64,000 bases of DNA, taken from NCBI GenBank assembly GCA_964017235.1, contig OZ024935.1, positions 4,030,001 to 4,094,000 of the forward strand, read 5' to 3'. Of the stretch, positions 1 through 64,000 are shown piece by piece (the stretch's first letter is position 1; each line of letters opens with the position of its first letter). The stretch is from Sabellastarte sp. h YS-2021. Taxonomy: Eukaryota > Annelida > Polychaeta > Sabellida > Sabellidae. The notes under the pieces were generated by a model. That model searched no databases and was not told where the DNA came from. It saw only the letters and a list, made by a program, of their open reading frames with translations. The position numbers and the translations under genes were made by a program.

Positions 1-2975
1 TGATTTACTCAAGAGTGAGAACCTCAAAGTAACTATTACTCAGCTATGCAATGAGCTACATGTCTGAATTTTTGCACTGTTATAGCTGACCTAAAAGTAG
101 GTGAACAACATATTTAAGCAAAATACTGTAAATGCAATAGTTTTCAAGTTACAACTGATTTACTCAATAGTGAAAACCTGAAAATAGCTATTGCTCCACT
201 ATACCATGAGCTATAGGTCTGTAATTTCATTATGTTATAGCTAACCCCAAAGTAGGTGAACAATGTATTTTAACAAAATACTCCAAATGCAATATTTTTC
301 AAGTTATTGCTGATTCACTCAACAGTCAGTGCCTGAGAATAGCTATTGCTCAGTTGTGCCATGAGCTACAGGTCTGTAATTTCACTATGTTATAGATGAC
401 CCAAAAGTAGCTGAATAACATATTTGCACAAATTTCTGTAAAGGCAATAGTTTTCCAATTACAACTGATTTACTCAACAGTGAGAACTTCAAAGTAGCTA
501 TTACTCAGCTATGCAATGAGCCACAGGTCTGGAACTTCACTATGTTATAGCTGACCCCAAAATAGGTGAATAACATATTGCAGCAAAATACTCTAAATGC
601 AATAGTTTTCAAGTTATAAGTGATTTACTCAACAGTGATAACCTAAAAGTAGCTATTACTCAGCTATGCCATGAGCTACAGGTCTGAAATTTTACTATGT
701 TATAGCTGACCCAAAAGTAGCTGAATAACATATTTATACTAAATTCTCTAAATGCAATAGTTTTCAAATTACAAGTGATTTACTCAACATTGAGAACTTC
801 AAAGTAGCTATTACTCAGCTATGCAATGAGTCACAGGTCTGGAACTTCACTATGTTATAGCTGACCCCAAAATAGGTGAATAACATATTGAAACAAAATA
901 CTCTAAATGCAATAATTTTCAAGTTATAAGCGATTTACTCAACAGTGATAACCTAAAAGTAGCTATTACTCAGCTATGCCATGAGCTACAGGTCTGAAAT
1001 TTTACTATGTTATAGCTGACCCAAAAGTAGCTGAATAACATATTTATACTAAATTCTCTAAATGCAATAGTTTTGCAATTACAACTGATTTACTCAATAG
1101 TGAGAACCTTAAAGTATTTATTACTCAGCTATGCAATGAGCTACAGGTCTGAAATTTTACTATGTTATAGCTGACCCAAAAGTAGGTGAACAACATATTT
1201 AAGCAAAATACTGTAAATGCAATAGTTTTCAAGTTACAACTGATTTACTCAATAGTGATGACCTAAAAGTAGCTATTACTCAGCTATGCCATGAGCTACA
1301 GGTCTGAAATTTTACTATGTTATAGCTGACCCAAAAGTAGCTGAATAACATATTTATACGAAATTCTCTAAATGCAATAGTTTTCCAATTACAACCGATT
1401 TACTCAATAGTGAGAACTTCAAAGTAGCTATTACTCAGCTATGCAATGAGCCACAGATCTGAAACTTCACTATGTCATAGCTGATCCCAAAATAGGTGAA
1501 TAACATATTGAAACAAAATACTCTAAATGCAATAGTTTCCAAGTTATAAGCGATTTACTCAACAGTGATAACCTAAAAGTAGCTATTACTCAGCTATGCA
1601 ATGAGCCACAGACCTGAAACTTCACTATACTTCACTATGTCATAGCTGATCCCAAAATAGGTGAATAACATATTGAAACAAAATACTCTAAATGCAATAG
1701 TTTCCAAGTTATAAGCGATTTACTCAACAGTGATAACCTAAAAGTAGCTATTACTCAGCTATGCCATGAGCTACAGGTCTGAAATTTTACTATGTTATAG
1801 CTGACCCAAAAGTAGCTGAATAACATATTTATACAAAATTCTCTAAATGCAATAGTTTTCCAATTACAACCGATTTACTCAATAGTGAGAACGTCAAAGT
1901 AGCTATTACTCAGCTATGCAATGAGCCACAGATCTGAAACTTCACTATGTTATAACTGATCCCAAAATAGGTGAATAACATATTGAAACAAAATACTCTA
2001 AATGCAATAGTTTCCAAGTTACAACTGATTTACTCAATAGTGAGAACCTCAAAGGAACTATTACTCAGCTTTGCAATGAGCTACATGTCTGAAATTTTAC
2101 TATGTTATAGCTAACCCAAAAGTAGGTGAACAATATATTTAAGCAAACTACTGTAAATGCAATAGTTTTCAAGGTACAACTGATTTACTCAATAGTGAGA
2201 ACCTGAAAATAGCTATTGCTCCGCTATGCCATGAGCTATAGGTCTGTAATTTCACTATGTTATAGCTGACCCAAAAGTAGGTGAACAATATAGTTTAACA
2301 AAATACTCCAAATGCAATATTTTTCAAGTTATAGCTGATTTACTCAACAGTCAGTACCTGAGAATAGCTATTGCTCAGTTGTGCCATGAGCTATAGGTCT
2401 ATAATTTCACTATGTTATAGCTGACCCAAAAGTAGCTGAATAACATATTTGCACAAATTTCTGTAAATGCAATAGTTTTCCAATTATAACTGATTTACTC
2501 AACAGTGAGAACTTCAAAGTAGCTATTACTCAGCTATGAAATGAGCCACAGGTCTGAAACTTCACTATGTTATAGCTGACCCCAAAATAGGTGAATAACA
2601 TATTGAAACAAAATACTCTAAATGCAATAGTTTTCAAGTTATAAGCGATTTACTCAACAGTGATAACCTAAAAGTAGCTATTACTCAGCTATGCCATGAG
2701 CTACAGGTCTAAAATTTTACTATGTTATAGCTGACCCAAAAGTAGCTGAATAACATATTTATACGAAATTCTCTAAATGCAATAGTTTTTAAGTTACAAG
2801 TGATTCTACTCATGATGGAAGTTACTGAAAAGCCCAAAAGTAGGTATTACTCACTTAGCTATTGAGACAGGCACCCAACTTACTCACCATATTGTAGCTA
2901 TGAAAAAAGTAGCTGAATAACATATTTTAACAAAATGCTCTAGATGCAACAGTTTTCAAGTTATAAATGATTTTG
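1..2975. repeat. 155 bp satellite array with higher-order structure
   Basis: Unit starts, marked by the word TGATTTACTC or a close variant, fall at 1, 156, 311, 466, 621, 776, 931, 1086, 1241, 1396, 1551, 1716, 1871, 2026, 2181, 2336, 2491, 2646 and 2801, so the period is exactly 155 bp. One unit (1551) is 10 bp longer because a short word, ACTTCACTAT, is doubled. The last unit (2801 on) is strongly diverged. At least five subunit types can be told apart. The order of the first five units is repeated by units 14-18, 2025 bp downstream, which is a higher-order repeat. No coding sense is seen. The array continues off the left edge of the window. Confidence 0.95.
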
Positions 2976-3425
2976 TGCATGATTTCATGAATTTTAATGC
3001 ATTAAAAATTATTAAAAAAATTTATTTAAAAAAAAGTAAGACAGATCCAGGTCTCATACTCACACAAGAGAATCTACCTCTGGCCTAGTACATATATGCA
3101 AGATATGAGAGAAATCCCTGCAATAGTCACTGAGAAAATTGTGATTAAGTGTTGAAATTTTCACACTTTTGGTGGGGGTATCCCCCTTGTAATGTCTCTA
3201 GCAAACAGACGAACAGACAGATTTGCATGCCTTGAACAATTTTTCATCCTCGATAGATAAGGTATCTTTTAAAAGAAACAGCACGTCTCTAGGCCTTGTA
3301 GTTTTGGAGGAGAAGTTGTTCACGCGGACGCGGACGCGTGCGTGTACGCCCACGCCGCAGAGTGACGACATAATGTCAGCTGGCTGACATAAAAATGACT
3401 GGGGTAAATTAACGTGCACACTTGT
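2976..3425. repeat. Tail of the satellite element, with terminal hairpin
   Basis: After the last satellite unit comes an A-rich stretch, then about 120 bp ending near 3125 and about 235 bp from 3186 to 3420. Both blocks recur in the same order after the second satellite array (36880-37216), so array and tail form one composite repeat. The second block is GC-rich near 3325-3360 and ends in a perfect hairpin at 3373-3390 (stem ATGTCAGC, loop TG). A third, diverged copy of this block lies at 38160-38300. In copy two the 3125-3186 segment is absent. The layout (internal minisatellite, subterminal hairpin) is like non-autonomous Helitron/Helentron or oyster pearl-type elements, but no Rep/helicase gene is present. 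Confidence 0.75.
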
Positions 3426-3429
3426 CAGG

Positions 3430-4481
3430 TCAATGGATAAGAAATTTTAACAACTTGACATTACTTTCACATATGTGTTGAAAATAGTTAAAACTGTTCC
3501 GTCTGATATGCCAAACCTATCTGCGAAATCATGATTCATTAAACCTAATTTAACTTTTATCAAAACAAGCAACATTTTAGCTTTCACAGTTAATGATCTT
3601 TGACCTCCAGTTTTCCTTCCTCTCTAGTAAGGCATTGTTTTCATTTTGTCATACAAATAAGAATATAATAAATTGAAGTTGTTTAAAGATGGAAGGCCAG
3701 TGTAAAAGTGTACTTGTTTATCATTCCTTAAATGTATTTGAAGCATTTCTTGACATTTGTCTGATGTAATCTGGTTTATTGCTGCTTTTGTGGCTTTTTT
3801 CGGTGTTGTATCTCTGATCTCCAATAATTCATTTTTCAATTACAGTTCATGAATAAGTTTATTTATGAGAGTCTGTTTTGAAAAACACATCTCACAATCA
3901 ATATTATCAGTGATGCTGTGAACATGGTCATAATTATTGTTAAAGTCTTTGACATTTGAAGGTCCAGCTTCACTTTCTAAAGTCACAGTGATATGTGAAG
4001 GCAGAGGTTCATCATCTTCAGTAACTGATTCATTTTTCTTTCATTTTTGGCATATGTCCATTGATCTGTGAAGGGGTGATTTTCGTATCTTTTGGTTTTT
4101 GACCTCATGTCACATATCCAAAACAGGGTATGGATTCTCTTTGGTTGGTTTTCCCTCAATGAAATGTTTGGAACAAACCCTATCATAAGATGATGGAACC
4201 CATTTATGTCCCTTGATGTGTTTCACTGTCACAACCTCTCCTCCAACTATCTGTTTCACTATCCTTGTCACTGATTCAATCCAATTTATATTGTTTATCC
4301 ACATGCCACGGTCAGTTTGATGAGAACTTGTTGGAAATGGATACAGTTGGAAAGGGGCTGGACATGTACACTGTCCTCTTCCCTGATGACACTGATGAAT
4401 GGAACAAAACTCATTTTTCCACTTATTCAATTGGTGGACACTGCTGTAGCACCCAAATACAGAGCAGGTCACTTTAGGCAT
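3430..4481 (-). pseudogene. Truncated THAP + HTH transposase (PIF/Harbinger, ISL2EU-like)
   Basis: Read on the minus strand, the start at 4481 gives a THAP-like zinc finger: an N-terminal MPKVTC followed by a second Cys, an FP pair, a Trp and a closing CSKHF motif about 95 residues on. The frame changes near 4110-4186. A second block (3839 to about 3470) reads HFYTGLPSLNNFNLLYSYLY and then, after another frame change near 3630, a helix-turn-helix with DFADRFGISDGTV. THAP finger, linker and this HTH in that order match transposases of the ISL2EU group. The homology stops at about 3430, exactly where the satellite-element tail begins, so the DDE catalytic domain is missing. At least two frameshifts and the truncation make it inactive. 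Confidence 0.6.
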
Positions 4482-4902
4482 CTTGAACAGATATGTAAAG
4501 TAACACCTGAAACACATTATCCAGACATTTATTTCCTAACTGATCAAACTTTACTAATAAAGTATACAAAAAGACACATTCTTGAAAATTTGCTTAAAAA
4601 ATTGACTGGGTTTCAGATGTAGGAAAGTCGTTGGCAAGATTATGAGTATGTAGCTTTACAAAATGTTTTCTTGCAAAGTTATACCAGCTTTGCATTTCAA
4701 ATCTAGACTGACATAAGAATGAAAATTAATATAATGCATATATAGTATAAACTGCTGTAAAATTTTGTTGGCGAAAGGCTAAAGTACTCGCATTGTGAAA
4801 AACGGAAAATATACACTTCTTCAAATTGGCCCACATGTCAAAATATTCTGTAGCTTACTTTAATTAACAGTAAGTATTCCACTATCTCGTGTGAGTCTTC
4901 TT
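4482..4902. other. No gene recognised
   Basis: Short open frames on the plus strand here (for example 4317-4622) overlap the THAP finger on the other strand and resemble no family I know. The rest is AT-rich with no recognisable repeat. Confidence 0.5.
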
Positions 4903-4912
4903 AAATCATTAA

Positions 4913-5147
4913 TTTATTTATTTATTTGGGGTTTTACGTCGCTTTCAACACTGTACAGGTCATATCACGACGGGTAGTTGGAAGGGCAGAGGAAACCAGT
5001 TCATACAGTTCATCAGGGTTCTGTACTATAAACTGCCGACCAACGTCAAGCAACTACCAGCTTTCCCACATAAGGCCTTGACGGGGATCGAACCCCGGTC
5101 TCAGAGGTTGGAGGCGAGAGTGTTACCACTCTCCCACCGTGGCCCCT
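4913..5147 (-). mobile_element. tRNA-derived SINE, copy 1
   Basis: On the minus strand the element starts with GGGGCCACGGTGGGAGAGTG, holds a Pol III box A (TGGGAGAGTGG) and box B (GGTTCGATCCC), and ends with a GACGTAAAACCCC block and an AATA-rich tail at low coordinates. A 10 bp word, AAATCATTAA, flanks it at 4903-4912 and 5154-5163 as a likely target-site duplication. Two more copies in the same orientation lie at 33764 and 50407. The conserved body and 3' end look like the V-SINE/RUDI type known from molluscs; that assignment is from memory. It is not a tRNA gene. Confidence 0.88.
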
Positions 5148-5163
5148 ATTTTAAAATCATTAA

Positions 5164-5510
5164 ATACCAGTATATTTTAATTACCTGAGTATATTTAGGT
5201 ATATTTACCTGAGTCATGGATAATAATATATATTTAGCTACATTCAGTGGTACAACAGGGCACCAAGCAGTATAAACACGATTTCCATCTAGGAATATAA
5301 TAAACCAAACTAAAATAATCATACAAAAGCAATAACCTTATATTAAACAAAATCAAACTGCACAAAAAATTTCTGATAAACCCAAACAAACTGAGCACTC
5401 TATCATTAAGCTATGATGTCTCATTAGTCAACATCACTAGGAATCAAACCCAGACCTCTCAGATTGTTGGGTCATTTCTCTCACCCAAACAAAATAACAA
5501 TAAATGAAGC
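5164..5510. other. AT-rich spacer, possible SINE fragment
   Basis: Nothing coding is seen. On the minus strand near 5447 there is a box-B-like word (GGGTTTGATTCC) without a convincing box A, so at most a damaged SINE fragment. Confidence 0.35.
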
Positions 5511-6050
5511 ATGATCAGTATCACGGATGGTAACACAAACCAGTACTTGCTATGTCTACACGATGGATGTATGCAAGATGATAGCTGTGGTCATGGACAT
5601 ATACTGCTGTGCTGGACTTATCAAGATAGTGCTTCCACTTTGCCAAGTTTTAAATTGAGTAGCACAAGCATCTTCAAGCTACAGTCAGCGGCCATCTTGT
5701 TTTTTCCAAATTGCAGCTATTTCAAAAGCAACCTATCCAAGGTGGTGTCTTACCACCCTATCAAGTTTCAAATCAATCGGCAGAAGTGTTTTTCAGTTAA
5801 GAGTCCAGAAATGGAATTTCAAGATGGTGGCCATGGCGGCCAAGTTGTATTTCCAAATGGAGCCAACTTTGAAAGCAACCTAGCAAAGGGGATGCGCTAC
5901 CACCAACCACCAATTGGCGGAAGTGTGTTTGAGTTAAAGTCTGGATACCAAAATGTTGATGGACAGACGGACGTTGGGCATATCAATCTAATAGGTGGGT
6001 GGGTTACATGCAACCCGCCCAATAAAACTTACTTTAAACGTAAGTAATCC
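5511..6050 (+). repeat. Dispersed repeat ending in a hairpin
   Basis: A 178-codon open frame runs through here but its composition is that of a repeat: two imperfect copies of a segment around GGCGGCCA/GGCCATCTTG words and a GACAGACGGACG run, all common in molluscan dispersed repeats. It ends with a hairpin at 5997-6020 (arms GGGTGGGTT and AACCCGCCC, six-base loop). I do not regard the frame as a gene. Confidence 0.55.
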
Positions 6051-6252
6051 ACTATACTAAAGAATTTAACAACAATGACACAAAAAAAAAACAAATATCA
6101 TAAACTTCTTACATATGTGTGAAGCAATACAAGAAATAAACTTGTACTTATATATTTCATATGATCGGTGCATTTTTTAGGATTTATCTAAACATGCCCA
6201 ATATGTAATCGCATATATTTAAATTTTGGAGACTGCAATGTTTTGGTGGTAT

Positions 6253-6990
6253 CATTAACCATTTAAAAACAATATAATGCAAGTCCACAGGTACATAGAT
6301 CAATACAAATTATTACGTTAAAACATTTCTGTAAAAAGTTAGAAACTTTTTTATTACATCACTTTCAGAGATTTGGCTGATATTTGGCATTTTGAAATTA
6401 ATCTGCTGGTTGACTTACATATGCAAGATAACATATCTAGAAATAACTTAAGTATCTTACTTTACTTACCAATGTTGCAGAATATGTAACTCAACAGATT
6501 GAACCAATGATCCTACGTTCCAATGAAATGTCCCTTGCCTAAAAAAATACACTGACATTACAAAAAGGAAGGGGGTGGAGCGTGGGGTGGGGGAGGTGTT
6601 TCTACATTATGAACACAGATTAACCATGTCAAAACAATATAATGCACGTCCACAGATACATAGATCAATATCATTATTACATTAAGAGATTTCTGTTAAA
6701 AGTTAGAAACTTTTTTTTTGTTACATGTCCACCGTCAGAGATTTGGGCGATATATGGCATTTTGAAATTAATCTGCTGGTTGACTTACATATGCAAGATA
6801 ACATATATAGAAATAAACTTAAGTAAACTTACCAATAAACTTACCAATGTTGCAGAAGATGTAACTCAACACATGAACCAATGATCCAACGTTCTAATGA
6901 AATATCCCTTGCCTAAAAAAAATAAAATACACTAACCGAAGAAGGTGGGGCTGTTGGGTGGGGGAGGTGCTTTTACATTATGAACACATG
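6253..6990. repeat. Tandem duplication, unit about 366 bp
   Basis: Two direct copies, about 6253-6618 and 6619-6990, share ordered blocks: ACAATATAATGCA, ACATAGATCAATA, CATATGCAAGATAACATAT, the word CCAATGTTGCAGAA, and a G-rich block ending in CATTATGAACACA. They differ by substitutions and small indels. No coding function is apparent. Confidence 0.85.
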
Positions 6991-7419
6991 AATTCAAAAA
7001 GACTTCCATTTTAACAGAAATGTTAAATTAAATATATTCTCATGGTATAATCAACTATGTATGTGCAGACTTTTGCTCATATATATATAAGTACACATAC
7101 CTATTTATATGTACAGATACATATTTACTTCGGGAAATAAAAACATTTGTTTATTTATATTTACATCCCATCTAATGCTTTTTTATGTGTGCGTTTTTGT
7201 TAGTGCAGTGCAGTAAAAATATTTCTTATTCACTGACAGTTTATGTGTACACAAAGCATGAAATCACCGTATGTACTGTATATTAATTACTGCAGTATAG
7301 TTCTGAAGCCTATTATATAGATAATGATAAAATAAGGAAAGTCAGTCACTGAGTGTGCGATGACTGAAATATCTAGTATTTCACACAAATTGGTTGATGC
7401 CAGTTGGGTGAAGAGAGTG
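6991..7419. other. AT-rich spacer
   Basis: Contains a short alternating AT run near 7080 and no recognisable gene or repeat. Confidence 0.5.
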
Positions 7420-7690
7420 CAACTTGAAAATCCAACCCAGCTCAATTCTCCTGTGAGTGGCCTTCAGTAGAAAAATGTCTAGATACTGGTGTTGTCTTAG
7501 AATTGTTTTTTACTGAAGCTATATGTTCATACATTCTTTTTCTAAATGGTCTCCCTGTCTCTCCCATATACACTTTTTGGCATTTGGTACAAGATATTTG
7601 ATAAATTATATCTTCTAATTCGCAAGTAATGTGTTTGGAGAGATTTTTGCACCTATATGTTTGTTTTGTGAAACTACATGTTAATTAATT
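7420..7690 (-). pseudogene. PLE fragment: GIY-YIG endonuclease domain
   Basis: Minus-strand translation gives a Cys-rich lead-in, then IIYQISCTKCQKVYMGETGR, then RPFRKRMYEHIASVK and SRHFSTEGH. This is the core of the GIY-YIG-type endonuclease at the C terminus of Penelope-like element proteins, with its paired cysteines. The I of the IGET consensus is M here. The reverse transcriptase part is absent, so this is an isolated fragment. It lies head-to-head with a PLE N-terminal fragment on the other strand (7857). Confidence 0.85.
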
Positions 7691-7710
7691 AATTTAAAAA
7701 TTTAATGTTA

Positions 7711-7852
7711 TTTTTGCAAACCCCTATACCACTACACATATAATAATGTACAGGTATACAGGTTTACTCACAGGTTTTACAGGTACAACTTTACAGGTTC
7801 ACCAATAAACCTACTTCAAGAAGAGAAATCTTGTTATTGTCAATGACTTACC
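7711..7852 (+). repeat. ACAGGT-rich block, left quasi-direct repeat
   Basis: Between 7750 and 7800 the hexamer ACAGGT occurs five times. A related block at about 9886-10020 shares AAACCCCTATA, ACAGGTATA, GGTTTTACAGGTACA and TACTTCA in the same order. Together they bracket the PLE N-terminal and zinc-finger ORFs and could be remnants of PLE pseudo-LTRs. The left copy lies directly before the PLE reading frame. Confidence 0.5.
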
Positions 7853-7856
7853 TAGT

Positions 7857-8147
7857 ATGTCTGAGCCAACGGCCACCACCATTAAAGACACCCTTAGGTT
7901 TGAGGCCAAAAGTGCCCAACCTGGTATCTTACCTAAAGATAGCCAATATGACAGCTACATAGGCCACACAGTTATCAACATCTCTAATACTACCTTAACT
8001 GAACACCAGATTAAGGCTTTGGAAAAGGGACTAACATTTTGCCCTACACCAGGAAAAACTGACAAATCCCAAATTTGGTTGGATTTCAAAGAATCCCATA
8101 GAAGACTAGAACTAATGGAATTTTTCCATAAAGATAAGCCAGACTAA
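7857..8147 (+). pseudogene. PLE N-terminal fragment
   Basis: A 96-codon frame contains VINISNTTLTEHQIKALEKG followed by LTFCPTP and a RRLELMEFF block. This is the conserved N-terminal region that precedes the reverse transcriptase in Penelope-like proteins (the full-GL-F-PTP region). The frame ends where the next conserved segment would start, so the catalytic domains are missing here. The continuation to about 8260 has further stops. It is followed at 8409 by a zinc-finger ORF on the same strand. Confidence 0.75.
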
Positions 8148-8408
8148 GAACCATTAGATCTGAACCAAAGTATCTTGGATTTTACGAACCAAAATGCTAC
8201 AGCTGATGATATCCAAAATCTAGTATATATAACAAACCAAACACATTTATTATTATTTTAATACTCAAAAAACTGATTTTTCAGTATTGGAGTATTCAAC
8301 AACTATTAAATGACATCATAGACCTCCAATTACGTTATTTACCGTACATGACGTCTCTGAGCCGTAGAGTTAGAGCCAGTTTAGAGTTGGAGTTCACTAG
8401 TCAGCATC

Positions 8409-9397
8409 ATGGATAAAGGAAAATATTATTGTGGCCATTGCAACACTAGTTATAAGAACCTTAGTAGTTTAAAAAGACATGAACAATCCAATCATCTGCA
8501 TAGAAGATATTTATTTATGTAAAAAATGTAACCGCTTCTATATACATAGATGTGATTTCAAAACACATTGTATCAAAATCCACCAAAAACTGATTTTAGA
8601 CCCCAGTAAGGACTATGTTATCTATGGCAAACCCAGCACCAGTAACATGCCCAGTGCTAACACTACACATACCAACCCATATCACAGTATAGAGAATACT
8701 ACCAACATTCTACTGGGACAAAACCAACCAGACACCAGCACTGCTCAATGGGATACTCTAAGACAGGATCTCATGTTAAGTGACTCAGAGAGTGACTCTC
8801 CGAAGTTAACCTCCATTGCCACTAATACAACAGTCCAGATTAACCCATCTGATAACAAAGAGGTGAACACATCCCCAATCCTGATCAGGGATCTCATGGG
8901 CCAAACAACCCACTTTACAACCCACTCCTCAGGCACAGAAGACACAGAGATCTTCATCATCCCTAAGAAACCCAGTACGCAAATAGGGGGCAATTCCAAT
9001 AATTGGTATGAAATGTAAAGAAATTCAGACTGACTAAACAAAGTTTGAATGCAACATATGCACCCGGGAAGATCACCTGATTAACACTAGATGGTCTTAC
9101 ATTGTGAAGGATGCTGAACGTAACTGCAGAGGCATAGGCCGTCAACCAATTACCAGCAGAGAGGACAGACACAAAATTAATATTAATTGTCAACTCCCTA
9201 AACACCCTTCACAGTTTGATAGAGCTACTAAGAAAACACAGTTCACCAGACCAGAGCGACTGTCAAACTTAAGCCCCAGGGTAGACACAAGAAAGGGACT
9301 ACCTGAAAGTCTGACTGTACACAACAGTATTTTAGAGGAAGTTTGCCAAAGGAAAAACTCTAAAAGACCAGTACTTGCACCACAAAGGCGCACCTAA
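8409..9397 (+). pseudogene. Zinc-finger, Ser/Thr-rich ORF, copy A (frameshifted)
   Basis: The ATG at 8409 opens a classical C2H2 finger (YYCGHC...LKRHEQSNH, spacing C-2-C-12-H-4-H). A one-base slip near 8490 moves to a second frame with another complete C2H2 finger (YLCKKC...FKTHCIKIH) and then a long Ser/Thr/Asn-rich, probably disordered region with acidic stretches, ending at 9018. A third frame (about 9047-9397) starts with a short Cys pair and a basic segment. No catalytic motif is visible. Similar finger and [ST]xT-rich frames are at 52023 and 54709, and a finger-less relative at 29993. It may be an accessory ORF of the neighbouring PLE family or an unrelated regulator; I cannot name the protein. 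Confidence 0.6.
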
Positions 9398-10060
9398 TAT
9401 GTGTTCATGAATTAATTTTAACTGTATCATAAAGACAGATTAGATAAACAACCCCAATAATAGTATTTGAATATTTTATTTATCAAAATACATTATTGTA
9501 AAAATCAGTTTGCAGATGTCATTAAAATCAATACCTAACCAAAGTATTGTTTTATTTCATGGTATATACCAATACCCCTCAATAAAAATTCCTATAGATA
9601 AGTAATATGCTACATTATAGTAGGATATAAATAATGGAACTGTAATAAAAATATAATTATTACTGTACCTATACTTTATACTCCAAAGAAAATCTATATG
9701 AACACTGAACTGTAAGATATATATAAAAATGCATAAATTGAGCCTTTAATAAAAGGACAGCATTAGATAAATCCCTCACACTCATTACATATCTTCAGAC
9801 CTATATACACCAAGTACATCTGATTGGCCCACCTAAAAATATAAATAAAAAAACATTAAAATTTAATAATACTGATTTTAACTAAACCCCTATATCTCTA
9901 GTTACAGGTATACGCTTAGGGAACCGGTAAACTGGTTCAGAACTGGTTTTACAGGTACAAAAAATCGGTACACAGGTTTACCCCAAAAAGTACTTCAGGG
10001 GATAAAACCTGTAATTGACATATACCTCTGATGAGACTACCCAATTTTATTAACAGTAGT
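9398..10060. other. AT-rich spacer with right ACAGGT quasi-repeat
   Basis: No gene is seen. The block at about 9886-10020 carries AAACCCCTATA, CCGGTAAACTGGTTC and two more GGTTTTACAGGTACA-like words and corresponds loosely to 7711-7852. Confidence 0.5.
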
Positions 10061-11994
10061 CGAAATACAATCATAGTAATATTGTGATTATATAAGGTTA
10101 TCATGCTGACATAGCTGGAAGTAACTAGTTTTATATTATATAGATAATGGCCACAGATAGGATACTGCCTTGAGGGACACCCATTTCTTGTTCATATATA
10201 TTACTATAGACAGACCCTACACAAACTCTAAAAACTCTGTTGGTTAAAAAATTCTGAATAAACATAGGCATTCGCCCTCTTAAGCCTATTTTATGTAGGT
10301 CTCTGGAAACCCCATAGTTTCAAATCGTAGGCATTTTCTAATTTAAAAAAATACAGACTACATGGTTGCCTTTTAAAAAGGAATCTCGAATAAAAGATTC
10401 AAGTCTAATTAATTGGTCTGTTGTAGTTTGACCTTTTCTAAAACCACTTTGATATTTTGTTAAAATACTATTTTTTTCAAGGAACCAAACTAGTCTATTA
10501 TTAATCATTCTTTCCATGGTTGTGCATTAACAGCTCGTCAAAGCTATGGGACGATAATTTGACGTTTTTTTTTGAGTTTTTGCCTGGTTTAGGAATAGGT
10601 ATCACAGTGGCCTCTTTCCAGCATTCAGGGATTTCACCTGAAGCCCATATATCATTAAATATGTCAAGTAACACCATAAGTGAGTCTCTTGGTAGATGTT
10701 TAAGCAGTTGATAATGAATTTCATCTGGACCAGTGGCTGTGTCATGAGACTTTTTCAGAGCATGGCATATTTCTCTAATTGTAAATGGTACATTGTAGTT
10801 TTTAGAGTTGTCTGTGTCAAAATCCAAGTGTTCTTTTTCAGCTTTCTTTTATATTTTTTAAACTTTGCACAGTAATTATTACTGCTAGAATTATTGCGGA
10901 TTTCTTGGGCCAACCTATTTGCTATATCCACTCTTTCTGTTATTTTTGTCCCATCATTATTTTCCAGATGGTGTATTGTGGTGTTACTTTGTTTGCCACT
11001 TATTTTCCTTATCATTTCCCATACCTTCTTAACTTGGTTCTTTACATTTAATTTTGATACATATTCATGCCATGATTTCTTTTTACTTTCTTTAATTACT
11101 TTACGAGCATTGGCTCGACAGTTTTTATATTCATTTATGTTACCTGATGTGGGATTTGTACGGCATTTATCCATTGCATTTTGACAAGCTTTAAAAATGC
11201 AAGAAACTTTTCAGTTGTATCAGTAAAACTATGCCTATTAATATCAAGAGAACAATGAAGTTTGAATTTTGGCCAATGTGCCTTTTTAAGATTCCAACGA
11301 CGAACATTGTCCTTTGGCATACTCTTAACTATATCAATAAAAGTTGGAAAATGGTCACTACCACACTGATCTGAATGGATCTGCCATGCAAAATCAAGAA
11401 AAATAGATGCAGAACACAAAGACAAATCTATTGAGGTGAATGAACCAGATGCAGGATGAAAGTAGGTGGGTGACTTATCATTAAGTAAACAAATATTGGA
11501 GGATTCAAGAAGATGTTCAACCTTATTGCCTAAACTATTGGACGAGGAAGAACCCCATACATCACTATGTGCATTAAAGTCACCAATAAATAAATAAGGT
11601 GCAGGTAATTGATTGACTAGATTTTCAAGATAAGTTTGTGCAACATTAAAACGTGGTGGAATATATATTACATACAGTTATATTTTTATGTAGAGATACT
11701 TTTACAGCAACTGCCTGCAGTTCTGTATCTAACTCAAGTACCTCATGAGGTGTACCTTTCTTAACAAAAAATAGAGCAGCCACCAGTGGCTCTCCCATCT
11801 ACTTCAGACATACAAGTTTTAAAATAATGATCAAATCCTCTAATATGTACATTATCTGAATCTTTAAAATGAGTTTCCTGCAATGCTAAAATGTAGGGTC
11901 TAAAATTGGAAATTAACATTTTAATTTTTTCAAAATTTGGCCTAAAGTCATGACAGTTCCACTGTAGTATACTTTTATTTTCGTTTGGCTCCAT
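10060..11994 (-). pseudogene. LINE ORF2 remnant (endonuclease + partial RT), copy 1
   Basis: Starts at 11994 with MEPNENKSILQWNCHDFRPN, the first endonuclease motif, followed by LALQETH. The frame breaks near 11761, 11425, 11174 and 10827. Compared with copy 2 a segment between the endonuclease and the linker is missing near 11190. The RT part begins with the ATGPDEIHYQLLKHLPRDS block and contains the PIPKPGK motif, then fades at about 10060 after the region matching MPMFIQNFLSNR of copy 2. The catalytic DD pair and RNase H are absent. Confidence 0.85.
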
Positions 11995-12002
11995 TATTTA
12001 CA

Positions 12003-13206
12003 TTTTTATTGCCACTCCGCCCTTGTGATTTTGTGATTGGGGATTCTTCGACACTCATGTCACTGTCACTATAACTTAATGGATCATATTTGTTGTATTA
12101 TGTAATAGGATCATTAGATCCTTTTTGCTGTTTAGTCAAATATACTTTGCTTTAGCTTATTTTCAATTTAATGGGGTCATTTTGAGATGCACTTGTCTGA
12201 CTCGATGCACTGGTTTTCTTCACTTTATTTATCTGTTTCTCAACTGTGCACTTTTTTGGTTGTTTTGTGACTTGTGGCCAAGTCATTTCTGTTTGTGTTT
12301 CTACGTTCACTGTTTTCACCACAGGTTTAGTTGCTGCAGCTGCTTGGGTATATGTTGTTTTCACAGAATTGAATATGTCCATTTGTTTCTTGGCATCTGT
12401 ATAAGAAATTCCTCTTTCTGCCTTGATTCTTTGAATTTCCTCTTTCCATTTTGGACATGTTTTATCATTAGAGGCATGGTTTCCTTGGCAATTCACACAT
12501 TTTGCTTTGTTCGTGCATTCTTGAGAGTCTGTGTGATCTTCTTTCCCACATTTATTGCAAACTTCATTTTTCCTACAATTGAATTTAGTGTGACCAAACT
12601 TTTGACACTTACAGCATCTGATGGGATTTGGGATGAATTGCGACACAGCCACCCTGTAGTAACCCACCCTGATGCATTTTGGCAAGGTCTGGCTCTGGAA
12701 TGTCAATATAAATGTCCCTGTTGGTTTCCATTGTCCATCCCTGAATACCGATATCCTGTCCAGCTTTATGACACCTTCATCTTTTAATCCTTCTAATATT
12801 TCCTCATCAAAACATTTTTTTGTATCCGGGCATCTAATGACACCTTTCTTTGTGTTCAGGCTGTAGTGTGGTGATACAATGATGGGATAACATTGTCCAT
12901 AGTCAAGTTCAATTTGACTGTTTTCAGTAGTTTGCTGCTTTGAGCTTCCTTGTCAACTTCAATTAAAATTTCTTCATTCCTTAATTTCTTAATATTCAAA
13001 GGATCAGACCCTAAAACAGCAACAAATGGCGACAGTTTAGACAAGGGTCTCTCATTATCTGTGCCTTTTATCAACAAAAAATGTGGCCAAGAACAAATTG
13101 GTGCAGAATCCAAGCTCGTAGTTAAAACATCAGTTCTAGTAAATTTCCTATCGGTCATTTGAGAGTGTTGAGTAGCCATATGAAAATAATAATTATTCAT
13201 TGCCAA
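12003..13206 (-). pseudogene. LINE ORF1 (zinc-knuckle Gag-like), copy 1
   Basis: The region starts near 13206 or at the following Met (MATQHSQMTDRK) and codes for an RNA-binding-type protein with three C-terminal zinc knuckles (CCKCQKFGHTKFNC, then CNKCGKEDHTDSQEC, then CVNCQGNH...C). A frame break lies between 12856 and 12706. A nonsense codon at 12152-12154 interrupts the tail, which otherwise continues to about 12003 and overlaps the ORF2 start. A long open frame on the opposite strand (12125-12787) is only the shadow of this ORF. Confidence 0.85.
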
Positions 13207-13705
13207 TGCTCTCCACCACCCTTCGAGCCCAACAAGGGGATATCATAATAGTGTGGAGCTGAGCCCTGCACACTGATATCAGAGATACATTAGCAACATA
13301 CTCAAAGACCACAAAAGTGAACCTTGATTGACCTGTTAAGCAGCTGCCTTCTAGATACTCCAAACAAAAGCACAAATCAAACACTAGCAGAATACAACAA
13401 TCAAGTACAACAGTAAAAACCATTAGAAACAACAAGCCATCACTAATTGGGAGCACTAGGGCTTAGCACTACCAGCCGACTGATTAAGCCAGGCCATCTT
13501 AACCTTCCAACTAAGTGAAATTGAGGCCAAAGCTGTGTATTGCCTCCTCAATGCCGCAACAAAGAATTGACTCAACAGCCAGGACACTCTCTTCCACTGA
13601 CACGGATCACAACCCACGGCAAACAGGCTGCCCCCAATTAGTCGCCTCTTACAACACGAAGGATACATTGGGCCTGTTCTACATCTCCGGACCCACAGAG
13701 GGCCC

Positions 13706-14500
13706 GTATTATCAGAAAAGAAAGAGTTAGCCTCAAGGTTCAATAGTCAATGTTACATTGTATTAGTTCTTATGAACATATCAACATTCATTACTTGATC
13801 TAGTTGACCATTAAGAACTGACAGTGACAATTTACAAAACCAGCTGGTCAAAACACACTATAAAAGACTCAGTGTGTTAGGCTCTTTTATATTTGGCTAC
13901 ACTGCTGCCAATATTGAAAGTAAGCAGGTTTAAATTACCAAATGTTTAAGCACAATGGTTCAGCACCAGGATGTAGAGTTTAATACACTGGAGATCTGAA
14001 CTAAGCACATACTGATCTGAACTAAGCACACACTAAACACACACACATCCTTTAAGGCGCTTATGTCCAAAAGGGGTAATCTAGATCCAGAAAGAGGTCA
14101 GTGTCAATGTTAGCATCTGATAGGGGAGACAGGCTATAGTGGAGGTTAAGCTAATCTGAATAGGTAACTAACAGCATATATAAGTAGCAATATAACAACA
14201 TCTGAAGAGACATTTTGCTGTATATTCTGATTATATATATTTTGATATATTTATTGTATATGTGTATTGCTGCAAATTTGAGTTGACACATTTCTCTTTG
14301 TTGAATAGTATATAACTCCTAAATATTCTGGACTTAGGTAGGCATATGGATAGCAGGACATTGACATTTAATTTGAAATGCTGCCATATCTATACTGAAT
14401 ATAGTTGGAATAAGTAAGCAGTTTCCTAATTTTACTGAACCAACTGGTCAAAGTATTATTTAATAGTAAATGACATCTCCTACTCATTTCTGTATGTTGT
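13706..14500. other. Unique-looking spacer
   Basis: Moderately AT-rich, with a short ACACACAC-type stretch near 14035. I see no gene or recognisable repeat. Confidence 0.45.
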
Positions 14501-14504
14501 CAGA

Positions 14505-15791
14505 TGTCGCAGAGTTTTGAAAAGAAGAACAGTTTTAGTGATGACAGTTTTTCACCACAATCACTGACAAATCACCAGATCTTGCAGCCTTTGGTTCATC
14601 AAACACCCAGTGAAGATGAAGGGTTTAGTGGTGAACAGCCCCACGTGTAAAAATTGGAAATCTGGATACAAATGGCATAGACACTGCAGAAGAAAAATCG
14701 AATGACTCCAGTGTTCTTTCATACCAACAGGTATGAAGCTTAATAATATATCAGTATAAAACTGTTAGCAATATAGTAGTATGCTTGTTTTAAGGTTCAT
14801 CAATTTTCTCATCAATGTTGGTTGTTTGATAAAAGTAACCTGTATAAAGTTTCAGCTAAAGCATTACAGTCAACTGGACTTGCCAACAAGATATCTACCA
14901 GTGGAAGTTAGACTGAGATTAGTGCTGGTCCAAGTGATTTGTCAGCTGTACAGTCCACTGGACTAGTTAGTCAATCTACTGTCAGTGTAAGTCAGGCTGT
15001 CACTCTTTCCAGTGAGATGCCTGTGTTGCAGTCTACTGGCCAGGCCACCCAGCCTGCTGCTAGTTAGGCGCCACTGCCGGTTCCAGTGAGATGAGAGTTC
15101 TACAGCCAACTGGGCCGGCTATTCAACTTTTTGCCAGCCACACCTTCTTCTACCTGCATCAGTTAGATCCACCAGACTGGTCAGTAAGAGTATCTCCAGT
15201 CAGATCTTTATCTTATTTGATTATCCCATGGAGGAAGGTGAAGTTTCTGATCATGACACTGCTATGCAATCCTTTTGCTGGTCTAAGAAAATAGCCAACT
15301 AGTAAAGTCTCAGTCAAGCTGCCATCAGATGACTGGTTGTGTTAAAAGATGGAGAAACTGAACATCACCCTGACAGAAGGCTACTCTACCTGTAGTTCTG
15401 ACACTTGTGGGGTATCGGCGGATCAGTTCATCAAGGTGCCACATACATAGAAATGGTATGTGTATGCTGAAGAGAAAAACTTTTCCCAGTCAAATGTGTA
15501 CTGTTGGTCCAATGAACCTGTGAAACACCCAATCCCTCAAGAATTGCTAGACAATCCCTGCCTGGATCATTGGCTTCCTGGTCTATAGTCCAGGAGACAC
15601 TAAGAAGATGGGAAAAGTCAGCTTCAGTCCAGTCATTTTTGTGCAACCAGGCAGCCGGCTTTGGCCACTGTGAAAAGATGTATGTTTGCCACATTAATGA
15701 TGAATCTTTGCAAAAAATCAAATGTGTAGCTGCATTGCTTATTGAGTTTCAGTTTAAGCAGTATTTGTACCATGGTTATGTATATATTTAA
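14505..15791 (+). pseudogene. Retroelement structural (gag-like) ORF remnant
   Basis: From MSQSFEKKNSFSDDSFSP at 14505 the coding sense continues with frame changes and stops. A Ser/Thr-rich stretch (14840-15080) repeats LQSTG and SSEMPVLQSTG words; then come YPMEEGEVSDHDTAM near 15220, KLPSDDWLC near 15320 and finally QETLRRWEKSA...CNQAAGF near 15590-15660. The last blocks look like a gag-type region I associate with bivalve and cnidarian retroelements, possibly of the tyrosine-recombinase (DIRS) class; that is recollection, not a search. At least one frameshift (14650) and stops near 14912 and 15065 are present. A possible GT donor lies after CAACAG at 14731. Confidence 0.4.
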
Positions 15792-16480
15792 GAATTGACT
15801 AAATGACAATGCCATATATGCTGTTTAAGAAAGTTCATTGCAGATGTATATAAACAGAAGCTTACTGATTTAAATGTGGAGTAATTGAAGCTATTTGGCA
15901 TTTGCAGAAGATTCCAAGACTTCATTCAGTACATCAATGGAAGCATCCAAAATAAATACCCAGGTAGTTATTTATCAATTGTAACTGCTAGTGCTGTCAC
16001 TCGCCACTGCAAATTAGCATTGAATATCGCCCATGTTGGCCAACTGAGTACCGACATATGTCAACTTCATAAACTCATCTCAAAATGAAACTATTCAGTT
16101 AATATATACAACAATATTGTTTTCTCACCTGTTTATACAATCTATTGTGACATATTTATATTTCAGTTGTTTATGCATTGTCAAATTTCAGTCAGTAAAT
16201 TAAAATAATTGTCTATTTCTGACAACATAAAATATTCTATATTGGCTATATTATAACACATACACCTCGTATAAATAAAATGACAATGTTTTCATACATC
16301 ATTTGTAAGCTTAAAGTCAATAACATTGACTGACAAAATTGAAAAGTAAAACAAAGATACTATTCCAAAACTACATTCAAGCTATGGTTTAATGCTTTAT
16401 TGATAGGTCATGTGACTTCATTTTTATGGACTATGTTATCAAAACGCCAAAAATATATTTCAAAATAAATGTCATGTATA
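15792..16480. other. Spacer, no gene recognised
   Basis: A 67-codon frame at 15885-16088 may be further debris of the preceding element. The remainder is AT-rich and featureless. Confidence 0.4.
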
Positions 16481-16764
16481 GTCTATGTAGCCTTGTATAG
16501 AATGTAGCAGAATGTTGGTAGTTTTGACCTCCCTACACCAGAGGCTGTCCCCCCTGCTGGTCGGTGGGTCAACCTACCTTCAATGTTACAAACTTTATTG
16601 CATTCTGTTAAATTAAATGTATATAAGCTCAAAACATTCATACTGTGTATGAATAGCACTGTATATATCCCTGACGGGGGGTTGTCTACCCTCGCCACCC
16701 CAGGGAATCTTTATGTACTCTATTCAAAAAGGGTAAATAAAAACAAGACCACTGCCGTGGTATG

Positions 16765-17691
16765 ATCTCCCGCCGCACTACATCAAAAAGTAGGTGAACA
16801 ACATATTTGACAAAACTCCTATATGGTTATCATTAAAAATTGACAAAGTAGCTATTACTCACTTAGCTATGGAGATACACTTCCAAAATAGTGACCATGT
16901 TGTAGCTGTGGATAGTAGCTGAACAACATATTGGAACAAAATTGTGTAGCTACAATACTTTTGAAGATATAAGCCATTTACTCATTATGGTTATCATCAA
17001 AGTAGCTATTACTCAGTTAGCTATGAAGTTAAAGCTGTGAAAATTCACAATACAGTATATCCAAAAGATAGGTGAACAACATATTCCACAAAAATCCTCT
17101 ATATTCAATAGTTTTTGAGTTATAAGTGACTTGCTCAATGGTCAAATGTTAAACTTAGTATAGCTATTACTCAGTTAGCTATGGTGCTACACCTTGGACA
17201 CCTCACCATGATATAGTACATGAAGGAGTTGTTGAACAACATATTTCAGGCCAATATTGTAAGTAACAGTTACAAAGACAAAATTAATTTACTCATTTTG
17301 TTCATTGTTAATAACAGAAAATAGCTATTACTCACTTAGCTATGAAGACACAACCCTAAAAATGGTACCATCTTGTAGGCATGGAGAAAGTAGCTGAACA
17401 ACGTATTTTACAGAAATACTTTAAATGCACTCGTTTTGGAGTTATGAGCACTTTACTCAAAGTAGCCACCATTGCTATTACTCACTTAGCTATGGTCCTA
17501 GGTGTGAAATAACAGCATCAAATGAAACGACATAAGCAATAAGGTCATAAAAACATTGAAAAGTCCAAGGAGAAACAACCAGTGTGATATACAGCCCTTT
17601 ATAAAAGCGTGACACACACTCAATAACACACGAACACACGCACACACTCACAGAATGCGTCTTATAATCTGCCGCCCGGCCGGCGGGAGAT
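16765..17691. mobile_element. Short element with inverted ends and internal repeat array
   Basis: An 11 bp word, ATCTCCCGCCG, at 16765-16775 is perfectly inverted at 17681-17691. Between them lies a diverged relative of the window's 155 bp satellite: about five units marked by GGTGAACAACATATT or AGCTGAACAACATATT at about 16791, 16915, 17064, 17230 and 17391, each followed by TAGCTATTACTCACTTAGCT-like words, then a CA-rich stretch and a GC-rich self-complementary patch (17671-17686). No ORF is present. The architecture resembles non-autonomous elements with internal minisatellites. Confidence 0.5.
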
Positions 17692-17959
17692 AATTATGTG
17701 AAAAAAAATAATAATACTTTATTAAAACATATTTGTTACTAAATATATGTCTGTATTTTAGGAAAAGAGGAAATGCTAAAATTTAATAGTGAGACAAATA
17801 TCAGAGAAATCAAGGAAGCTGACTGGATACTTATCAAAACTAAAGTTTTCAATGAGATTTAGATAGATATTTAAAATTTTTAGTGCAACAACACTAATGT
17901 GTTATACTGCACTATAAAAACTACTATAAATACAAAATAAAAAACACAAAATAATTTAA

Positions 17960-20900
17960 TTAAAACTTTTTAAACAGGCCACATTCTTTTAAATAATTTA
18001 TAATATTGTAAACATTTTCATTAAATAGCTCTTCCATCGTATTTATATCTCTATAATATTTTATTCTGGTGTCACGTAGGTCAATACAGTCTAATAGTAT
18101 ATGTTTCACTGTATCAGGACAATGACATGGAATGCACCAGGGCATATCTTCACCTTTCAACAGATAACTGTGAGTGAAATAGGTGTGTCCTATACGGGCT
18201 CGAGTTATAACTATTTCTTCCCTACGAGATAAACCTGTCCAAACATAAAAATCTCCTACTGTAGGGTTTATTTGGAATAGTTTGTTATCAGGACACTCAT
18301 TCCATTGAGCTTGCCACTTTTGTTTAAAAACACTATTTACATTCACTCTCAAGTCTGTATAGGGGACTTTCAAGTCTAAAACATTAAAATTCAAGGCCTG
18401 TTTGGCAAGCTCATCTGCTTTTTCATTGCCCTTTATGCCTACGTGACTAGGAACCCAAGCTAAAACCACTTTCTTATTCACTGACAAACAATCATTAAAA
18501 AGTTTTAAAATATCTTGAATAAAAGGATGATCACAGTTGTTACATTCAAGAGCCTGAAGACTAGATAAAGAGTCACTGAATATGATAAAATGATCCCAAT
18601 CACAATTTTTTACAACATTAAAAGCCATTTTAAGAGCCTGTAATTCAGCTGTGAATATACTAGCATTGCCAGGAAGTCTGACCTGGGCACTGAGGCCATC
18701 AGATGTAGCAGCTGCAGCAACCCTATTTTCTGTTTTCGATCCATCAGTATATATAGCCCTATGGTCAGAGTAATAGCCTTTTAACTCAGCAAATAGACTT
18801 TGAAACATACAATCATCACCAAGTTGTTTCTTTTGATGGGTGAGGAATAAGTCTATGTGAGGTTTCTGTGTAGTCCAGGGTGGGTCATCTGGCAATGACA
18901 CAGTCTGAATTAGATCCAGCTGAGGACAGACAGCAGACAAATCTTCCTCTACACGATGCCCAAAAGACCTTATTGCAGATGGTTTCTTGTCATACAAATC
19001 ATAATACTGGGGGTTAAAAACAGCATCATAAGCTGGATTATCAGGATTACTTCTCAATTTCAAAGCATACTGAATAGATAATTTATCAAACCTTAAATAC
19101 AAGGGTGGTTCATTTGCCTCTACATACAAGCTTTGCATTGGAGAAGTCCTGAAGGCTCCCAGGCATATTCTTAAGCCCTGGTTTTGAATGGGTTCCAATT
19201 TCTTAAGATAAGACTTACGAGCAGAACTAAAAACAGCACAACCATATTCCAATCTGGAACGAACAAATGAACGATAAAGTCTCATTAAAACACTTCTATC
19301 TGCTCCCCAATCCATTTTGGCAACTACTTTCAGTAGATTCATAGCTTTTTCACATTTCTGACGAATATAGTCAATGTGTGCCTTAAAATTCAGTTTACTG
19401 TCAAATATAATACCAAGGAACTTAGTTTGAGAAACAACAGGGATTTGTGAATTATATATTGTCAATGTTGGGTCTGGATGAAGTTTTCTTTTATACAAAA
19501 ATGCATGCAAACAGTTTTGGTTTTAGAAAATTTAAAACCATTTTCATCAGCCCATTTCTCTACTTTATTCAAACACAATTGAAGTTGCCTTTCTATTGAA
19601 GCCATATTTCTAGAAGAACAAGTGATTGAGAAATCATCAACAAAAAGAGACTTTTCAAAGCTAGCTGGAATCACATCAGCAATACTGTTAATCTTTAAAA
19701 TAAATAACGTAACAGAGAGGATGCTGCCCTGGGGTACACCCATCTCTTGCCCATGTATATCTGAATAAACGGATCCTAAACGAACTCTAAAAACTCTGTT
19801 TGATAAAAAATTCTGAATAAACATGGGCATTCGCCCCCTTAGGCCTACTTTATGTAGATCTCTTATAACGCCATACTTCCATACTGTATCGTAGGCTTTT
19901 TCTAAATCAAAAAATACAGAGACTACATGGTTGCCTTTTAAAAAGGAATCTCTAATAAAAGATTCAAGTCTTATTAATTGGTCTGTTGTAGTTCGACCTT
20001 TTCTAAAACCACTTTGATATTTTGTTAAAATATTATTTTTCTCAAGGAACCAAACTAATCTAGTATTAATCATTCTTTCCATGGTTTTGCATAAACAGCT
20101 CGTCAGGGAAATGGGGCGATAATTGGACGGGTTTTTTGGGTCTTTGCCTGGTTTAGGAATAGGTATTACAGTGGCCTCTTTCCAGCATTCAGGAATTTCA
20201 TCTGAAGCCCATATATCATTAAATATATCAAGTAACACCATAAGTGAGTCTCTTGGTAGATGTTTTAGCAGCTGATAATGGATCTCATCTGGACCAGTGG
20301 CTGTGTCATGAGACTTATTCATAGCATCACATAGTTCTCTAATGGTAAATGGTACATTGTAGTTTTCAAAGTTGTCTGTGTCAAAATCCAAGTGTTCTTT
20401 TTCAGTTTTCTCTTTATATTTTTGAAACTCTGTACGGTAATTGTTGCTGCTAGAATTCTTGCGGATTTATTCGGCCAACCTATTTGCTATATCAACTCTT
20501 TCTGTTATTTTTGTCCCATCATTATTTTCCAGATGGTGTATTGTGGTGTTACTTTGTTTGCCACTTATTTTCCTTATCATTTCCCATACCTTCTTTGCTG
20601 GTGTCTTTACATTTAGTTTTGATACATATTCATGCCATGATTTCCTTTTATTTTCTTTAATTATTTTACGAGCATTAGCTCGACAGTTTTTATATTCATT
20701 TATGTTATCTGATGTAGGATTTATACGGCATTTATCCATTGCATTTTGACAAGCTTTAACTGCTTTTTTGCATTCACTGTTGAACCATGGTTTGTAGCTA
20801 CCAGTGGACTGTCCAGTTGACTTTGGCACACATTTTGTTGCTATGTCATTTAACTTATCTAAAAATGCAGGAAACTTTTCTGTTATGTCAGTAAAATTAT

Positions 20901-21663
20901 GCCTATTAATATCCAGAGAACACTGAAGTTTGAATTTTGGCCAATCAGCCTTTTTAAGATTCCAACGAGGAACATTGTCCTTAGGCATACTCTTAACTAT
21001 ATCAATTAAAATAGGAAAATGGTCACTACCACACTGATCTGAATGGACCTGCCATGTAAAATCAAGAAAAACAGATGCAGAACATAAAGACAAATCTATT
21101 GAGGTGAATGAACCTGATGCAGGATGAAAGTAGGTAGGTGACTTATCATTAAGTAAACAAATGTCAGAGGATTCAAGTAGATGTTCCACCTTATAGCCTA
21201 AACTATTAGACGAGGAACAACCCCATAAATCACTATGTGCATTAAAATCACCAATAAATAGAAAAGGTGCAGGTAACTGGTTGACTAGATTTTCAAGATC
21301 AGTTTGTGCAACATTAAAACGTGGTGGAATATATACATTACATACAGTTATAGTTTTATGTAGAGATACTTTTACAGCAACTGCCTGCAGTTCTGTATCC
21401 AACTCAAGTTCCTCATGGGGTATACCTTTCTTAACAAAAATAGAGCAGCCACCAGTGGCTCTCCCATCTACTTCAGATATACAAGTTTTAAAATAGTGAT
21501 CAAAGCCTCTAATATTTACATTATCTGTTTCTTTAAAATGAGTTTCCTGCAATGCTAAAATGTAGGGTCTAAAATTTGAAATTAAATTTTTAATTTCTTC
21601 AAAGTTTGGCCTAAACCCACGACAGTTCCACTGTAGTATACTTTTATTTTTGTTTGGTTCCAT
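17960..21663 (-). pseudogene. LINE ORF2: endonuclease, reverse transcriptase, RNase H
   Basis: APE-type endonuclease: QWNCRGFRPN, LALQETHF, GDFNAHSDLWG, SIDLSLC, SDHFPI (residues about 10-250). Reverse transcriptase: PIPKPGK, NYRPISLTS, FRKGRTTTDQL, FFDLEKAYD, GVPQGSILS and the FVDD active-site box (about 19640-20230). RNase H: IYTDGSK, ELQALK, FSDSLSSL and WVPSHVGIKGNEKADELA (about 18390-18760), then a WCIPCHCPDTVKHIL Cys/His motif near the C terminus. Lesions: TAA at 20467-20469, where copy 1 has a sense codon, and a frameshift near 19490 just after the RT. The ORF2 ATG overlaps the end of ORF1 by 20 bases, an arrangement also kept in copy 1. Confidence 0.93.
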
Positions 21664-22965
21664 TATTTACATTTTTATTGCCACTCCGCCCTTGTGAATT
21701 TGTGATTGGGGATTCTTCGCAACTCATTTCACTGTCACTCAAAACATCATATTTATTGTATTGTTTAACTGGGTCATCAGATCCCTTATGCTGTTTGGTC
21801 AAATATACCTTGCTCTGGCTTATTTTCAATTTAATGGGGTCATTTTGAGATGCATTTGTCTGACTCGATGCACTGGTTTTATTTACTTTAGTTGTCTGTT
21901 TCTCAACCGCACACTTTTTGGGTTGTTTGGTACCTTCTGGCCATGTCATTTCTGTTTGTGTTGCTATGGTTGCTGTTTTCACCACGGGTTTGGTTGCTGC
22001 AGCTGCTTGGGCATAGGTTGATTTCACAGAATTAAATATATCCATTTGTTTCTTGGCTTCTGTATATGAAATCCCTCTTTCTGCCTTTATTCTCTGAATT
22101 TCCTTTTCTTCTTTCCATTTTGGACATTCTTTATCATTTGATGCATGCTTTCCTTGGCAATTTACGCATTTTGCTTCATTCCTACATTCTTGATAGTCTG
22201 TATGATCTTCTTGCCCACATTTTGTGCAAACTTCATTCTTTCTGCAAATGAATTTAGTGTGACCAAACTTTGACACTTATAGCATCTGATGGGATTTGGT
22301 ATGAACTGTGACACAGCAACCCTGTAGTAACCCACCCTGATGTATTTTGGCAAGGTCTGACTTTGGAATGTCAATATAAATGTCCCTGTTGGTTTCCTTT
22401 GTCCATCTCTAAATACTAATATCCTGTCCAGCTTTATGACACCTTCATCTTTTAGTCCATCTAATATCTCCTCATCAGAACAGTCTTTTATATCTGGGCA
22501 TCTAATGACCCCTTTCTTTGTGTTCAGGTTGTAGTGTGGTGATACAGTGATAGGGATAACGTGGTCCATAGTCAGGTTCAGTTTGGTCGTTTTCAATAGT
22601 TTGCTGCTTTGGTTTTCCTTGTCTAATTCAACCAAGATGTCTCCATTCCTTAATTTCTTCATATTACAGGGATCAGACCCAAGAACAGCAACAATGGCCT
22701 TGTTTACAGCAAATGGTGACAGTTTTGACAGAGGTCTCTCATTGTCTGTACCTTTTACTAACAGAAATCGCGGCCATGTACAAATCTGAACAGAATCCAA
22801 GTTCGAAGTCATGAAATCAGGCGAAGTTCTAATCCTTTTCCTATCAGTCATTTGGGTATTTTGTGTAGCCATAATGTTATAGTATTTATTCATTGCCAAT
22901 GTTCTCCACCCACCCTTCGAGCCCAACAAGGGGATATCATAATAGTGTGGAGCTGAGCCCTGCAC
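21644..22965 (-). pseudogene. LINE ORF1 (zinc-knuckle Gag-like), copy 2
   Basis: The likely start is the Met at 22872 (MATQNTQMTDRK), shared with copy 1, rather than 22965. Residues about 10-200 are an unassigned RNA-binding-type region; the three knuckles follow (CYKC..., CTKCGQEDH..., CVNCQGKH...), then a Lys/Thr/Ser-rich tail ending at 21644. A one-base deletion near 22270, inside the first knuckle, splits the frame; copy 1 retains the extra A at that place. As for related elements, the protein would coat the element RNA. The opposite-strand frames here are shadows. Confidence 0.9.
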
Positions 22966-23395
22966 ACTGATATCAGAGATACATCAGCAGTATACTCAAA
23001 GAACACAGACGTGAACCTTGATTGACCTGTTAAGCAGCCGCCTTCTAGATACTCCAAACAAAAGCACAAACCAAACACCAGCAAAATACAATCAAACAAC
23101 AGTATAAACCATTAGAATAAACAAGCCATCACTAATTTGGAGCACTAGGGCTTGGCACTACCAGCCGATTGATTAAGCCAGGCCATCTTAACCTTCCGAC
23201 TAAGTGAAATTGAGGCCAAAGCTGTGTATTGCCTCCTCAATGCCGCAACAAAGTATTGGCTCAACAGCCAGGACCCTCTCTTCCACTGACACGGATCGCA
23301 ACCCACGGCAAACAGGCTGCCCCCAATTAGTCGCCTCTTACGACACGCAGGAGGATACGTTGGGCCTATTCTACATCCCCGGACCCACAGGGGGA

Positions 23396-24963
23396 TTCAA
23401 TGAGAAGATGACTCTTAAGAAAAAACTTGAAAGTAATACAAAGTGATTGTTTAGGGATGTAGGTGTGCAACATCATGATATGACCTTGACTTGACCTTTG
23501 ACCTTGCAGTAGTGACCATGACATTGTGTCTAAGCTATATCTCAGAAACCATAAGGTGTAGGAAGTTGGTAGACATTAGTTTGCAGTGTAAGTGTGCAAC
23601 ATCATGGTTTGAACATCTAGTCCGAATTATACATAAGTAATCGTAATCACATTAGTTTGAATTTTCAGGTGTGAAGTGTCAGTGTGGCCTTAGTTTGACC
23701 TTGTTGTAGTGACCTTGACCTTTAAAATCTTGTGTATGAAATGTTATTTGGTTAATTTAAAGTTATTCTCAGTTTGTAAACTACTTTATAAATATGATGG
23801 ATCATGTATATAGGTTACATGTTTACTGGTTTTAATTGATGCTTGATTCGAGAAAACACTTCTACAGCATACACTATTGCACTTTCTAAGTATATAGTTT
23901 TCCACATGATATGAAGTCCCGTGCATATAGTATTGTAGTTATATCCACAGACATGGATATATTGGTCAGCTTCATTCTCGCTGCTGCCGGTAAAGAATCT
24001 GCCACCGCCGCAGAAGATTCCTGCTTGTGGGCGACCTCTAGGGAAAACCACTTTAAGCATTTCCCTCAAACTTGTCAATGGCATGTATTAGGTAGTAGTA
24101 ATGCAGTATGTTAGCAGTGATTTCCTACAGTATTGCTTTTTTATCAATCACAAAATCCCTAAATAATTTCTTTCACAAGATAAACACAAAGCCTTTTATT
24201 CATATGTTTGATAATTGTATAATTTTTATAAATTGTTTTATATTTGTTAATTTTTTCCCAAGTACTTTAAATTTGCAATGTATTTCTATGTTTCAACCAT
24301 TTCAAGTCTGAGATCTACCATATTTGTTTTGTGTATACACTCAGACACATTAAAACACAAATCAACACCAATAACATCAGAAAATCACTAACTTGTTGAT
24401 AAGAACCCTTAAGGTTGAAAAAATTTAAATGTTGCAAGGATGCTCCATGCGGGATATAGTTGTGCAACATCAAGGGCAGAACCCCTGAATGTCCTTTGCC
24501 CTTGACCCTGTGATCGTCAAAGCGAAAATCTTGTCTGGGATATATCTCATTAACCATAAGCTGGAAGAAGTTCAAACTTGGCAAGAATGTTCCCCAGAGG
24601 ATATAGTTGTGCAATGTCAAGTTTAGATCCTCACATGACCTTTGACCTTGAACCTAAAATCCATATCACAATCTTGTCCAGGCCACATCTCAGTAACCGT
24701 AAGTTAGAATAAGTTCAAACTTGGCAGGGATCTTCCTCGGGGAATGTAGTTGTCAAGGTCACATCCTCAAATGACCTCTAACATTGGCGCTGTGACCATA
24801 AATGTCAAAAGTCACTTGGCATAAATTCAAGCAATTTTGTGTACAAAAAGCATTTTATAGCATTTTCTTTCAAAAGGGAGTATGCAATGAGAGGCTCTTT
24901 TCGCCGACCTAATAATAATTGTGGATAAAATGCATCTAACGAATAAATAACCAATCAACGTCT
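23396..24963. repeat. Dispersed GACCTTGACCTT-type repeats
   Basis: Two stretches (about 23455-23760 and 24400-24840) consist of words such as TGACCTTGACC, TTTGACCTTG, ATATCTCAGTAACCATAAG and GTGTGCAACATCA, typical of a dispersed molluscan repeat also found at 39095-39400. The intervening 23800-24320 has no recognisable content. TGACCTTGACCT is two AGGTCA-type half-sites on the other strand. No gene is seen. Confidence 0.6.
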
Positions 24964-25206
24964 ATGGCGTCACTGATGGTACGTCTGTGGATATGTTGGC
25001 ATCGTCTGATGCTCTTGTTTTCTACTCTTTTTGAGTGATCCAGAAAGCTTTATGTATTGGATTAAACCATGGTTGTTATTTTATGGTAATAATTTTACGA
25101 AATCAAAGGCTGAGTAAAATTATCCTAAAGTGGCATGATTAAATCCAGTACATAAAGCCTCATCACTCGTGGAGTATTTCTACACTGTCCAATTCTCTAA
25201 TTTCAG
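24964..25206 (+). other. Possible upstream exon and intron of the following gene
   Basis: An ATG at 24964 with CCAAT-like words just upstream is followed after five codons by GTACGT, a good splice donor, and the next exon starts after CTCTAATTTCAG at 25206. This could be a short first exon (MASLM), but nothing beyond splice-site quality supports it. Confidence 0.2.
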
Positions 25207-28200
25207 ACAAGGAACAGATGGATGACTTTAGGGGATATGTTAAGTCACAATTGGGTGGGGATATAATGGACAATCAATCCATCAAACACGTTCAGCAAAT
25301 CAATTATTTAGTCAATTCTGTGTCCTTGAAACTTGACGATGAATCCTTTCCGCTGGCACTCAACACCCTTTTAGATTTAAAGCTAAAAGAGAAAAAAATG
25401 GTCCCCAAACACATTTAAAACTTATGTAAATTCTTTACTGAAAGTAGGAAACTATCTGTTGAAAATGAAGCACCTAGGTGTAAACAAATATTCTTGTGTC
25501 AATGCCAGAAATATTTCTATTGCAAAAGATTTCATGTTGGACTGGATTGCACTCTCCACAAGAAACACAAGGAACTCTCAAAACAAAAGGCCAAGGAGAG
25601 TTTTGTTGACCGAACCAAAATCACCCCTGATGACCTAACAAAATATGTTAATAGTGAAAGAGCTTCAAGTGCTAAACACCCGTTGAATAGTGATAGGGCT
25701 AAGGTTTTGGTAAGTATTAACCAGAACACCCATACTGCTGTAAGAAATTTCCTGATTATGACCATTACCATGAGCAATGCCCATCGCACTGGGTGCATCA
25801 TAAATATGATGGTGGATGTTGTGGCAGCAGAAAAGTTTGTGGGGGAGTGGGGTCCACGTGATTTTTGTAGACCTACCCAAAATGCATGGGAAATATGAAC
25901 GGGCAGACTGTGTGGCATCTCCAGAGGTTTTTAAATGGATGAAAACCTACCTCGACCTGTTCCGTCCAGCAACTGAGGCTAACAATCTGTTTCTGAGCTG
26001 GGGTTAGTTTTTATATCAGTGCAAAAAATACTTTTAAAAAGATTTAATGGCAATAATCATTATTTCAGGTTTAGTTTGTCTAGACTTTCATAAAACCTGG
26101 TGTAGTAGAATGAGTTTCAGTCTTGTCACTGATATCAATGGGCCTTGATGGGTGACAGTGTCAGTGCCCTATGCATGTTTCTGAGCTTGTGCATGAATAC
26201 TGAAGCACTTTGTATCATCATTTTGTATGATTATATCTGATTCACTCTAACTTTTCACACCACGCAATAGACAGCTGACAAATTTTACAAATCTAACACA
26301 AAATATTTACACAAACACAAAACTTAACACCAACTATTAGTTCAAGAAAGTTTTATTAGTTTTGCATAACTGTGCCAAACTAAGTTGTCTTACAGGTTGC
26401 AGTAGCTACCATCTAATCTAGTGTAGATGTTTACAGTGCTTAATAGCACAGTGGTTATGTGATTTCACACATACTGTTGATCAATACATTTCAGAAGATA
26501 TGTTTAATGCTCCAAGGTGATTCTTCTTTCTTTTTTCAGTGGAGTTAAAAACTGTCTGACAACTGAACTCAACCTCGTTGGCATCATCAAAAAGTATTTT
26601 TTTCCCTATTTTAACCTTACAATTTTGTAATAAACCTTTACTAAAATTATTCAATGGTTATTATGCTCATAATCCAATACTTTTGTTAATGGTATGACTG
26701 CTATTGTGTGATATTCTCCTATATTTTCCCAATATAAATTTTGTTTATTTATATGCTGTTGGATAACATTTTATAAAAATGTAATAGCAATCAAGAACAA
26801 CACTGATTATTTTTAGTGAAATAATCAAAGGTTTTGACTCATGCCATGGAACAGACAAATTTTTAATCGAACTAATAAAGTTGAACACTCAATATTGTCT
26901 ACTATTTTTAAAGTAAAATTTGTTATTATTAACAACCTTGATTTATAGGAGGCAAAAAACATGCATGTAGCATGTAACTGTGTAATAAATGTAATTTTAA
27001 CATAATTAGCAGATTCAGTTGGTAGTCAAATCTAACTTCTTTCTAACTGTATGTTGCATGTTGTTATATTCCCCATTAGTCCATATTTTACAGAAGGGCC
27101 ATTCAGCATCCTATTAAGAGGATTATTATTGAGGTGATCACCAACCTTCACCAAGATCTGGTGATTAGTGATTCTGATGATGATGTGATTATTACTCACC
27201 AATCAAAAGCCCTTGAAAACATCATATTGTGTAGTAAAATGTCCCACGATGACAAGTGGATACAGGAAGTTGAATGAGAAGAGCCAGTTCCCCCTTTTGT
27301 GTACCCGGTTATGACGAGAAATGCGACATCAAGAAAGAGATGTATCTTTGAAGCTTGCACCGTAACCATGAAGAAGCTTCATGAACATGTAGAGAGAACA
27401 CACATTCTGTGGAGTGTAAGTCGCCAATGTTTGGATTTGGAAAAAGCACAACAGTTTCCCACCGCCGAATCGACCAAGGCCCTGTCGGCAGCAGACCAAG
27501 AAAACATGCATCTTTTTGAGCAACACATAAATGTCAGAAGAGCCAATTTTCTTATGATGGTATCACCCCCAAACTCAGTAGGTAGTCTCATCCACTGGAG
27601 ACTAATTGCAGGCCTAATGAATTATCTGGGTCATCAGGATACCACAACCTTAACTCCTATTGAACAACAGATTCCGTTATCCGGCATCTTGTATAGGGAC
27701 GTGGTGGACTCACATTGCCATCTGCTTGAGTTTTTACAAGGCAAGAAAGGATTGGAAGTACAAGGATTGAGAAAGGCAGTATACAACTATGGGTTGAAAG
27801 TACACCAAAATGTAAACATTGCAGCATTGGTTTCCTCACACTTTTTCCCAGATGAAGTTCCGTATCCTGATGCGGCAGCCAGAGCTACTTGGAAGGTGGA
27901 AGAAATTCCAGTATATTGCTGTTTGGGTTTGCACCCCAAAGTGTGTAATGAACCAAGGGATGATCTATTGGATCAACTTGACCAGCAACTCATGTCTCTG
28001 GATGTCGGCAGTTTGGCGGATTTCCAGTTATCATTCATTGCTGTGACAATCCGGGTTCTTCAGTGGCATATTTTTATTGCCTGAAAATATTTGAGTTGGA
28101 GCTGTTACCGACTCATCCAGTGTACCTGCATTGTTTTACAGCTGGACTGCAAGTCTTTGAGGCCTGGCAGAAGGTATTTACAGGAATGTACTTTGGATTT

Positions 28201-28446
28201 TCACCCAAGATTGTGTGGGGTACTCACCATGTGGAGTGTCCTGACGTTGTGAAAAGGATTTCACTGTCAAAGATATTGTTGGAATTAGATTGTCCGTTTT
28301 TGCCCAACAGAGCTGCAGGGGAGCCACAGAACACTCCGTGGTCTGTTGTGAACATTACTCAGAAAATATCCGAAGTCATAGGACAGAATACTTTGACAAT
28401 TATGAAGTACACGGCATGAAACGCCAAAGATTTTTACAATATCTAA
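25207..28446 (+). pseudogene. Decayed gene: tyrosine-recombinase-like region + C2H2 finger + TatD nuclease
   Basis: Three plus-strand exons. Exon 1 (25207-26002): an N-terminal helical part (YVKSQLGGDIMDN), a Cys/His cluster (CQCQKYFYCKRF) and a block with NAHRTG and FKWMKTYLDLFRP that resembles the first Arg motif and following strands of tyrosine recombinases. Exon 2 (26540-26593): 18 codons, opened by TTCTTTTTTCAG. Exon 3 (27094-28446): a C2H2-like finger (CIFEAC...LHEHVERTH), then TatD-family motifs DSHCHL (27707), GLHPK (27930), PVIIH (28025), LHCF (28130) and DCPF (28285). Lesions: TAA 25416-25418, frameshift near 25850, TGA 27275-27277, frameshift near 28015, TGA 28417-28419; the exon 1-2 junction also mismatches in phase. 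The TatD assignment is strong, the recombinase assignment moderate. Confidence 0.7.
26003..27093 (+). other. Introns of the recombinase/TatD gene
   Basis: Intron 1 runs from the GTTAGT donor at 26003 to the acceptor at 26539; intron 2 runs from GTATTT at 26594 to TATTTTACAG at 27093. Exon 2 end and exon 3 start agree in phase 2. The introns are AT-rich and hold no other recognisable feature. Confidence 0.5.
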
Positions 28447-29571
28447 TCTCTGCCTAGGAGATTAGTGGACACTGGTTTTGTTTTGTTTTAGTTGGGTTGT
28501 GTGCATGAGTTAGTCCTTGCTTGGGAGACTAAAATTAGCTTTACTAGTTAATGTGAATAATTATTAGTTTCTGTTTTGGAGACTAAAAATTGTGATTGGA
28601 AGTTGCATCAAATGTATATAAAGTCAGATATTTGATTTAATAGACAAATCAGAAGGGTGAAATAGATTCTAAGAAGTTGCGTTGATAGTTGTTATGAAGG
28701 AGAAGTTGCCATATGGAAATCATGGTGCAGGATTAATCAAGGTCCCGTTGACATTGATAGGAGCACTAACAACGGAGTATCCTCATATTGTTGTAATGAC
28801 AAAAAGAGCTCCATGTTTTTCGAATTTTCTACAGATTGGCGCCCAAGCAAATGGGTGCACCCCAATGATGGTCCATCCTCTTCATATCGGTCATCTTCAG
28901 TGCTCTTCCGAGTTTTCATGGATGCGCCAGATCATTTTTCAGGTCACTTCTCTCTTTGCACCTTCTTTTCTTCTCATCATTATTCTTCATGGAATCTTCA
29001 GGGAAGTGTTGGTCCCGAGGAGTTTATGGTTGACTTCAGATTTTATACACGTCAATTCAACATGACTGCTATGATAAAGAGGCAGTTGGTGTGTTATAAG
29101 AAAAGAAAGCCATTATTGGGTGAACACATCAATGTATCAAGACTGCTGTGATAAAGAGACAGTTGATGTGTTATAAGGAAAGAAAGGAAAAGAATGAGTG
29201 TTTTGTGGTGCAGTAATAGCAGAATTGATGAATTGGTGAGTGCAGTTTGTCAATGTGTTAAGAAGTGAAATTAATTTTTAGGCAGGACTTTAGTTAAACT
29301 CCTACAGGTTGAAGGTATTTTTGTGTTAAATTGGATTTTATTTGATTTATTTTATTTATGTTTTGTGCTCAGTGGATTAAGGTACTAAGAACAGATTTTA
29401 TTTCAATACACACTAGATATTAGAATATGGCGTTACTCTGGTGGACTGGAAAAAAAAGCTAAAAAGTCTTCTCTCAGGAGACTTATGTGACTGAATCATT
29501 GTTTAAAGATGGTGAAGATTCACTACCTGAAAGCCTGCAGCAATTGACTAGTCTCTGTCTAAGAGACTTAG
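28443..29571. repeat. Five similar short hairpins
   Basis: Hairpins of one pattern occur at 28443-28465 (CTAATCTC/GAGATTAG), 28510-28532 (TTAGTC/GACTAA), 28564-28586 (TTAGTTTC/GAGACTAA), 29464-29484 (AAGTCT/AGACTT) and 29548-29571 (AGTCTC/GAGACT). Loops are similar (TGCCTAG, TGTTTTG, TGTCTAA). The first overlaps the terminal TAA of the TatD pseudogene. All lie within about 1.1 kb. Confidence 0.65.
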
Positions 29572-29992
29572 TACTTATAAGTGGGATACCTAAACGTGTT
29601 GTGGGTGTGAATAATTTTGTGTGACTAAAGTGTCATTGACTGTGAAAATTCAACTTGATGTTTTTAGTGAAAAGTTACAGGCAATCAACTCCAGCCCAAT
29701 AAAGGAAGCACCCACATGGAGGGTTGGAGGGCCATTTCCTTCAAGAAGATAGTGTGCGGTGTTGTGACTGTCACCGATCGGGCAAGTGTGACCGCACCTT
29801 TAGGTTTCAGGAAGTGGAGCCGCCCCTTAAGCAGACAGTGAGTCAATCAGCCGTCGTGACTTTTGTCTACAGATTCCTGCGCCTGTCAGCACTTGAAGTC
29901 TAGATCCCAAACAGTTCACATCAAAGTAAGTTTGTTATATCTTGTGTCAATTATCTTGTATATATAAAGTGTTATATTGAAAAATACGGGAA
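28587..29992 (+). other. Downstream region of the TatD pseudogene, unassigned frames
   Basis: Open frames at 28682-29065 and 28813-29151 overlap in different phases and match nothing I recognise. A direct repeat of about 40 bp (GATAAAGAGRCAGTTGRTG) lies at about 29072 and 29150. Near 29755 a plus-strand frame shows a CDCHRSGKCDRTF cysteine cluster directly before the frame at 29993 and may belong to it. Confidence 0.35.
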
Positions 29993-30563
29993 ATGAATAC
30001 TGATGTGTCCAATGTGCACATGGTGGACAAGAGTACCAACACCGAACCTCTGATTGTGCTGAGTCCAGATGAGGTTGTCTCACTCCAAGATGGCTTTACT
30101 ATCACCACTTATGGGAAAAGTCTACAAATATTTGTGGACACTATCAAGAGTGATATTGTCTTCTGCAAGCCAAAACTGGCCAGAATTTCCAACTACCCAA
30201 ATTGGTATTTTAAACATACTACCCTCCTTCCACAAAGGATGCCAGACACGCAAAGTAGCTGAAAAGGAGGGTAAACCAACAGTCTCTAACTCAGATAGTC
30301 AGAACAGCCGGCCAATAGCTAACTCCAGTGATACGCCAATTGACATCTTGGGGCGCTTATTCACTAAGAAAGATGACTCAGCCCCCTCTGCTTCACCTGC
30401 AAAAAAGAGAAGCCATTCAGACACTACCAAAAATTCAGCTAATAATGAACCTGTAGCCAGCACCTCCACCTCAACTACAGAACCCAAGAGTACACCAGAA
30501 CCCACCATGGAACAGATGTGTGCTAGGAAACCTACTAGACCAAGTCTCTGTCCCTCCAAATAA
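29993..30563 (+). pseudogene. Ser/Thr-rich ORF, copy D (finger-less relative)
   Basis: Begins MNTDVSNVHMVDKSTNTEPL and contains the block PLIVLSPDEVVSLQDG followed by GKSLQIFV. The frame at 55062 contains a matching block (DPLVVLDPIDIKSLHGG then LNQIFI), so the two are related. After a frame slip near 30245 a Ser/Thr/Pro/Lys-rich disordered tail with DILGRLFTKKDD follows, ending at 30563. No zinc finger is seen upstream unless the Cys cluster near 29755 is one. Function unknown. Confidence 0.5.
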
Positions 30564-31076
30564 AAGACAAAAGTTTGATATCCCCAAGGAATTTGCGAAA
30601 AAAGACTAAAAAAATTCCATACCCCAATTATTTTGTGAAACTTTAATAAACATTATCTTTAAGTATTAAGAATAAAACAAACCCAACATTCTTCATTTTA
30701 TTCTAATAACAGCATTAGAAAATATTTAACTAATCACTCTGTCCCACAGTATGTAATTAATTTCATACAAATATTAATTCCATACTCTTGTTAACAATTT
30801 TCCATGCTCAGAATAATTAAAGGGCGCATTACTTTAATAATACTAAAGTATAAGTAATGCACTAATTGAAAGACAATATTCAACTTTCTTATAAAGGATT
30901 TATTAAAATGGATAATTACTAATGTGTATTGTTTTACTGTGTAATTTATGGATTATAAATTTAATAAATGGACATCACCCATTTACTAAAACAACATAAA
31001 TCAATGCATCTGATCACCAATACTAACCTGCCAAATTACTATGGGAGTATTCTTCACCTAAATATATAAGGTGAAT
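30564..31076. other. AT-rich spacer
   Basis: Nothing recognisable up to the TTAA that marks the piggyBac insertion. Confidence 0.5.
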
Positions 31077-31400
31077 TTAACCCTTTCGCTACCATATCTG
31101 TCGACTAGCAGTCGACACTCAAGTGTATTCCCAGGGACGATGTTTGTCGAGAGGGTTCGACGATTTTATAATAAAAATATAAGTTCCTTCAGTACATTTT
31201 TATTAAATTTTATAAGTTCAGGGGACTTCTATCGACACATTGTGACATCATTTATTGGTTGTGACGTCATAAAAACGTCAATCTAACGCAAAATAGACAT
31301 TTATATGCCTCTCTAAAACGTGGTCTGTTTATGGTATGTGTGCTGTTTGATTTACATACTACTTTTTGGTGAAATATTTTAGTAGCATATTTTTTGCATA

Positions 31401-34057
31401 ATGGCCACATTTAGTGCCTCTCAGGCCAGGGATTTAGTGTTGAATAGTGACACTGAGGACGGCTTATTAGAAGAAAGCAGTGATGAGTACATGTCAAGTG
31501 AAACTCAGTCTGATACTGAAAGTGATTCTCAATTATCAGTTACAGAGGAACCTCAAAGAAATACTGTGGTTAGGGGGAGGGGTAGAGGGGATGGCAGGGG
31601 TGGTCGCAGGGGTCAAGGAAGGGCTGGTTGTAGGGGTCAAGGCAGGGTTGGTCGAGGAAGGCCTGGTGGTCGAGGAAGGGCTGGTGGTTTAGGAAGGGTT
31701 GGTGGTTGAGGAAGGCTCGTGGCAGAGGTCAAGTGAGGGAGATAGATATAGAAGACTCTATGGAGGAGGGTAAGTGAGGCAGGTGATGAGGTAGATGGTG
31801 AACCAGTTGTTGGTGATCTTGAGGTCAATGTTCAAGATATAGATTGGGTAGAACCAAATTTGGCCATGCCTGATACTCCAAGGTTTCGTGCACGACCAGG
31901 TGTCTTAGTTGATACTACTAATTTGCATTCCCCACATGAATATTTCAGACATTTTCTAAATATTGATATCATGAATCTGATAGCTGAAGAGACCAATAGA
32001 TATGCTACAGACTACCTTGAGGGCCACCCAAACTTGCCTCGTTTTTCAGATTTGAGATGGTCTCCTATTGACGTGACTGAGTTAGAAAATTTTTTGGGAC
32101 TGTGCCTCCTTGTTGGCATTGTCAAAAAACCTAGATACAGTGATTACTGGGCCACAGAACCTTTGATGTATACCCATATTTTTTCTACCATTTTCAAGAG
32201 AGCCAGGTTTCAACTGATCATGCACTTCCTTCATTTCAACAATAACAACAATGAGCCTAATCACAATGACCCAGACCATGACCGCATGTTCAAAATACGA
32301 CCACTTATAGATCATTTCAATGATACTTTCCAGGCTGCCATACAGCCAGAGCAAGAAATTGCACTAGATGAATCTTTACTTTTATTCAAAGGTAAACTTC
32401 ACTTCACGCAATATATTCCAGCAAAAAGGTCACGCTTTGGCATAAAGATATTTCAAGTTTGTGAATCTAAGACAGGTTATTCATACAAATTCCTTGTATA
32501 TCAAGGCAAGATGGCACCAACTTTTGGCATAGAAAATCAGATGGCTAATGTTAGAGGGGCCACCAATACAGATAAGCTGACTGTAGCTATGATTGAACCA
32601 TTGCTAGATTAAGGGTACCATTTGTATGTGGACAATTGGTATACAAGTATTCAAATATTTAGATGAACATGAGACCCCAGCTTGTGGAACATTGAGACAA
32701 AATAGGGTGCCACGAGGTTTGAGGGATGTAAACATGCAAGTAGATGAAACCAAAGCTCTCAGATCTGATAATATTCTAGTTCTGAAATACAGGGCCAAGC
32801 CCAAAAAATATGTGAATGTCATGACCACCATCCACAACGAAGCCTCTTCTGAAGTAAATGTTTGTGGAAGGCATCAGCTGCGTGTGAACAAGCCTTTAGC
32901 AATACAGGAATACAACAAATATATGGGAGGGGTGGATCGCATGGATCAGGTGAGTTTTTCTAATTTTTTTTACTATTTTATGACAATTTATTTTCATGTG
33001 CACATTCCATGCATTTAGTTGTAATCGCTTAGCCATGTATTTTTTAAAACATTACCTAAAAAAATTGTGTAAACTATCACACAACTAAGAAGTGGCATAT
33101 ACTTACCTGAACTTACCTGACATATACTTACCTGAACTTACCTGACCTTGCCCTGCTTGTTACAATCACTTCATGACTTCTTGTAGGTTCTGCACTACTA
33201 TGACTGCACTCGGAAATCTTTGAAATGGTACAGGAAACTTGCATTTCACCTGATGCAGATTGCCTTGTGGAATTCTTGGATTTTGTTTGTGAAAGAGACA
33301 GGCTCGAACATGACTTTCTTGAAGTTCCAGTTACATGTAAGTAATCTAAATAACATGTAACATAGTTTTGCATGTGTGAAAATGTGCTTTGTGGAGTTTG
33401 TTATGCCATGTTATATTACAAAGTAAGAAATAATTATTGTTCCAGTATGAATCCTAATTGTTGAAAGAACTGTGAAACCAAACTGACCTTTCCCTTCTTA
33501 TTTATATGTTAGGGTTAGCCTTTATTGTAATATGTTCCTTGTAGGTTATTGGAGGCATGATTTTCAAACAGGATCCTGTTCCAGCTCAAGCCAATGAAGA
33601 TTTCATTCGTTTGACAGCTCGCCATTTCCCTAGTTTGCTTCCTCCTACAGGAGCCAGGCAGCATCCTTATAGATGTAAGGTGTGCCGTGTGAGGAGAAAC
33701 ATCAGGAGGGAAACCAAGTACTTTTGTGCAAAGTGCCCCAGTCAACCAGCCTTGTGTGTTGATTTATTTTTTAAGTTTTATTTGGGGTTTTACGTCGCTT
33801 TCAACACTGTACAGGTCATATCACAACGGGTAGTTGGAAGGGCAGAGGAAACCAGTACATAGAGTTCGCTAGGGTTGTGTACTGTAAACTGCCGATCAAC
33901 GGCAAGCAACTACCAGCTTTCCCACTTAAGGCTGTCATGGGGATCGAACCCCGGCCTCAGAGGTGGGAGGCGAGAGTGTTACCACTCTGCCACCGTGGCC
34001 CCCGCCTTGTGTGTTGATGGCTGCTTTGAGATGTACTACACACTTCCTGATATTTGA
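31401..34057 (+). pseudogene. piggyBac transposase (three exons, disrupted)
   Basis: Exon 1 (31401-32949): acidic start, a long Arg/Gly repeat (RGRGRGDGRGG), then the DDE_Tnp_1_7 core with ENFLGLCLLVG, LDESLL (first Asp, 32367), YVDNWYTS (second Asp, 32631) and YMGGVDRMDQ (third Asp, about 32934). Donor GTGAGT at 32950. Exon 2 (33187-33336): YYDCTRKSLKWYRKLAFHL. Exon 3 (33545-34057): Cys-rich C-terminal domain (CKVCRVRR...YFCAKCP...ALCVD) split by a SINE, resuming GCFEMYYTLPDI. The enzyme would cut and paste the element at TTAA. Lesions: frameshifts near 31700, 31770 and 32660, TAA at 32610-32612, and the SINE. All three catalytic Asp codons survive. Confidence 0.93.
33764..34003 (-). mobile_element. 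tRNA-derived SINE, copy 2, inside piggyBac exon 3
   Basis: Same family and orientation as 4913-5147, with box A TGGCAGAGTGG and box B GGTTCGATCCC on the minus strand and a T-rich (A-rich in its own sense) tail at 33764. It is flanked by a perfect 15 bp target-site duplication, GCCTTGTGTGTTGAT, at 33749-33763 and 34004-34018. Removing one copy of the duplication and the SINE restores a continuous transposase frame around the insertion point, so the insertion came after the transposon. Confidence 0.96.
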
Positions 34058-34523
34058 ACTATTAACTTTGCATACCACTGGACTTATTTGGCCATCTTTG
34101 TGCTTGTTTTCACCATGTTACTTCAAATAAATGAAAATAAAAGACTGTTCATATGTTTAGCTTTATTTTTAGTGCACTTTTATGTTATTTACAAGTGATG
34201 ACGTCATATGACGTCCAATGCCACAGTCCCTCAGAATAATGCTCCTTCAGTAGAGAAAGGGTTAATACTCAACATGTCTTCGGTCAAGTCCTGTTAACTT
34301 AAACCAGCATCTCAAAACCATATTGTATTGGAACAAGCGACCTTGAATCCATAAGCTGAAATATAAGATGTACTTAGGACATGCAATACAACCCTATATA
34401 CTACGGATTATAATTTACCAAGGTCACTGACAACTATGCAAATACATGTGGACCACAATACTCATTATCATACTTTATGCCTAGATCAAATAATAGTAAT
34501 ACATTTCTATATTATTATTATTA

Positions 34524-34835
34524 TGTATTTATACTCAGCGCAATATCTCCATATACTATAGGAATCAAAGCACTATTTAACCAATCCGACTGTACAGGTA
34601 CAGCCCCAACTCACAAGTAACTGACATTCCCCTAACTGGAAGATAGAGGCTCAAGGATGACCATTTATCAACGTCCTTGAGGTTCTTTAACCTGCTACTG
34701 GGGATAGGACCTAATGACAGAGGACCGCCATTTTAAGTGGTCATCCAAGCCACTATATATCTTCCTGTACCTGGGACTGAACCCACATCCTCTGAGTTCC
34801 TAGACAAGTGTGTTACCCGCTAGGCCACAGTGCCA
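34524..34835 (-). mobile_element. Second tRNA-derived SINE family, copy 1
   Basis: On the minus strand it begins TGGCACTGTGGCCTAGCGGG, with box A-like TGGCCTAGCGGG and box B-like GGGTTCAGTCCC, followed by about 240 bp of body and an ATA/ATT-rich tail near 34505-34530. A second copy at 39699-39996 matches over the whole length, including ACTGGGGATAGGACCTAATG. No clear target-site duplication. Confidence 0.75.
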
Positions 34836-35256
34836 GATGCAGTAACATAATTAATATTATTTCAGTATGTTAGTAAGGAGTCCCCCAGGTATGAAAATAA
34901 CAGTAATAGTGCTAAAATCCATACTATTGGTTTACTAATACTTTACATTACTTTCCCAATACTATTACAAGAGGAGAGTGCCCGTGAACGGGCACTGTGT
35001 CAGCTGACTGAGTGTTTTTGATTTGTGAAGGTGATTAGAGGACAGAATAATTATCAGGAAAAGGGCTGTACACAAATACAGTAAATGGTAACTGAACAGC
35101 AAGTTCGAAAGAAATTCCGAAGCTGACAGAAGAAAAGGATAAAAAAGTTGTGCCCTGTAAATGGTATTATGAAGGAAAATAACAAGGTAATTGTTTAAGT
35201 GTAAAAAATAGGTTAAAACATATTTAAAGAAATACTAGAAATGCAATAACCTCGTT
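34836..35256. other. Spacer with a perfect hairpin
   Basis: A 20 bp self-complementary word, AGTGCCCGT-GA-ACGGGCACT, lies at 34977-34996. Nothing else is recognised. Confidence 0.5.
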
Positions 35257-35833
35257 CGACCTTGAAGAAGGGGTCCAAGGTCAAATCTAACCACACAAAT
35301 ACATTCCCAGCCCATGATTTCCTATGGTTTACCATTCCAAACCTCTAGGACCAATTATAAATGAGTTATAAGCACTTTTAAGCTTGGCTGTCCTCATTTG
35401 ACCTTGAAGGAGGGGTCCAAAGGTCAAATCTGACCATACCAAAAGATTCCGAGCCAATGATTTCCTATGGTATGGTTTACCATCCCAAATCTCTGTCACC
35501 AATAATAAGCGAGTTGTAGGCACTTTCAATTTTCGGTATCCTCATTTGACCTTGAAGGAGGGTTCCAAGGTCAAATCGGACCATATCAACAGATTCACAG
35601 CCCATGATTTCCTGTCTGTTTACCATCCCAAACCTCTGGGACCAATAATAAGCGAGTTATAAGCACTTTTAAGTTTGGCTATCCTTGTTTGACCTTGAAG
35701 GAGGGGTCATTGAAGGTCAAATCTGACCACACCAAAAGATTCCCACCCCATGATTTCCTACAGGTTGGTTTATCATCCCAAACTTCTAGGATCAATAATA
35801 AGGGAGATATAAGCCCTTTTCATGACTGACAAA
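35257..35833. repeat. Four tandem units of about 145 bp
   Basis: Unit starts at 35257, 35399, 35547 and 35690, each opening with TGACCTTGAAGGAGGGGTCC and followed by AAGGTCAAATC, so the unit begins with an inverted pair of AGGTCA-type words. Later parts share CATGATTTCCTA, TACCATCCCAAA and CCAATAATAAG. Related sequence is at 57770-57880. Confidence 0.88.
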
Positions 35834-36007
35834 AAACACCTGTGGCGGCCATCTTGTTTCTCAAAATGAGGCCAAAAATATTCCCAGACAACATTTTATG
35901 GTTATTAATATATACTGCAAACTTAAGAAAGCTAGCTATAATATTTTTTTTCATCAAAGCAGTAATGGTGAAATCTCTCTCTACACACTGCGGCTATCCA
36001 GTGGATA
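35834..36007. repeat. GGCGGCCATCTTG repeat fragment
   Basis: Holds GTGGCGGCCATCTTGTTTCT and adjoining sequence resembling the units at 58060-58600. Confidence 0.5.
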
Positions 36008-37216
36008 CAATGATTTACTCAACAGTGAGAACCTGAAAGTAGCTATTGCTCAGCTATGCCATGACATAGAGGTCTGCAATTTCACTATGTTATAGCAAAA
36101 TTCTGTGAATAACATATTTAACAAATTACTCTAAATGTAATAGTTTTCAAGTTACAACTGATTTACTCAACAGTGAGAACCTCAAAGGAACTATTACTCA
36201 GCTATGCAATGAGCTACATGTCTGAAATTTTACTATGTTATAGCTAACCCAAAAGTAGGTGAACAACATATTTAAGCAAACTACTGTAAATGCAATAGTT
36301 TTCAAGCTACAACTGATTTACTCAATAGTGAGAACCTGAAAATAGCTATTGCTCCGCTATGCCATGAGCTATAGGTCTGTAATTTCACTATGTTATAGCT
36401 GACCCAAAAGTAGGTGAACAATATATTTTAACAAAATACTCCAAATGCAATATTTTTCAAGTTATAGCTGATTTACTCAACAGTCAGTACCTGAGAATAG
36501 CTATTGCTCAGTTGTGCCATGAGCTATAGGTCTATAATTTCACTATGTTATAGCTGACCTAAAAGTAGCTATTACTCAGCTATGCCATGAGCTACAGGTC
36601 TGAAATTTCACTATGTTATAGCTGGCCCAAAAGTAGCTGAATAACATATTTATACGAAATTCTCTAAATGCAATAGTTTTTAAAGTTACAAGTGATTTTA
36701 CTCATAATGGAAGTTACTGAAAAGCCCAAAAGTAGCTATTACTCACTTAGCTATTGAGACAGACACCCAACTTACTCACCATATTGTAGCTATGAAAAAA
36801 GTAGCTGAACAACATATTTTCACAAAATGCTGTAAATGCAACACTTTTGAAGTTATAAGTGATTTAGTGCATGATTTCATGAATTTTAATGCATTAAAAA
36901 TTATTAAAAAAATTTATTAAAAAAAAAGTAAGACAGATCCAGGTCTCATACTCACACAAGAGAATCTACCTCTGGCCTAGTACATATATGCAAGATATGA
37001 GAGAAATCCCTGCAATAGCTCTCTAGCAAACAGACGAACAGACAGATTTGCATGCCTTGAACAATTTTTCATCCTCGATAGATAAGGTATCTTTTAAAAA
37101 AAACAGCATGTCTCTAGGCCTTGTAGTTTTGGATAAGAAGTTGTTCACGCGGACGCGTACGCCCACGCCGCAGAGTGATGACATAATGTCAGCTGACTGA
37201 CAGGTCACCTGACATA
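36008..37216. repeat. Second copy of the satellite composite
   Basis: About five satellite units in the order seen at 2026-2800, with one unit shortened near 36560, then the diverged unit (from about 36690), the A-rich tail (36880-36920), the TAAGACAGATCCAGGTCTCA block and the GC-rich block ending in a hairpin at 37186-37216. The order and the diverged last unit match 2801-3390, so this is a copy of the same composite, not an independent array. Confidence 0.9.
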
Positions 37217-37660
37217 ATAAAAGTATTGATAGGTGTACCGGTGCAAATGCGCCCAAAATTAGTACCGAGGGGGGATATTTGCCCAATAACTCTGATGAGA
37301 AAGTTTACCCTATTCTTTCGAAACACAATATAACAGTAATATATAGTGTAAGGCATTTATCATAAAGACTTATTGAGACTTAAAATCATTCCCACCATAG
37401 CTTCTTACTACCGAACACCGGACCGCCTCCCTGGAAACGACTCGGAACATGTCTAATGTCTCATGATTTATGCCTTACGGATTGGATGGTGTGCCTTAGA
37501 ATCCGTTGATACGGAGATTAAGCACCTGGACAACTGATTGATTGACTTAATTGTGTTTAAGTGACTCACATATTTCACTTATTAATTTCCTTGTTAAGAG
37601 GTAGTAAGATAAAAGTGTATTTATTTAAAAGTGTGATTTATTTTTAAGAATGACAAATGA
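37217..37660. other. Spacer, no gene recognised
   Basis: Low-similarity sequence with a short GATTGATTGACTTAATTG stretch near 37540. Nothing else seen. Confidence 0.4.
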
Positions 37661-37750
37661 TGTCAGGCATCTTGCTGTCACTGTTGTGATCAGACTCTCT
37701 TTCCAACTGAATGGAAAGATTTGGTCAGTTTGATGCAGCACAGTGAGAAG

Positions 37751-37864
37751 ATGGCGGAATCTATTTATAATGATTCATCCTGCACATTGAAGAAAATTTG
37801 GATGTCAAACATCCTGAACAAAGTAATGACAGGAGAGGTTACTGCTGAAGATCTACAGGAACAG
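37751..37864 (+). CDS. Exon 1 of a putative cellular gene (MADF/SANT-like)
   Basis: ATG at 37751 in the context AAGATGGCGG opens MAESIYNDSSCTLKKIWMSN and runs 38 codons to a donor (CAG then GTATTC) in phase 0. The frame is open further upstream to about 37661 with a cysteine pair. The pattern of a Trp, LN and an LQEQ end, continuing with KWQKLK in the exon at 38764, resembles MADF or Myb/SANT-like DNA-binding domains. That is a weak, motif-level resemblance; the protein could also be transposon-derived. Confidence 0.4.
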
Positions 37865-38159
37865 GTATTCGGTAATTAATTATTAAGAATGTAAACATTG
37901 TTTAGGAGACTTCAAACTTCCAGGTATGACATAATTATTCTGAGCTAAGTTTTTACCCCAGAGCCCTTCATGGCATGTGGCATGTGACTGGGCATTTTGG
38001 CCAAGTAATCCATCAGTTTGTAAGAATCAATCAATCAATGAGGTATCCAGGTGCTTAATCTACGTGTTCATGGGTTCAAAGGCACAATACCCAATTCCAT
38101 ACCCATAAATCATTAGTCATTGGGCATTATCTAAGCCGTTCCCAGGGAGGCAATCATTT

Positions 38160-38300
38160 AAAAGAAGTGGCATATCTCTAGGCTTTGTTCTTTCGGATGA
38201 GAATATTATCACATGGGTGCGGACGCATATATGTACATATACGCTGCAGAGTGACGACATAACGCGAGCTGACTAATCGGTCAGCTGGCATAAAAAGGCA
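38160..38300. repeat. Diverged third copy of the hairpin block
   Basis: Resembles 3255-3395 (AAAAGAAGTGGCATATCTCT, GCAGAGTGACGACATAA) and ends in a hairpin at 38267-38286 (AGCTGAC/GTCAGCT). It is not accompanied by a satellite array. It lies in the interval between the two exons of the putative cellular gene. Confidence 0.6.
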
Positions 38301-38763
38301 CTCAGAGAGTGCAGACTTCCTCCAAACACCACAAAACTTGAAACAATTGGCCGCATTAAGCAAACAGATGGACTGAAAGCGAAGCTACCTGGTAATGACA
38401 CCTCCAAAATTTAATCAGTTATTACTTATATATATGCAAACATCTGAATGCAATATACATGTATATAACATGTAACTGTGTAATAAATGTAATTTTAACA
38501 TAATTTGCACATTCTGCATTAGTTTTTGAGTAACATTTGCTCACGGACAGACAGATGGTCGAACAAACTCTTGTGACTTTAAAATTTCTGGCAGGAGGAA
38601 ATCATATAAATGTAACTTACATCAGAACAGTGTCCTGTATAAAAGTGACCATAAATAACATATTAATATTCACTTTAGGTTTGCAATATTTAATAATATC
38701 TGTCAGAGCTGTGCAAAACTTTATTTTATATAAGTATAGTTGAGTTTTCATTTTGTTTTTCAG

Positions 38764-38826
38764 AAGTGGCAAAAGTTGAAACCATCCTCCACAGGCTATT
38801 GGGAAAGCCAAATTCTAAATCACTGA
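38764..38826 (+). CDS. Possible exon 2 of the putative gene
   Basis: After the acceptor TTGTTTTTCAG at 38763 the phase-0 frame reads KWQKLKPSSTGYWESQILNH and stops at 38824-38826. KWQKLK fits the end of the exon at 37751 well. The early stop means this is either the last exon of one transcript or a chance acceptor. Confidence 0.35.
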   Translation, partial: KWQKLKPSSTGYWESQILNH

Positions 38827-39094
38827 ACCAAATTTAAATATCTGTCTCGGATAGCATAGTGTCTATCGCCCAGTTTGTGCTTCCATGCATCAATACTCAG
38901 TTATTTCTGTTGCATATACCATTGGTCATATTTGCTAAAATAAGTGTGCTAGCCATATGCTGTAGAATTCATAACAGTTACTGCTTATAGATTTTTTCCA
39001 CAGCCTTAAAAGGCTATTGTTTTCACCCATGTGTACGGCTGGGTTGGCGGGCAGTCAGGTGGGCTGTTGATCGGGCGGGCGGGCTGCCTGTATC

Positions 39095-39400
39095 TCTGAA
39101 ACTATAAGCAATAGGGTGTTTATACTTGGTAGGGAAATTGGCTAGGGGATGTAGGTGTGCAACGTAGGTGTGACCTTGATTTGACATTTGACCTTGCCTT
39201 GGTGACCTTGACCTTAAAAAGCTTGTCTGGGCCATATCTTGGAAACCTTAAGGTGTAGGATGTTGATATTTGGTGGGGAAGTTGGTCAGGGAGTGTAAGG
39301 TGCAATGTCATAGGTTGACCTTGATTTGACCATTACTGTAGTGACCTTGACCTTTAAAATATTTTTTGGCCATATCTCCAAAACTGTAACATGTAGGATA
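39095..39400. repeat. GACCTTGACCTT dispersed repeat
   Basis: Same family as 23455-23760: two sub-units with GTGTGCAAC, GACCTTGATTTGAC and GTGACCTTGACC words. Confidence 0.65.
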
Positions 39401-39556
39401 TTAATATCTTGTGGGTCTGTGCCAGAGCGATATGCAAACTATCTGATGTACCTAATCATTTGTAGAAGATGTAGTTCTTTCTGTGCTATCTTTTGTCATT
39501 CATCTCTGATGCTATTTTTATTTTTGCTTGACTTTAATAATAATAATAATCTCCAG

Positions 39557-39604
39557 TGTCTCTTGCCCCTGACAACAACCTGGCTGCCATGGAAGAGGAA
39601 ACTG
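39557..39604 (+). CDS. Small exon, first copy of a duplicated exon
   Basis: Acceptor AATCTCCAG ends at 39556, donor GTATGT starts at 39605. The 48-base exon is symmetric (phase 1-1) and codes for SLAPDNNLAAMEEET. The exon at 40113 codes for nearly the same peptide, so one arose from the other by tandem exon duplication. Product unknown; the peptide is acidic at its end. Confidence 0.6.
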
Positions 39605-39698
39605 GTATGTTGACATTTCTGTTTTGTCCAATAGATTGGTGAGTGAACATTTTACAGGCTTAATACTAGTGTTACCAATTAATAATTGTATTGCATTG

Positions 39699-39996
39699 TG
39701 TATTTATACTCTGTGCAATATCTCCATATATTACAGGACTCAAAGCACACTGACTAAATAGTTCAGCCCATATTCTCAAGTAACAGACATTCTTCTAACT
39801 GAAAGACTGAGGCTCAAGGATGACCATTTATCAACATCCTTGAGGTTCTTTAGCCTGCCACTGGGGATAGGACCTAATGACAGAGGACCGCCATTTTAAG
39901 TGGTCATCCGAGCCACTATGTATCTGCATGTACCTGGGTTTCAACCCACGTCCTCTGTGGTCACAGGCGAGTGTTACCCACTGGACCCCCATGGCA
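39699..39996 (-). mobile_element. Second SINE family, copy 2 (intronic)
   Basis: Collinear with 34524-34835; minus strand holds TCCAGTGGGTAACACTC (box A region) and GGGTTGAAACCC (box B). It lies between the two duplicated exons and therefore inserted into, or was carried with, that intron. Confidence 0.75.
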
Positions 39997-40112
39997 GATG
40001 ATGATTAGAGATTTAACGCTCTTAAATCCTGTTATTCAGTAATATTAAAATATTATTTTTCCCTAGAGTTGCTGATATTAGTGTACTATTGATATATGTT
40101 TTGTTGTTTTAG

Positions 40113-40166
40113 TGCATGTTGCCCCTGACAACAACCTGGCTGTCATGGAAGAGGAAACTGCAACTG
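40113..40166 (+). CDS. Small exon, second copy of the duplicated exon
   Basis: Acceptor TTGTTGTTTTAG ends at 40112, donor GTATGT starts at 40167. 54 bases, phase 1-1, coding for HVAPDNNLAVMEEETAT. It differs from the 39557 exon by few residues and a two-codon extension; both share the 32-base word region around GCCCCTGACAACAACCTGGC. Confidence 0.6.
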
Positions 40167-40332
40167 GTATGTTAACATTTCTTTTTTTTTCACACCCAGG
40201 GAGTCTGAAGAGGCATTAATATTTGCCCCATAACCCCCGTTATGAATAAATAGAAGAAAATATATATTACAGTACATAATGAAGTATATTAGTTTTAAAA
40301 GTCTGATGCTAGAGTGGCTTTCTTTTTCACAG

Positions 40333-40386
40333 TTACACAAACAAAAAGGAAAGCAAAGAATGCTGCTTCAGCTCTCTTAAAACTGA
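40333..40386 (+). CDS. Small phase-1 exon
   Basis: Acceptor TCTTTTTCACAG ends at 40332, donor GTGAGT starts at 40387. 54 bases, phase 1-1, coding for VTQTKRKAKNAASALLKL. The basic TKRKAK run could be a nuclear localisation signal. It follows the duplicated exons in a compatible phase. Confidence 0.55.
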
Positions 40387-41069
40387 GTGAGTTTTATTTA
40401 TCCATCTTGCATTTTTGATGAACTTTGTTTAACATTCAAAACAACAGTCTCTGAGATATTTTGTGGAAAGAGAAGTGATTTAATTTTTAAAGGGAGAAGT
40501 GATGTAACTTTTAAAAACTTGAGCACTGAGAGGGTGCTATCTCGGCCAAGTAGTAAAAAATAAATAGTTGGAAAACAAGACTGTTTTCTGTTTTTTTTCA
40601 TAGTGATCCAAATCACTCTTAATGTTTAACGTGGTATCAATGACATGTGATTATATGTGTAAAACTTTATATACCCTGCAAGTTATCCAATATAGCAAAT
40701 ATTTTACTTCATTATGGGTTTAATGCATGCATTTTCACTTTAAATTAAACCAGAAAGCCATTTCCAGATCAAATTTAGGGCTCATGTATTCTTGTATATT
40801 TAAATTTCACTGTGGCAGTAAGTAAACCCCGAAAATAGAGATTTAAGTATATAGCTTGATATCGTGTCCAGACTTGGATATGAGAGTATGATGGTACACA
40901 ATGATGTCCTTTGGTATAAATTACCGATTCATGGGCACTAATTTATTTCACTGGGTTATCAAAATAAGTTACAATAATTGTAATGAAATTAATTTAGGTA
41001 TGTCTTGCCACTGTATATACTTCTATCGTTTTAACTTATAATTTATAAATTTTACTTTTGACAATCCAG

Positions 41070-41144
41070 ACAACTTTGCAAATCAAATGAAAAGCGGAGG
41101 TGTGGAAGAAAGCGATTATGAGATGTTTGTTCAGCTGAAAAAAG
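41070..41144 (+). CDS. Small phase-1 exon
   Basis: Acceptor TTTTGACAATCCAG ends at 41069, donor GTTATA starts at 41145. 75 bases, phase 1-1, coding for NNFANQMKSGGVEESDYEMF and then VQLKK. Phase and strand agree with the preceding exons; family unknown. Confidence 0.5.
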
Positions 41145-42693
41145 GTTATATTATGCACAAATATACAGTCAAACTTGTATTAAGAGACCTCCTATGGGAA
41201 GTTGTAAAAATGGTCTTAACTATGGGTTGCTCTCTTCATGAAACCTGATTGTGAATGTATAGGGAATAGAAACAGTCTTAACTAGCAAGTGGTCTCTGGT
41301 TAAGAGTGGTCTCATGTACAGGTTCGACCGTATGTATAAAAATGATCGATATATAATAAAATTGATTGATATATAATCAAATTCAGAAACAAAAAGTGTC
41401 CTTTCAATTATAGTGAAGAAGAAATTGCCTTCTTAAAAGTTCAGAAAAACTTGACATCAATTATTTTATACAAATTTTTCTTAATTGTGTTGCTTTTAAA
41501 TATTAATAAATTAAAATGAGCCTTATCACATTCAAAGTTCTTGCGGTAGTCAGTGGCCTTGTGTTTAGCATGTTTGTCATCTAATCCCAGGCTGTCAATT
41601 CCGTCTTGGTTCGACCCAAGCAAGTGGTAACACAGATGACTTGTCCTAATATGGCCCTGACTATTAAAAGGATCTAAAACCCAAACTCTGACCTTTGACA
41701 ATTTAAAGTTCATAATCAAGGTCAACCAGCATATCTAACTGAACGATTTAACCCCTTGTACCTAATCTAGAAATACAATACAAATAGTGCCGATATTGAT
41801 TATCAATATGGCCATATTTATCATTTGCAGGAAATATTATCAGTATCGATACAGAAACACCAAATATCAATGTCGAAAAATTATAGTTTAAAGCTACAAC
41901 CCTGCTTGTTTTTGACTAAAATAAATTGAAATTATTGAAAATAAGGTTAGTTTATAGTTTTGTACATATTTCACTTACCACTAAACTGGAAGTACTATAT
42001 TTGTTTTGATTTTTCATTTCGGGAGTGGATTTTTGTACAAAAAGTATAATACCCCAATAGTTCAATATCGATCGCTATAAAAAAGGCAAAAATGGTTTGA
42101 TATGGCTATGAATATTGTTATTTGATACCCACACTAAAGAAGAAGTAGCCCAAAGGCCAAGTACCTTCAATTCTCAGTTTTAACATAATGTTGAAAAGTC
42201 ACAATTATTATTTTTACATCTTTACATTTTATGTTAAATCTTTATAAAGGTAAAAAAAAATGTTTGGAGAAACATCTCTAAATTGAACCATGAGTTGATA
42301 GAAAATTAAAAAATGTATAAATTAAACATACCGTTTTTTTCGAAATATCGGGCGTTCATTTTTTCAAATTTGTTTCATCCCCGGCGTTATATCGGATCCA
42401 GCATTAATTTGAGTAAGGATATTCATTGATTAATCATGAAATAAAAGGAAATAATGTACTTACCCACTTGTCATGTACACTGTATATATGTTTTGTTTAG
42501 GCTTCATTTCCATGAGACACTATCCTCAGCTACCAGCTTTTAAGGAGACGTTTTATTTTTGCAGCTGTCAATTAGCAAAGATAATGACGTTCAGAAGGTT
42601 GCTTTGTGGGAATGTTTGGATATGCTAAATGATGTGTTACATATTTCACCATGTGTTCAGAATATTTATATGATGTTAATTTGTACTTATATG
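41145..42693. other. Intron-like, AT-rich sequence
   Basis: No recognisable repeat or gene. A possible plus-strand acceptor at 42564 opens a phase-0 frame that does not fit the phase-1 exon series. Otherwise empty. Confidence 0.4.
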
Positions 42694-42850
42694 TTAATAC
42701 ATACTAATGACTTCATGATTGAAAATCAAGACAGTTTTGTCATTGTCTGATGTACTGGAACTTGAGTTCTCACTTGAAGCTTTTTCATTAAGTGCTTGTA
42801 AGTTGCCATTGCGCTCCACAAGCTTCTTAGATTTTTCTGCAATTTCATCC
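42694..42850 (-). pseudogene. Possible 3' exon of the pogo-like gene
   Basis: On the minus strand an acceptor (TTTTTCATATATAG) at 42851 opens a frame DEIAEKSKKLVERNGNLQAL followed by an acidic Ser-rich stretch, stopping at 42694. It is downstream of the pogo-like transposase, whose frame runs into a GTAAATAAG donor at about 43725. The link between the two is inference. Confidence 0.3.
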
Positions 42851-43296
42851 CTATATATGAAAAAGATTAAGCTTTAAAAAAAGCTTATGCCAAAAATTTA
42901 ATTCCAAGTCCAGTTTTTTACATGGCTTAAACATCTCAGGTCAAATTGTTTTTATAGAACAAGCTGACATCATAATAAATTACTCAGTTTGACAGTGTAT
43001 ACTAGTGGTATGACTCAAGATTGTGGAATACAGATCCCAGGTACTCCTGTAAGTGTGCCTTGAAAAGGGCATTCCAATAGACATATGGTACCTAGTACTA
43101 GTATGCGTGGCCTGAATTAATTCAAAGTTGAACTTTTTAGTACCAAATAATCCAAATTGTAATATGATGGTAGGGATATATCTTTTAAAAAGGAAGTTGG
43201 AAGTTATTTGCAAATATGAGACAGTTTATTGTGCAGAACCTTGTTGCCAAATATAATAATACATTGTTTCCCTTTATCCAAAATAATAATAATAAT

Positions 43297-43330
43297 AAAA
43301 AAACCAAAAAAAAAAAAAAAAAAAAAAAAC
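43297..43330. repeat. Poly(A) run
   Basis: Run of about two dozen A residues preceded by AATAATAATAATAA; it has no retroelement body attached that I can recognise. Confidence 0.9.
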
Positions 43331-43722
43331 AGTGGCTAGTGTGCAATCGACACAATAGTGAAAATGCAGGGTCTACACATACTCACTAAACTACCTAAGA
43401 AGGTGGGAGGCAAGATTGTTTCTCTTAAAGAAGCTTATGGTTTTCAGTGTGGAATCATGAACAAAGCAACTAGTAAGTCTGAGTATGGTATATACTGGTA
43501 TATACAATTTCATCAACTACAGTAACAGCAGAAAGTAGGCCACTTCTTCAAGACCATACTCACGGGTACGTATGGTAGTATAAAATCACCAAAAAATGAC
43601 TACAATAAACAAATTCAGTAAAACCATTACCAAGGCTACTCAAAATCAAAGTTATAAAAACTATGCAACAAAATAATCACTCTACATGGTACTCAATGTG
43701 TGCCTTAACAAATATTAGCTTA

Positions 43723-45110
43723 TTTACCAGTAATTGAATACAAAACCTGAATGATTCCTGTGCATCCACCTGGAATTATGGCCAAATCAACTTTCATTTT
43801 CCTGGCTTCTTGCGTGACTGCCTGTGATATGTGATATATGTAACTGTCCCACACCAAAAGTCTTCTGTTGAATATCTTTCTGCCCAGAGTAGAATGAAGA
43901 TACTGTAGGGTGAGGTTTTCATTCATCCAGACATTTTCACTCATCATGGGAATAACTCCTGGAAGAGCAGCGACCTCACGATCCATTCTCTTTCCCTTAT
44001 AAATTATCATGGGGGAGTTTTTTGACATATGTAACTGTCGCACACAAAAAATCTTCTGTTGAATGCCATTCTGCCTAGAGTAGAATGGAGATACTGTAGG
44101 GTGAGGTTTTCATTCATCCAGACGTTTTCACTCATCATGGGAATAACTCCTGGAGGAGCAGCGACCTCACCATCCATTTTCTTTCCCTTAAAAATTATCA
44201 TAGGGGGGAGTTTTGTTCCATTTGCTTTGGCTTTTGTTATTCTGGATTTCTCATGACCTGTACTGCGTATAGGGACACTACTTTCTCCAATGCCACTCAC
44301 AGTGGTACTACCAGGCATATCCAACTAGACAGCTGTTTCGTCCATGGCATATATGTCAGCCATGCCATATAAATTTTTTATTTGCAAGCTGCAAATGTAG
44401 TAAATAAAGTTCTTAAATTTCTGCATGTAGTGCAATGGTATTTTTTGTCCCCGAGTTGTTTCTGGCGAAGTGTCAGGCTATGTCTGCAGAAGAAGCGGTT
44501 CAGCCAACCATTACTTGCAAGGAAATTACTGTCACCTCTTGCTCCTACATCTTCCACGGATTTGTACATCTTGCCTGCTTAATTCTCTTGCTTTGTTGCG
44601 GACCATCTTTTGGCTAACCCTGTTTCCCTGATATCCAGTCAAAGAGTTTCTCCTCTAAATTTGTACTCATCGGTTTTCTTCCTGCACCTTCAAGTTTCTT
44701 ACATTTTTCCTAACCAGCTTTGTCCATACATTCCTTCAGCTTGTCTTTTTGTTTTTCCCATTCCCGTATCCTTTTTGGAGCTACACCATATTTTCGCGCT
44801 GCAGCCTCTTTACTTTTCATTTCAGAAAATGTCACAGCCTCAAGCTTAAATGTAATAGTGTAAGCTTTATGTGTCTCCTTCCTCACATTTGCGGCAGCAA
44901 CTATTTCTTCCTGCTTTTCATTCACAGTTTTCTTTGGGCAGCTTCTACCTACATCAACCTCATTCCATTACCTATGCTGGTATTTTTCTCTCCTTTTCAC
45001 CCTCTGAACTCTCACCATACTCCAATGTTTCATTTAAACATACTGGTACCTTACATGATTCTTCTAGATTTGATGCCATTTCAGATATATTTGCAGTTAG
45101 AAAATTGCCA
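43723..45110 (-). pseudogene. pogo/Tigger-like transposase (disrupted)
   Basis: Minus strand, N to C: a Psq/Brk-type helix-turn-helix (FKLEAVTFSEMKSKEAAARK, 44800-44860), a GAGRKP linker (about 44680), a Tc5-type HTH remnant with GWLNRFFCRH (about 44500), the first catalytic block MDETAV then a stop near 44325 and LDMPGSTTVSGIG, LPPMIIFKGK, and the second Asp in VWDSYIYH (about 43860) with LAIIPGGCTG. These are DDE_1 features of pogo-class Tc1/mariner transposases. Stops and frame changes near 44970, 44706, 44640 and 44330, plus an internal tandem duplication (43836-44020 and 44026-44215), make it inactive. It sits in an intron of the plus-strand exon series, in opposite orientation. Confidence 0.85.
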
Positions 45111-45180
45111 GCTAAAGTTGCCTGCTGGTATAGCAAGACAGTTTCTGATAAAATCAATACTGATACACATCTGTTTCAAG
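45097..45180 (+). CDS. Candidate phase-1 exon
   Basis: Acceptor ATATATTTGCAG ends at 45096 and donor GTTAGT starts at 45181. 84 bases, phase 1-1, coding for VRKLPAKVACWYSKTVSDKI then NTDTHLFQ. The symmetric phase and exact open frame match the exons at 39557-41144, but the minus strand also carries pogo-related sequence close by, so chance or an antisense reading is possible. Confidence 0.35.
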
Positions 45181-45579
45181 GTTAGTTTTATACCCACCTA
45201 TTCTTTATTTCATGAAATACACTGTTAAATTAGTATTTGTGTCCTTGTAAATGTCATAGATCCAATATTAAGCTTAAACATGTAACAAAACAAAGTACCC
45301 AGATTGGTAACCAAGGCAGCAGACATGCGTTACTATCTATGTTTATTTATAGCGACGTGTGCAGTATCAAAACAGTGGTGTTGGTTGTGTGTGTGTGGGG
45401 GGGGGGTTCATACAGACCCAGCGTTCATATGCTTCATTGTCTTGGTCAAAGGGCGTTCATACGTACCCAGCGCTGTTTCGGGCCCAGGCGATATTTCGGA
45501 AAAACTGTTATATATATATTTGAATATAATATCTTACTTTTGTTTCTTTTTTCTGGTTTTACATTTTTACAATCATCAG

Positions 45580-45591
45580 AAGCCATTTCTG
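45580..45591 (+). CDS. Candidate 12-base microexon
   Basis: Flanked by TACAATCATCAG and GTAAGA, a strong donor. In phase 1 it adds EAIS. Very short, so low weight on its own; it fits the phase of the series. Confidence 0.25.
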
Positions 45592-45985
45592 GTAAGAGAA
45601 ACAGTAGAAGGTTTGAAATTTAATATTCTTCAGAGTCATGCAATGCACATGTAAAGTTACAGTTATATGTTTAATTCACTTTAAATAGCCAACTTTTTAT
45701 AATACTCCTACAGTGTCATGAATATAGGTATGAAAATGTCCAAATTTAGCATAAATTTCTTATACCCTGTAGTTTTTGAAATACAACAAAATTTCAGTTA
45801 ATGTTTACGTCCTATTCCTTCAAAATAGGCACTAATTCAGCTGAATTATTGCTAAAAATGCCAATGACTAGGTTGGGGGAATAAAAAATGTACATTGTTC
45901 AGCTAAAATGTTACTTGTTTTTCATATTGTCATTTTCTTGATTCTGTCTATCAAATGGAAAACATTTTTTTTTTTTACTTTTTAG

Positions 45986-46235
45986 GAATCTGTATCTTCT
46001 ACGAGGAAGCATATAAAACCAGATGAGAAGCTATTTTTGATGAGCATGGCCAGGGAGGTTGCAATTTGGTAACAGTCAGATGCTACTTTGGCCAATGTAA
46101 AAGAACTGATGCAGCTGTCAGCAATTAAAGTTTACATCTCAAAAAAATGGCCAGGGAGTAAAACAGCCGATATCACCACCAGGCTTAGAAACAACATTAG
46201 AAATTTACATCTTGGTGATTTCCATTCTCTTTACA
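45986..46235 (+). pseudogene. Candidate last exon or remnant
   Basis: After the acceptor TACTTTTTAG at 45985 the phase-0 frame reads ESVSSTRKHIKPDEKLFLMS, MAREVAIW, a TAA, and then continues openly with NVKELMQLSAIKVYISKKWP and TRLRNNIRN. This looks like real coding sequence broken by one stop. The phase does not match the preceding phase-1 exons, whose frame would stop after 13 residues here. Confidence 0.3.
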
Positions 46236-46418
46236 TTATTCTTTGTAGCCACCCATCACAGGTGTGCCTCATCCCATTCAACTGTTGAGTTTCTCATTCC
46301 TTCAATGCTAAGGATATCAAAAAATTTATCTTATGGCATCGGAAGTAGAGGGTTTCTATCTTCTGCTAAGCTGAGCGGGCTCTTGCTCCTTCTCTGAGGG
46401 GATGTAGCCAAAACCCCT

Positions 46419-46572
46419 GGGCCCGTACTTACGAAAGGTCTTAGCCAGGCTTAGGCTTAAAGTTGAGACTTCTCAAGACTTTTGTCTCAGGCTTAGTTGT
46501 ATTCACAAAGAAGTTAGGAATGGACTTATCCTTAGCCAAGGGCTCAACTTTAAGACTGACAAGTAGGAGGCT
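46419..46572 (+). repeat. GGGCC-ended dispersed repeat, left inverted copy
   Basis: Starts GGGCCCGTACTTACGAAAGG and is built of CTTAGCC, GAGACTT and TTTGTCTCAG words. The reverse complement of 56770-56930 begins GGGCCGGTATTCACGAAGGG and continues with the same words, so the two are inverted copies about 10.5 kb apart. Confidence 0.75.
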
Positions 46573-46577
46573 TAAAT

Positions 46578-46597
46578 ATATATATATATATATATCC
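46578..46597. repeat. (TA)n microsatellite
   Basis: Pure alternating TA run of about 20 bases. Confidence 0.9.
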
Positions 46598-46779
46598 CCC
46601 AGATGAAACTATTAGTATGGATAGTATGGATTCAGCTTAGTCGCGCCACCGTCCCAGCTGTAGAAATTTCCTTTTGTCTGCAATAGAGGGAAAATGGGTG
46701 AACATTTTCTTTTCAGACTTGGTATCCGGGTTAAGGTTAGTAAAATGAAGATTGCTATTGTAAAGTGACCTTCAACTCA

Positions 46780-47215
46780 AAATAATAAAGAAGTTATGGC
46801 CATTTTCATGGTCAGTTATGGTCAGAATGAACCTATAGGCCCTCTAGATCACAAACTATGTGCATAATCAAGCCCAAATTGTACCCGAGGACATACTGAT
46901 ATGGTCTTCATATATACTTGAAAAATCAGAAGTTATGGTCATCTTAATGGTCAGTTGTGGTCAGAAATGCACTTAAGGCCCTCTAGATCACAAACTATGT
47001 GCATAATCTGGCTTAAATTGTACCTTGGGACACATTAATACCGTCTTCATATATATTTCAAAAATCAAAAGTTATGGCTATCTCAATGGTCAGTTATGGT
47101 CAGAAATGTACCTATAGGCACTTAAGGCCCGCTAGATTGTAATCTATCTGCATAATCAGGCCCAAATTGTACCAGAGGACACATTAATATGGTCTTCATA
47201 TATGTGCCAAAAATT
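46780..47215. repeat. Three tandem units of about 140 bp
   Basis: Marker words AAGTTATGG at about 46791, 46930 and 47070, each followed by TGGTCAGTTATGGTCAGAA, CCCTCTAGAT, TGCATAAT and GGTCTTCATATAT. No coding. Confidence 0.85.
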
Positions 47216-48275
47216 AAGGATAAAACTGTTTTAGAAACCCCAAAAAAGGCATTTTTTCATCATTTTTCACATATTTTGTCCAGTTATTTGCAAAATATAA
47301 ATTTATGAGTCTCAAACTACATCATATATAAGTTTAATATATTATCTTTGTCTGTGGAACATTATAGGCTGGTCCATTTAAGCTTAAGGTCACCTTAAAC
47401 TCTCAAAAATCACCAACACTCTTTCTATGGACTTTTTGGCACTTTGAAGTCATTTAACTGTTTGAAGCCATTTAACAATGTGGATTATGGATTTGAAATG
47501 TCATTTCAAAGAAGAATAATATGTACTTTGTACAAGTGCTCAAAATAAAGGTATACAGATATCATGTCAGGATTTTTTTCGAACTGTTTTTCGCATATTT
47601 TGCCCTGTCATTCAGAAATGGAACTAGCTATGTGTCTCAAACTATACTATATGTAACTTTAATTTGTAATCTTTGTCTCCCTTACATTGGACGTTTGTAC
47701 TTTTATCTTTAAAGCCACTAGAAAGTCTCTAAAATCACCACTAAGACTCATGTTATGGACTTTTTGCCCCTTTTAGGCCCTGTAACCATCAAACTATGTA
47801 AATTAAGGAGATGGAATCTTGTCTGGAAGTATAATTTTTTGTTCTCTGTACATGTGCAAAAACTAAGGCCACCTTTAACTCTAAAAACCCCAATGGAGAC
47901 TCAATTAATTGACATTTTACCACTTAGAAATGTTTTCATATGTACCTGCCGTCTGGGGATACAGTTTTGCTTTGCAAAACAATAAAATTATAGATTTATT
48001 GGTGGTTATTGTTCATACAAAAGGTGGGTTCCAAGGATAGTACCCAATGGAAGCATGTGGTGTGGGTGATAGTATGTCTGGGGATATGGCTAAGTCTAGT
48101 TGAAAATGGTCTTAAAATATGGCGGCGAGAAGTAGAAGAGCATTAGATGTTTATTTAAGGAGAAATCTTTGCAGATTTTCCTAATTTCAAAAATACTAAA
48201 GCCTTAATCAAAGTCCTGGTCTTTGGAATTTTGAAAATTGTATGAAATTTTAATTTGATCTGTGTAAAAGTGGGA
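47216..48275. repeat. Diverged repeats upstream of the PLE
   Basis: Two related segments (about 47285-47440 and 47600-47720) share TGTCTCAAACTA and TAATCTTTGTCT words. The last 250 bases are unassigned. Confidence 0.45.
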
Positions 48276-50320
48276 GGTCCCAAATGTCATGTGACTCAAG
48301 GGGGAAATTAGTCTTGAGACACCATTTCTATAATGACAAGCAATTACTGGACAATAATGATCAAGAACTTAACTTCTTTGCACAAAACTTGGAGGAAAAT
48401 GAAAATCCATATGCACCCTTCAGAAATAAGAGTACATGGAAACCTGCTAATACACATATATCCCTATCTGTGTTTAGACAGGCATTTAAAACTTGCTTAT
48501 TAAATAGCAAAATCAAAAAAGGAAACAAGATAGCCTCACCAAAGAACAGAGAAAAGGCCTAACAGAACTTTTTAACAACAAAAACATAGTGATCAAGAAA
48601 GCAGATAAAGACTCTGCTGTTGTAGTTATGAACACAATTGACTACTTGTGAGGATATAGACAACGGAGTGATACAAAATTCTATACACCACTCAATAATT
48701 ACCCCACACAAACATTGGGTGATAAAAATCACACAAACAATAATATCCATAAAAAACAAAGGATTGACCAGTGAAGATAATCTAGATCACCTTTCACCTG
48801 AAAACAACACAACAGGTCAATTTTATCTACTACCAAAGATACATAAAATCCACATACCAGGTAGACCCATATGCAGTTCTGTCACACACCTGACTGCAAG
48901 AATAAGTAAGTTTGTTGATGCGCATATCAAAAAATATGTGCCCACTACTAAATCATACATCAGTGACACAGAATTTCATTAAAAGAATAAAGAAATAGGC
49001 CCAATACACTATATACTAATATCCCTAACCAAGAAGGAATCACAGCAGTAGCTGACTAATTGCGGAAAACACCAACCAAAATAGGTATTAGTAGTTGCAT
49101 ACTAGACTTACTAAAATTAGTACTACACATCATGTACTTTGAATTTAATGGAGATTATTTCCTACAAATAGAAGGAACAGCAATGGTCATTGCTTTAGCA
49201 CCAGACTATGCAAACATTTTCATGGATAAGTTTAAGACAAAAGCATTGGAAAATTACCCACTTATGGAAAAGGTTCATAGATGACATATTTATGGTATGA
49301 TCCCATGGTGAAGGTCAACTAAATAAATTTGTTGAATATCTCAATGGCATCCACCCAACCATCAAGTTCACCCATGACGTAGTCAAGAAGAAATGAACTT
49401 CTTAGACACCACAGCAATTGTCCTACCTAACAGATCACTGTATACTACATTATACAACAAACCAACAGACACTCATCTATACCTTCACTATGACTCAGCA
49501 CACCCCCAGTGTGACTACAAATCTGCACCCTTGACACTATCAAAACAACGGTCAAACACTGATTAAATACTAAACGAATAGAGGCTACCCCAATAAGAAT
49601 CTAGAAAATCATTACACAAAAGCAGCAAGATGCTCACAAGATGATTTACTGGCAACCAAAAACAGGAATATCAAAACACAACAAGTGTTAGTAACCACAT
49701 AGCCCCAGAAACCCAAACATAACACAAATTATCTGAGATAATTGGAACATTATTGAAAACAGAGAAGAGCTACAAAAAATCTTCCAAGACAAACCACTCA
49801 TAGGATACAGAAGACTCCCAAACCTAAGGGATATCTTAACTTTCAACAAAGTATGTTTGCCAGCCAAGTTCTTACCCATATGTACCAGACTGGGGAAATG
49901 TACCTATTGCCCTAAACTACATAAAATCACCTCATTTGTAGCACACACACTAATGTCACCCATAAGTGTAAAAACCTACCAGAAAAACATAAGCCTAAAT
50001 GCAAAATATACAACATAATATATCTCATCCAATGCACAATATGCAAAAAACAATACATAGGGGAAACAGGGAGACCCTTTAGAAATAGGATTTATGAACA
50101 CATAGCAAGTGTAAAGCATCCTAAGACGTCCTTATCCACACCAGTATCAAGACATTTCACTGCTGACAATTACTTTCATAAACACATGAGATTTAGTGTA
50201 GTACAATGGTTGGGAAATGAGACAGGCCCTAAATGTACAGGTACCCGTAGAAAGCATGAACTCAGACTCTTTTGGAATATCCCCACCATTGCACCAACTG
50301 GCATCAACCAATATGTATAA
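48276..50320 (+). pseudogene. Penelope-like element, RT + GIY-YIG (5'-truncated, decayed)
   Basis: Plus strand. Remnants in order: KLVLRHHFY and FRNKSTWKP (48310-48450), VIKKADKDSAVVVMN (about 48590), FYLLPKIHK and PGRPICSS (48820-48890), LYTNIPNQEGI (RT motif A region, about 49010), FEFNGDYFLQIEGTAM (49140-49190), FIDDIFMV (RT active-site DD, about 49270), HPTIKFTHD (49350), FLDTTAIVLP and LYNKPTDTHLYLHYDSAHPQ (49400-49510), then the endonuclease with CTRLGKCTYCPK, IQCTICKKQYIGETGRPFRN (50030-50080) and a C terminus ending at 50318-50320. Many frameshifts and stops; G to V in the GTAMG-type box. The N-terminal region seen at 7857 is missing. Confidence 0.92.
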
Positions 50321-50406
50321 TATAATCCCTCACAATTGGTATTTTTCTCCAGATACTAGCCTTTATTTTATATTTCATATTGGGAATATATTATGTACAA
50401 GTGTAA

Positions 50407-50634
50407 TTTATTTATTTGGGGTTTACGTCACTTTCAACACTGTACAGGTCATATCACAACAGGTAGTTGGAAGGGCAGAGGAAACCAGTACATACAGTTC
50501 GTTAGGGTTCTGTACTGTAAACTGCCAAACAACGGCAAGCAACTACCAGTTTTCCCACTTCAGGCCGTGTGGGGATCGAACCCTGGCCTCAGAGGTGGGA
50601 GGCGAGTGTTACCACTCTGCCACTGTGGCCTTTT
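50407..50634 (-). mobile_element. tRNA-derived SINE, copy 3
   Basis: Same family and orientation as the SINEs at 4913 and 33764, with a box B variant GGTTCGATCCC and an AATA-rich tail at the low-coordinate end. An 11 bp target-site duplication, TACAAGTGTAA, is at 50396-50406 and 50635-50645. It inserted just behind the PLE coding end. Confidence 0.93.
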
Positions 50635-50645
50635 TACAAGTGTAA

Positions 50646-51150
50646 AATAACCCATAAGAACCAGTTGTGACGTCAAATTACCACTATAGCATCACACACT
50701 AACACAATTATGTCATTACCTCATCATCATAACTCTGACTTACCTATCTTGGTAACAACTGGTAGCCTAACAACCATCAGATATCTTGGTCATTTTGAAT
50801 TTGAAAGTTGACCAGTTCAGATGTAGTTATTTGATGATTTTATTTCCGGGAAATAACCACGTTAAATCTGGTGATTAACTAACTTTTACCAAAAATTATG
50901 GAGGATGAACCAAAAAGGTCAGTTTTATCTATATATTTAATATTTTTTATAAAATTGACAAAATATTAAATTTTAAACAATTTTGAAAAATAACAATTAG
51001 TTATTTATAAATAATTACAACTAATAATTATTATAATTAAATATTTAATAATTACTTGTAATATAGTTAGTTATACAACGAAAATTGGTAATAAATATTT
51101 ATGGTATGTTAAATTATTTATAATATCACGCAAATAATTTCTGATTATGT
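50646..51150. other. PLE 3' flank and AT-rich block
   Basis: Contains no gene. The last part (about 51085-51150: TAAATATTTATGGTATGTTA, then ATATCACGCAAATAATT) recurs at about 54330-54390. Confidence 0.5.
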
Positions 51151-51775
51151 AGAAAAAGGGGGGCACCTGGATAATGGCTGCTATGAGAGGGCATAGCTTC
51201 AGACAAACATGTTGATGCCTGCTGGGTGGAGTGTAGGGAATGCCCAAATATAGTATAATTATCGGCGCCTGCGCCTGGTTGTGGCATTTGGACTGGTTGG
51301 ATCCCCCATCCATTGCAAGATGCTTAATTCCATGTTTTTCACAGAATGATTTTTCTGTGTGAAGTGCCTTGAGACTGGAGTGGCCTTTTCGGCTTGGAAT
51401 CTCTAACACTACTGTAGTACTCATACATCCTATTTCTGATTGGCCTTTTGGTCTCCTATGTATTGGAGACCACACTGGTTGCAATTTATCATGAAAATTA
51501 CATTAGATAGCTCACACATAATTTTGTGTTTGGGTGGAAGTGCTTGACATTTAAATATCCTTTTACTGTGAAAACTGGTGATTTGCTCCACTTTCTTGAT
51601 TTTAGGGCAGTAGGTGCATTTCCCTAATCTGGTGCATACTGGCACATGCACTAGGGGTGTCCCCAAAGGCTTAGGGACTGGTGGGTAGTTGATACTACTA
51701 CTGGTCACTATGTCCTTGAGATTAGGTAGTATATCCTCCTATATCCAACTAAAGGTTTGTCATACCAGGGGCATC
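51150..51775 (-). pseudogene. PLE C-terminal fragment, tail-to-tail with the previous one
   Basis: Minus strand: GYRRILPNLKDIVTSSS, CTRLGKCTYCPKIKKVEQIT, LPPKHKIMCELSNVIFMINC, CNQCGLQYIGD, and a C-terminal W and leucine-rich part. These correspond one for one to the endonuclease region of the PLE at 48276-50320, in the opposite orientation. The reverse transcriptase is missing. A frame change follows IGDQ. Confidence 0.85.
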
Positions 51776-51982
51776 ACAAAAGTGACCTATATTATTAAAA
51801 CGGCTGAATTTAAATCACTTACCATTTAGTCAGTGAGTTACACAGATGTGATTTACACTTTTTGTGAATAATATTGTGTTCATACCGGTTTCATATAGCA
51901 AATTGACAACTAAACCCATACCAATAAAAATGTGGTTTACATGTTATATTTGCCATAAGACTTATACTATGTAAATGTAACT

Positions 51983-52010
51983 TAAGGCGCCATATGTAAG
52001 GCGCCATATG
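51983..52010. promoter_or_regulatory. Perfect 14 bp tandem duplication before a zinc-finger ORF
   Basis: TAAGGCGCCATATG occurs twice without a gap, ending 12 bases before the ATG at 52023. Both halves are built of palindromes (GGCGCC, CATATG). A regulatory role is a guess. Confidence 0.35.
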
Positions 52011-52022
52011 TACAGTAATCAT

Positions 52023-52953
52023 ATGGATAAATCTTTTAGTTGCAAGTATTGTGCCAAGAGTTTTAAAAGGAAAGATTACCTGAAAAAGGCACATTTCTAA
52101 AAAACATGACAACAAGGATGTTTTTTCAAGGATTAGGGATTGTATGAGCACTGAGAGCTCACCTGAAATACAAGAGGATAATTACTGTTCCGCTTACAAA
52201 TCATCAGAATATGATTCTGTAGATGAGTTTCTGGATACTATCAGCAAGGAATCATCTCAACAGTATGCAGAAGCCACCACTACTGACTTTTGCTCCTTCA
52301 CACAACCTACTGTACAGACCAACCTTCAGTACAGTAGTACCATCACAGCAGACACCTTCCTGGACAGTCTAGCGGATATGAACTCTTCTCCTTCTCTTAA
52401 CTCATCAACACTTTCTAAGAAGGCAGTGGACCCACCAACCTACACTGATACCAACCCAGTCACGATGCAAGGTTGGCCTCATAAACCTAAGAACAGTCTA
52501 GTTACACAGGGAAGTCAAACAGAAATTTTCTCTCTCCCATCAACTAGACAACTGATCCACACAGGCAGTAACACGATATTCACCAGGGACAAGAACATCC
52601 AGTTTGGAGCAATCACTATGAAGCTTGTGCATCACCACATGTCTTACAAGTTGATCACAAACCAATCCAAGGATGGGACTCCCCAGCAGACAGTCCACCT
52701 CTCACTCCTGAAGTAGACATACCTAGTTACTTCACTAGCGCCTACCAGGCCAGAAGGCGTGAATTAAACCTCCCTGAAGGTGTTACTTACCAAGGTGCTA
52801 TTAACACTGATGATGGTGAAAACCCACTCCCTACACACCTGGACAATTCCCCTAGAGCTTGGGGCAACACTCCCAAATTCAATGACACGCCAAAATTCCA
52901 ATTAAAGGATTACCTTGAAGATTTGTGCACCCACATCACTCCACCCATTTAGG
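52023..52953 (+). pseudogene. Zinc-finger, Ser/Thr-rich ORF, copy B (two frameshifts)
   Basis: The ATG at 52023 begins MDKSFSCKYCAKSFKRKDYL; after a one-base insertion near 52085 the finger finishes as HISKKH, giving a classical C-2-C-12-H-4-H finger. A long Ser/Thr/Asp-rich region follows with VTQGSQTEIFSLPSTRQ and IFTRDKNIQF, which parallels the TxTE...IF block of copies C and D. A second slip between 52620 and 52690 leads to the last part, with YQARRRELNLPEGVTY and FQLKDYLEDL, stopping at 52951-52953. Start MDK plus finger matches copy A at 8409. About 310 residues in all; no catalytic motif; function unknown. Confidence 0.65.
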
Positions 52954-54708
52954 GAGAGGACTGTTTTAGACTGCATACTGTAACAGTCAAAACTTTATTT
53001 AATACAACTGTTATTAGGAAGATATTTTATTCCTTTATGGTTAATAATTATTCAAAAATTAATTAATTTATTTACTTATATCTGTAAATATAATTAATCT
53101 TGTAGGCATTACCAAATACCTATGTTATTTATGTGTACATACATGTTAACACTTTTTATTCATTAAAAGGCGATTGTAAAATGCCAAAGTTGAAGATTTC
53201 ATTTTTTTCTTCAGTACTTTTTTTCAAGATATCAACATGATTTTAACATCCCCTCAATTTAAAAAGGGCGATTGTTATGATATCCAATAATTAACCATAT
53301 ATGTTTAATATTTCACATCTTATTTTGAGATTCACCAAAAGCATATTTAGTCAGGAATTGGAGCTTTTGATGGAAAACTTACGCTTTTTCCACATTAATT
53401 CCAACCATTCAATTAAATATGCATAAATCTCACCAAAGTAGTACCAAATTTGATCTAACCAATCACCCCCCAAACAGTATACTGGTTTTGGTTGCTGTCA
53501 GTCATCACAAACTGACTTGAGACAACAAAGAGTTGACCAACATACACACAATCAGACAAGTGCCAACACACACGTCCCAATCCAATCATTATAATCTGAA
53601 ATGTCTGTTCTGGTACATTGACTCCACATGTGTTGAGACAGTTGCAATCAGGTATTCAGTTGTGCAGCCACCTTACTGTTCCTTTCTGTACCTATTGGTC
53701 ATTTTTATTAATTTATGGAGCTACTATGCTCTTCATTCCCAATGTCCTTTGATTGTTGCAAAAACAAAATTATTCAAACATTCATAACCATAAATTATGA
53801 GTGTTCAACCAATACTTAATACACAATTAGTTCTAACTCGTATAAATATACTATCTTTATTAATGAGCTATCCCAAGGATATCTCTGGGTTATTATTACT
53901 GAAAATACATTAAATAACCTAAAATAAATATATTATATGGGTTTCCCCTCAAAAAACACTAAAAAAAACCAATCCACCAAATCCCCATTTTAGAGGCTCT
54001 ATTTGGCGGATTATCCGCTCAATTTAGCGGATAGAAGTGGAGTTTTTTTGCACCTCAGGACAAAATGTGGGATGACTATTCAGTCTCTGATGAGAAAATT
54101 CATAATTTTTTCGAAATATTGCCAAACACTTTGGACAATATAAGGCAAGGTTATTCAGGGATAACTCTCACCTCACTGACACACAACATTTATATTCTTT
54201 TTTAATTTCTGATTGTGCATGATATTACCTATGAGTAATCATAAATAATTACATAAATAATACATTTATTAATTATAAATTAGTTTTAATTAAATATACT
54301 TATTAAATTATTTAATAACAACATATATTGGTATTAAATATTTATGGTGTGTTAAATTATTTGTAATATCACGCAAATAATTCCTGATTGCGCATTATAT
54401 TACCTATCAGTAATCATAAATAATTATACAAAAATAACACATTTATTAATTTTCATTTATTTTAAATAAATAAATTTATTAAATTATTTTATTACATAAT
54501 ATCAGATAAATATTATAGTTACCTATCAACACATCAGTTTAGGTTAATTTAACATAAATTAACGTATTAACAGTAATAAATAATAAGAATGTGAAAATAT
54601 AACTAATTTAATAAATAATAACTAATTATTTTTAATCAACCCTTCTACTCCTGCACTTTGTTTCATAAAACCTTTTGCAGGAAATTTTATAGGGACACCA
54701 TATTCAGA
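52954..54708. other. AT-rich spacer with a hairpin
   Basis: No gene recognised; an 84-codon frame at 53533-53787 looks random. A hairpin lies at 54012-54033 (TATCCGCT/AGCGGATA, six-base loop). Around 54180-54600 runs of TAAATAATTA-type words repeat, including the block shared with 51085-51150. Confidence 0.5.
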
Positions 54709-55965
54709 CCAAACAACTGAACAAGACCTATGATTGTGGATCCTACAACAACAAGTACACAAGATTACGTGACCTAGAAAGGCATAATGCCAAACATCAT
54801 GCCACTGGAAACAAGGTGACCCGCAATACTTCATTATGTTCACCGTCTAGGACACCTACCTTTCGGGATAGTGACATCCCCCAGACTTCTTCGCATTACT
54901 GGAGAGATCAACAGAGACCCACCAACACATACTGATACTATACTGAGTCATACATCAACAAATCATGCACCCAACACAAGCATCACTCAAACACATGAGT
55001 AACTCTGGTCCTAACAGAGTTTTGCACAAAAGCATCAGTACACAAACTAGAAGCGCAAAACATGTCAAATGAGCATCTAAAGTTGAACACAAACACCCCT
55101 TTTGTCAACACCAAAGACAAAGCTACCATCACAGACCCATTAGTGGTCTTAGATCCTATAGACATCAAGTCACTTCATGGTGGACTTCACATTGCCACCT
55201 ATGATCCACTCAATCAGATATTTATCAGAGTACCAACAATAGTCAAAACATAATACCCGTACACAGACACACTGTCACCAACAAGCCAAATACCACACAC
55301 TTAGGCAGTTGTACACTGACAACTTCTTCATCTACCCCAGCCATGGGTAGTCTCACCAACACTAAAAATATCACTACCCCAACAATGAGCAGTGCCACCA
55401 CTACAACACACTCACATAAACAGCCAATTCCACCTACCACCACAGATAGAGACATAACCACACACTAGGTGACTGGCACCAATCCACAGAAAGTGTAGAA
55501 AACACAACTATGTATAAAAAAAATTACTAAAAGAGTTCAGCAGCTGGGAGAGCAGCACTATCAGCAAGTTGCTGCAAGATCAAATGAAGAAAAAGTGTGA
55601 TGTCACCATCACCAAAATACCACTCACAAAACCTAAGAAACCAGTTGACACAAAAGACTGGCAAAACTGGCCCAAAGATACTACCCTTACAAAATTGAAC
55701 ACCACAGAACACCACCTACTGGAGCACACAATAGAAATAAAAGCACACACACCCAACATTCAGACAAAACAACACTGAAACTGACTGGGTCTCTATGCTC
55801 AATCAGGCATACAGCCCCACCAAGCCTGAGTTGATAACCATTGATGATGAAAATACCAAGTCTCAGACAACATCCACAGATGATAAACCAATTATTCTAG
55901 ATGAGAAGTTCCAGACTGGCTTACGTGAACTGTTTGGGGATGTATTATCCTCGGAAGAGGACTAA
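54709..55965 (+). pseudogene. Zinc-finger, Ser/Thr-rich ORF, copy C (decayed)
   Basis: A frame from 54709 contains YDCGSYNNKYTRLRDLERHN then AKHH: a C2H2 finger in which the second Cys has become Tyr. Frames then change several times: SISTQTRS (about 55030), ATITDPLVVLDPIDIKSLHG and LNQIFI (55120-55230), a Thr/Lys-rich part (55569-55778), and an acidic end TGLRELFGDVLSSEED stopping at 55963-55965. The block around 55130 is clearly related to copy D at 29993. The gradual decay suggests an old copy. Confidence 0.55.
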
Positions 55966-56769
55966 TAATAAATAAAACACTAAATTTTTATTATTTTTCT
56001 TTCTTCTTACTCTTTCTTTTTCTTCACATACATCACCTAAAAATAACAAACATGGTTATTGGTTACTAGTAGATATTATTTTTATACCTTATTAAAACTA
56101 AAATAATAGTGTTGTATGTAATACAAATTAATAAAATAATGTATTACATTTTCATGATATAAATAACTATATTTATGACATGACTAATCCCCTCTGTAAT
56201 ATAGGTAATACACAAATATAAAATAAGGATTACATTTCTATGGTATAAAATAATAAATATCAATGTACCAATGCCTGTATTTATAATAACCTGTTTACTC
56301 TGTTGTTGAATCAACAACTACTTGCACTTGTCATAATGGTCTTACCTTGACTGATGAAATGATAAATGTTATCTTGACCAAAACACCAAAAATGGTAATA
56401 ACTATGGCAATCACCTAAGGCGCTGAGGGGCAATAGGTTAGAGGAAAGGCAAGTATCACCATAGCAACCAAACGCCTTAAACCTAAATTTTAAACTACTT
56501 AGCCCACTGAAAAAAAAAATAAAAATAAAAATTTGGCTTAGGATTAATTTTGCCAAAAAAAGACCTATGTCTGAACCGGTGAAACCGGTCAAAATCCGGA
56601 GACAACCGGAGCCAAAAATAGTGCTTCAGGAGGTCAAGATCCAAACACACCAAGCCTCTGATGAGATCATTCCTATAACGAAACTCGAAATATTAGTCAA
56701 TAACACTGTGCTATATATCAAGCAATCTTACCCACTTAGCACACCAACAACCCACTTTTATTGACTTTA
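55966..56769. other. AT-rich spacer
   Basis: No gene recognised. A 65-codon frame at 56567-56764 opens with PVKPVK-type repeats but resembles nothing known. Confidence 0.4.
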
Positions 56770-56930
56770 ATATTGGTGGTCTTAAGGAGTTAAGACAAAA
56801 CTCTCAGCTAAGTCCCCTTTTGTGAATACGGATTTCAGACAAAACTTAGCTGAGACAAAAGTCTCAATTTTAAGACCACATTTAAGTCTAAGACCTGGCT
56901 AAGTCTAACACCCTTCGTGAATACCGGCCC
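56770..56930 (-). repeat. GGGCC-ended dispersed repeat, right inverted copy
   Basis: Ends with AATACCGGCCC at 56930; inverted relative to 46419-46572 (see there). Confidence 0.75.
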
Positions 56931-57760
56931 TGGTCCTGCTGTTTTGTGCTTACTTAATGCCCCTCAATTTACTTCATTATTTTTGAAAGAGTTTGATGAC
57001 TCCAACAACAAGGTATTGTTAGGGAATGGTGGCAAGTGTATGTTGCTACAAAACATTCAACTTAATAGCTTAATCGTTTAACTGTCCACTTGATAAGTTA
57101 GTGGAATCTTATAAAAATATATGTCTTAAATAAAAACAACATGTACCTGAAACTTCTATATGCAGAGTTGACCTCGCAAAGATTATAAATTGTAAAACTT
57201 ATTTGGCTACCTTATTGCATTTTTGAGATGTGGGCAATTACAATTTTTGGCCCACAAGGGTATTAAAGAGTTATATATACACACTAAAATTTTCCATATT
57301 TAAGCGTCCAAGGGTCATATGACCACAAAATCAATTTTGGAAAAAATGGCTTATATCTCTTAAATAGAGCAAGATAGAGCAATTTTGAGTGATTTTTCAG
57401 TCTGGAAGAACTTTCTCGCATATATGATTCAATTCTCCAAGCAGTGAAATTCAATGTCTTGGCTAATGTCTTGATAACAGAGCACGATAAAGCAATTTTC
57501 AGAGAATTTTTGACCTGCAAATATGTTTCAGTTACCTATGCACGCTATCATTGTCAGAATTTTCAAATTTCAAAAACATAGAGTTTGGAAAAAAGAAAAA
57601 CAGAGTGAGATAGAGCAATTTCGAGAGAATTTTAGGTCCGTAAGGGCTCTCTAGAATATATGATACAATTTCCTCAAAGTGATAGATCCATATTTGGGTG
57701 TCCCAGGGTCACATGGCCCAAACCTATACCAAAAACAATAAGGTACACACACTTTATGTT
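56931..57760. repeat. Dispersed repeat with AGAGCAATTTT words
   Basis: Three diverged segments (about 57350, 57480 and 57600) share GATAGAGCAATTTT, GAGAATTTT and ATATATGATTCAAT. No gene. Confidence 0.45.
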
Positions 57761-58640
57761 TGATCATCCCATGTGACCTTGAATGAGGACTGCAAAGCCA
57801 AATTTAACCACATTAAAAGAATCATGTTTGATCATTTCTTGTGACCAATAATAAGGGAGATATAGGCAGTTTTAAAGTCTGCTACGTGGCGTACTTTGGA
57901 ACTCCGTGAATGACCTTGAATTAAGAGCTTCAAGGTCAAATGTCTGCAAGGCTGTAGAGGACATGTATATCTGTTGTACATATCACCTATGAACAGATTC
58001 ATCCTTCTACCTATGAGAAACAGCCAGTAGAAAAATGTAATTATATAAGAAACATCCGCAGTGGCCATCTTGTACTTCAGAATGAGGCTAAATTCAGTGT
58101 CAGAGAAGCCTATCTCCCACTGAAGACATCCTGCAAATTTGATGAATGTAGCTGGTGTAGAAAGAGCCAGCATAAAAATGTAGATAATTTTCAAAGAAAT
58201 ATCTGCTGCGGCCATCTTGTTTTTCAGATTGAGGCAAATTTCAGTCACAAAGAAGCTTACCCCCCAATGAAGACATCCTGCAAATTTGGTGAACGTAGCT
58301 CGTGTAGAAAAAGCCAGTAGAAAAATGTAGATATTTTCAAAGAAATGTCCGTGGCGGCCATCTTGTTTTTCCGAAAGAGGCAAATTTCAGTCTCAGAGAA
58401 GCTTACCCCCCCAATGAAGACATCCTGCAAATTTGGTGAACATAGCCGGTGTAGAAACAGCCAGTAGAAAAATGTAGACAATTTTCAAAAAATTGTCCGC
58501 GGCGGTCATCTTGTTTTTCAGAATGAGGCTAATTTCAGTCTCAGAGAGGCTAACCCCCCAATGAAGATATCCTACAAATTTGTTTTGGTGTAGTTTTCCC
58601 CTGAGAGCGTTAACACCGAAAATCTCTCCAAAAATGACCT
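57761..58640. repeat. Tandem units of about 125-148 bp with GCCATCTTG
   Basis: GCCATCTTG (or GTCATCTTG) recurs at about 58074, 58211, 58357 and 58505; each is followed by TTTTTCAGA-like, GAGGCTAATTTCAGTC, AGAAGCTTACCCCCCAATGA and ACATCCTGCAAATTTG. The first part (57770-57880) is related to the units at 35257. Open minus-strand frames here (57832-58383) are by-products of the repeat. Confidence 0.8.
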
Positions 58641-59040
58641 CGGTGAGGTACTTTGGATGACCTGTGGATGACCTTCAATGAAGAGCTTCAAAGTCAAATT
58701 TCTGCATGCTTATAGAGGACATATATATGTATCATATAGACCAGCCATAGGATGATCTAACTTTCTGTACAGGAGAACCGGGCCAAAATGTGAAAAAATG
58801 GCCAAAATCTGACCTTTAAGAGGCCACCAGTGACCTTGAAATTGAAGGTCAAGGTCACAAAATAATAGGGTTTGTGGCATTGCCCATATATACCCACATA
58901 CCAAATTTGAAAGTTCTAACTAAAATATTTTTTAAGTTATCGCGTCCAAAAGGAAATCTCTGCGGCTGCAGCGTGACCGTACTGAATCCTAAGTATCCTT
59001 GACTTTCGTCGGGGATACAATTAATTCTCTTCTCCCAAGC
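58641..59040. repeat. End of the dispersed repeat
   Basis: AAGGTCAAGGTCAC and GACCTTGAAATTGAAGGTCA words, then GACTTTCGTCGGGGATACA at about 59012, a common end of such molluscan repeats. Confidence 0.5.
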
Positions 59041-61724
59041 CCACCAATACTTGCTGATATTGCTCCCCCAACATGCTATTCCTAATCATCGAGACAAAAA
59101 TACTAAGAAGTTATATGAGAACACTGTTTTTTTTTAAATGTGTAACTATGATTGGAACCAATAATTTTCAGTTCTTAAAAAAATTATAATAATAACAAAA
59201 TACCACTTTCAATATAATATCAAATTCATTTAAAATTTAGTTTCTTTTTAAAAAGTTTGTCAACAACCAAAAATAGACTTATTAAATTCAATGAGTTTAA
59301 GTTAACATCTTTCATTCCACAGAAAATAGATTGCTGTCTGTGAGAAAGGTTTATTACACTACATAAAATGTGTGGTTACCTTGATAGGCCCTTAAACTGT
59401 GTTGCTGATCCAAGAAAAAATTACCTGAAAAATCTTGAATATGTCCTGACATTTGCCAAAAATCAAGGCCCTATGTCTATGTTTGACCTGTGTATGGGAC
59501 CAATAAAGACCTTACCCAGTCCAGCAAGGCTATCATGTTGAATATATTTGGCACCCGATCTCAAATACCGATTGCATAACTCACCTTTCTGGGATCTATG
59601 ACCCCAGTTTCTTGTCAATTTATGGTTCTCTACAGATCAAACCATTTCGAATTTTCACAATGTTTATCTGTATGACAGCTTGTGATTTGTCTTCAGCCCA
59701 GATTGGATAACAGATGTTGTCAGATGACCATTATTTCCATTTTTTAACAATTCAGTGTGTGGCTCTTTATAGACGTAACTGCTCATCAGATGTCTATAAA
59801 ATTTTCAGGATATGCTGGTCACCAGGAGAGCTTGTGTTGATAAGGTTTTAATAGGGTGCTCAGTGAGTGCTCACCTTCAACTTCTGAGGTGGCCAGCTCA
59901 AATCTCGGCCCAGTTTTAATCAATATCCAGCAAACAATGTTGCTACGGTGACCATATATTTTCGGGATATGCTGATCAGAAAGAGAGCTAGAATTTCATC
60001 TAGGTAATTAGGCTTATAAAAAGTCTGCTAGGAAGGGAACTCCAGGCAGATCCCCAATTTAAAAAATAGTGGTAGCATTAACAAGAATTGATGAAACGTG
60101 AAAAGGGTTTTTTCAAGCATGAGCAAAATGACACCTACTTCCTATGTGCCAACAACATGGTACCATGTTAGAGGTTCATCTCAATAGCTAAGTGACTAAT
60201 AACTAGTGTTATGTTTCACAATTAAGTGGCTCAGTCAGTACTAACTCCAATATTAATGATTGTAAAGAATCATTATCAAAGATGTTGTTAATCTATTTTT
60301 GATGCAGTTTTGTGGAAAATTTTAACAGCTGTAGGTCCATAGGTAATTGTGTATTAGCTACTTACAGAGTGTTGGGTATGTTATTTATAACTTAAAAACT
60401 ACTGGATTAGAACAATTTTTGTCAAATAATTTGTTCACCTGTTGTTCATTTGTTATTATGTATGTATATATATCTCGGATAAATGTACAAATAAAGGAGG
60501 AGTTGGTCAGTGTTTATGTGTTGTGTACTGTCACCAGGGGGAGATGACATATATTAAAGAAAAATTTCAGTTAAACAAATTACATGTTTATTGTACTATT
60601 TTGTGTGAGAAGGTGTTCCCTGATCTGTATCTAGAATCCTTCTCATTGTCCAGAGGATAAATGTTTACTCTTCTGCTTCTAAATAATTTCTGCCGACAAA
60701 GGCAGTAGCTATCCATATTTCTATAGCTTGGGTGGTGGCAGAGTTCAGATAAGTTTAGGTAAGTTAGGGTGAGCTCAAACAGAAGACTTAAGGTGAGAAG
60801 TTGTTTGGAAAGATAGTAATTAACATTCAAGATCTGTATTTATAAAAGAAGTCAAAATCAAAAGGTAGATGTAAGGTTGGTTCATGTCACTTGTCAAAAT
60901 CAGTGAGAAATAAACAATGAAATAAGTTACTCTATTAGATAAGGTTAACATAAATAATATAGATAAACAGAATATACTTAAGAGTCAAACATGAGTTGAT
61001 AGTGGACATGGGTGAGTAGCCAGAGTTAATTAACACAGGATCTGTGTAGTAATTCAGAGAATGTGATGGATCCAGATGTTAGAAGGCATCCAAGACGAAA
61101 CTCCTAATCAGTGTGTAGTGAAGTTCTGCTGAGGCTTGTCCCTAGTTATTTATAGAATTTCTTGTTTTGAAGTAGTAGCTCTGACCAATTGCCATAAAAA
61201 TACTTGAGATCAATAGTTATAAGATTAAATCAAAACTGAGCACTATGGCAGTACTTTCAGTAGCCCTAAAGTTATTTGTGTATAATATATACAGCAAAAA
61301 TCCTTTGGAAGAAATGTTAGAGAGACCACTTGTGTTAAGGTAACATCTGTTTGCAGATGCAGATCTTCATTCAGATATGGTTTAGTAAGGCATTTCTGTA
61401 CATTCTAACGGGTTTAAAAAGACCTGCTGGTCAATATTAAGAAGACTTTGATAGAAGACAATGATAAATTTTTACTATAGAACTTTGAAGCTGATAACCT
61501 GCATTGTAGTATGTATATGTAGTAAAAATAATGTATTGTTTATCATGAAATGTCGAATGTCCCTGAAAGTAAGTAAAATTATGTTGAAATGAAAAGGCAT
61601 AATATCTACCAAAAAATTATTTCTAATGAAACTGTAAAACAAGGAATCCATTTACCAGTTATATAGTCATTACATTTTTAAATACCTTACAAATGTAAAA
61701 AGTATTATCTGCTATAAAAGTCCT
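59041..61724. other. No gene recognised
   Basis: Two related segments (about 59760-59830 and 59940-60000) share TTTTCRGGATATGCTG and AGAGCT words. Short open frames near 60347-60830 look random. Nothing else. Confidence 0.4.
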
Positions 61725-61991
61725 GTGAAAAAATTGTTTGAGAGTTCTATTGTTTTAATTGCTCTGTTGCACAAAAGAGATCAAAACGCTGATGCCCATT
61801 TTGCCAAGTTGAAAGCACAAACCATATCTTCCTGTATCATAATTCCACAAGTTGAAAAAAATTGCAAAAATGGAAAAGCAATGAAATATAACCAGATAAA
61901 GGAGGATAGAACTATTCAGGCAATTCTACAAGATGGAATTTACAAAGACAATATCAGTTTCTTAAGTCAAGACAAAATTAATTTAGTCTGA
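61725..61991 (+). CDS. Unassigned 88-codon frame
   Basis: Starts MKKLFESSIVLIALLHKRDQ and ends NISFLSQDKINLV. The start could pass as a hydrophobic signal-like segment, but there is no family resemblance, splice signal or neighbour to support a gene. Probably a chance frame. Confidence 0.12.
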   Translation: MKKLFESSIVLIALLHKRDQNADAHFAKLKAQTISSCIIIPQVEKNCKNGKAMKYNQIKEDRTIQAILQDGIYKDNISFLSQDKINLV

Positions 61992-64000
61992 GTCAAAAAT
62001 CAGAAAGAAAAAAGGTAATTTTCATTAACTGTAAAGGAGTCAATGTGCCAAGTATGCATAACAAGTCATTCCTTCCATATCAAACTCAACCCTGAAAAAT
62101 GTTTGTCCTGAACTTCAAAACATCATCCTCAAAATGATACAACATGAGGTGTAGGCAAGCACATTTTCAGGCAAGAAGCTTAACAAACAAAAAGGAGGCA
62201 AAAATTAAGGCTCGGAATACACTGAGATTAGCTAAGTGTTTATAAAAGCAGAAAATAGGAAATCTTTTTGGAGTTATTTTGTGCTGAAAATATCACAAAA
62301 CTGGAGGAAGCGATAGCTTGTGCCACAGCAATGATGACTCTAAGTCTGGCTTAAAACTGGCATTAGGAACGTCAACCAAAAAGCTGCAAACATTCTTTGA
62401 TGTCATTTTTTGATAACAAAAGAAAAAAAAATGGCTAGACAAGTTTATGAATTCCATGAATTTTTTGGCTGTGTACTATTCCAGAATCTGCTCTAAAGCA
62501 GAATATTGTCAAAGAAAAGTGACAGCATGGTACCAGAAAATCCAAAGCACTACCAAATGAGAATAACCTACAAAAACTTGAGACCTAGGTGACAGATGAA
62601 ATGAAGAAATATATATATTTTGGACTGTATGTACAGTTTTATTTATTTTTTTTTTGTATACAGGTCATGGATCTGTGAGAACAGTTACTTTATGTACACA
62701 TCTTTTTATAAAAAACTACTACAAAAAGAGACAAATTACAAAACAGGTCAGCCATTAACACAAGGTAAATTACAAAAACAGGTCATTCATTAACATAGGT
62801 AAATTAGTGCATCTTCTTACTCGGTATAACAGCAATCTTCTCTTTCAATCTCATCAAAAAGGAGTGAGCTTGCTTTAATGAATATTATACATTAAAACAT
62901 TTGTAACTGTAAACACACACCTCAATTTCTAAGAATTACAACTCTAATACAAGCTGTACAAACAATTGATTTTGGACTACACTTTAGAAAAAGAAAATAA
63001 TAATTTTATTGCACAACAACTTACCATGCGGAACTGAAAGCTATCTTGGATGGCCTCGGCATAATGGCCAACATCCAAGGAAAATAGACAAGTACTGGCC
63101 TGATGCCTTCAACACTGAGGTGACCAGGATAATGAAATACCGAATATCTTGAATTTCTATTTCCTACACTGGATATATGTATTGTTGGTCTTTAAAATTT
63201 ATACAATTTTTTTAACATAGAATCATATTTTTGCGACAATTCATATAAAAAATTCTTGTTACTGCGTGAGATTTCCGACACAGTATTGGAAAAGTAAATA
63301 TTTGTACTTAAGTATATTCTGACATAATCAGTGATGAATGATTTATCTTGATTCATTCTAATTATGATGCACATCTCATCAGTATAATCTTTTTATGTTA
63401 AGTGAGCAGTCACAAAAAGGTTCGGAAAGTATTTTTCATTTAGATACAAGTTAAACCATATTTTAATATTCATATTTTGAGGAAGTATATATGTAGTTTG
63501 TGAAAGTATCATTATTTTATTGTGACCACAGAAGAATTAATGCAGGAGAACAACTTCATGATTATGATCTTGAATTGTTAAGGGGCAAAAGTGATAAATT
63601 TTCTTTTTGTTTGTGAATTTCTCGGCTCAAATCTCATGAGTGTTGAACTATACTTGGTAATAAGTACTGATGACACAGTATAGCTAAAAATAGGGAAGTA
63701 AGTAAATCATTGATTTACCAGCTGTTGCAATTTCTTCATAATGTAAAAATTTGAGATAGTTCATTTTGTGACATCGAAAAAGTAGCAATAAACAGTGATA
63801 TGTAGACCCTTACAGTACTCAGCTATATGAAGTCGCAGGTTCAACACGACTACTGCCGTAGCTGTTACCGCCCAACTTAGGGTCAGTCATAATGGAGATC
63901 TAAGGGAGATGAGGCCTTTGTATTTTGTTTTTGGAAACTAGGCCAAAATTAGAATCACATGATCAGGCTAGCTTTCCTAACCATGCATGTTTTGTACAAA
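61992..64000. other. No gene recognised
   Basis: AT-rich sequence. Near 63838 a box-B-like GGTTCAACACGACT occurs without a clear box A. No coding region was found up to the right edge. Confidence 0.4.

Follow-up and report, generated by a model that had tools for sequence, protein, structure and literature searches.

A Ty3/Gypsy-like retroelement fragment with a TatD nuclease remnant in the intron of a decayed, probable tyrosine recombinase-like gene of Sabellastarte sp.

The analyzed window, a stretch of 64,000 nucleotides from the genome of Sabellastarte sp., contained two unrelated units: a decayed tyrosine recombinase-like (YR-like) gene and, in the large intron of this gene, the 3′ fragment of an LTR retroelement with the remnant of a TatD nuclease gene. 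The recombinase and nuclease sequences are adjacent because the retroelement fragment sits in the intron of the YR-like gene, and the YR-TatD fusion is an artefact of this neighbourhood. The initial annotation, in which a recombinase-like region, a C2H2 finger, and a TatD nuclease were joined into one spliced gene, had therefore recognized real pieces but not a single gene. We consider it highly probable that the following statements hold jointly: the window comprises two units, the retroelement carries a terminal TatD gene, and this gene (ORF3) is selectively kept and takes part in the element's cycle. The features of the window are listed in Table 1.

Table 1. Features of the window, with positions counted from its first nucleotide.
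Feature	Positions	Strand	Basis
Probable YR-like gene, exon 1, decayed (frameshifts, one stop; box-I-like NAHRTG)	25207–26002	+	tblastn
Probable YR-like gene, exon 2 (GVKNCLTTELNLVGIIKK)	26540–26593	+	tblastn, splice-like borders
5′ part of exon 3 of the initial annotation, neither YR nor element	27080–27248	+	genome matches
Ty3/Gypsy-like LTR retroelement, 3′ end, 5′-truncated, in the intron of the YR-like gene	27249–29987	+	nucleotide colinearity
Broken TatD ORF3 remnant	27249–28443	+	Pfam, alignment
3′ LTR of the retroelement fragment	29760–29987	+	90% identity to the L036 LTR, genome-wide LTR search
Presumed piggyBac-type transposase (PF13843), in the intron of the YR-like gene	31752–33015		
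Probable YR C-terminal exon, partner of exons 1 and 2	37649–37879	+	tblastn, whole-genome search

The window sits on contig C11 of a genome of 1.786 Gb. The YR-like gene extends from before position 25207 to 37879, with a distance of 11 kb between exons 1 and 2 and the C-terminal exon; given the position of the latter, the gene spans both the TatD fragment and a transposase domain (PF13843) that we take to be of the piggyBac type. The C-terminal exon contains NDVRHLAVT and then, in another frame, LMQHSEKMAESIYND; it is frameshifted, ends with TAA, and is directly preceded by AAG (37646–37648). A tblastn comparison of the C-terminal exon of the relative L041 with the window matched the His/Tyr part at 37694–37876 (E = 4.5e-10) and the Arg part, in a different frame and with an E-value of only 0.19, at 37638–37688. 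An independent whole-genome search also recovered this exon (E = 1.7e-4) as one of 18 matches. With 18 matches in 1.786 Gb, the number expected at a distance of up to 12 kb from any one position is about 1e-4.

The downstream part of the proposed exon 3 belongs to a retroelement. From 27249 onward, the window was colinear with the young elements L006/L031, L036, and L037, through the TatD remnant and the 3′ UTR to the LTR, which aligned with the L036 LTR over 234 nt and had lost the terminal TATA of the young LTRs. The remnant retained the C-x4-C-x9-H-x4-H motif and four of the TatD signature blocks, not all five as annotated initially: the GEVGLDY block with the catalytic Glu was missing, and the alignment passed from ...SLDV directly to FGGFP. 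We found two in-frame TGA codons, one frameshift, and two internal deletions, the second of which comprised 26 residues upstream of the missing Glu block; the remnant has neither a complete ligand set nor an open frame. Two fragments of it matched PF01026, of which one passed the curated cut-off (E = 6.5e-17) and the other did not (E = 8.4e-05). The window copy is an old, 5′-truncated element fragment, because its LTR is 10% diverged from the young LTR, its TatD gene is broken, and the gag and pol pieces of the young element L032 found no match in the window. Only one LTR was found within the window, and the element is incomplete. The earlier suggestion of a dead copy from a multi-copy family was borne out for the TatD part: the family is large and mobile, and intact copies occur elsewhere in the genome. 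The first 169 bases of the proposed exon 3 matched neither family. A 53-aa translation of this region gave weak matches at four further genomic sites (E = 9e-6 to 3e-4), which coincided with none of the listed TatD or YR places, and the part preceding DKWIQEVE matched only its own place among the fetched loci. This segment is best read as intron sequence.

A true spliced gene encoding YR, finger, and TatD, dead in the window copy, would agree with the arrangement of the NAHRTG...FKWMKTYLDLFRP stretch (25.2–26.0 kb) and the TatD-like sequence (27.25–28.44 kb), which lie on the same strand and in the order originally described, with ORFs in sequence. The AG and GT dinucleotides are also present at the required places, although such dinucleotides are common. 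However, the element homology starts at 27249 and continues beyond the TatD stop, across the 3′ UTR, as far as the 3′ LTR that belongs to the element, and the C-terminal partner of exons 1 and 2 is the YR exon downstream of the element fragment, not TatD. No second YR-TatD neighbourhood was found either: in a script-based comparison, all 32 other YR matches (15 YR-N and 17 YR-C) were more than 43 kb away from any listed TatD place, and the smallest distances among the listed places were 43.6 kb (C19) and 46.6 kb (C6). The TatD places in this comparison comprised 80 kept from tblastn (143 of 360 candidates scored, extra pieces of the same copies removed) and 147 from Pfam (147 of 649). Elsewhere in the genome, TatD follows pol as an ORF of its own, and it formed a separate gene in 11 of the 12 copies examined, contrary to the proposed combination of recombinase and nuclease in one protein. 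On the basis of LTR colinearity, the downstream YR exon, and the absence of YR near listed TatD places, the fusion gene was rejected, and we regard it as extremely unlikely.

The search of the genome with the window TatD piece (tblastn) gave at least 144 matches, many of them in 682-aa stop-to-stop frames. The young relatives have the order LTR, gag, PR-RT-RH-IN, a separate ORF3 with TatD, and 3′ LTR. In the family of the window copy, ORF3 comprises 680 aa and combines a complete TatD domain with the C-x4-C-x9-H-x4-H motif; an intact TatD ORF of 678–680 aa with its own ATG was present in 11 of 12 copies, and for L021 no start was found. An RT match was located upstream in 10 of the 11 copies with an intact TatD ORF, and the gap between pol and the ATG-started ORF was about 240 bases. 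The Gag frame has two CCHC knuckles and is followed by an aspartic protease (zf-CCHC 8.5e-14 and gag-asp_proteas 5.1e-07 in L032), while RT, RNase H, and integrase occupy one long frame (RVT_1 2.1e-28, RT_RNaseH, then Integrase_H2C2 1e-21 and rve 6.7e-16). By eye, the long 5′ Gag frame has the appearance of a coiled coil and capsid; the 5′ Gag piece of L034 matched no Pfam family.

Young elements with shared ends were also found. Three copies were 98% alike across about 7.8 kb, and eight pairs of LTRs 237 bp in length differed at 0, 2, 0, 1, 1, 1, 3, and 2 of 237 positions. Identical 4-bp flanks, i.e., target duplications, were seen by eye in seven of the eight pairs, with ACTATA as the LTR end; the remaining pair (C14, 14 kb) had no target duplication. 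Six of the pairs delimited elements of 12.95–13.28 kb from end to end and the two others 14.0 and 17.6 kb. The young TatD elements are recent insertions. Their LTR pairs with target duplications, gag knuckles with protease, and RT-RNase H-integrase order are those of Ty3/Gypsy (Metaviridae), with which they also share the H2C2/rve integrase; unlike these, the TatD elements have, after pol and ahead of the 3′ LTR, an additional separate ORF for a nuclease. A DIRS/Ngaro-type YR retroelement was rejected, since the RT-bearing relatives have the rve integrase and the YR exons form a separate locus.

TatD-bearing elements are not restricted to the family of the window copy. The Pfam scan of the genome for TatD scored 147 of 649 first-look candidates, all 147 above the cut-off, and many of the ORFs were 831–1239 aa in length. 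Among the families read with a full pol, the third ORF ranged from 680 to 965 aa, and RT-RH-IN immediately preceded TatD in L078 (938 aa), L079 (965 aa), L080 and L083 (both 831 aa), and L085 (876 aa). In L077, an internal deletion has left gag, an integrase tail, and TatD, and a 204-bp LTR is repeated without differences. This copy had raised the suspicion of a pol-less gag and TatD lineage of the 831-aa family, which was rejected, as L080 and L083 have full pol. L084 has gag and a protease in the same frame as TatD and gave no match to RT or IN; in the divergent L056 and L058, an integrase tail precedes TatD. The upstream flank was read or searched for 15 TatD loci. Gag or pol lay there in 12 of them, for which an ordinary host gene present in many copies was rejected as the explanation of TatD; the divergent loci L055, L057, and L059 had no pol match in the stretch fetched.

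The RT search of the genome, in which 102 places were scored among 21,375 candidates, was compared with 159 TatD places (147 from the Pfam scan and 12 picked from tblastn). A listed TatD was located 3.8–9.2 kb downstream on the same strand at 66 of the 102 RT places (29 of 35 near-copies and 37 of 67 places with 56–59% identity), against 3 placements with TatD upstream or on the opposite strand. Twelve of the 36 RT places without a listed TatD were sampled: all ten of the 56–59% class do carry TatD, and the two near-copies by RT (C8:110.40M and C11:66.37M) had no TatD in the 2 kb fetched. Either the element can be maintained without TatD or these two copies are damaged.

Comparison of the 680-, 831-, 938-, and 965-aa families showed 60–83% identity in RT and 28–49% in TatD. 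L080 and L085 were 98.4% identical over 2,982 bases ending just before ORF3; beyond that point, only pieces with 72–88% identity were found through ORF3 and the 3′ end. For pol of this pair, dS was 0.06 (dN/dS 0.51, from few changes), while in TatD the synonymous differences were saturated, with pN of 0.19 and 70% amino acid identity. For this one pair, recombination at the border of pol and ORF3 is the best explanation of the pattern; a module would thereby have been swapped.

ORF3 matched the full length of PF01026 (3.6e-42, 144.9 bits; cut-off 27), and the domain scored 143.2, 143.2, and 132.2 bits in three other element families. Positions H407, H409, E509, H545, H576, and D629, which we take to be the TatD metal ligands (HxH, Glu, His, His, Asp), were invariant in five sequences from four families. 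The C, C, H, and H of the zinc-finger-like motif did not vary among these five sequences either, but its spacing is atypical, with nine residues between the pairs instead of the usual twelve. The closest solved structure to the TatD domain of ORF3 was 1j6o (E = 4.3e-22). TATDN3 (5.9e-11) matched better than TATDN1 (0.003–0.007), and no TATDN2 chain was present among the 16 structure hits. ORF3 thus resembles the TatD nucleases (E. coli TatD, YcfH, and YjjV; human TATDN1–3) in the PF01026 domain and in the kept His/His/Glu/His/His/Asp set, but differs from them in being retroelement-borne, with a basic or divergent N-terminus and the C-x4-C-x9-H-x4-H motif.

Of 30 loci from the tblastn search, 21 had an ORF with a minimum length of 450 aa. 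In this sample, in which long-open ORFs were chosen and pairs are non-independent, the ratio of summed dN to summed dS was 0.099 for TatD and 0.059 for residues 231–405 (210 pairs), against 0.383 for the ORF3 N-terminus (133 pairs with at least 100 shared codons). Codon positions 1, 2, and 3 of TatD differed by 1.1, 0.8, and 5.3% among 11 full-length ORFs of 12 tried, and the 3′ UTR (400 bases) of the same 11 copies was 6.9% diverged. ORF3 in the family of the window copy has been under strong purifying selection, as the contrast is large despite the choice of ORFs and the non-independence of pairs. The low TatD ratio lacks a pol yardstick of like depth, because the single pol pair computed gave dN/dS of 0.51.

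The identity of the other unit was also considered. The initial annotation had called exon 1 recombinase-like, and its motifs and relatives agree with this. Exon 1 was matched by the YR ORFs of L039, L040, L041, and L043 (tblastn E down to 7e-50) and had 15 other matches in the genome (top E = 4.8e-22); exon 2 matched an exon of L043 at 68% over 19 aa, with an E-value of only 0.002 (tblastn). The four relatives have open frames of 205–297 aa with the blocks N[AGP]H[RK][TS]G, GxHxIxVxxHKTRxTYGxA, and RPASE...NWG. L040 and L041 also possess a second exon with TCTDARHLAVT and LHxKxxQQGVYND, located less than 0.5 kb downstream; the C-terminal exon of the window is its counterpart. Tyrosine recombinases have the pattern Arg...Lys...(H/x)xxR...H/W...Tyr, which was discerned by eye in L040 and L041 and partly in the window; the box-I Arg of L040 is Lys. 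The placement of these residues on the Cre/Xer pattern is our assumption. Profile searches recovered TatD, with one fragment above the cut-off, but Phage_integrase only below it, in spliced L040 (1.3e-4, 22.2 bits; cut-off 27.1). No recombinase model of Pfam matched spliced L041, window exon 1 gave nothing convincing against Pfam, the PDB profile search with the YR alignment gave no recombinase, and the PHROGs search gave nothing informative. The YR-like identity of exons 1 and 2 and of the C-terminal exon is probable rather than proven, because spliced L040 fell under the Pfam cut-off and spliced L041 matched no recombinase model. The exons and their relatives resemble tyrosine recombinases and Cryptons in the box-I-like NAHRTG, the DxRH, and the His with a Tyr nine residues on; unlike those, the gene has introns, few copies, no linkage to TatD, and a sub-cut-off Pfam score.

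What ORF3 does for the element may be approached by analogy with cellular TatD proteins. Human TATDN2 is reported to cut RNA in R-loops, and TATDN1 and TATDN3 to have AP endonuclease activity (PMC12709183). The putative ORF3 protein would serve the element's own cycle as an enzyme that processes nucleic acids, with the finger and, in some families, a basic N-terminus bringing its TATDN2/TatD-like activity to the substrate. Tentatively, and with a little under an even chance in our estimate, the enzyme may trim or cleave RNA:DNA hybrids or the 3′ ends arising from reverse transcription and integration; a role in hybrid removal would be partly redundant, because the element encodes its own RNase H.

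The main rival to this replication role is a counter-defence nuclease acting against host small RNAs, sensing substrates, or silencing-triggering hybrids, and not in reverse transcription. ORF3 is a free-standing ORF at a position where LTR elements carry accessory genes, its synonymous saturation beside a near-identical pol in L080 and L085 recalls the exchange of accessory or envelope genes, and its N-terminus evolves faster (dN/dS 0.38). As the TatD core is highly conserved within the family (dN/dS about 0.10), such a function seems to us rather unlikely. Still less credit is due to the view that ORF3 is a captured host gene and a functionless passenger for the element. Both sampled near-copy misses by RT, without ORF3 in the stretch fetched, would fit a passenger; however, the strong purifying selection, the catalytic residues kept across four families, and the presence of TatD downstream at 66 of 102 RT places and at 10 of 12 sampled others make this improbable. 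We see an even chance that an entire lineage of Ty3/Gypsy elements permanently adopted TatD with its nucleic-acid-binding finger, and in many cases a basic tail, as a third gene at the place of env, that this gene is needed for replication or for escape from the host, and that it is exchanged as a module at the pol/ORF3 border in the manner of retroviral env.

LTR retroelements carry gag, pol, and sometimes env. Retroviruses and errantiviruses have env in this position, and the dUTPase of some retroviruses is an accessory gene. ORF3 is similar to env of these elements in being third after pol, before the 3′ LTR, and apparently exchangeable, but it encodes a nuclease domain instead of a membrane protein. 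No report of TatD in a retroelement was found in open-licence PubMed Central, where the combination of TatD with Ty3/Gypsy retroelements is apparently undescribed. A 2018 survey of mollusc LTR elements classified Gypsy clades by RT/RNase H, and the word TatD does not occur in its main text (PMC6238403). The passages on TATDN2 in two other sources, which describe a retrocopy (PMC5408686) and the use of tatdn2 as a syntenic marker in fish (PMC5840709), are unrelated to the TatD elements. In a figure legend on the giant squid Hox cluster, a “putative deoxyribonuclease TATDN2” stands beside a pogo-derived gene (PMC6962438); that this gene could be such an element is only a guess.

A further caution from the window is that neighbouring pieces of this kind may be merged into false fusion genes by gene models. 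TatD-bearing Ty3/Gypsy elements are a lead that deserves follow-up: they may account for the abundance of TatD matches in this genome (at least 147 above the cut-off) and would offer a handle on the action of TatD at RNA:DNA hybrids and DNA ends. If a nuclease of cellular origin has been retained for long as the third gene, it would extend the retroelement toolkit in an unexpected way.

In two loci with reverse transcriptase, RNase H and integrase domains upstream (L080 and L085), the pol regions were 98% identical, whereas the TatD domains shared only about 70% identity, and this contrast points to an apparent recombination at the border between pol and ORF3. At another locus of the same genome, L084, a single ORF encoded an aspartic protease fused with TatD; no match to reverse transcriptase or integrase was found there, and the sequence marks the locus as a candidate non-autonomous derivative.

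Features identified at L084 and in the window
Feature	Position	Strand	Description
Protease-TatD ORF (1239 aa)	L084, 1019-4735	minus	In-frame fusion; gag upstream
DDE_Tnp_1_7 transposase remnants	window, 31752-33015		Pfam match; inside the same YR-gene intron as the TatD fragment
Non-LTR element	window, 19465-21666	minus	Pfam match; RVT_1 and endonuclease domains

Tandem arrangements were also observed. Among the matches listed in a genome search with the TatD piece of the window, five copies of the TatD ORF lay in tandem at G000:C2:3520142-3536854 (L009, L016, L018, and L022) with a spacing of approximately 3.85 kb; thus, a full pol would not fit between them. The matches listed in the Pfam TatD scan included four of equal score on another contig (G000:C19:30984941, 31011159, 31037368, and 31063588), each with one TAG. 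The nearly constant interval of 26.2 kb between them probably reflects tandem duplication of a larger block.

Across the 20 TatD copies compared, a 3' UTR block (28817-28880 in the window) was nearly identical. The splice-acceptor-like tract preceding it reads GAGGCCCAAGCAAGTGGGTGCACCCGGC in young copies, and the bases 3' of the block showed subfamily-specific differences.

The transposase remnants in the YR-gene intron are of the piggyBac type. Window positions 23202-23394 matched the start of L044, a locus on C19, over 193 bases with 99.5% identity; judged by this similarity, the segment is a young short repeat. The short translation of 27128-27238 (ITNLHQDLVISDSDDDVIITHQSKAL) gave 49–72% matches at four further places in the genome, none of which was a listed TatD or YR place.

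In the giant squid genome, the legend of the Hox cluster figure lists a “putative deoxyribonuclease TATDN2” among the non-Hox genes (PMC6962438). What carries this label might instead be an element with a TatD ORF that the annotation took for a gene of the host.
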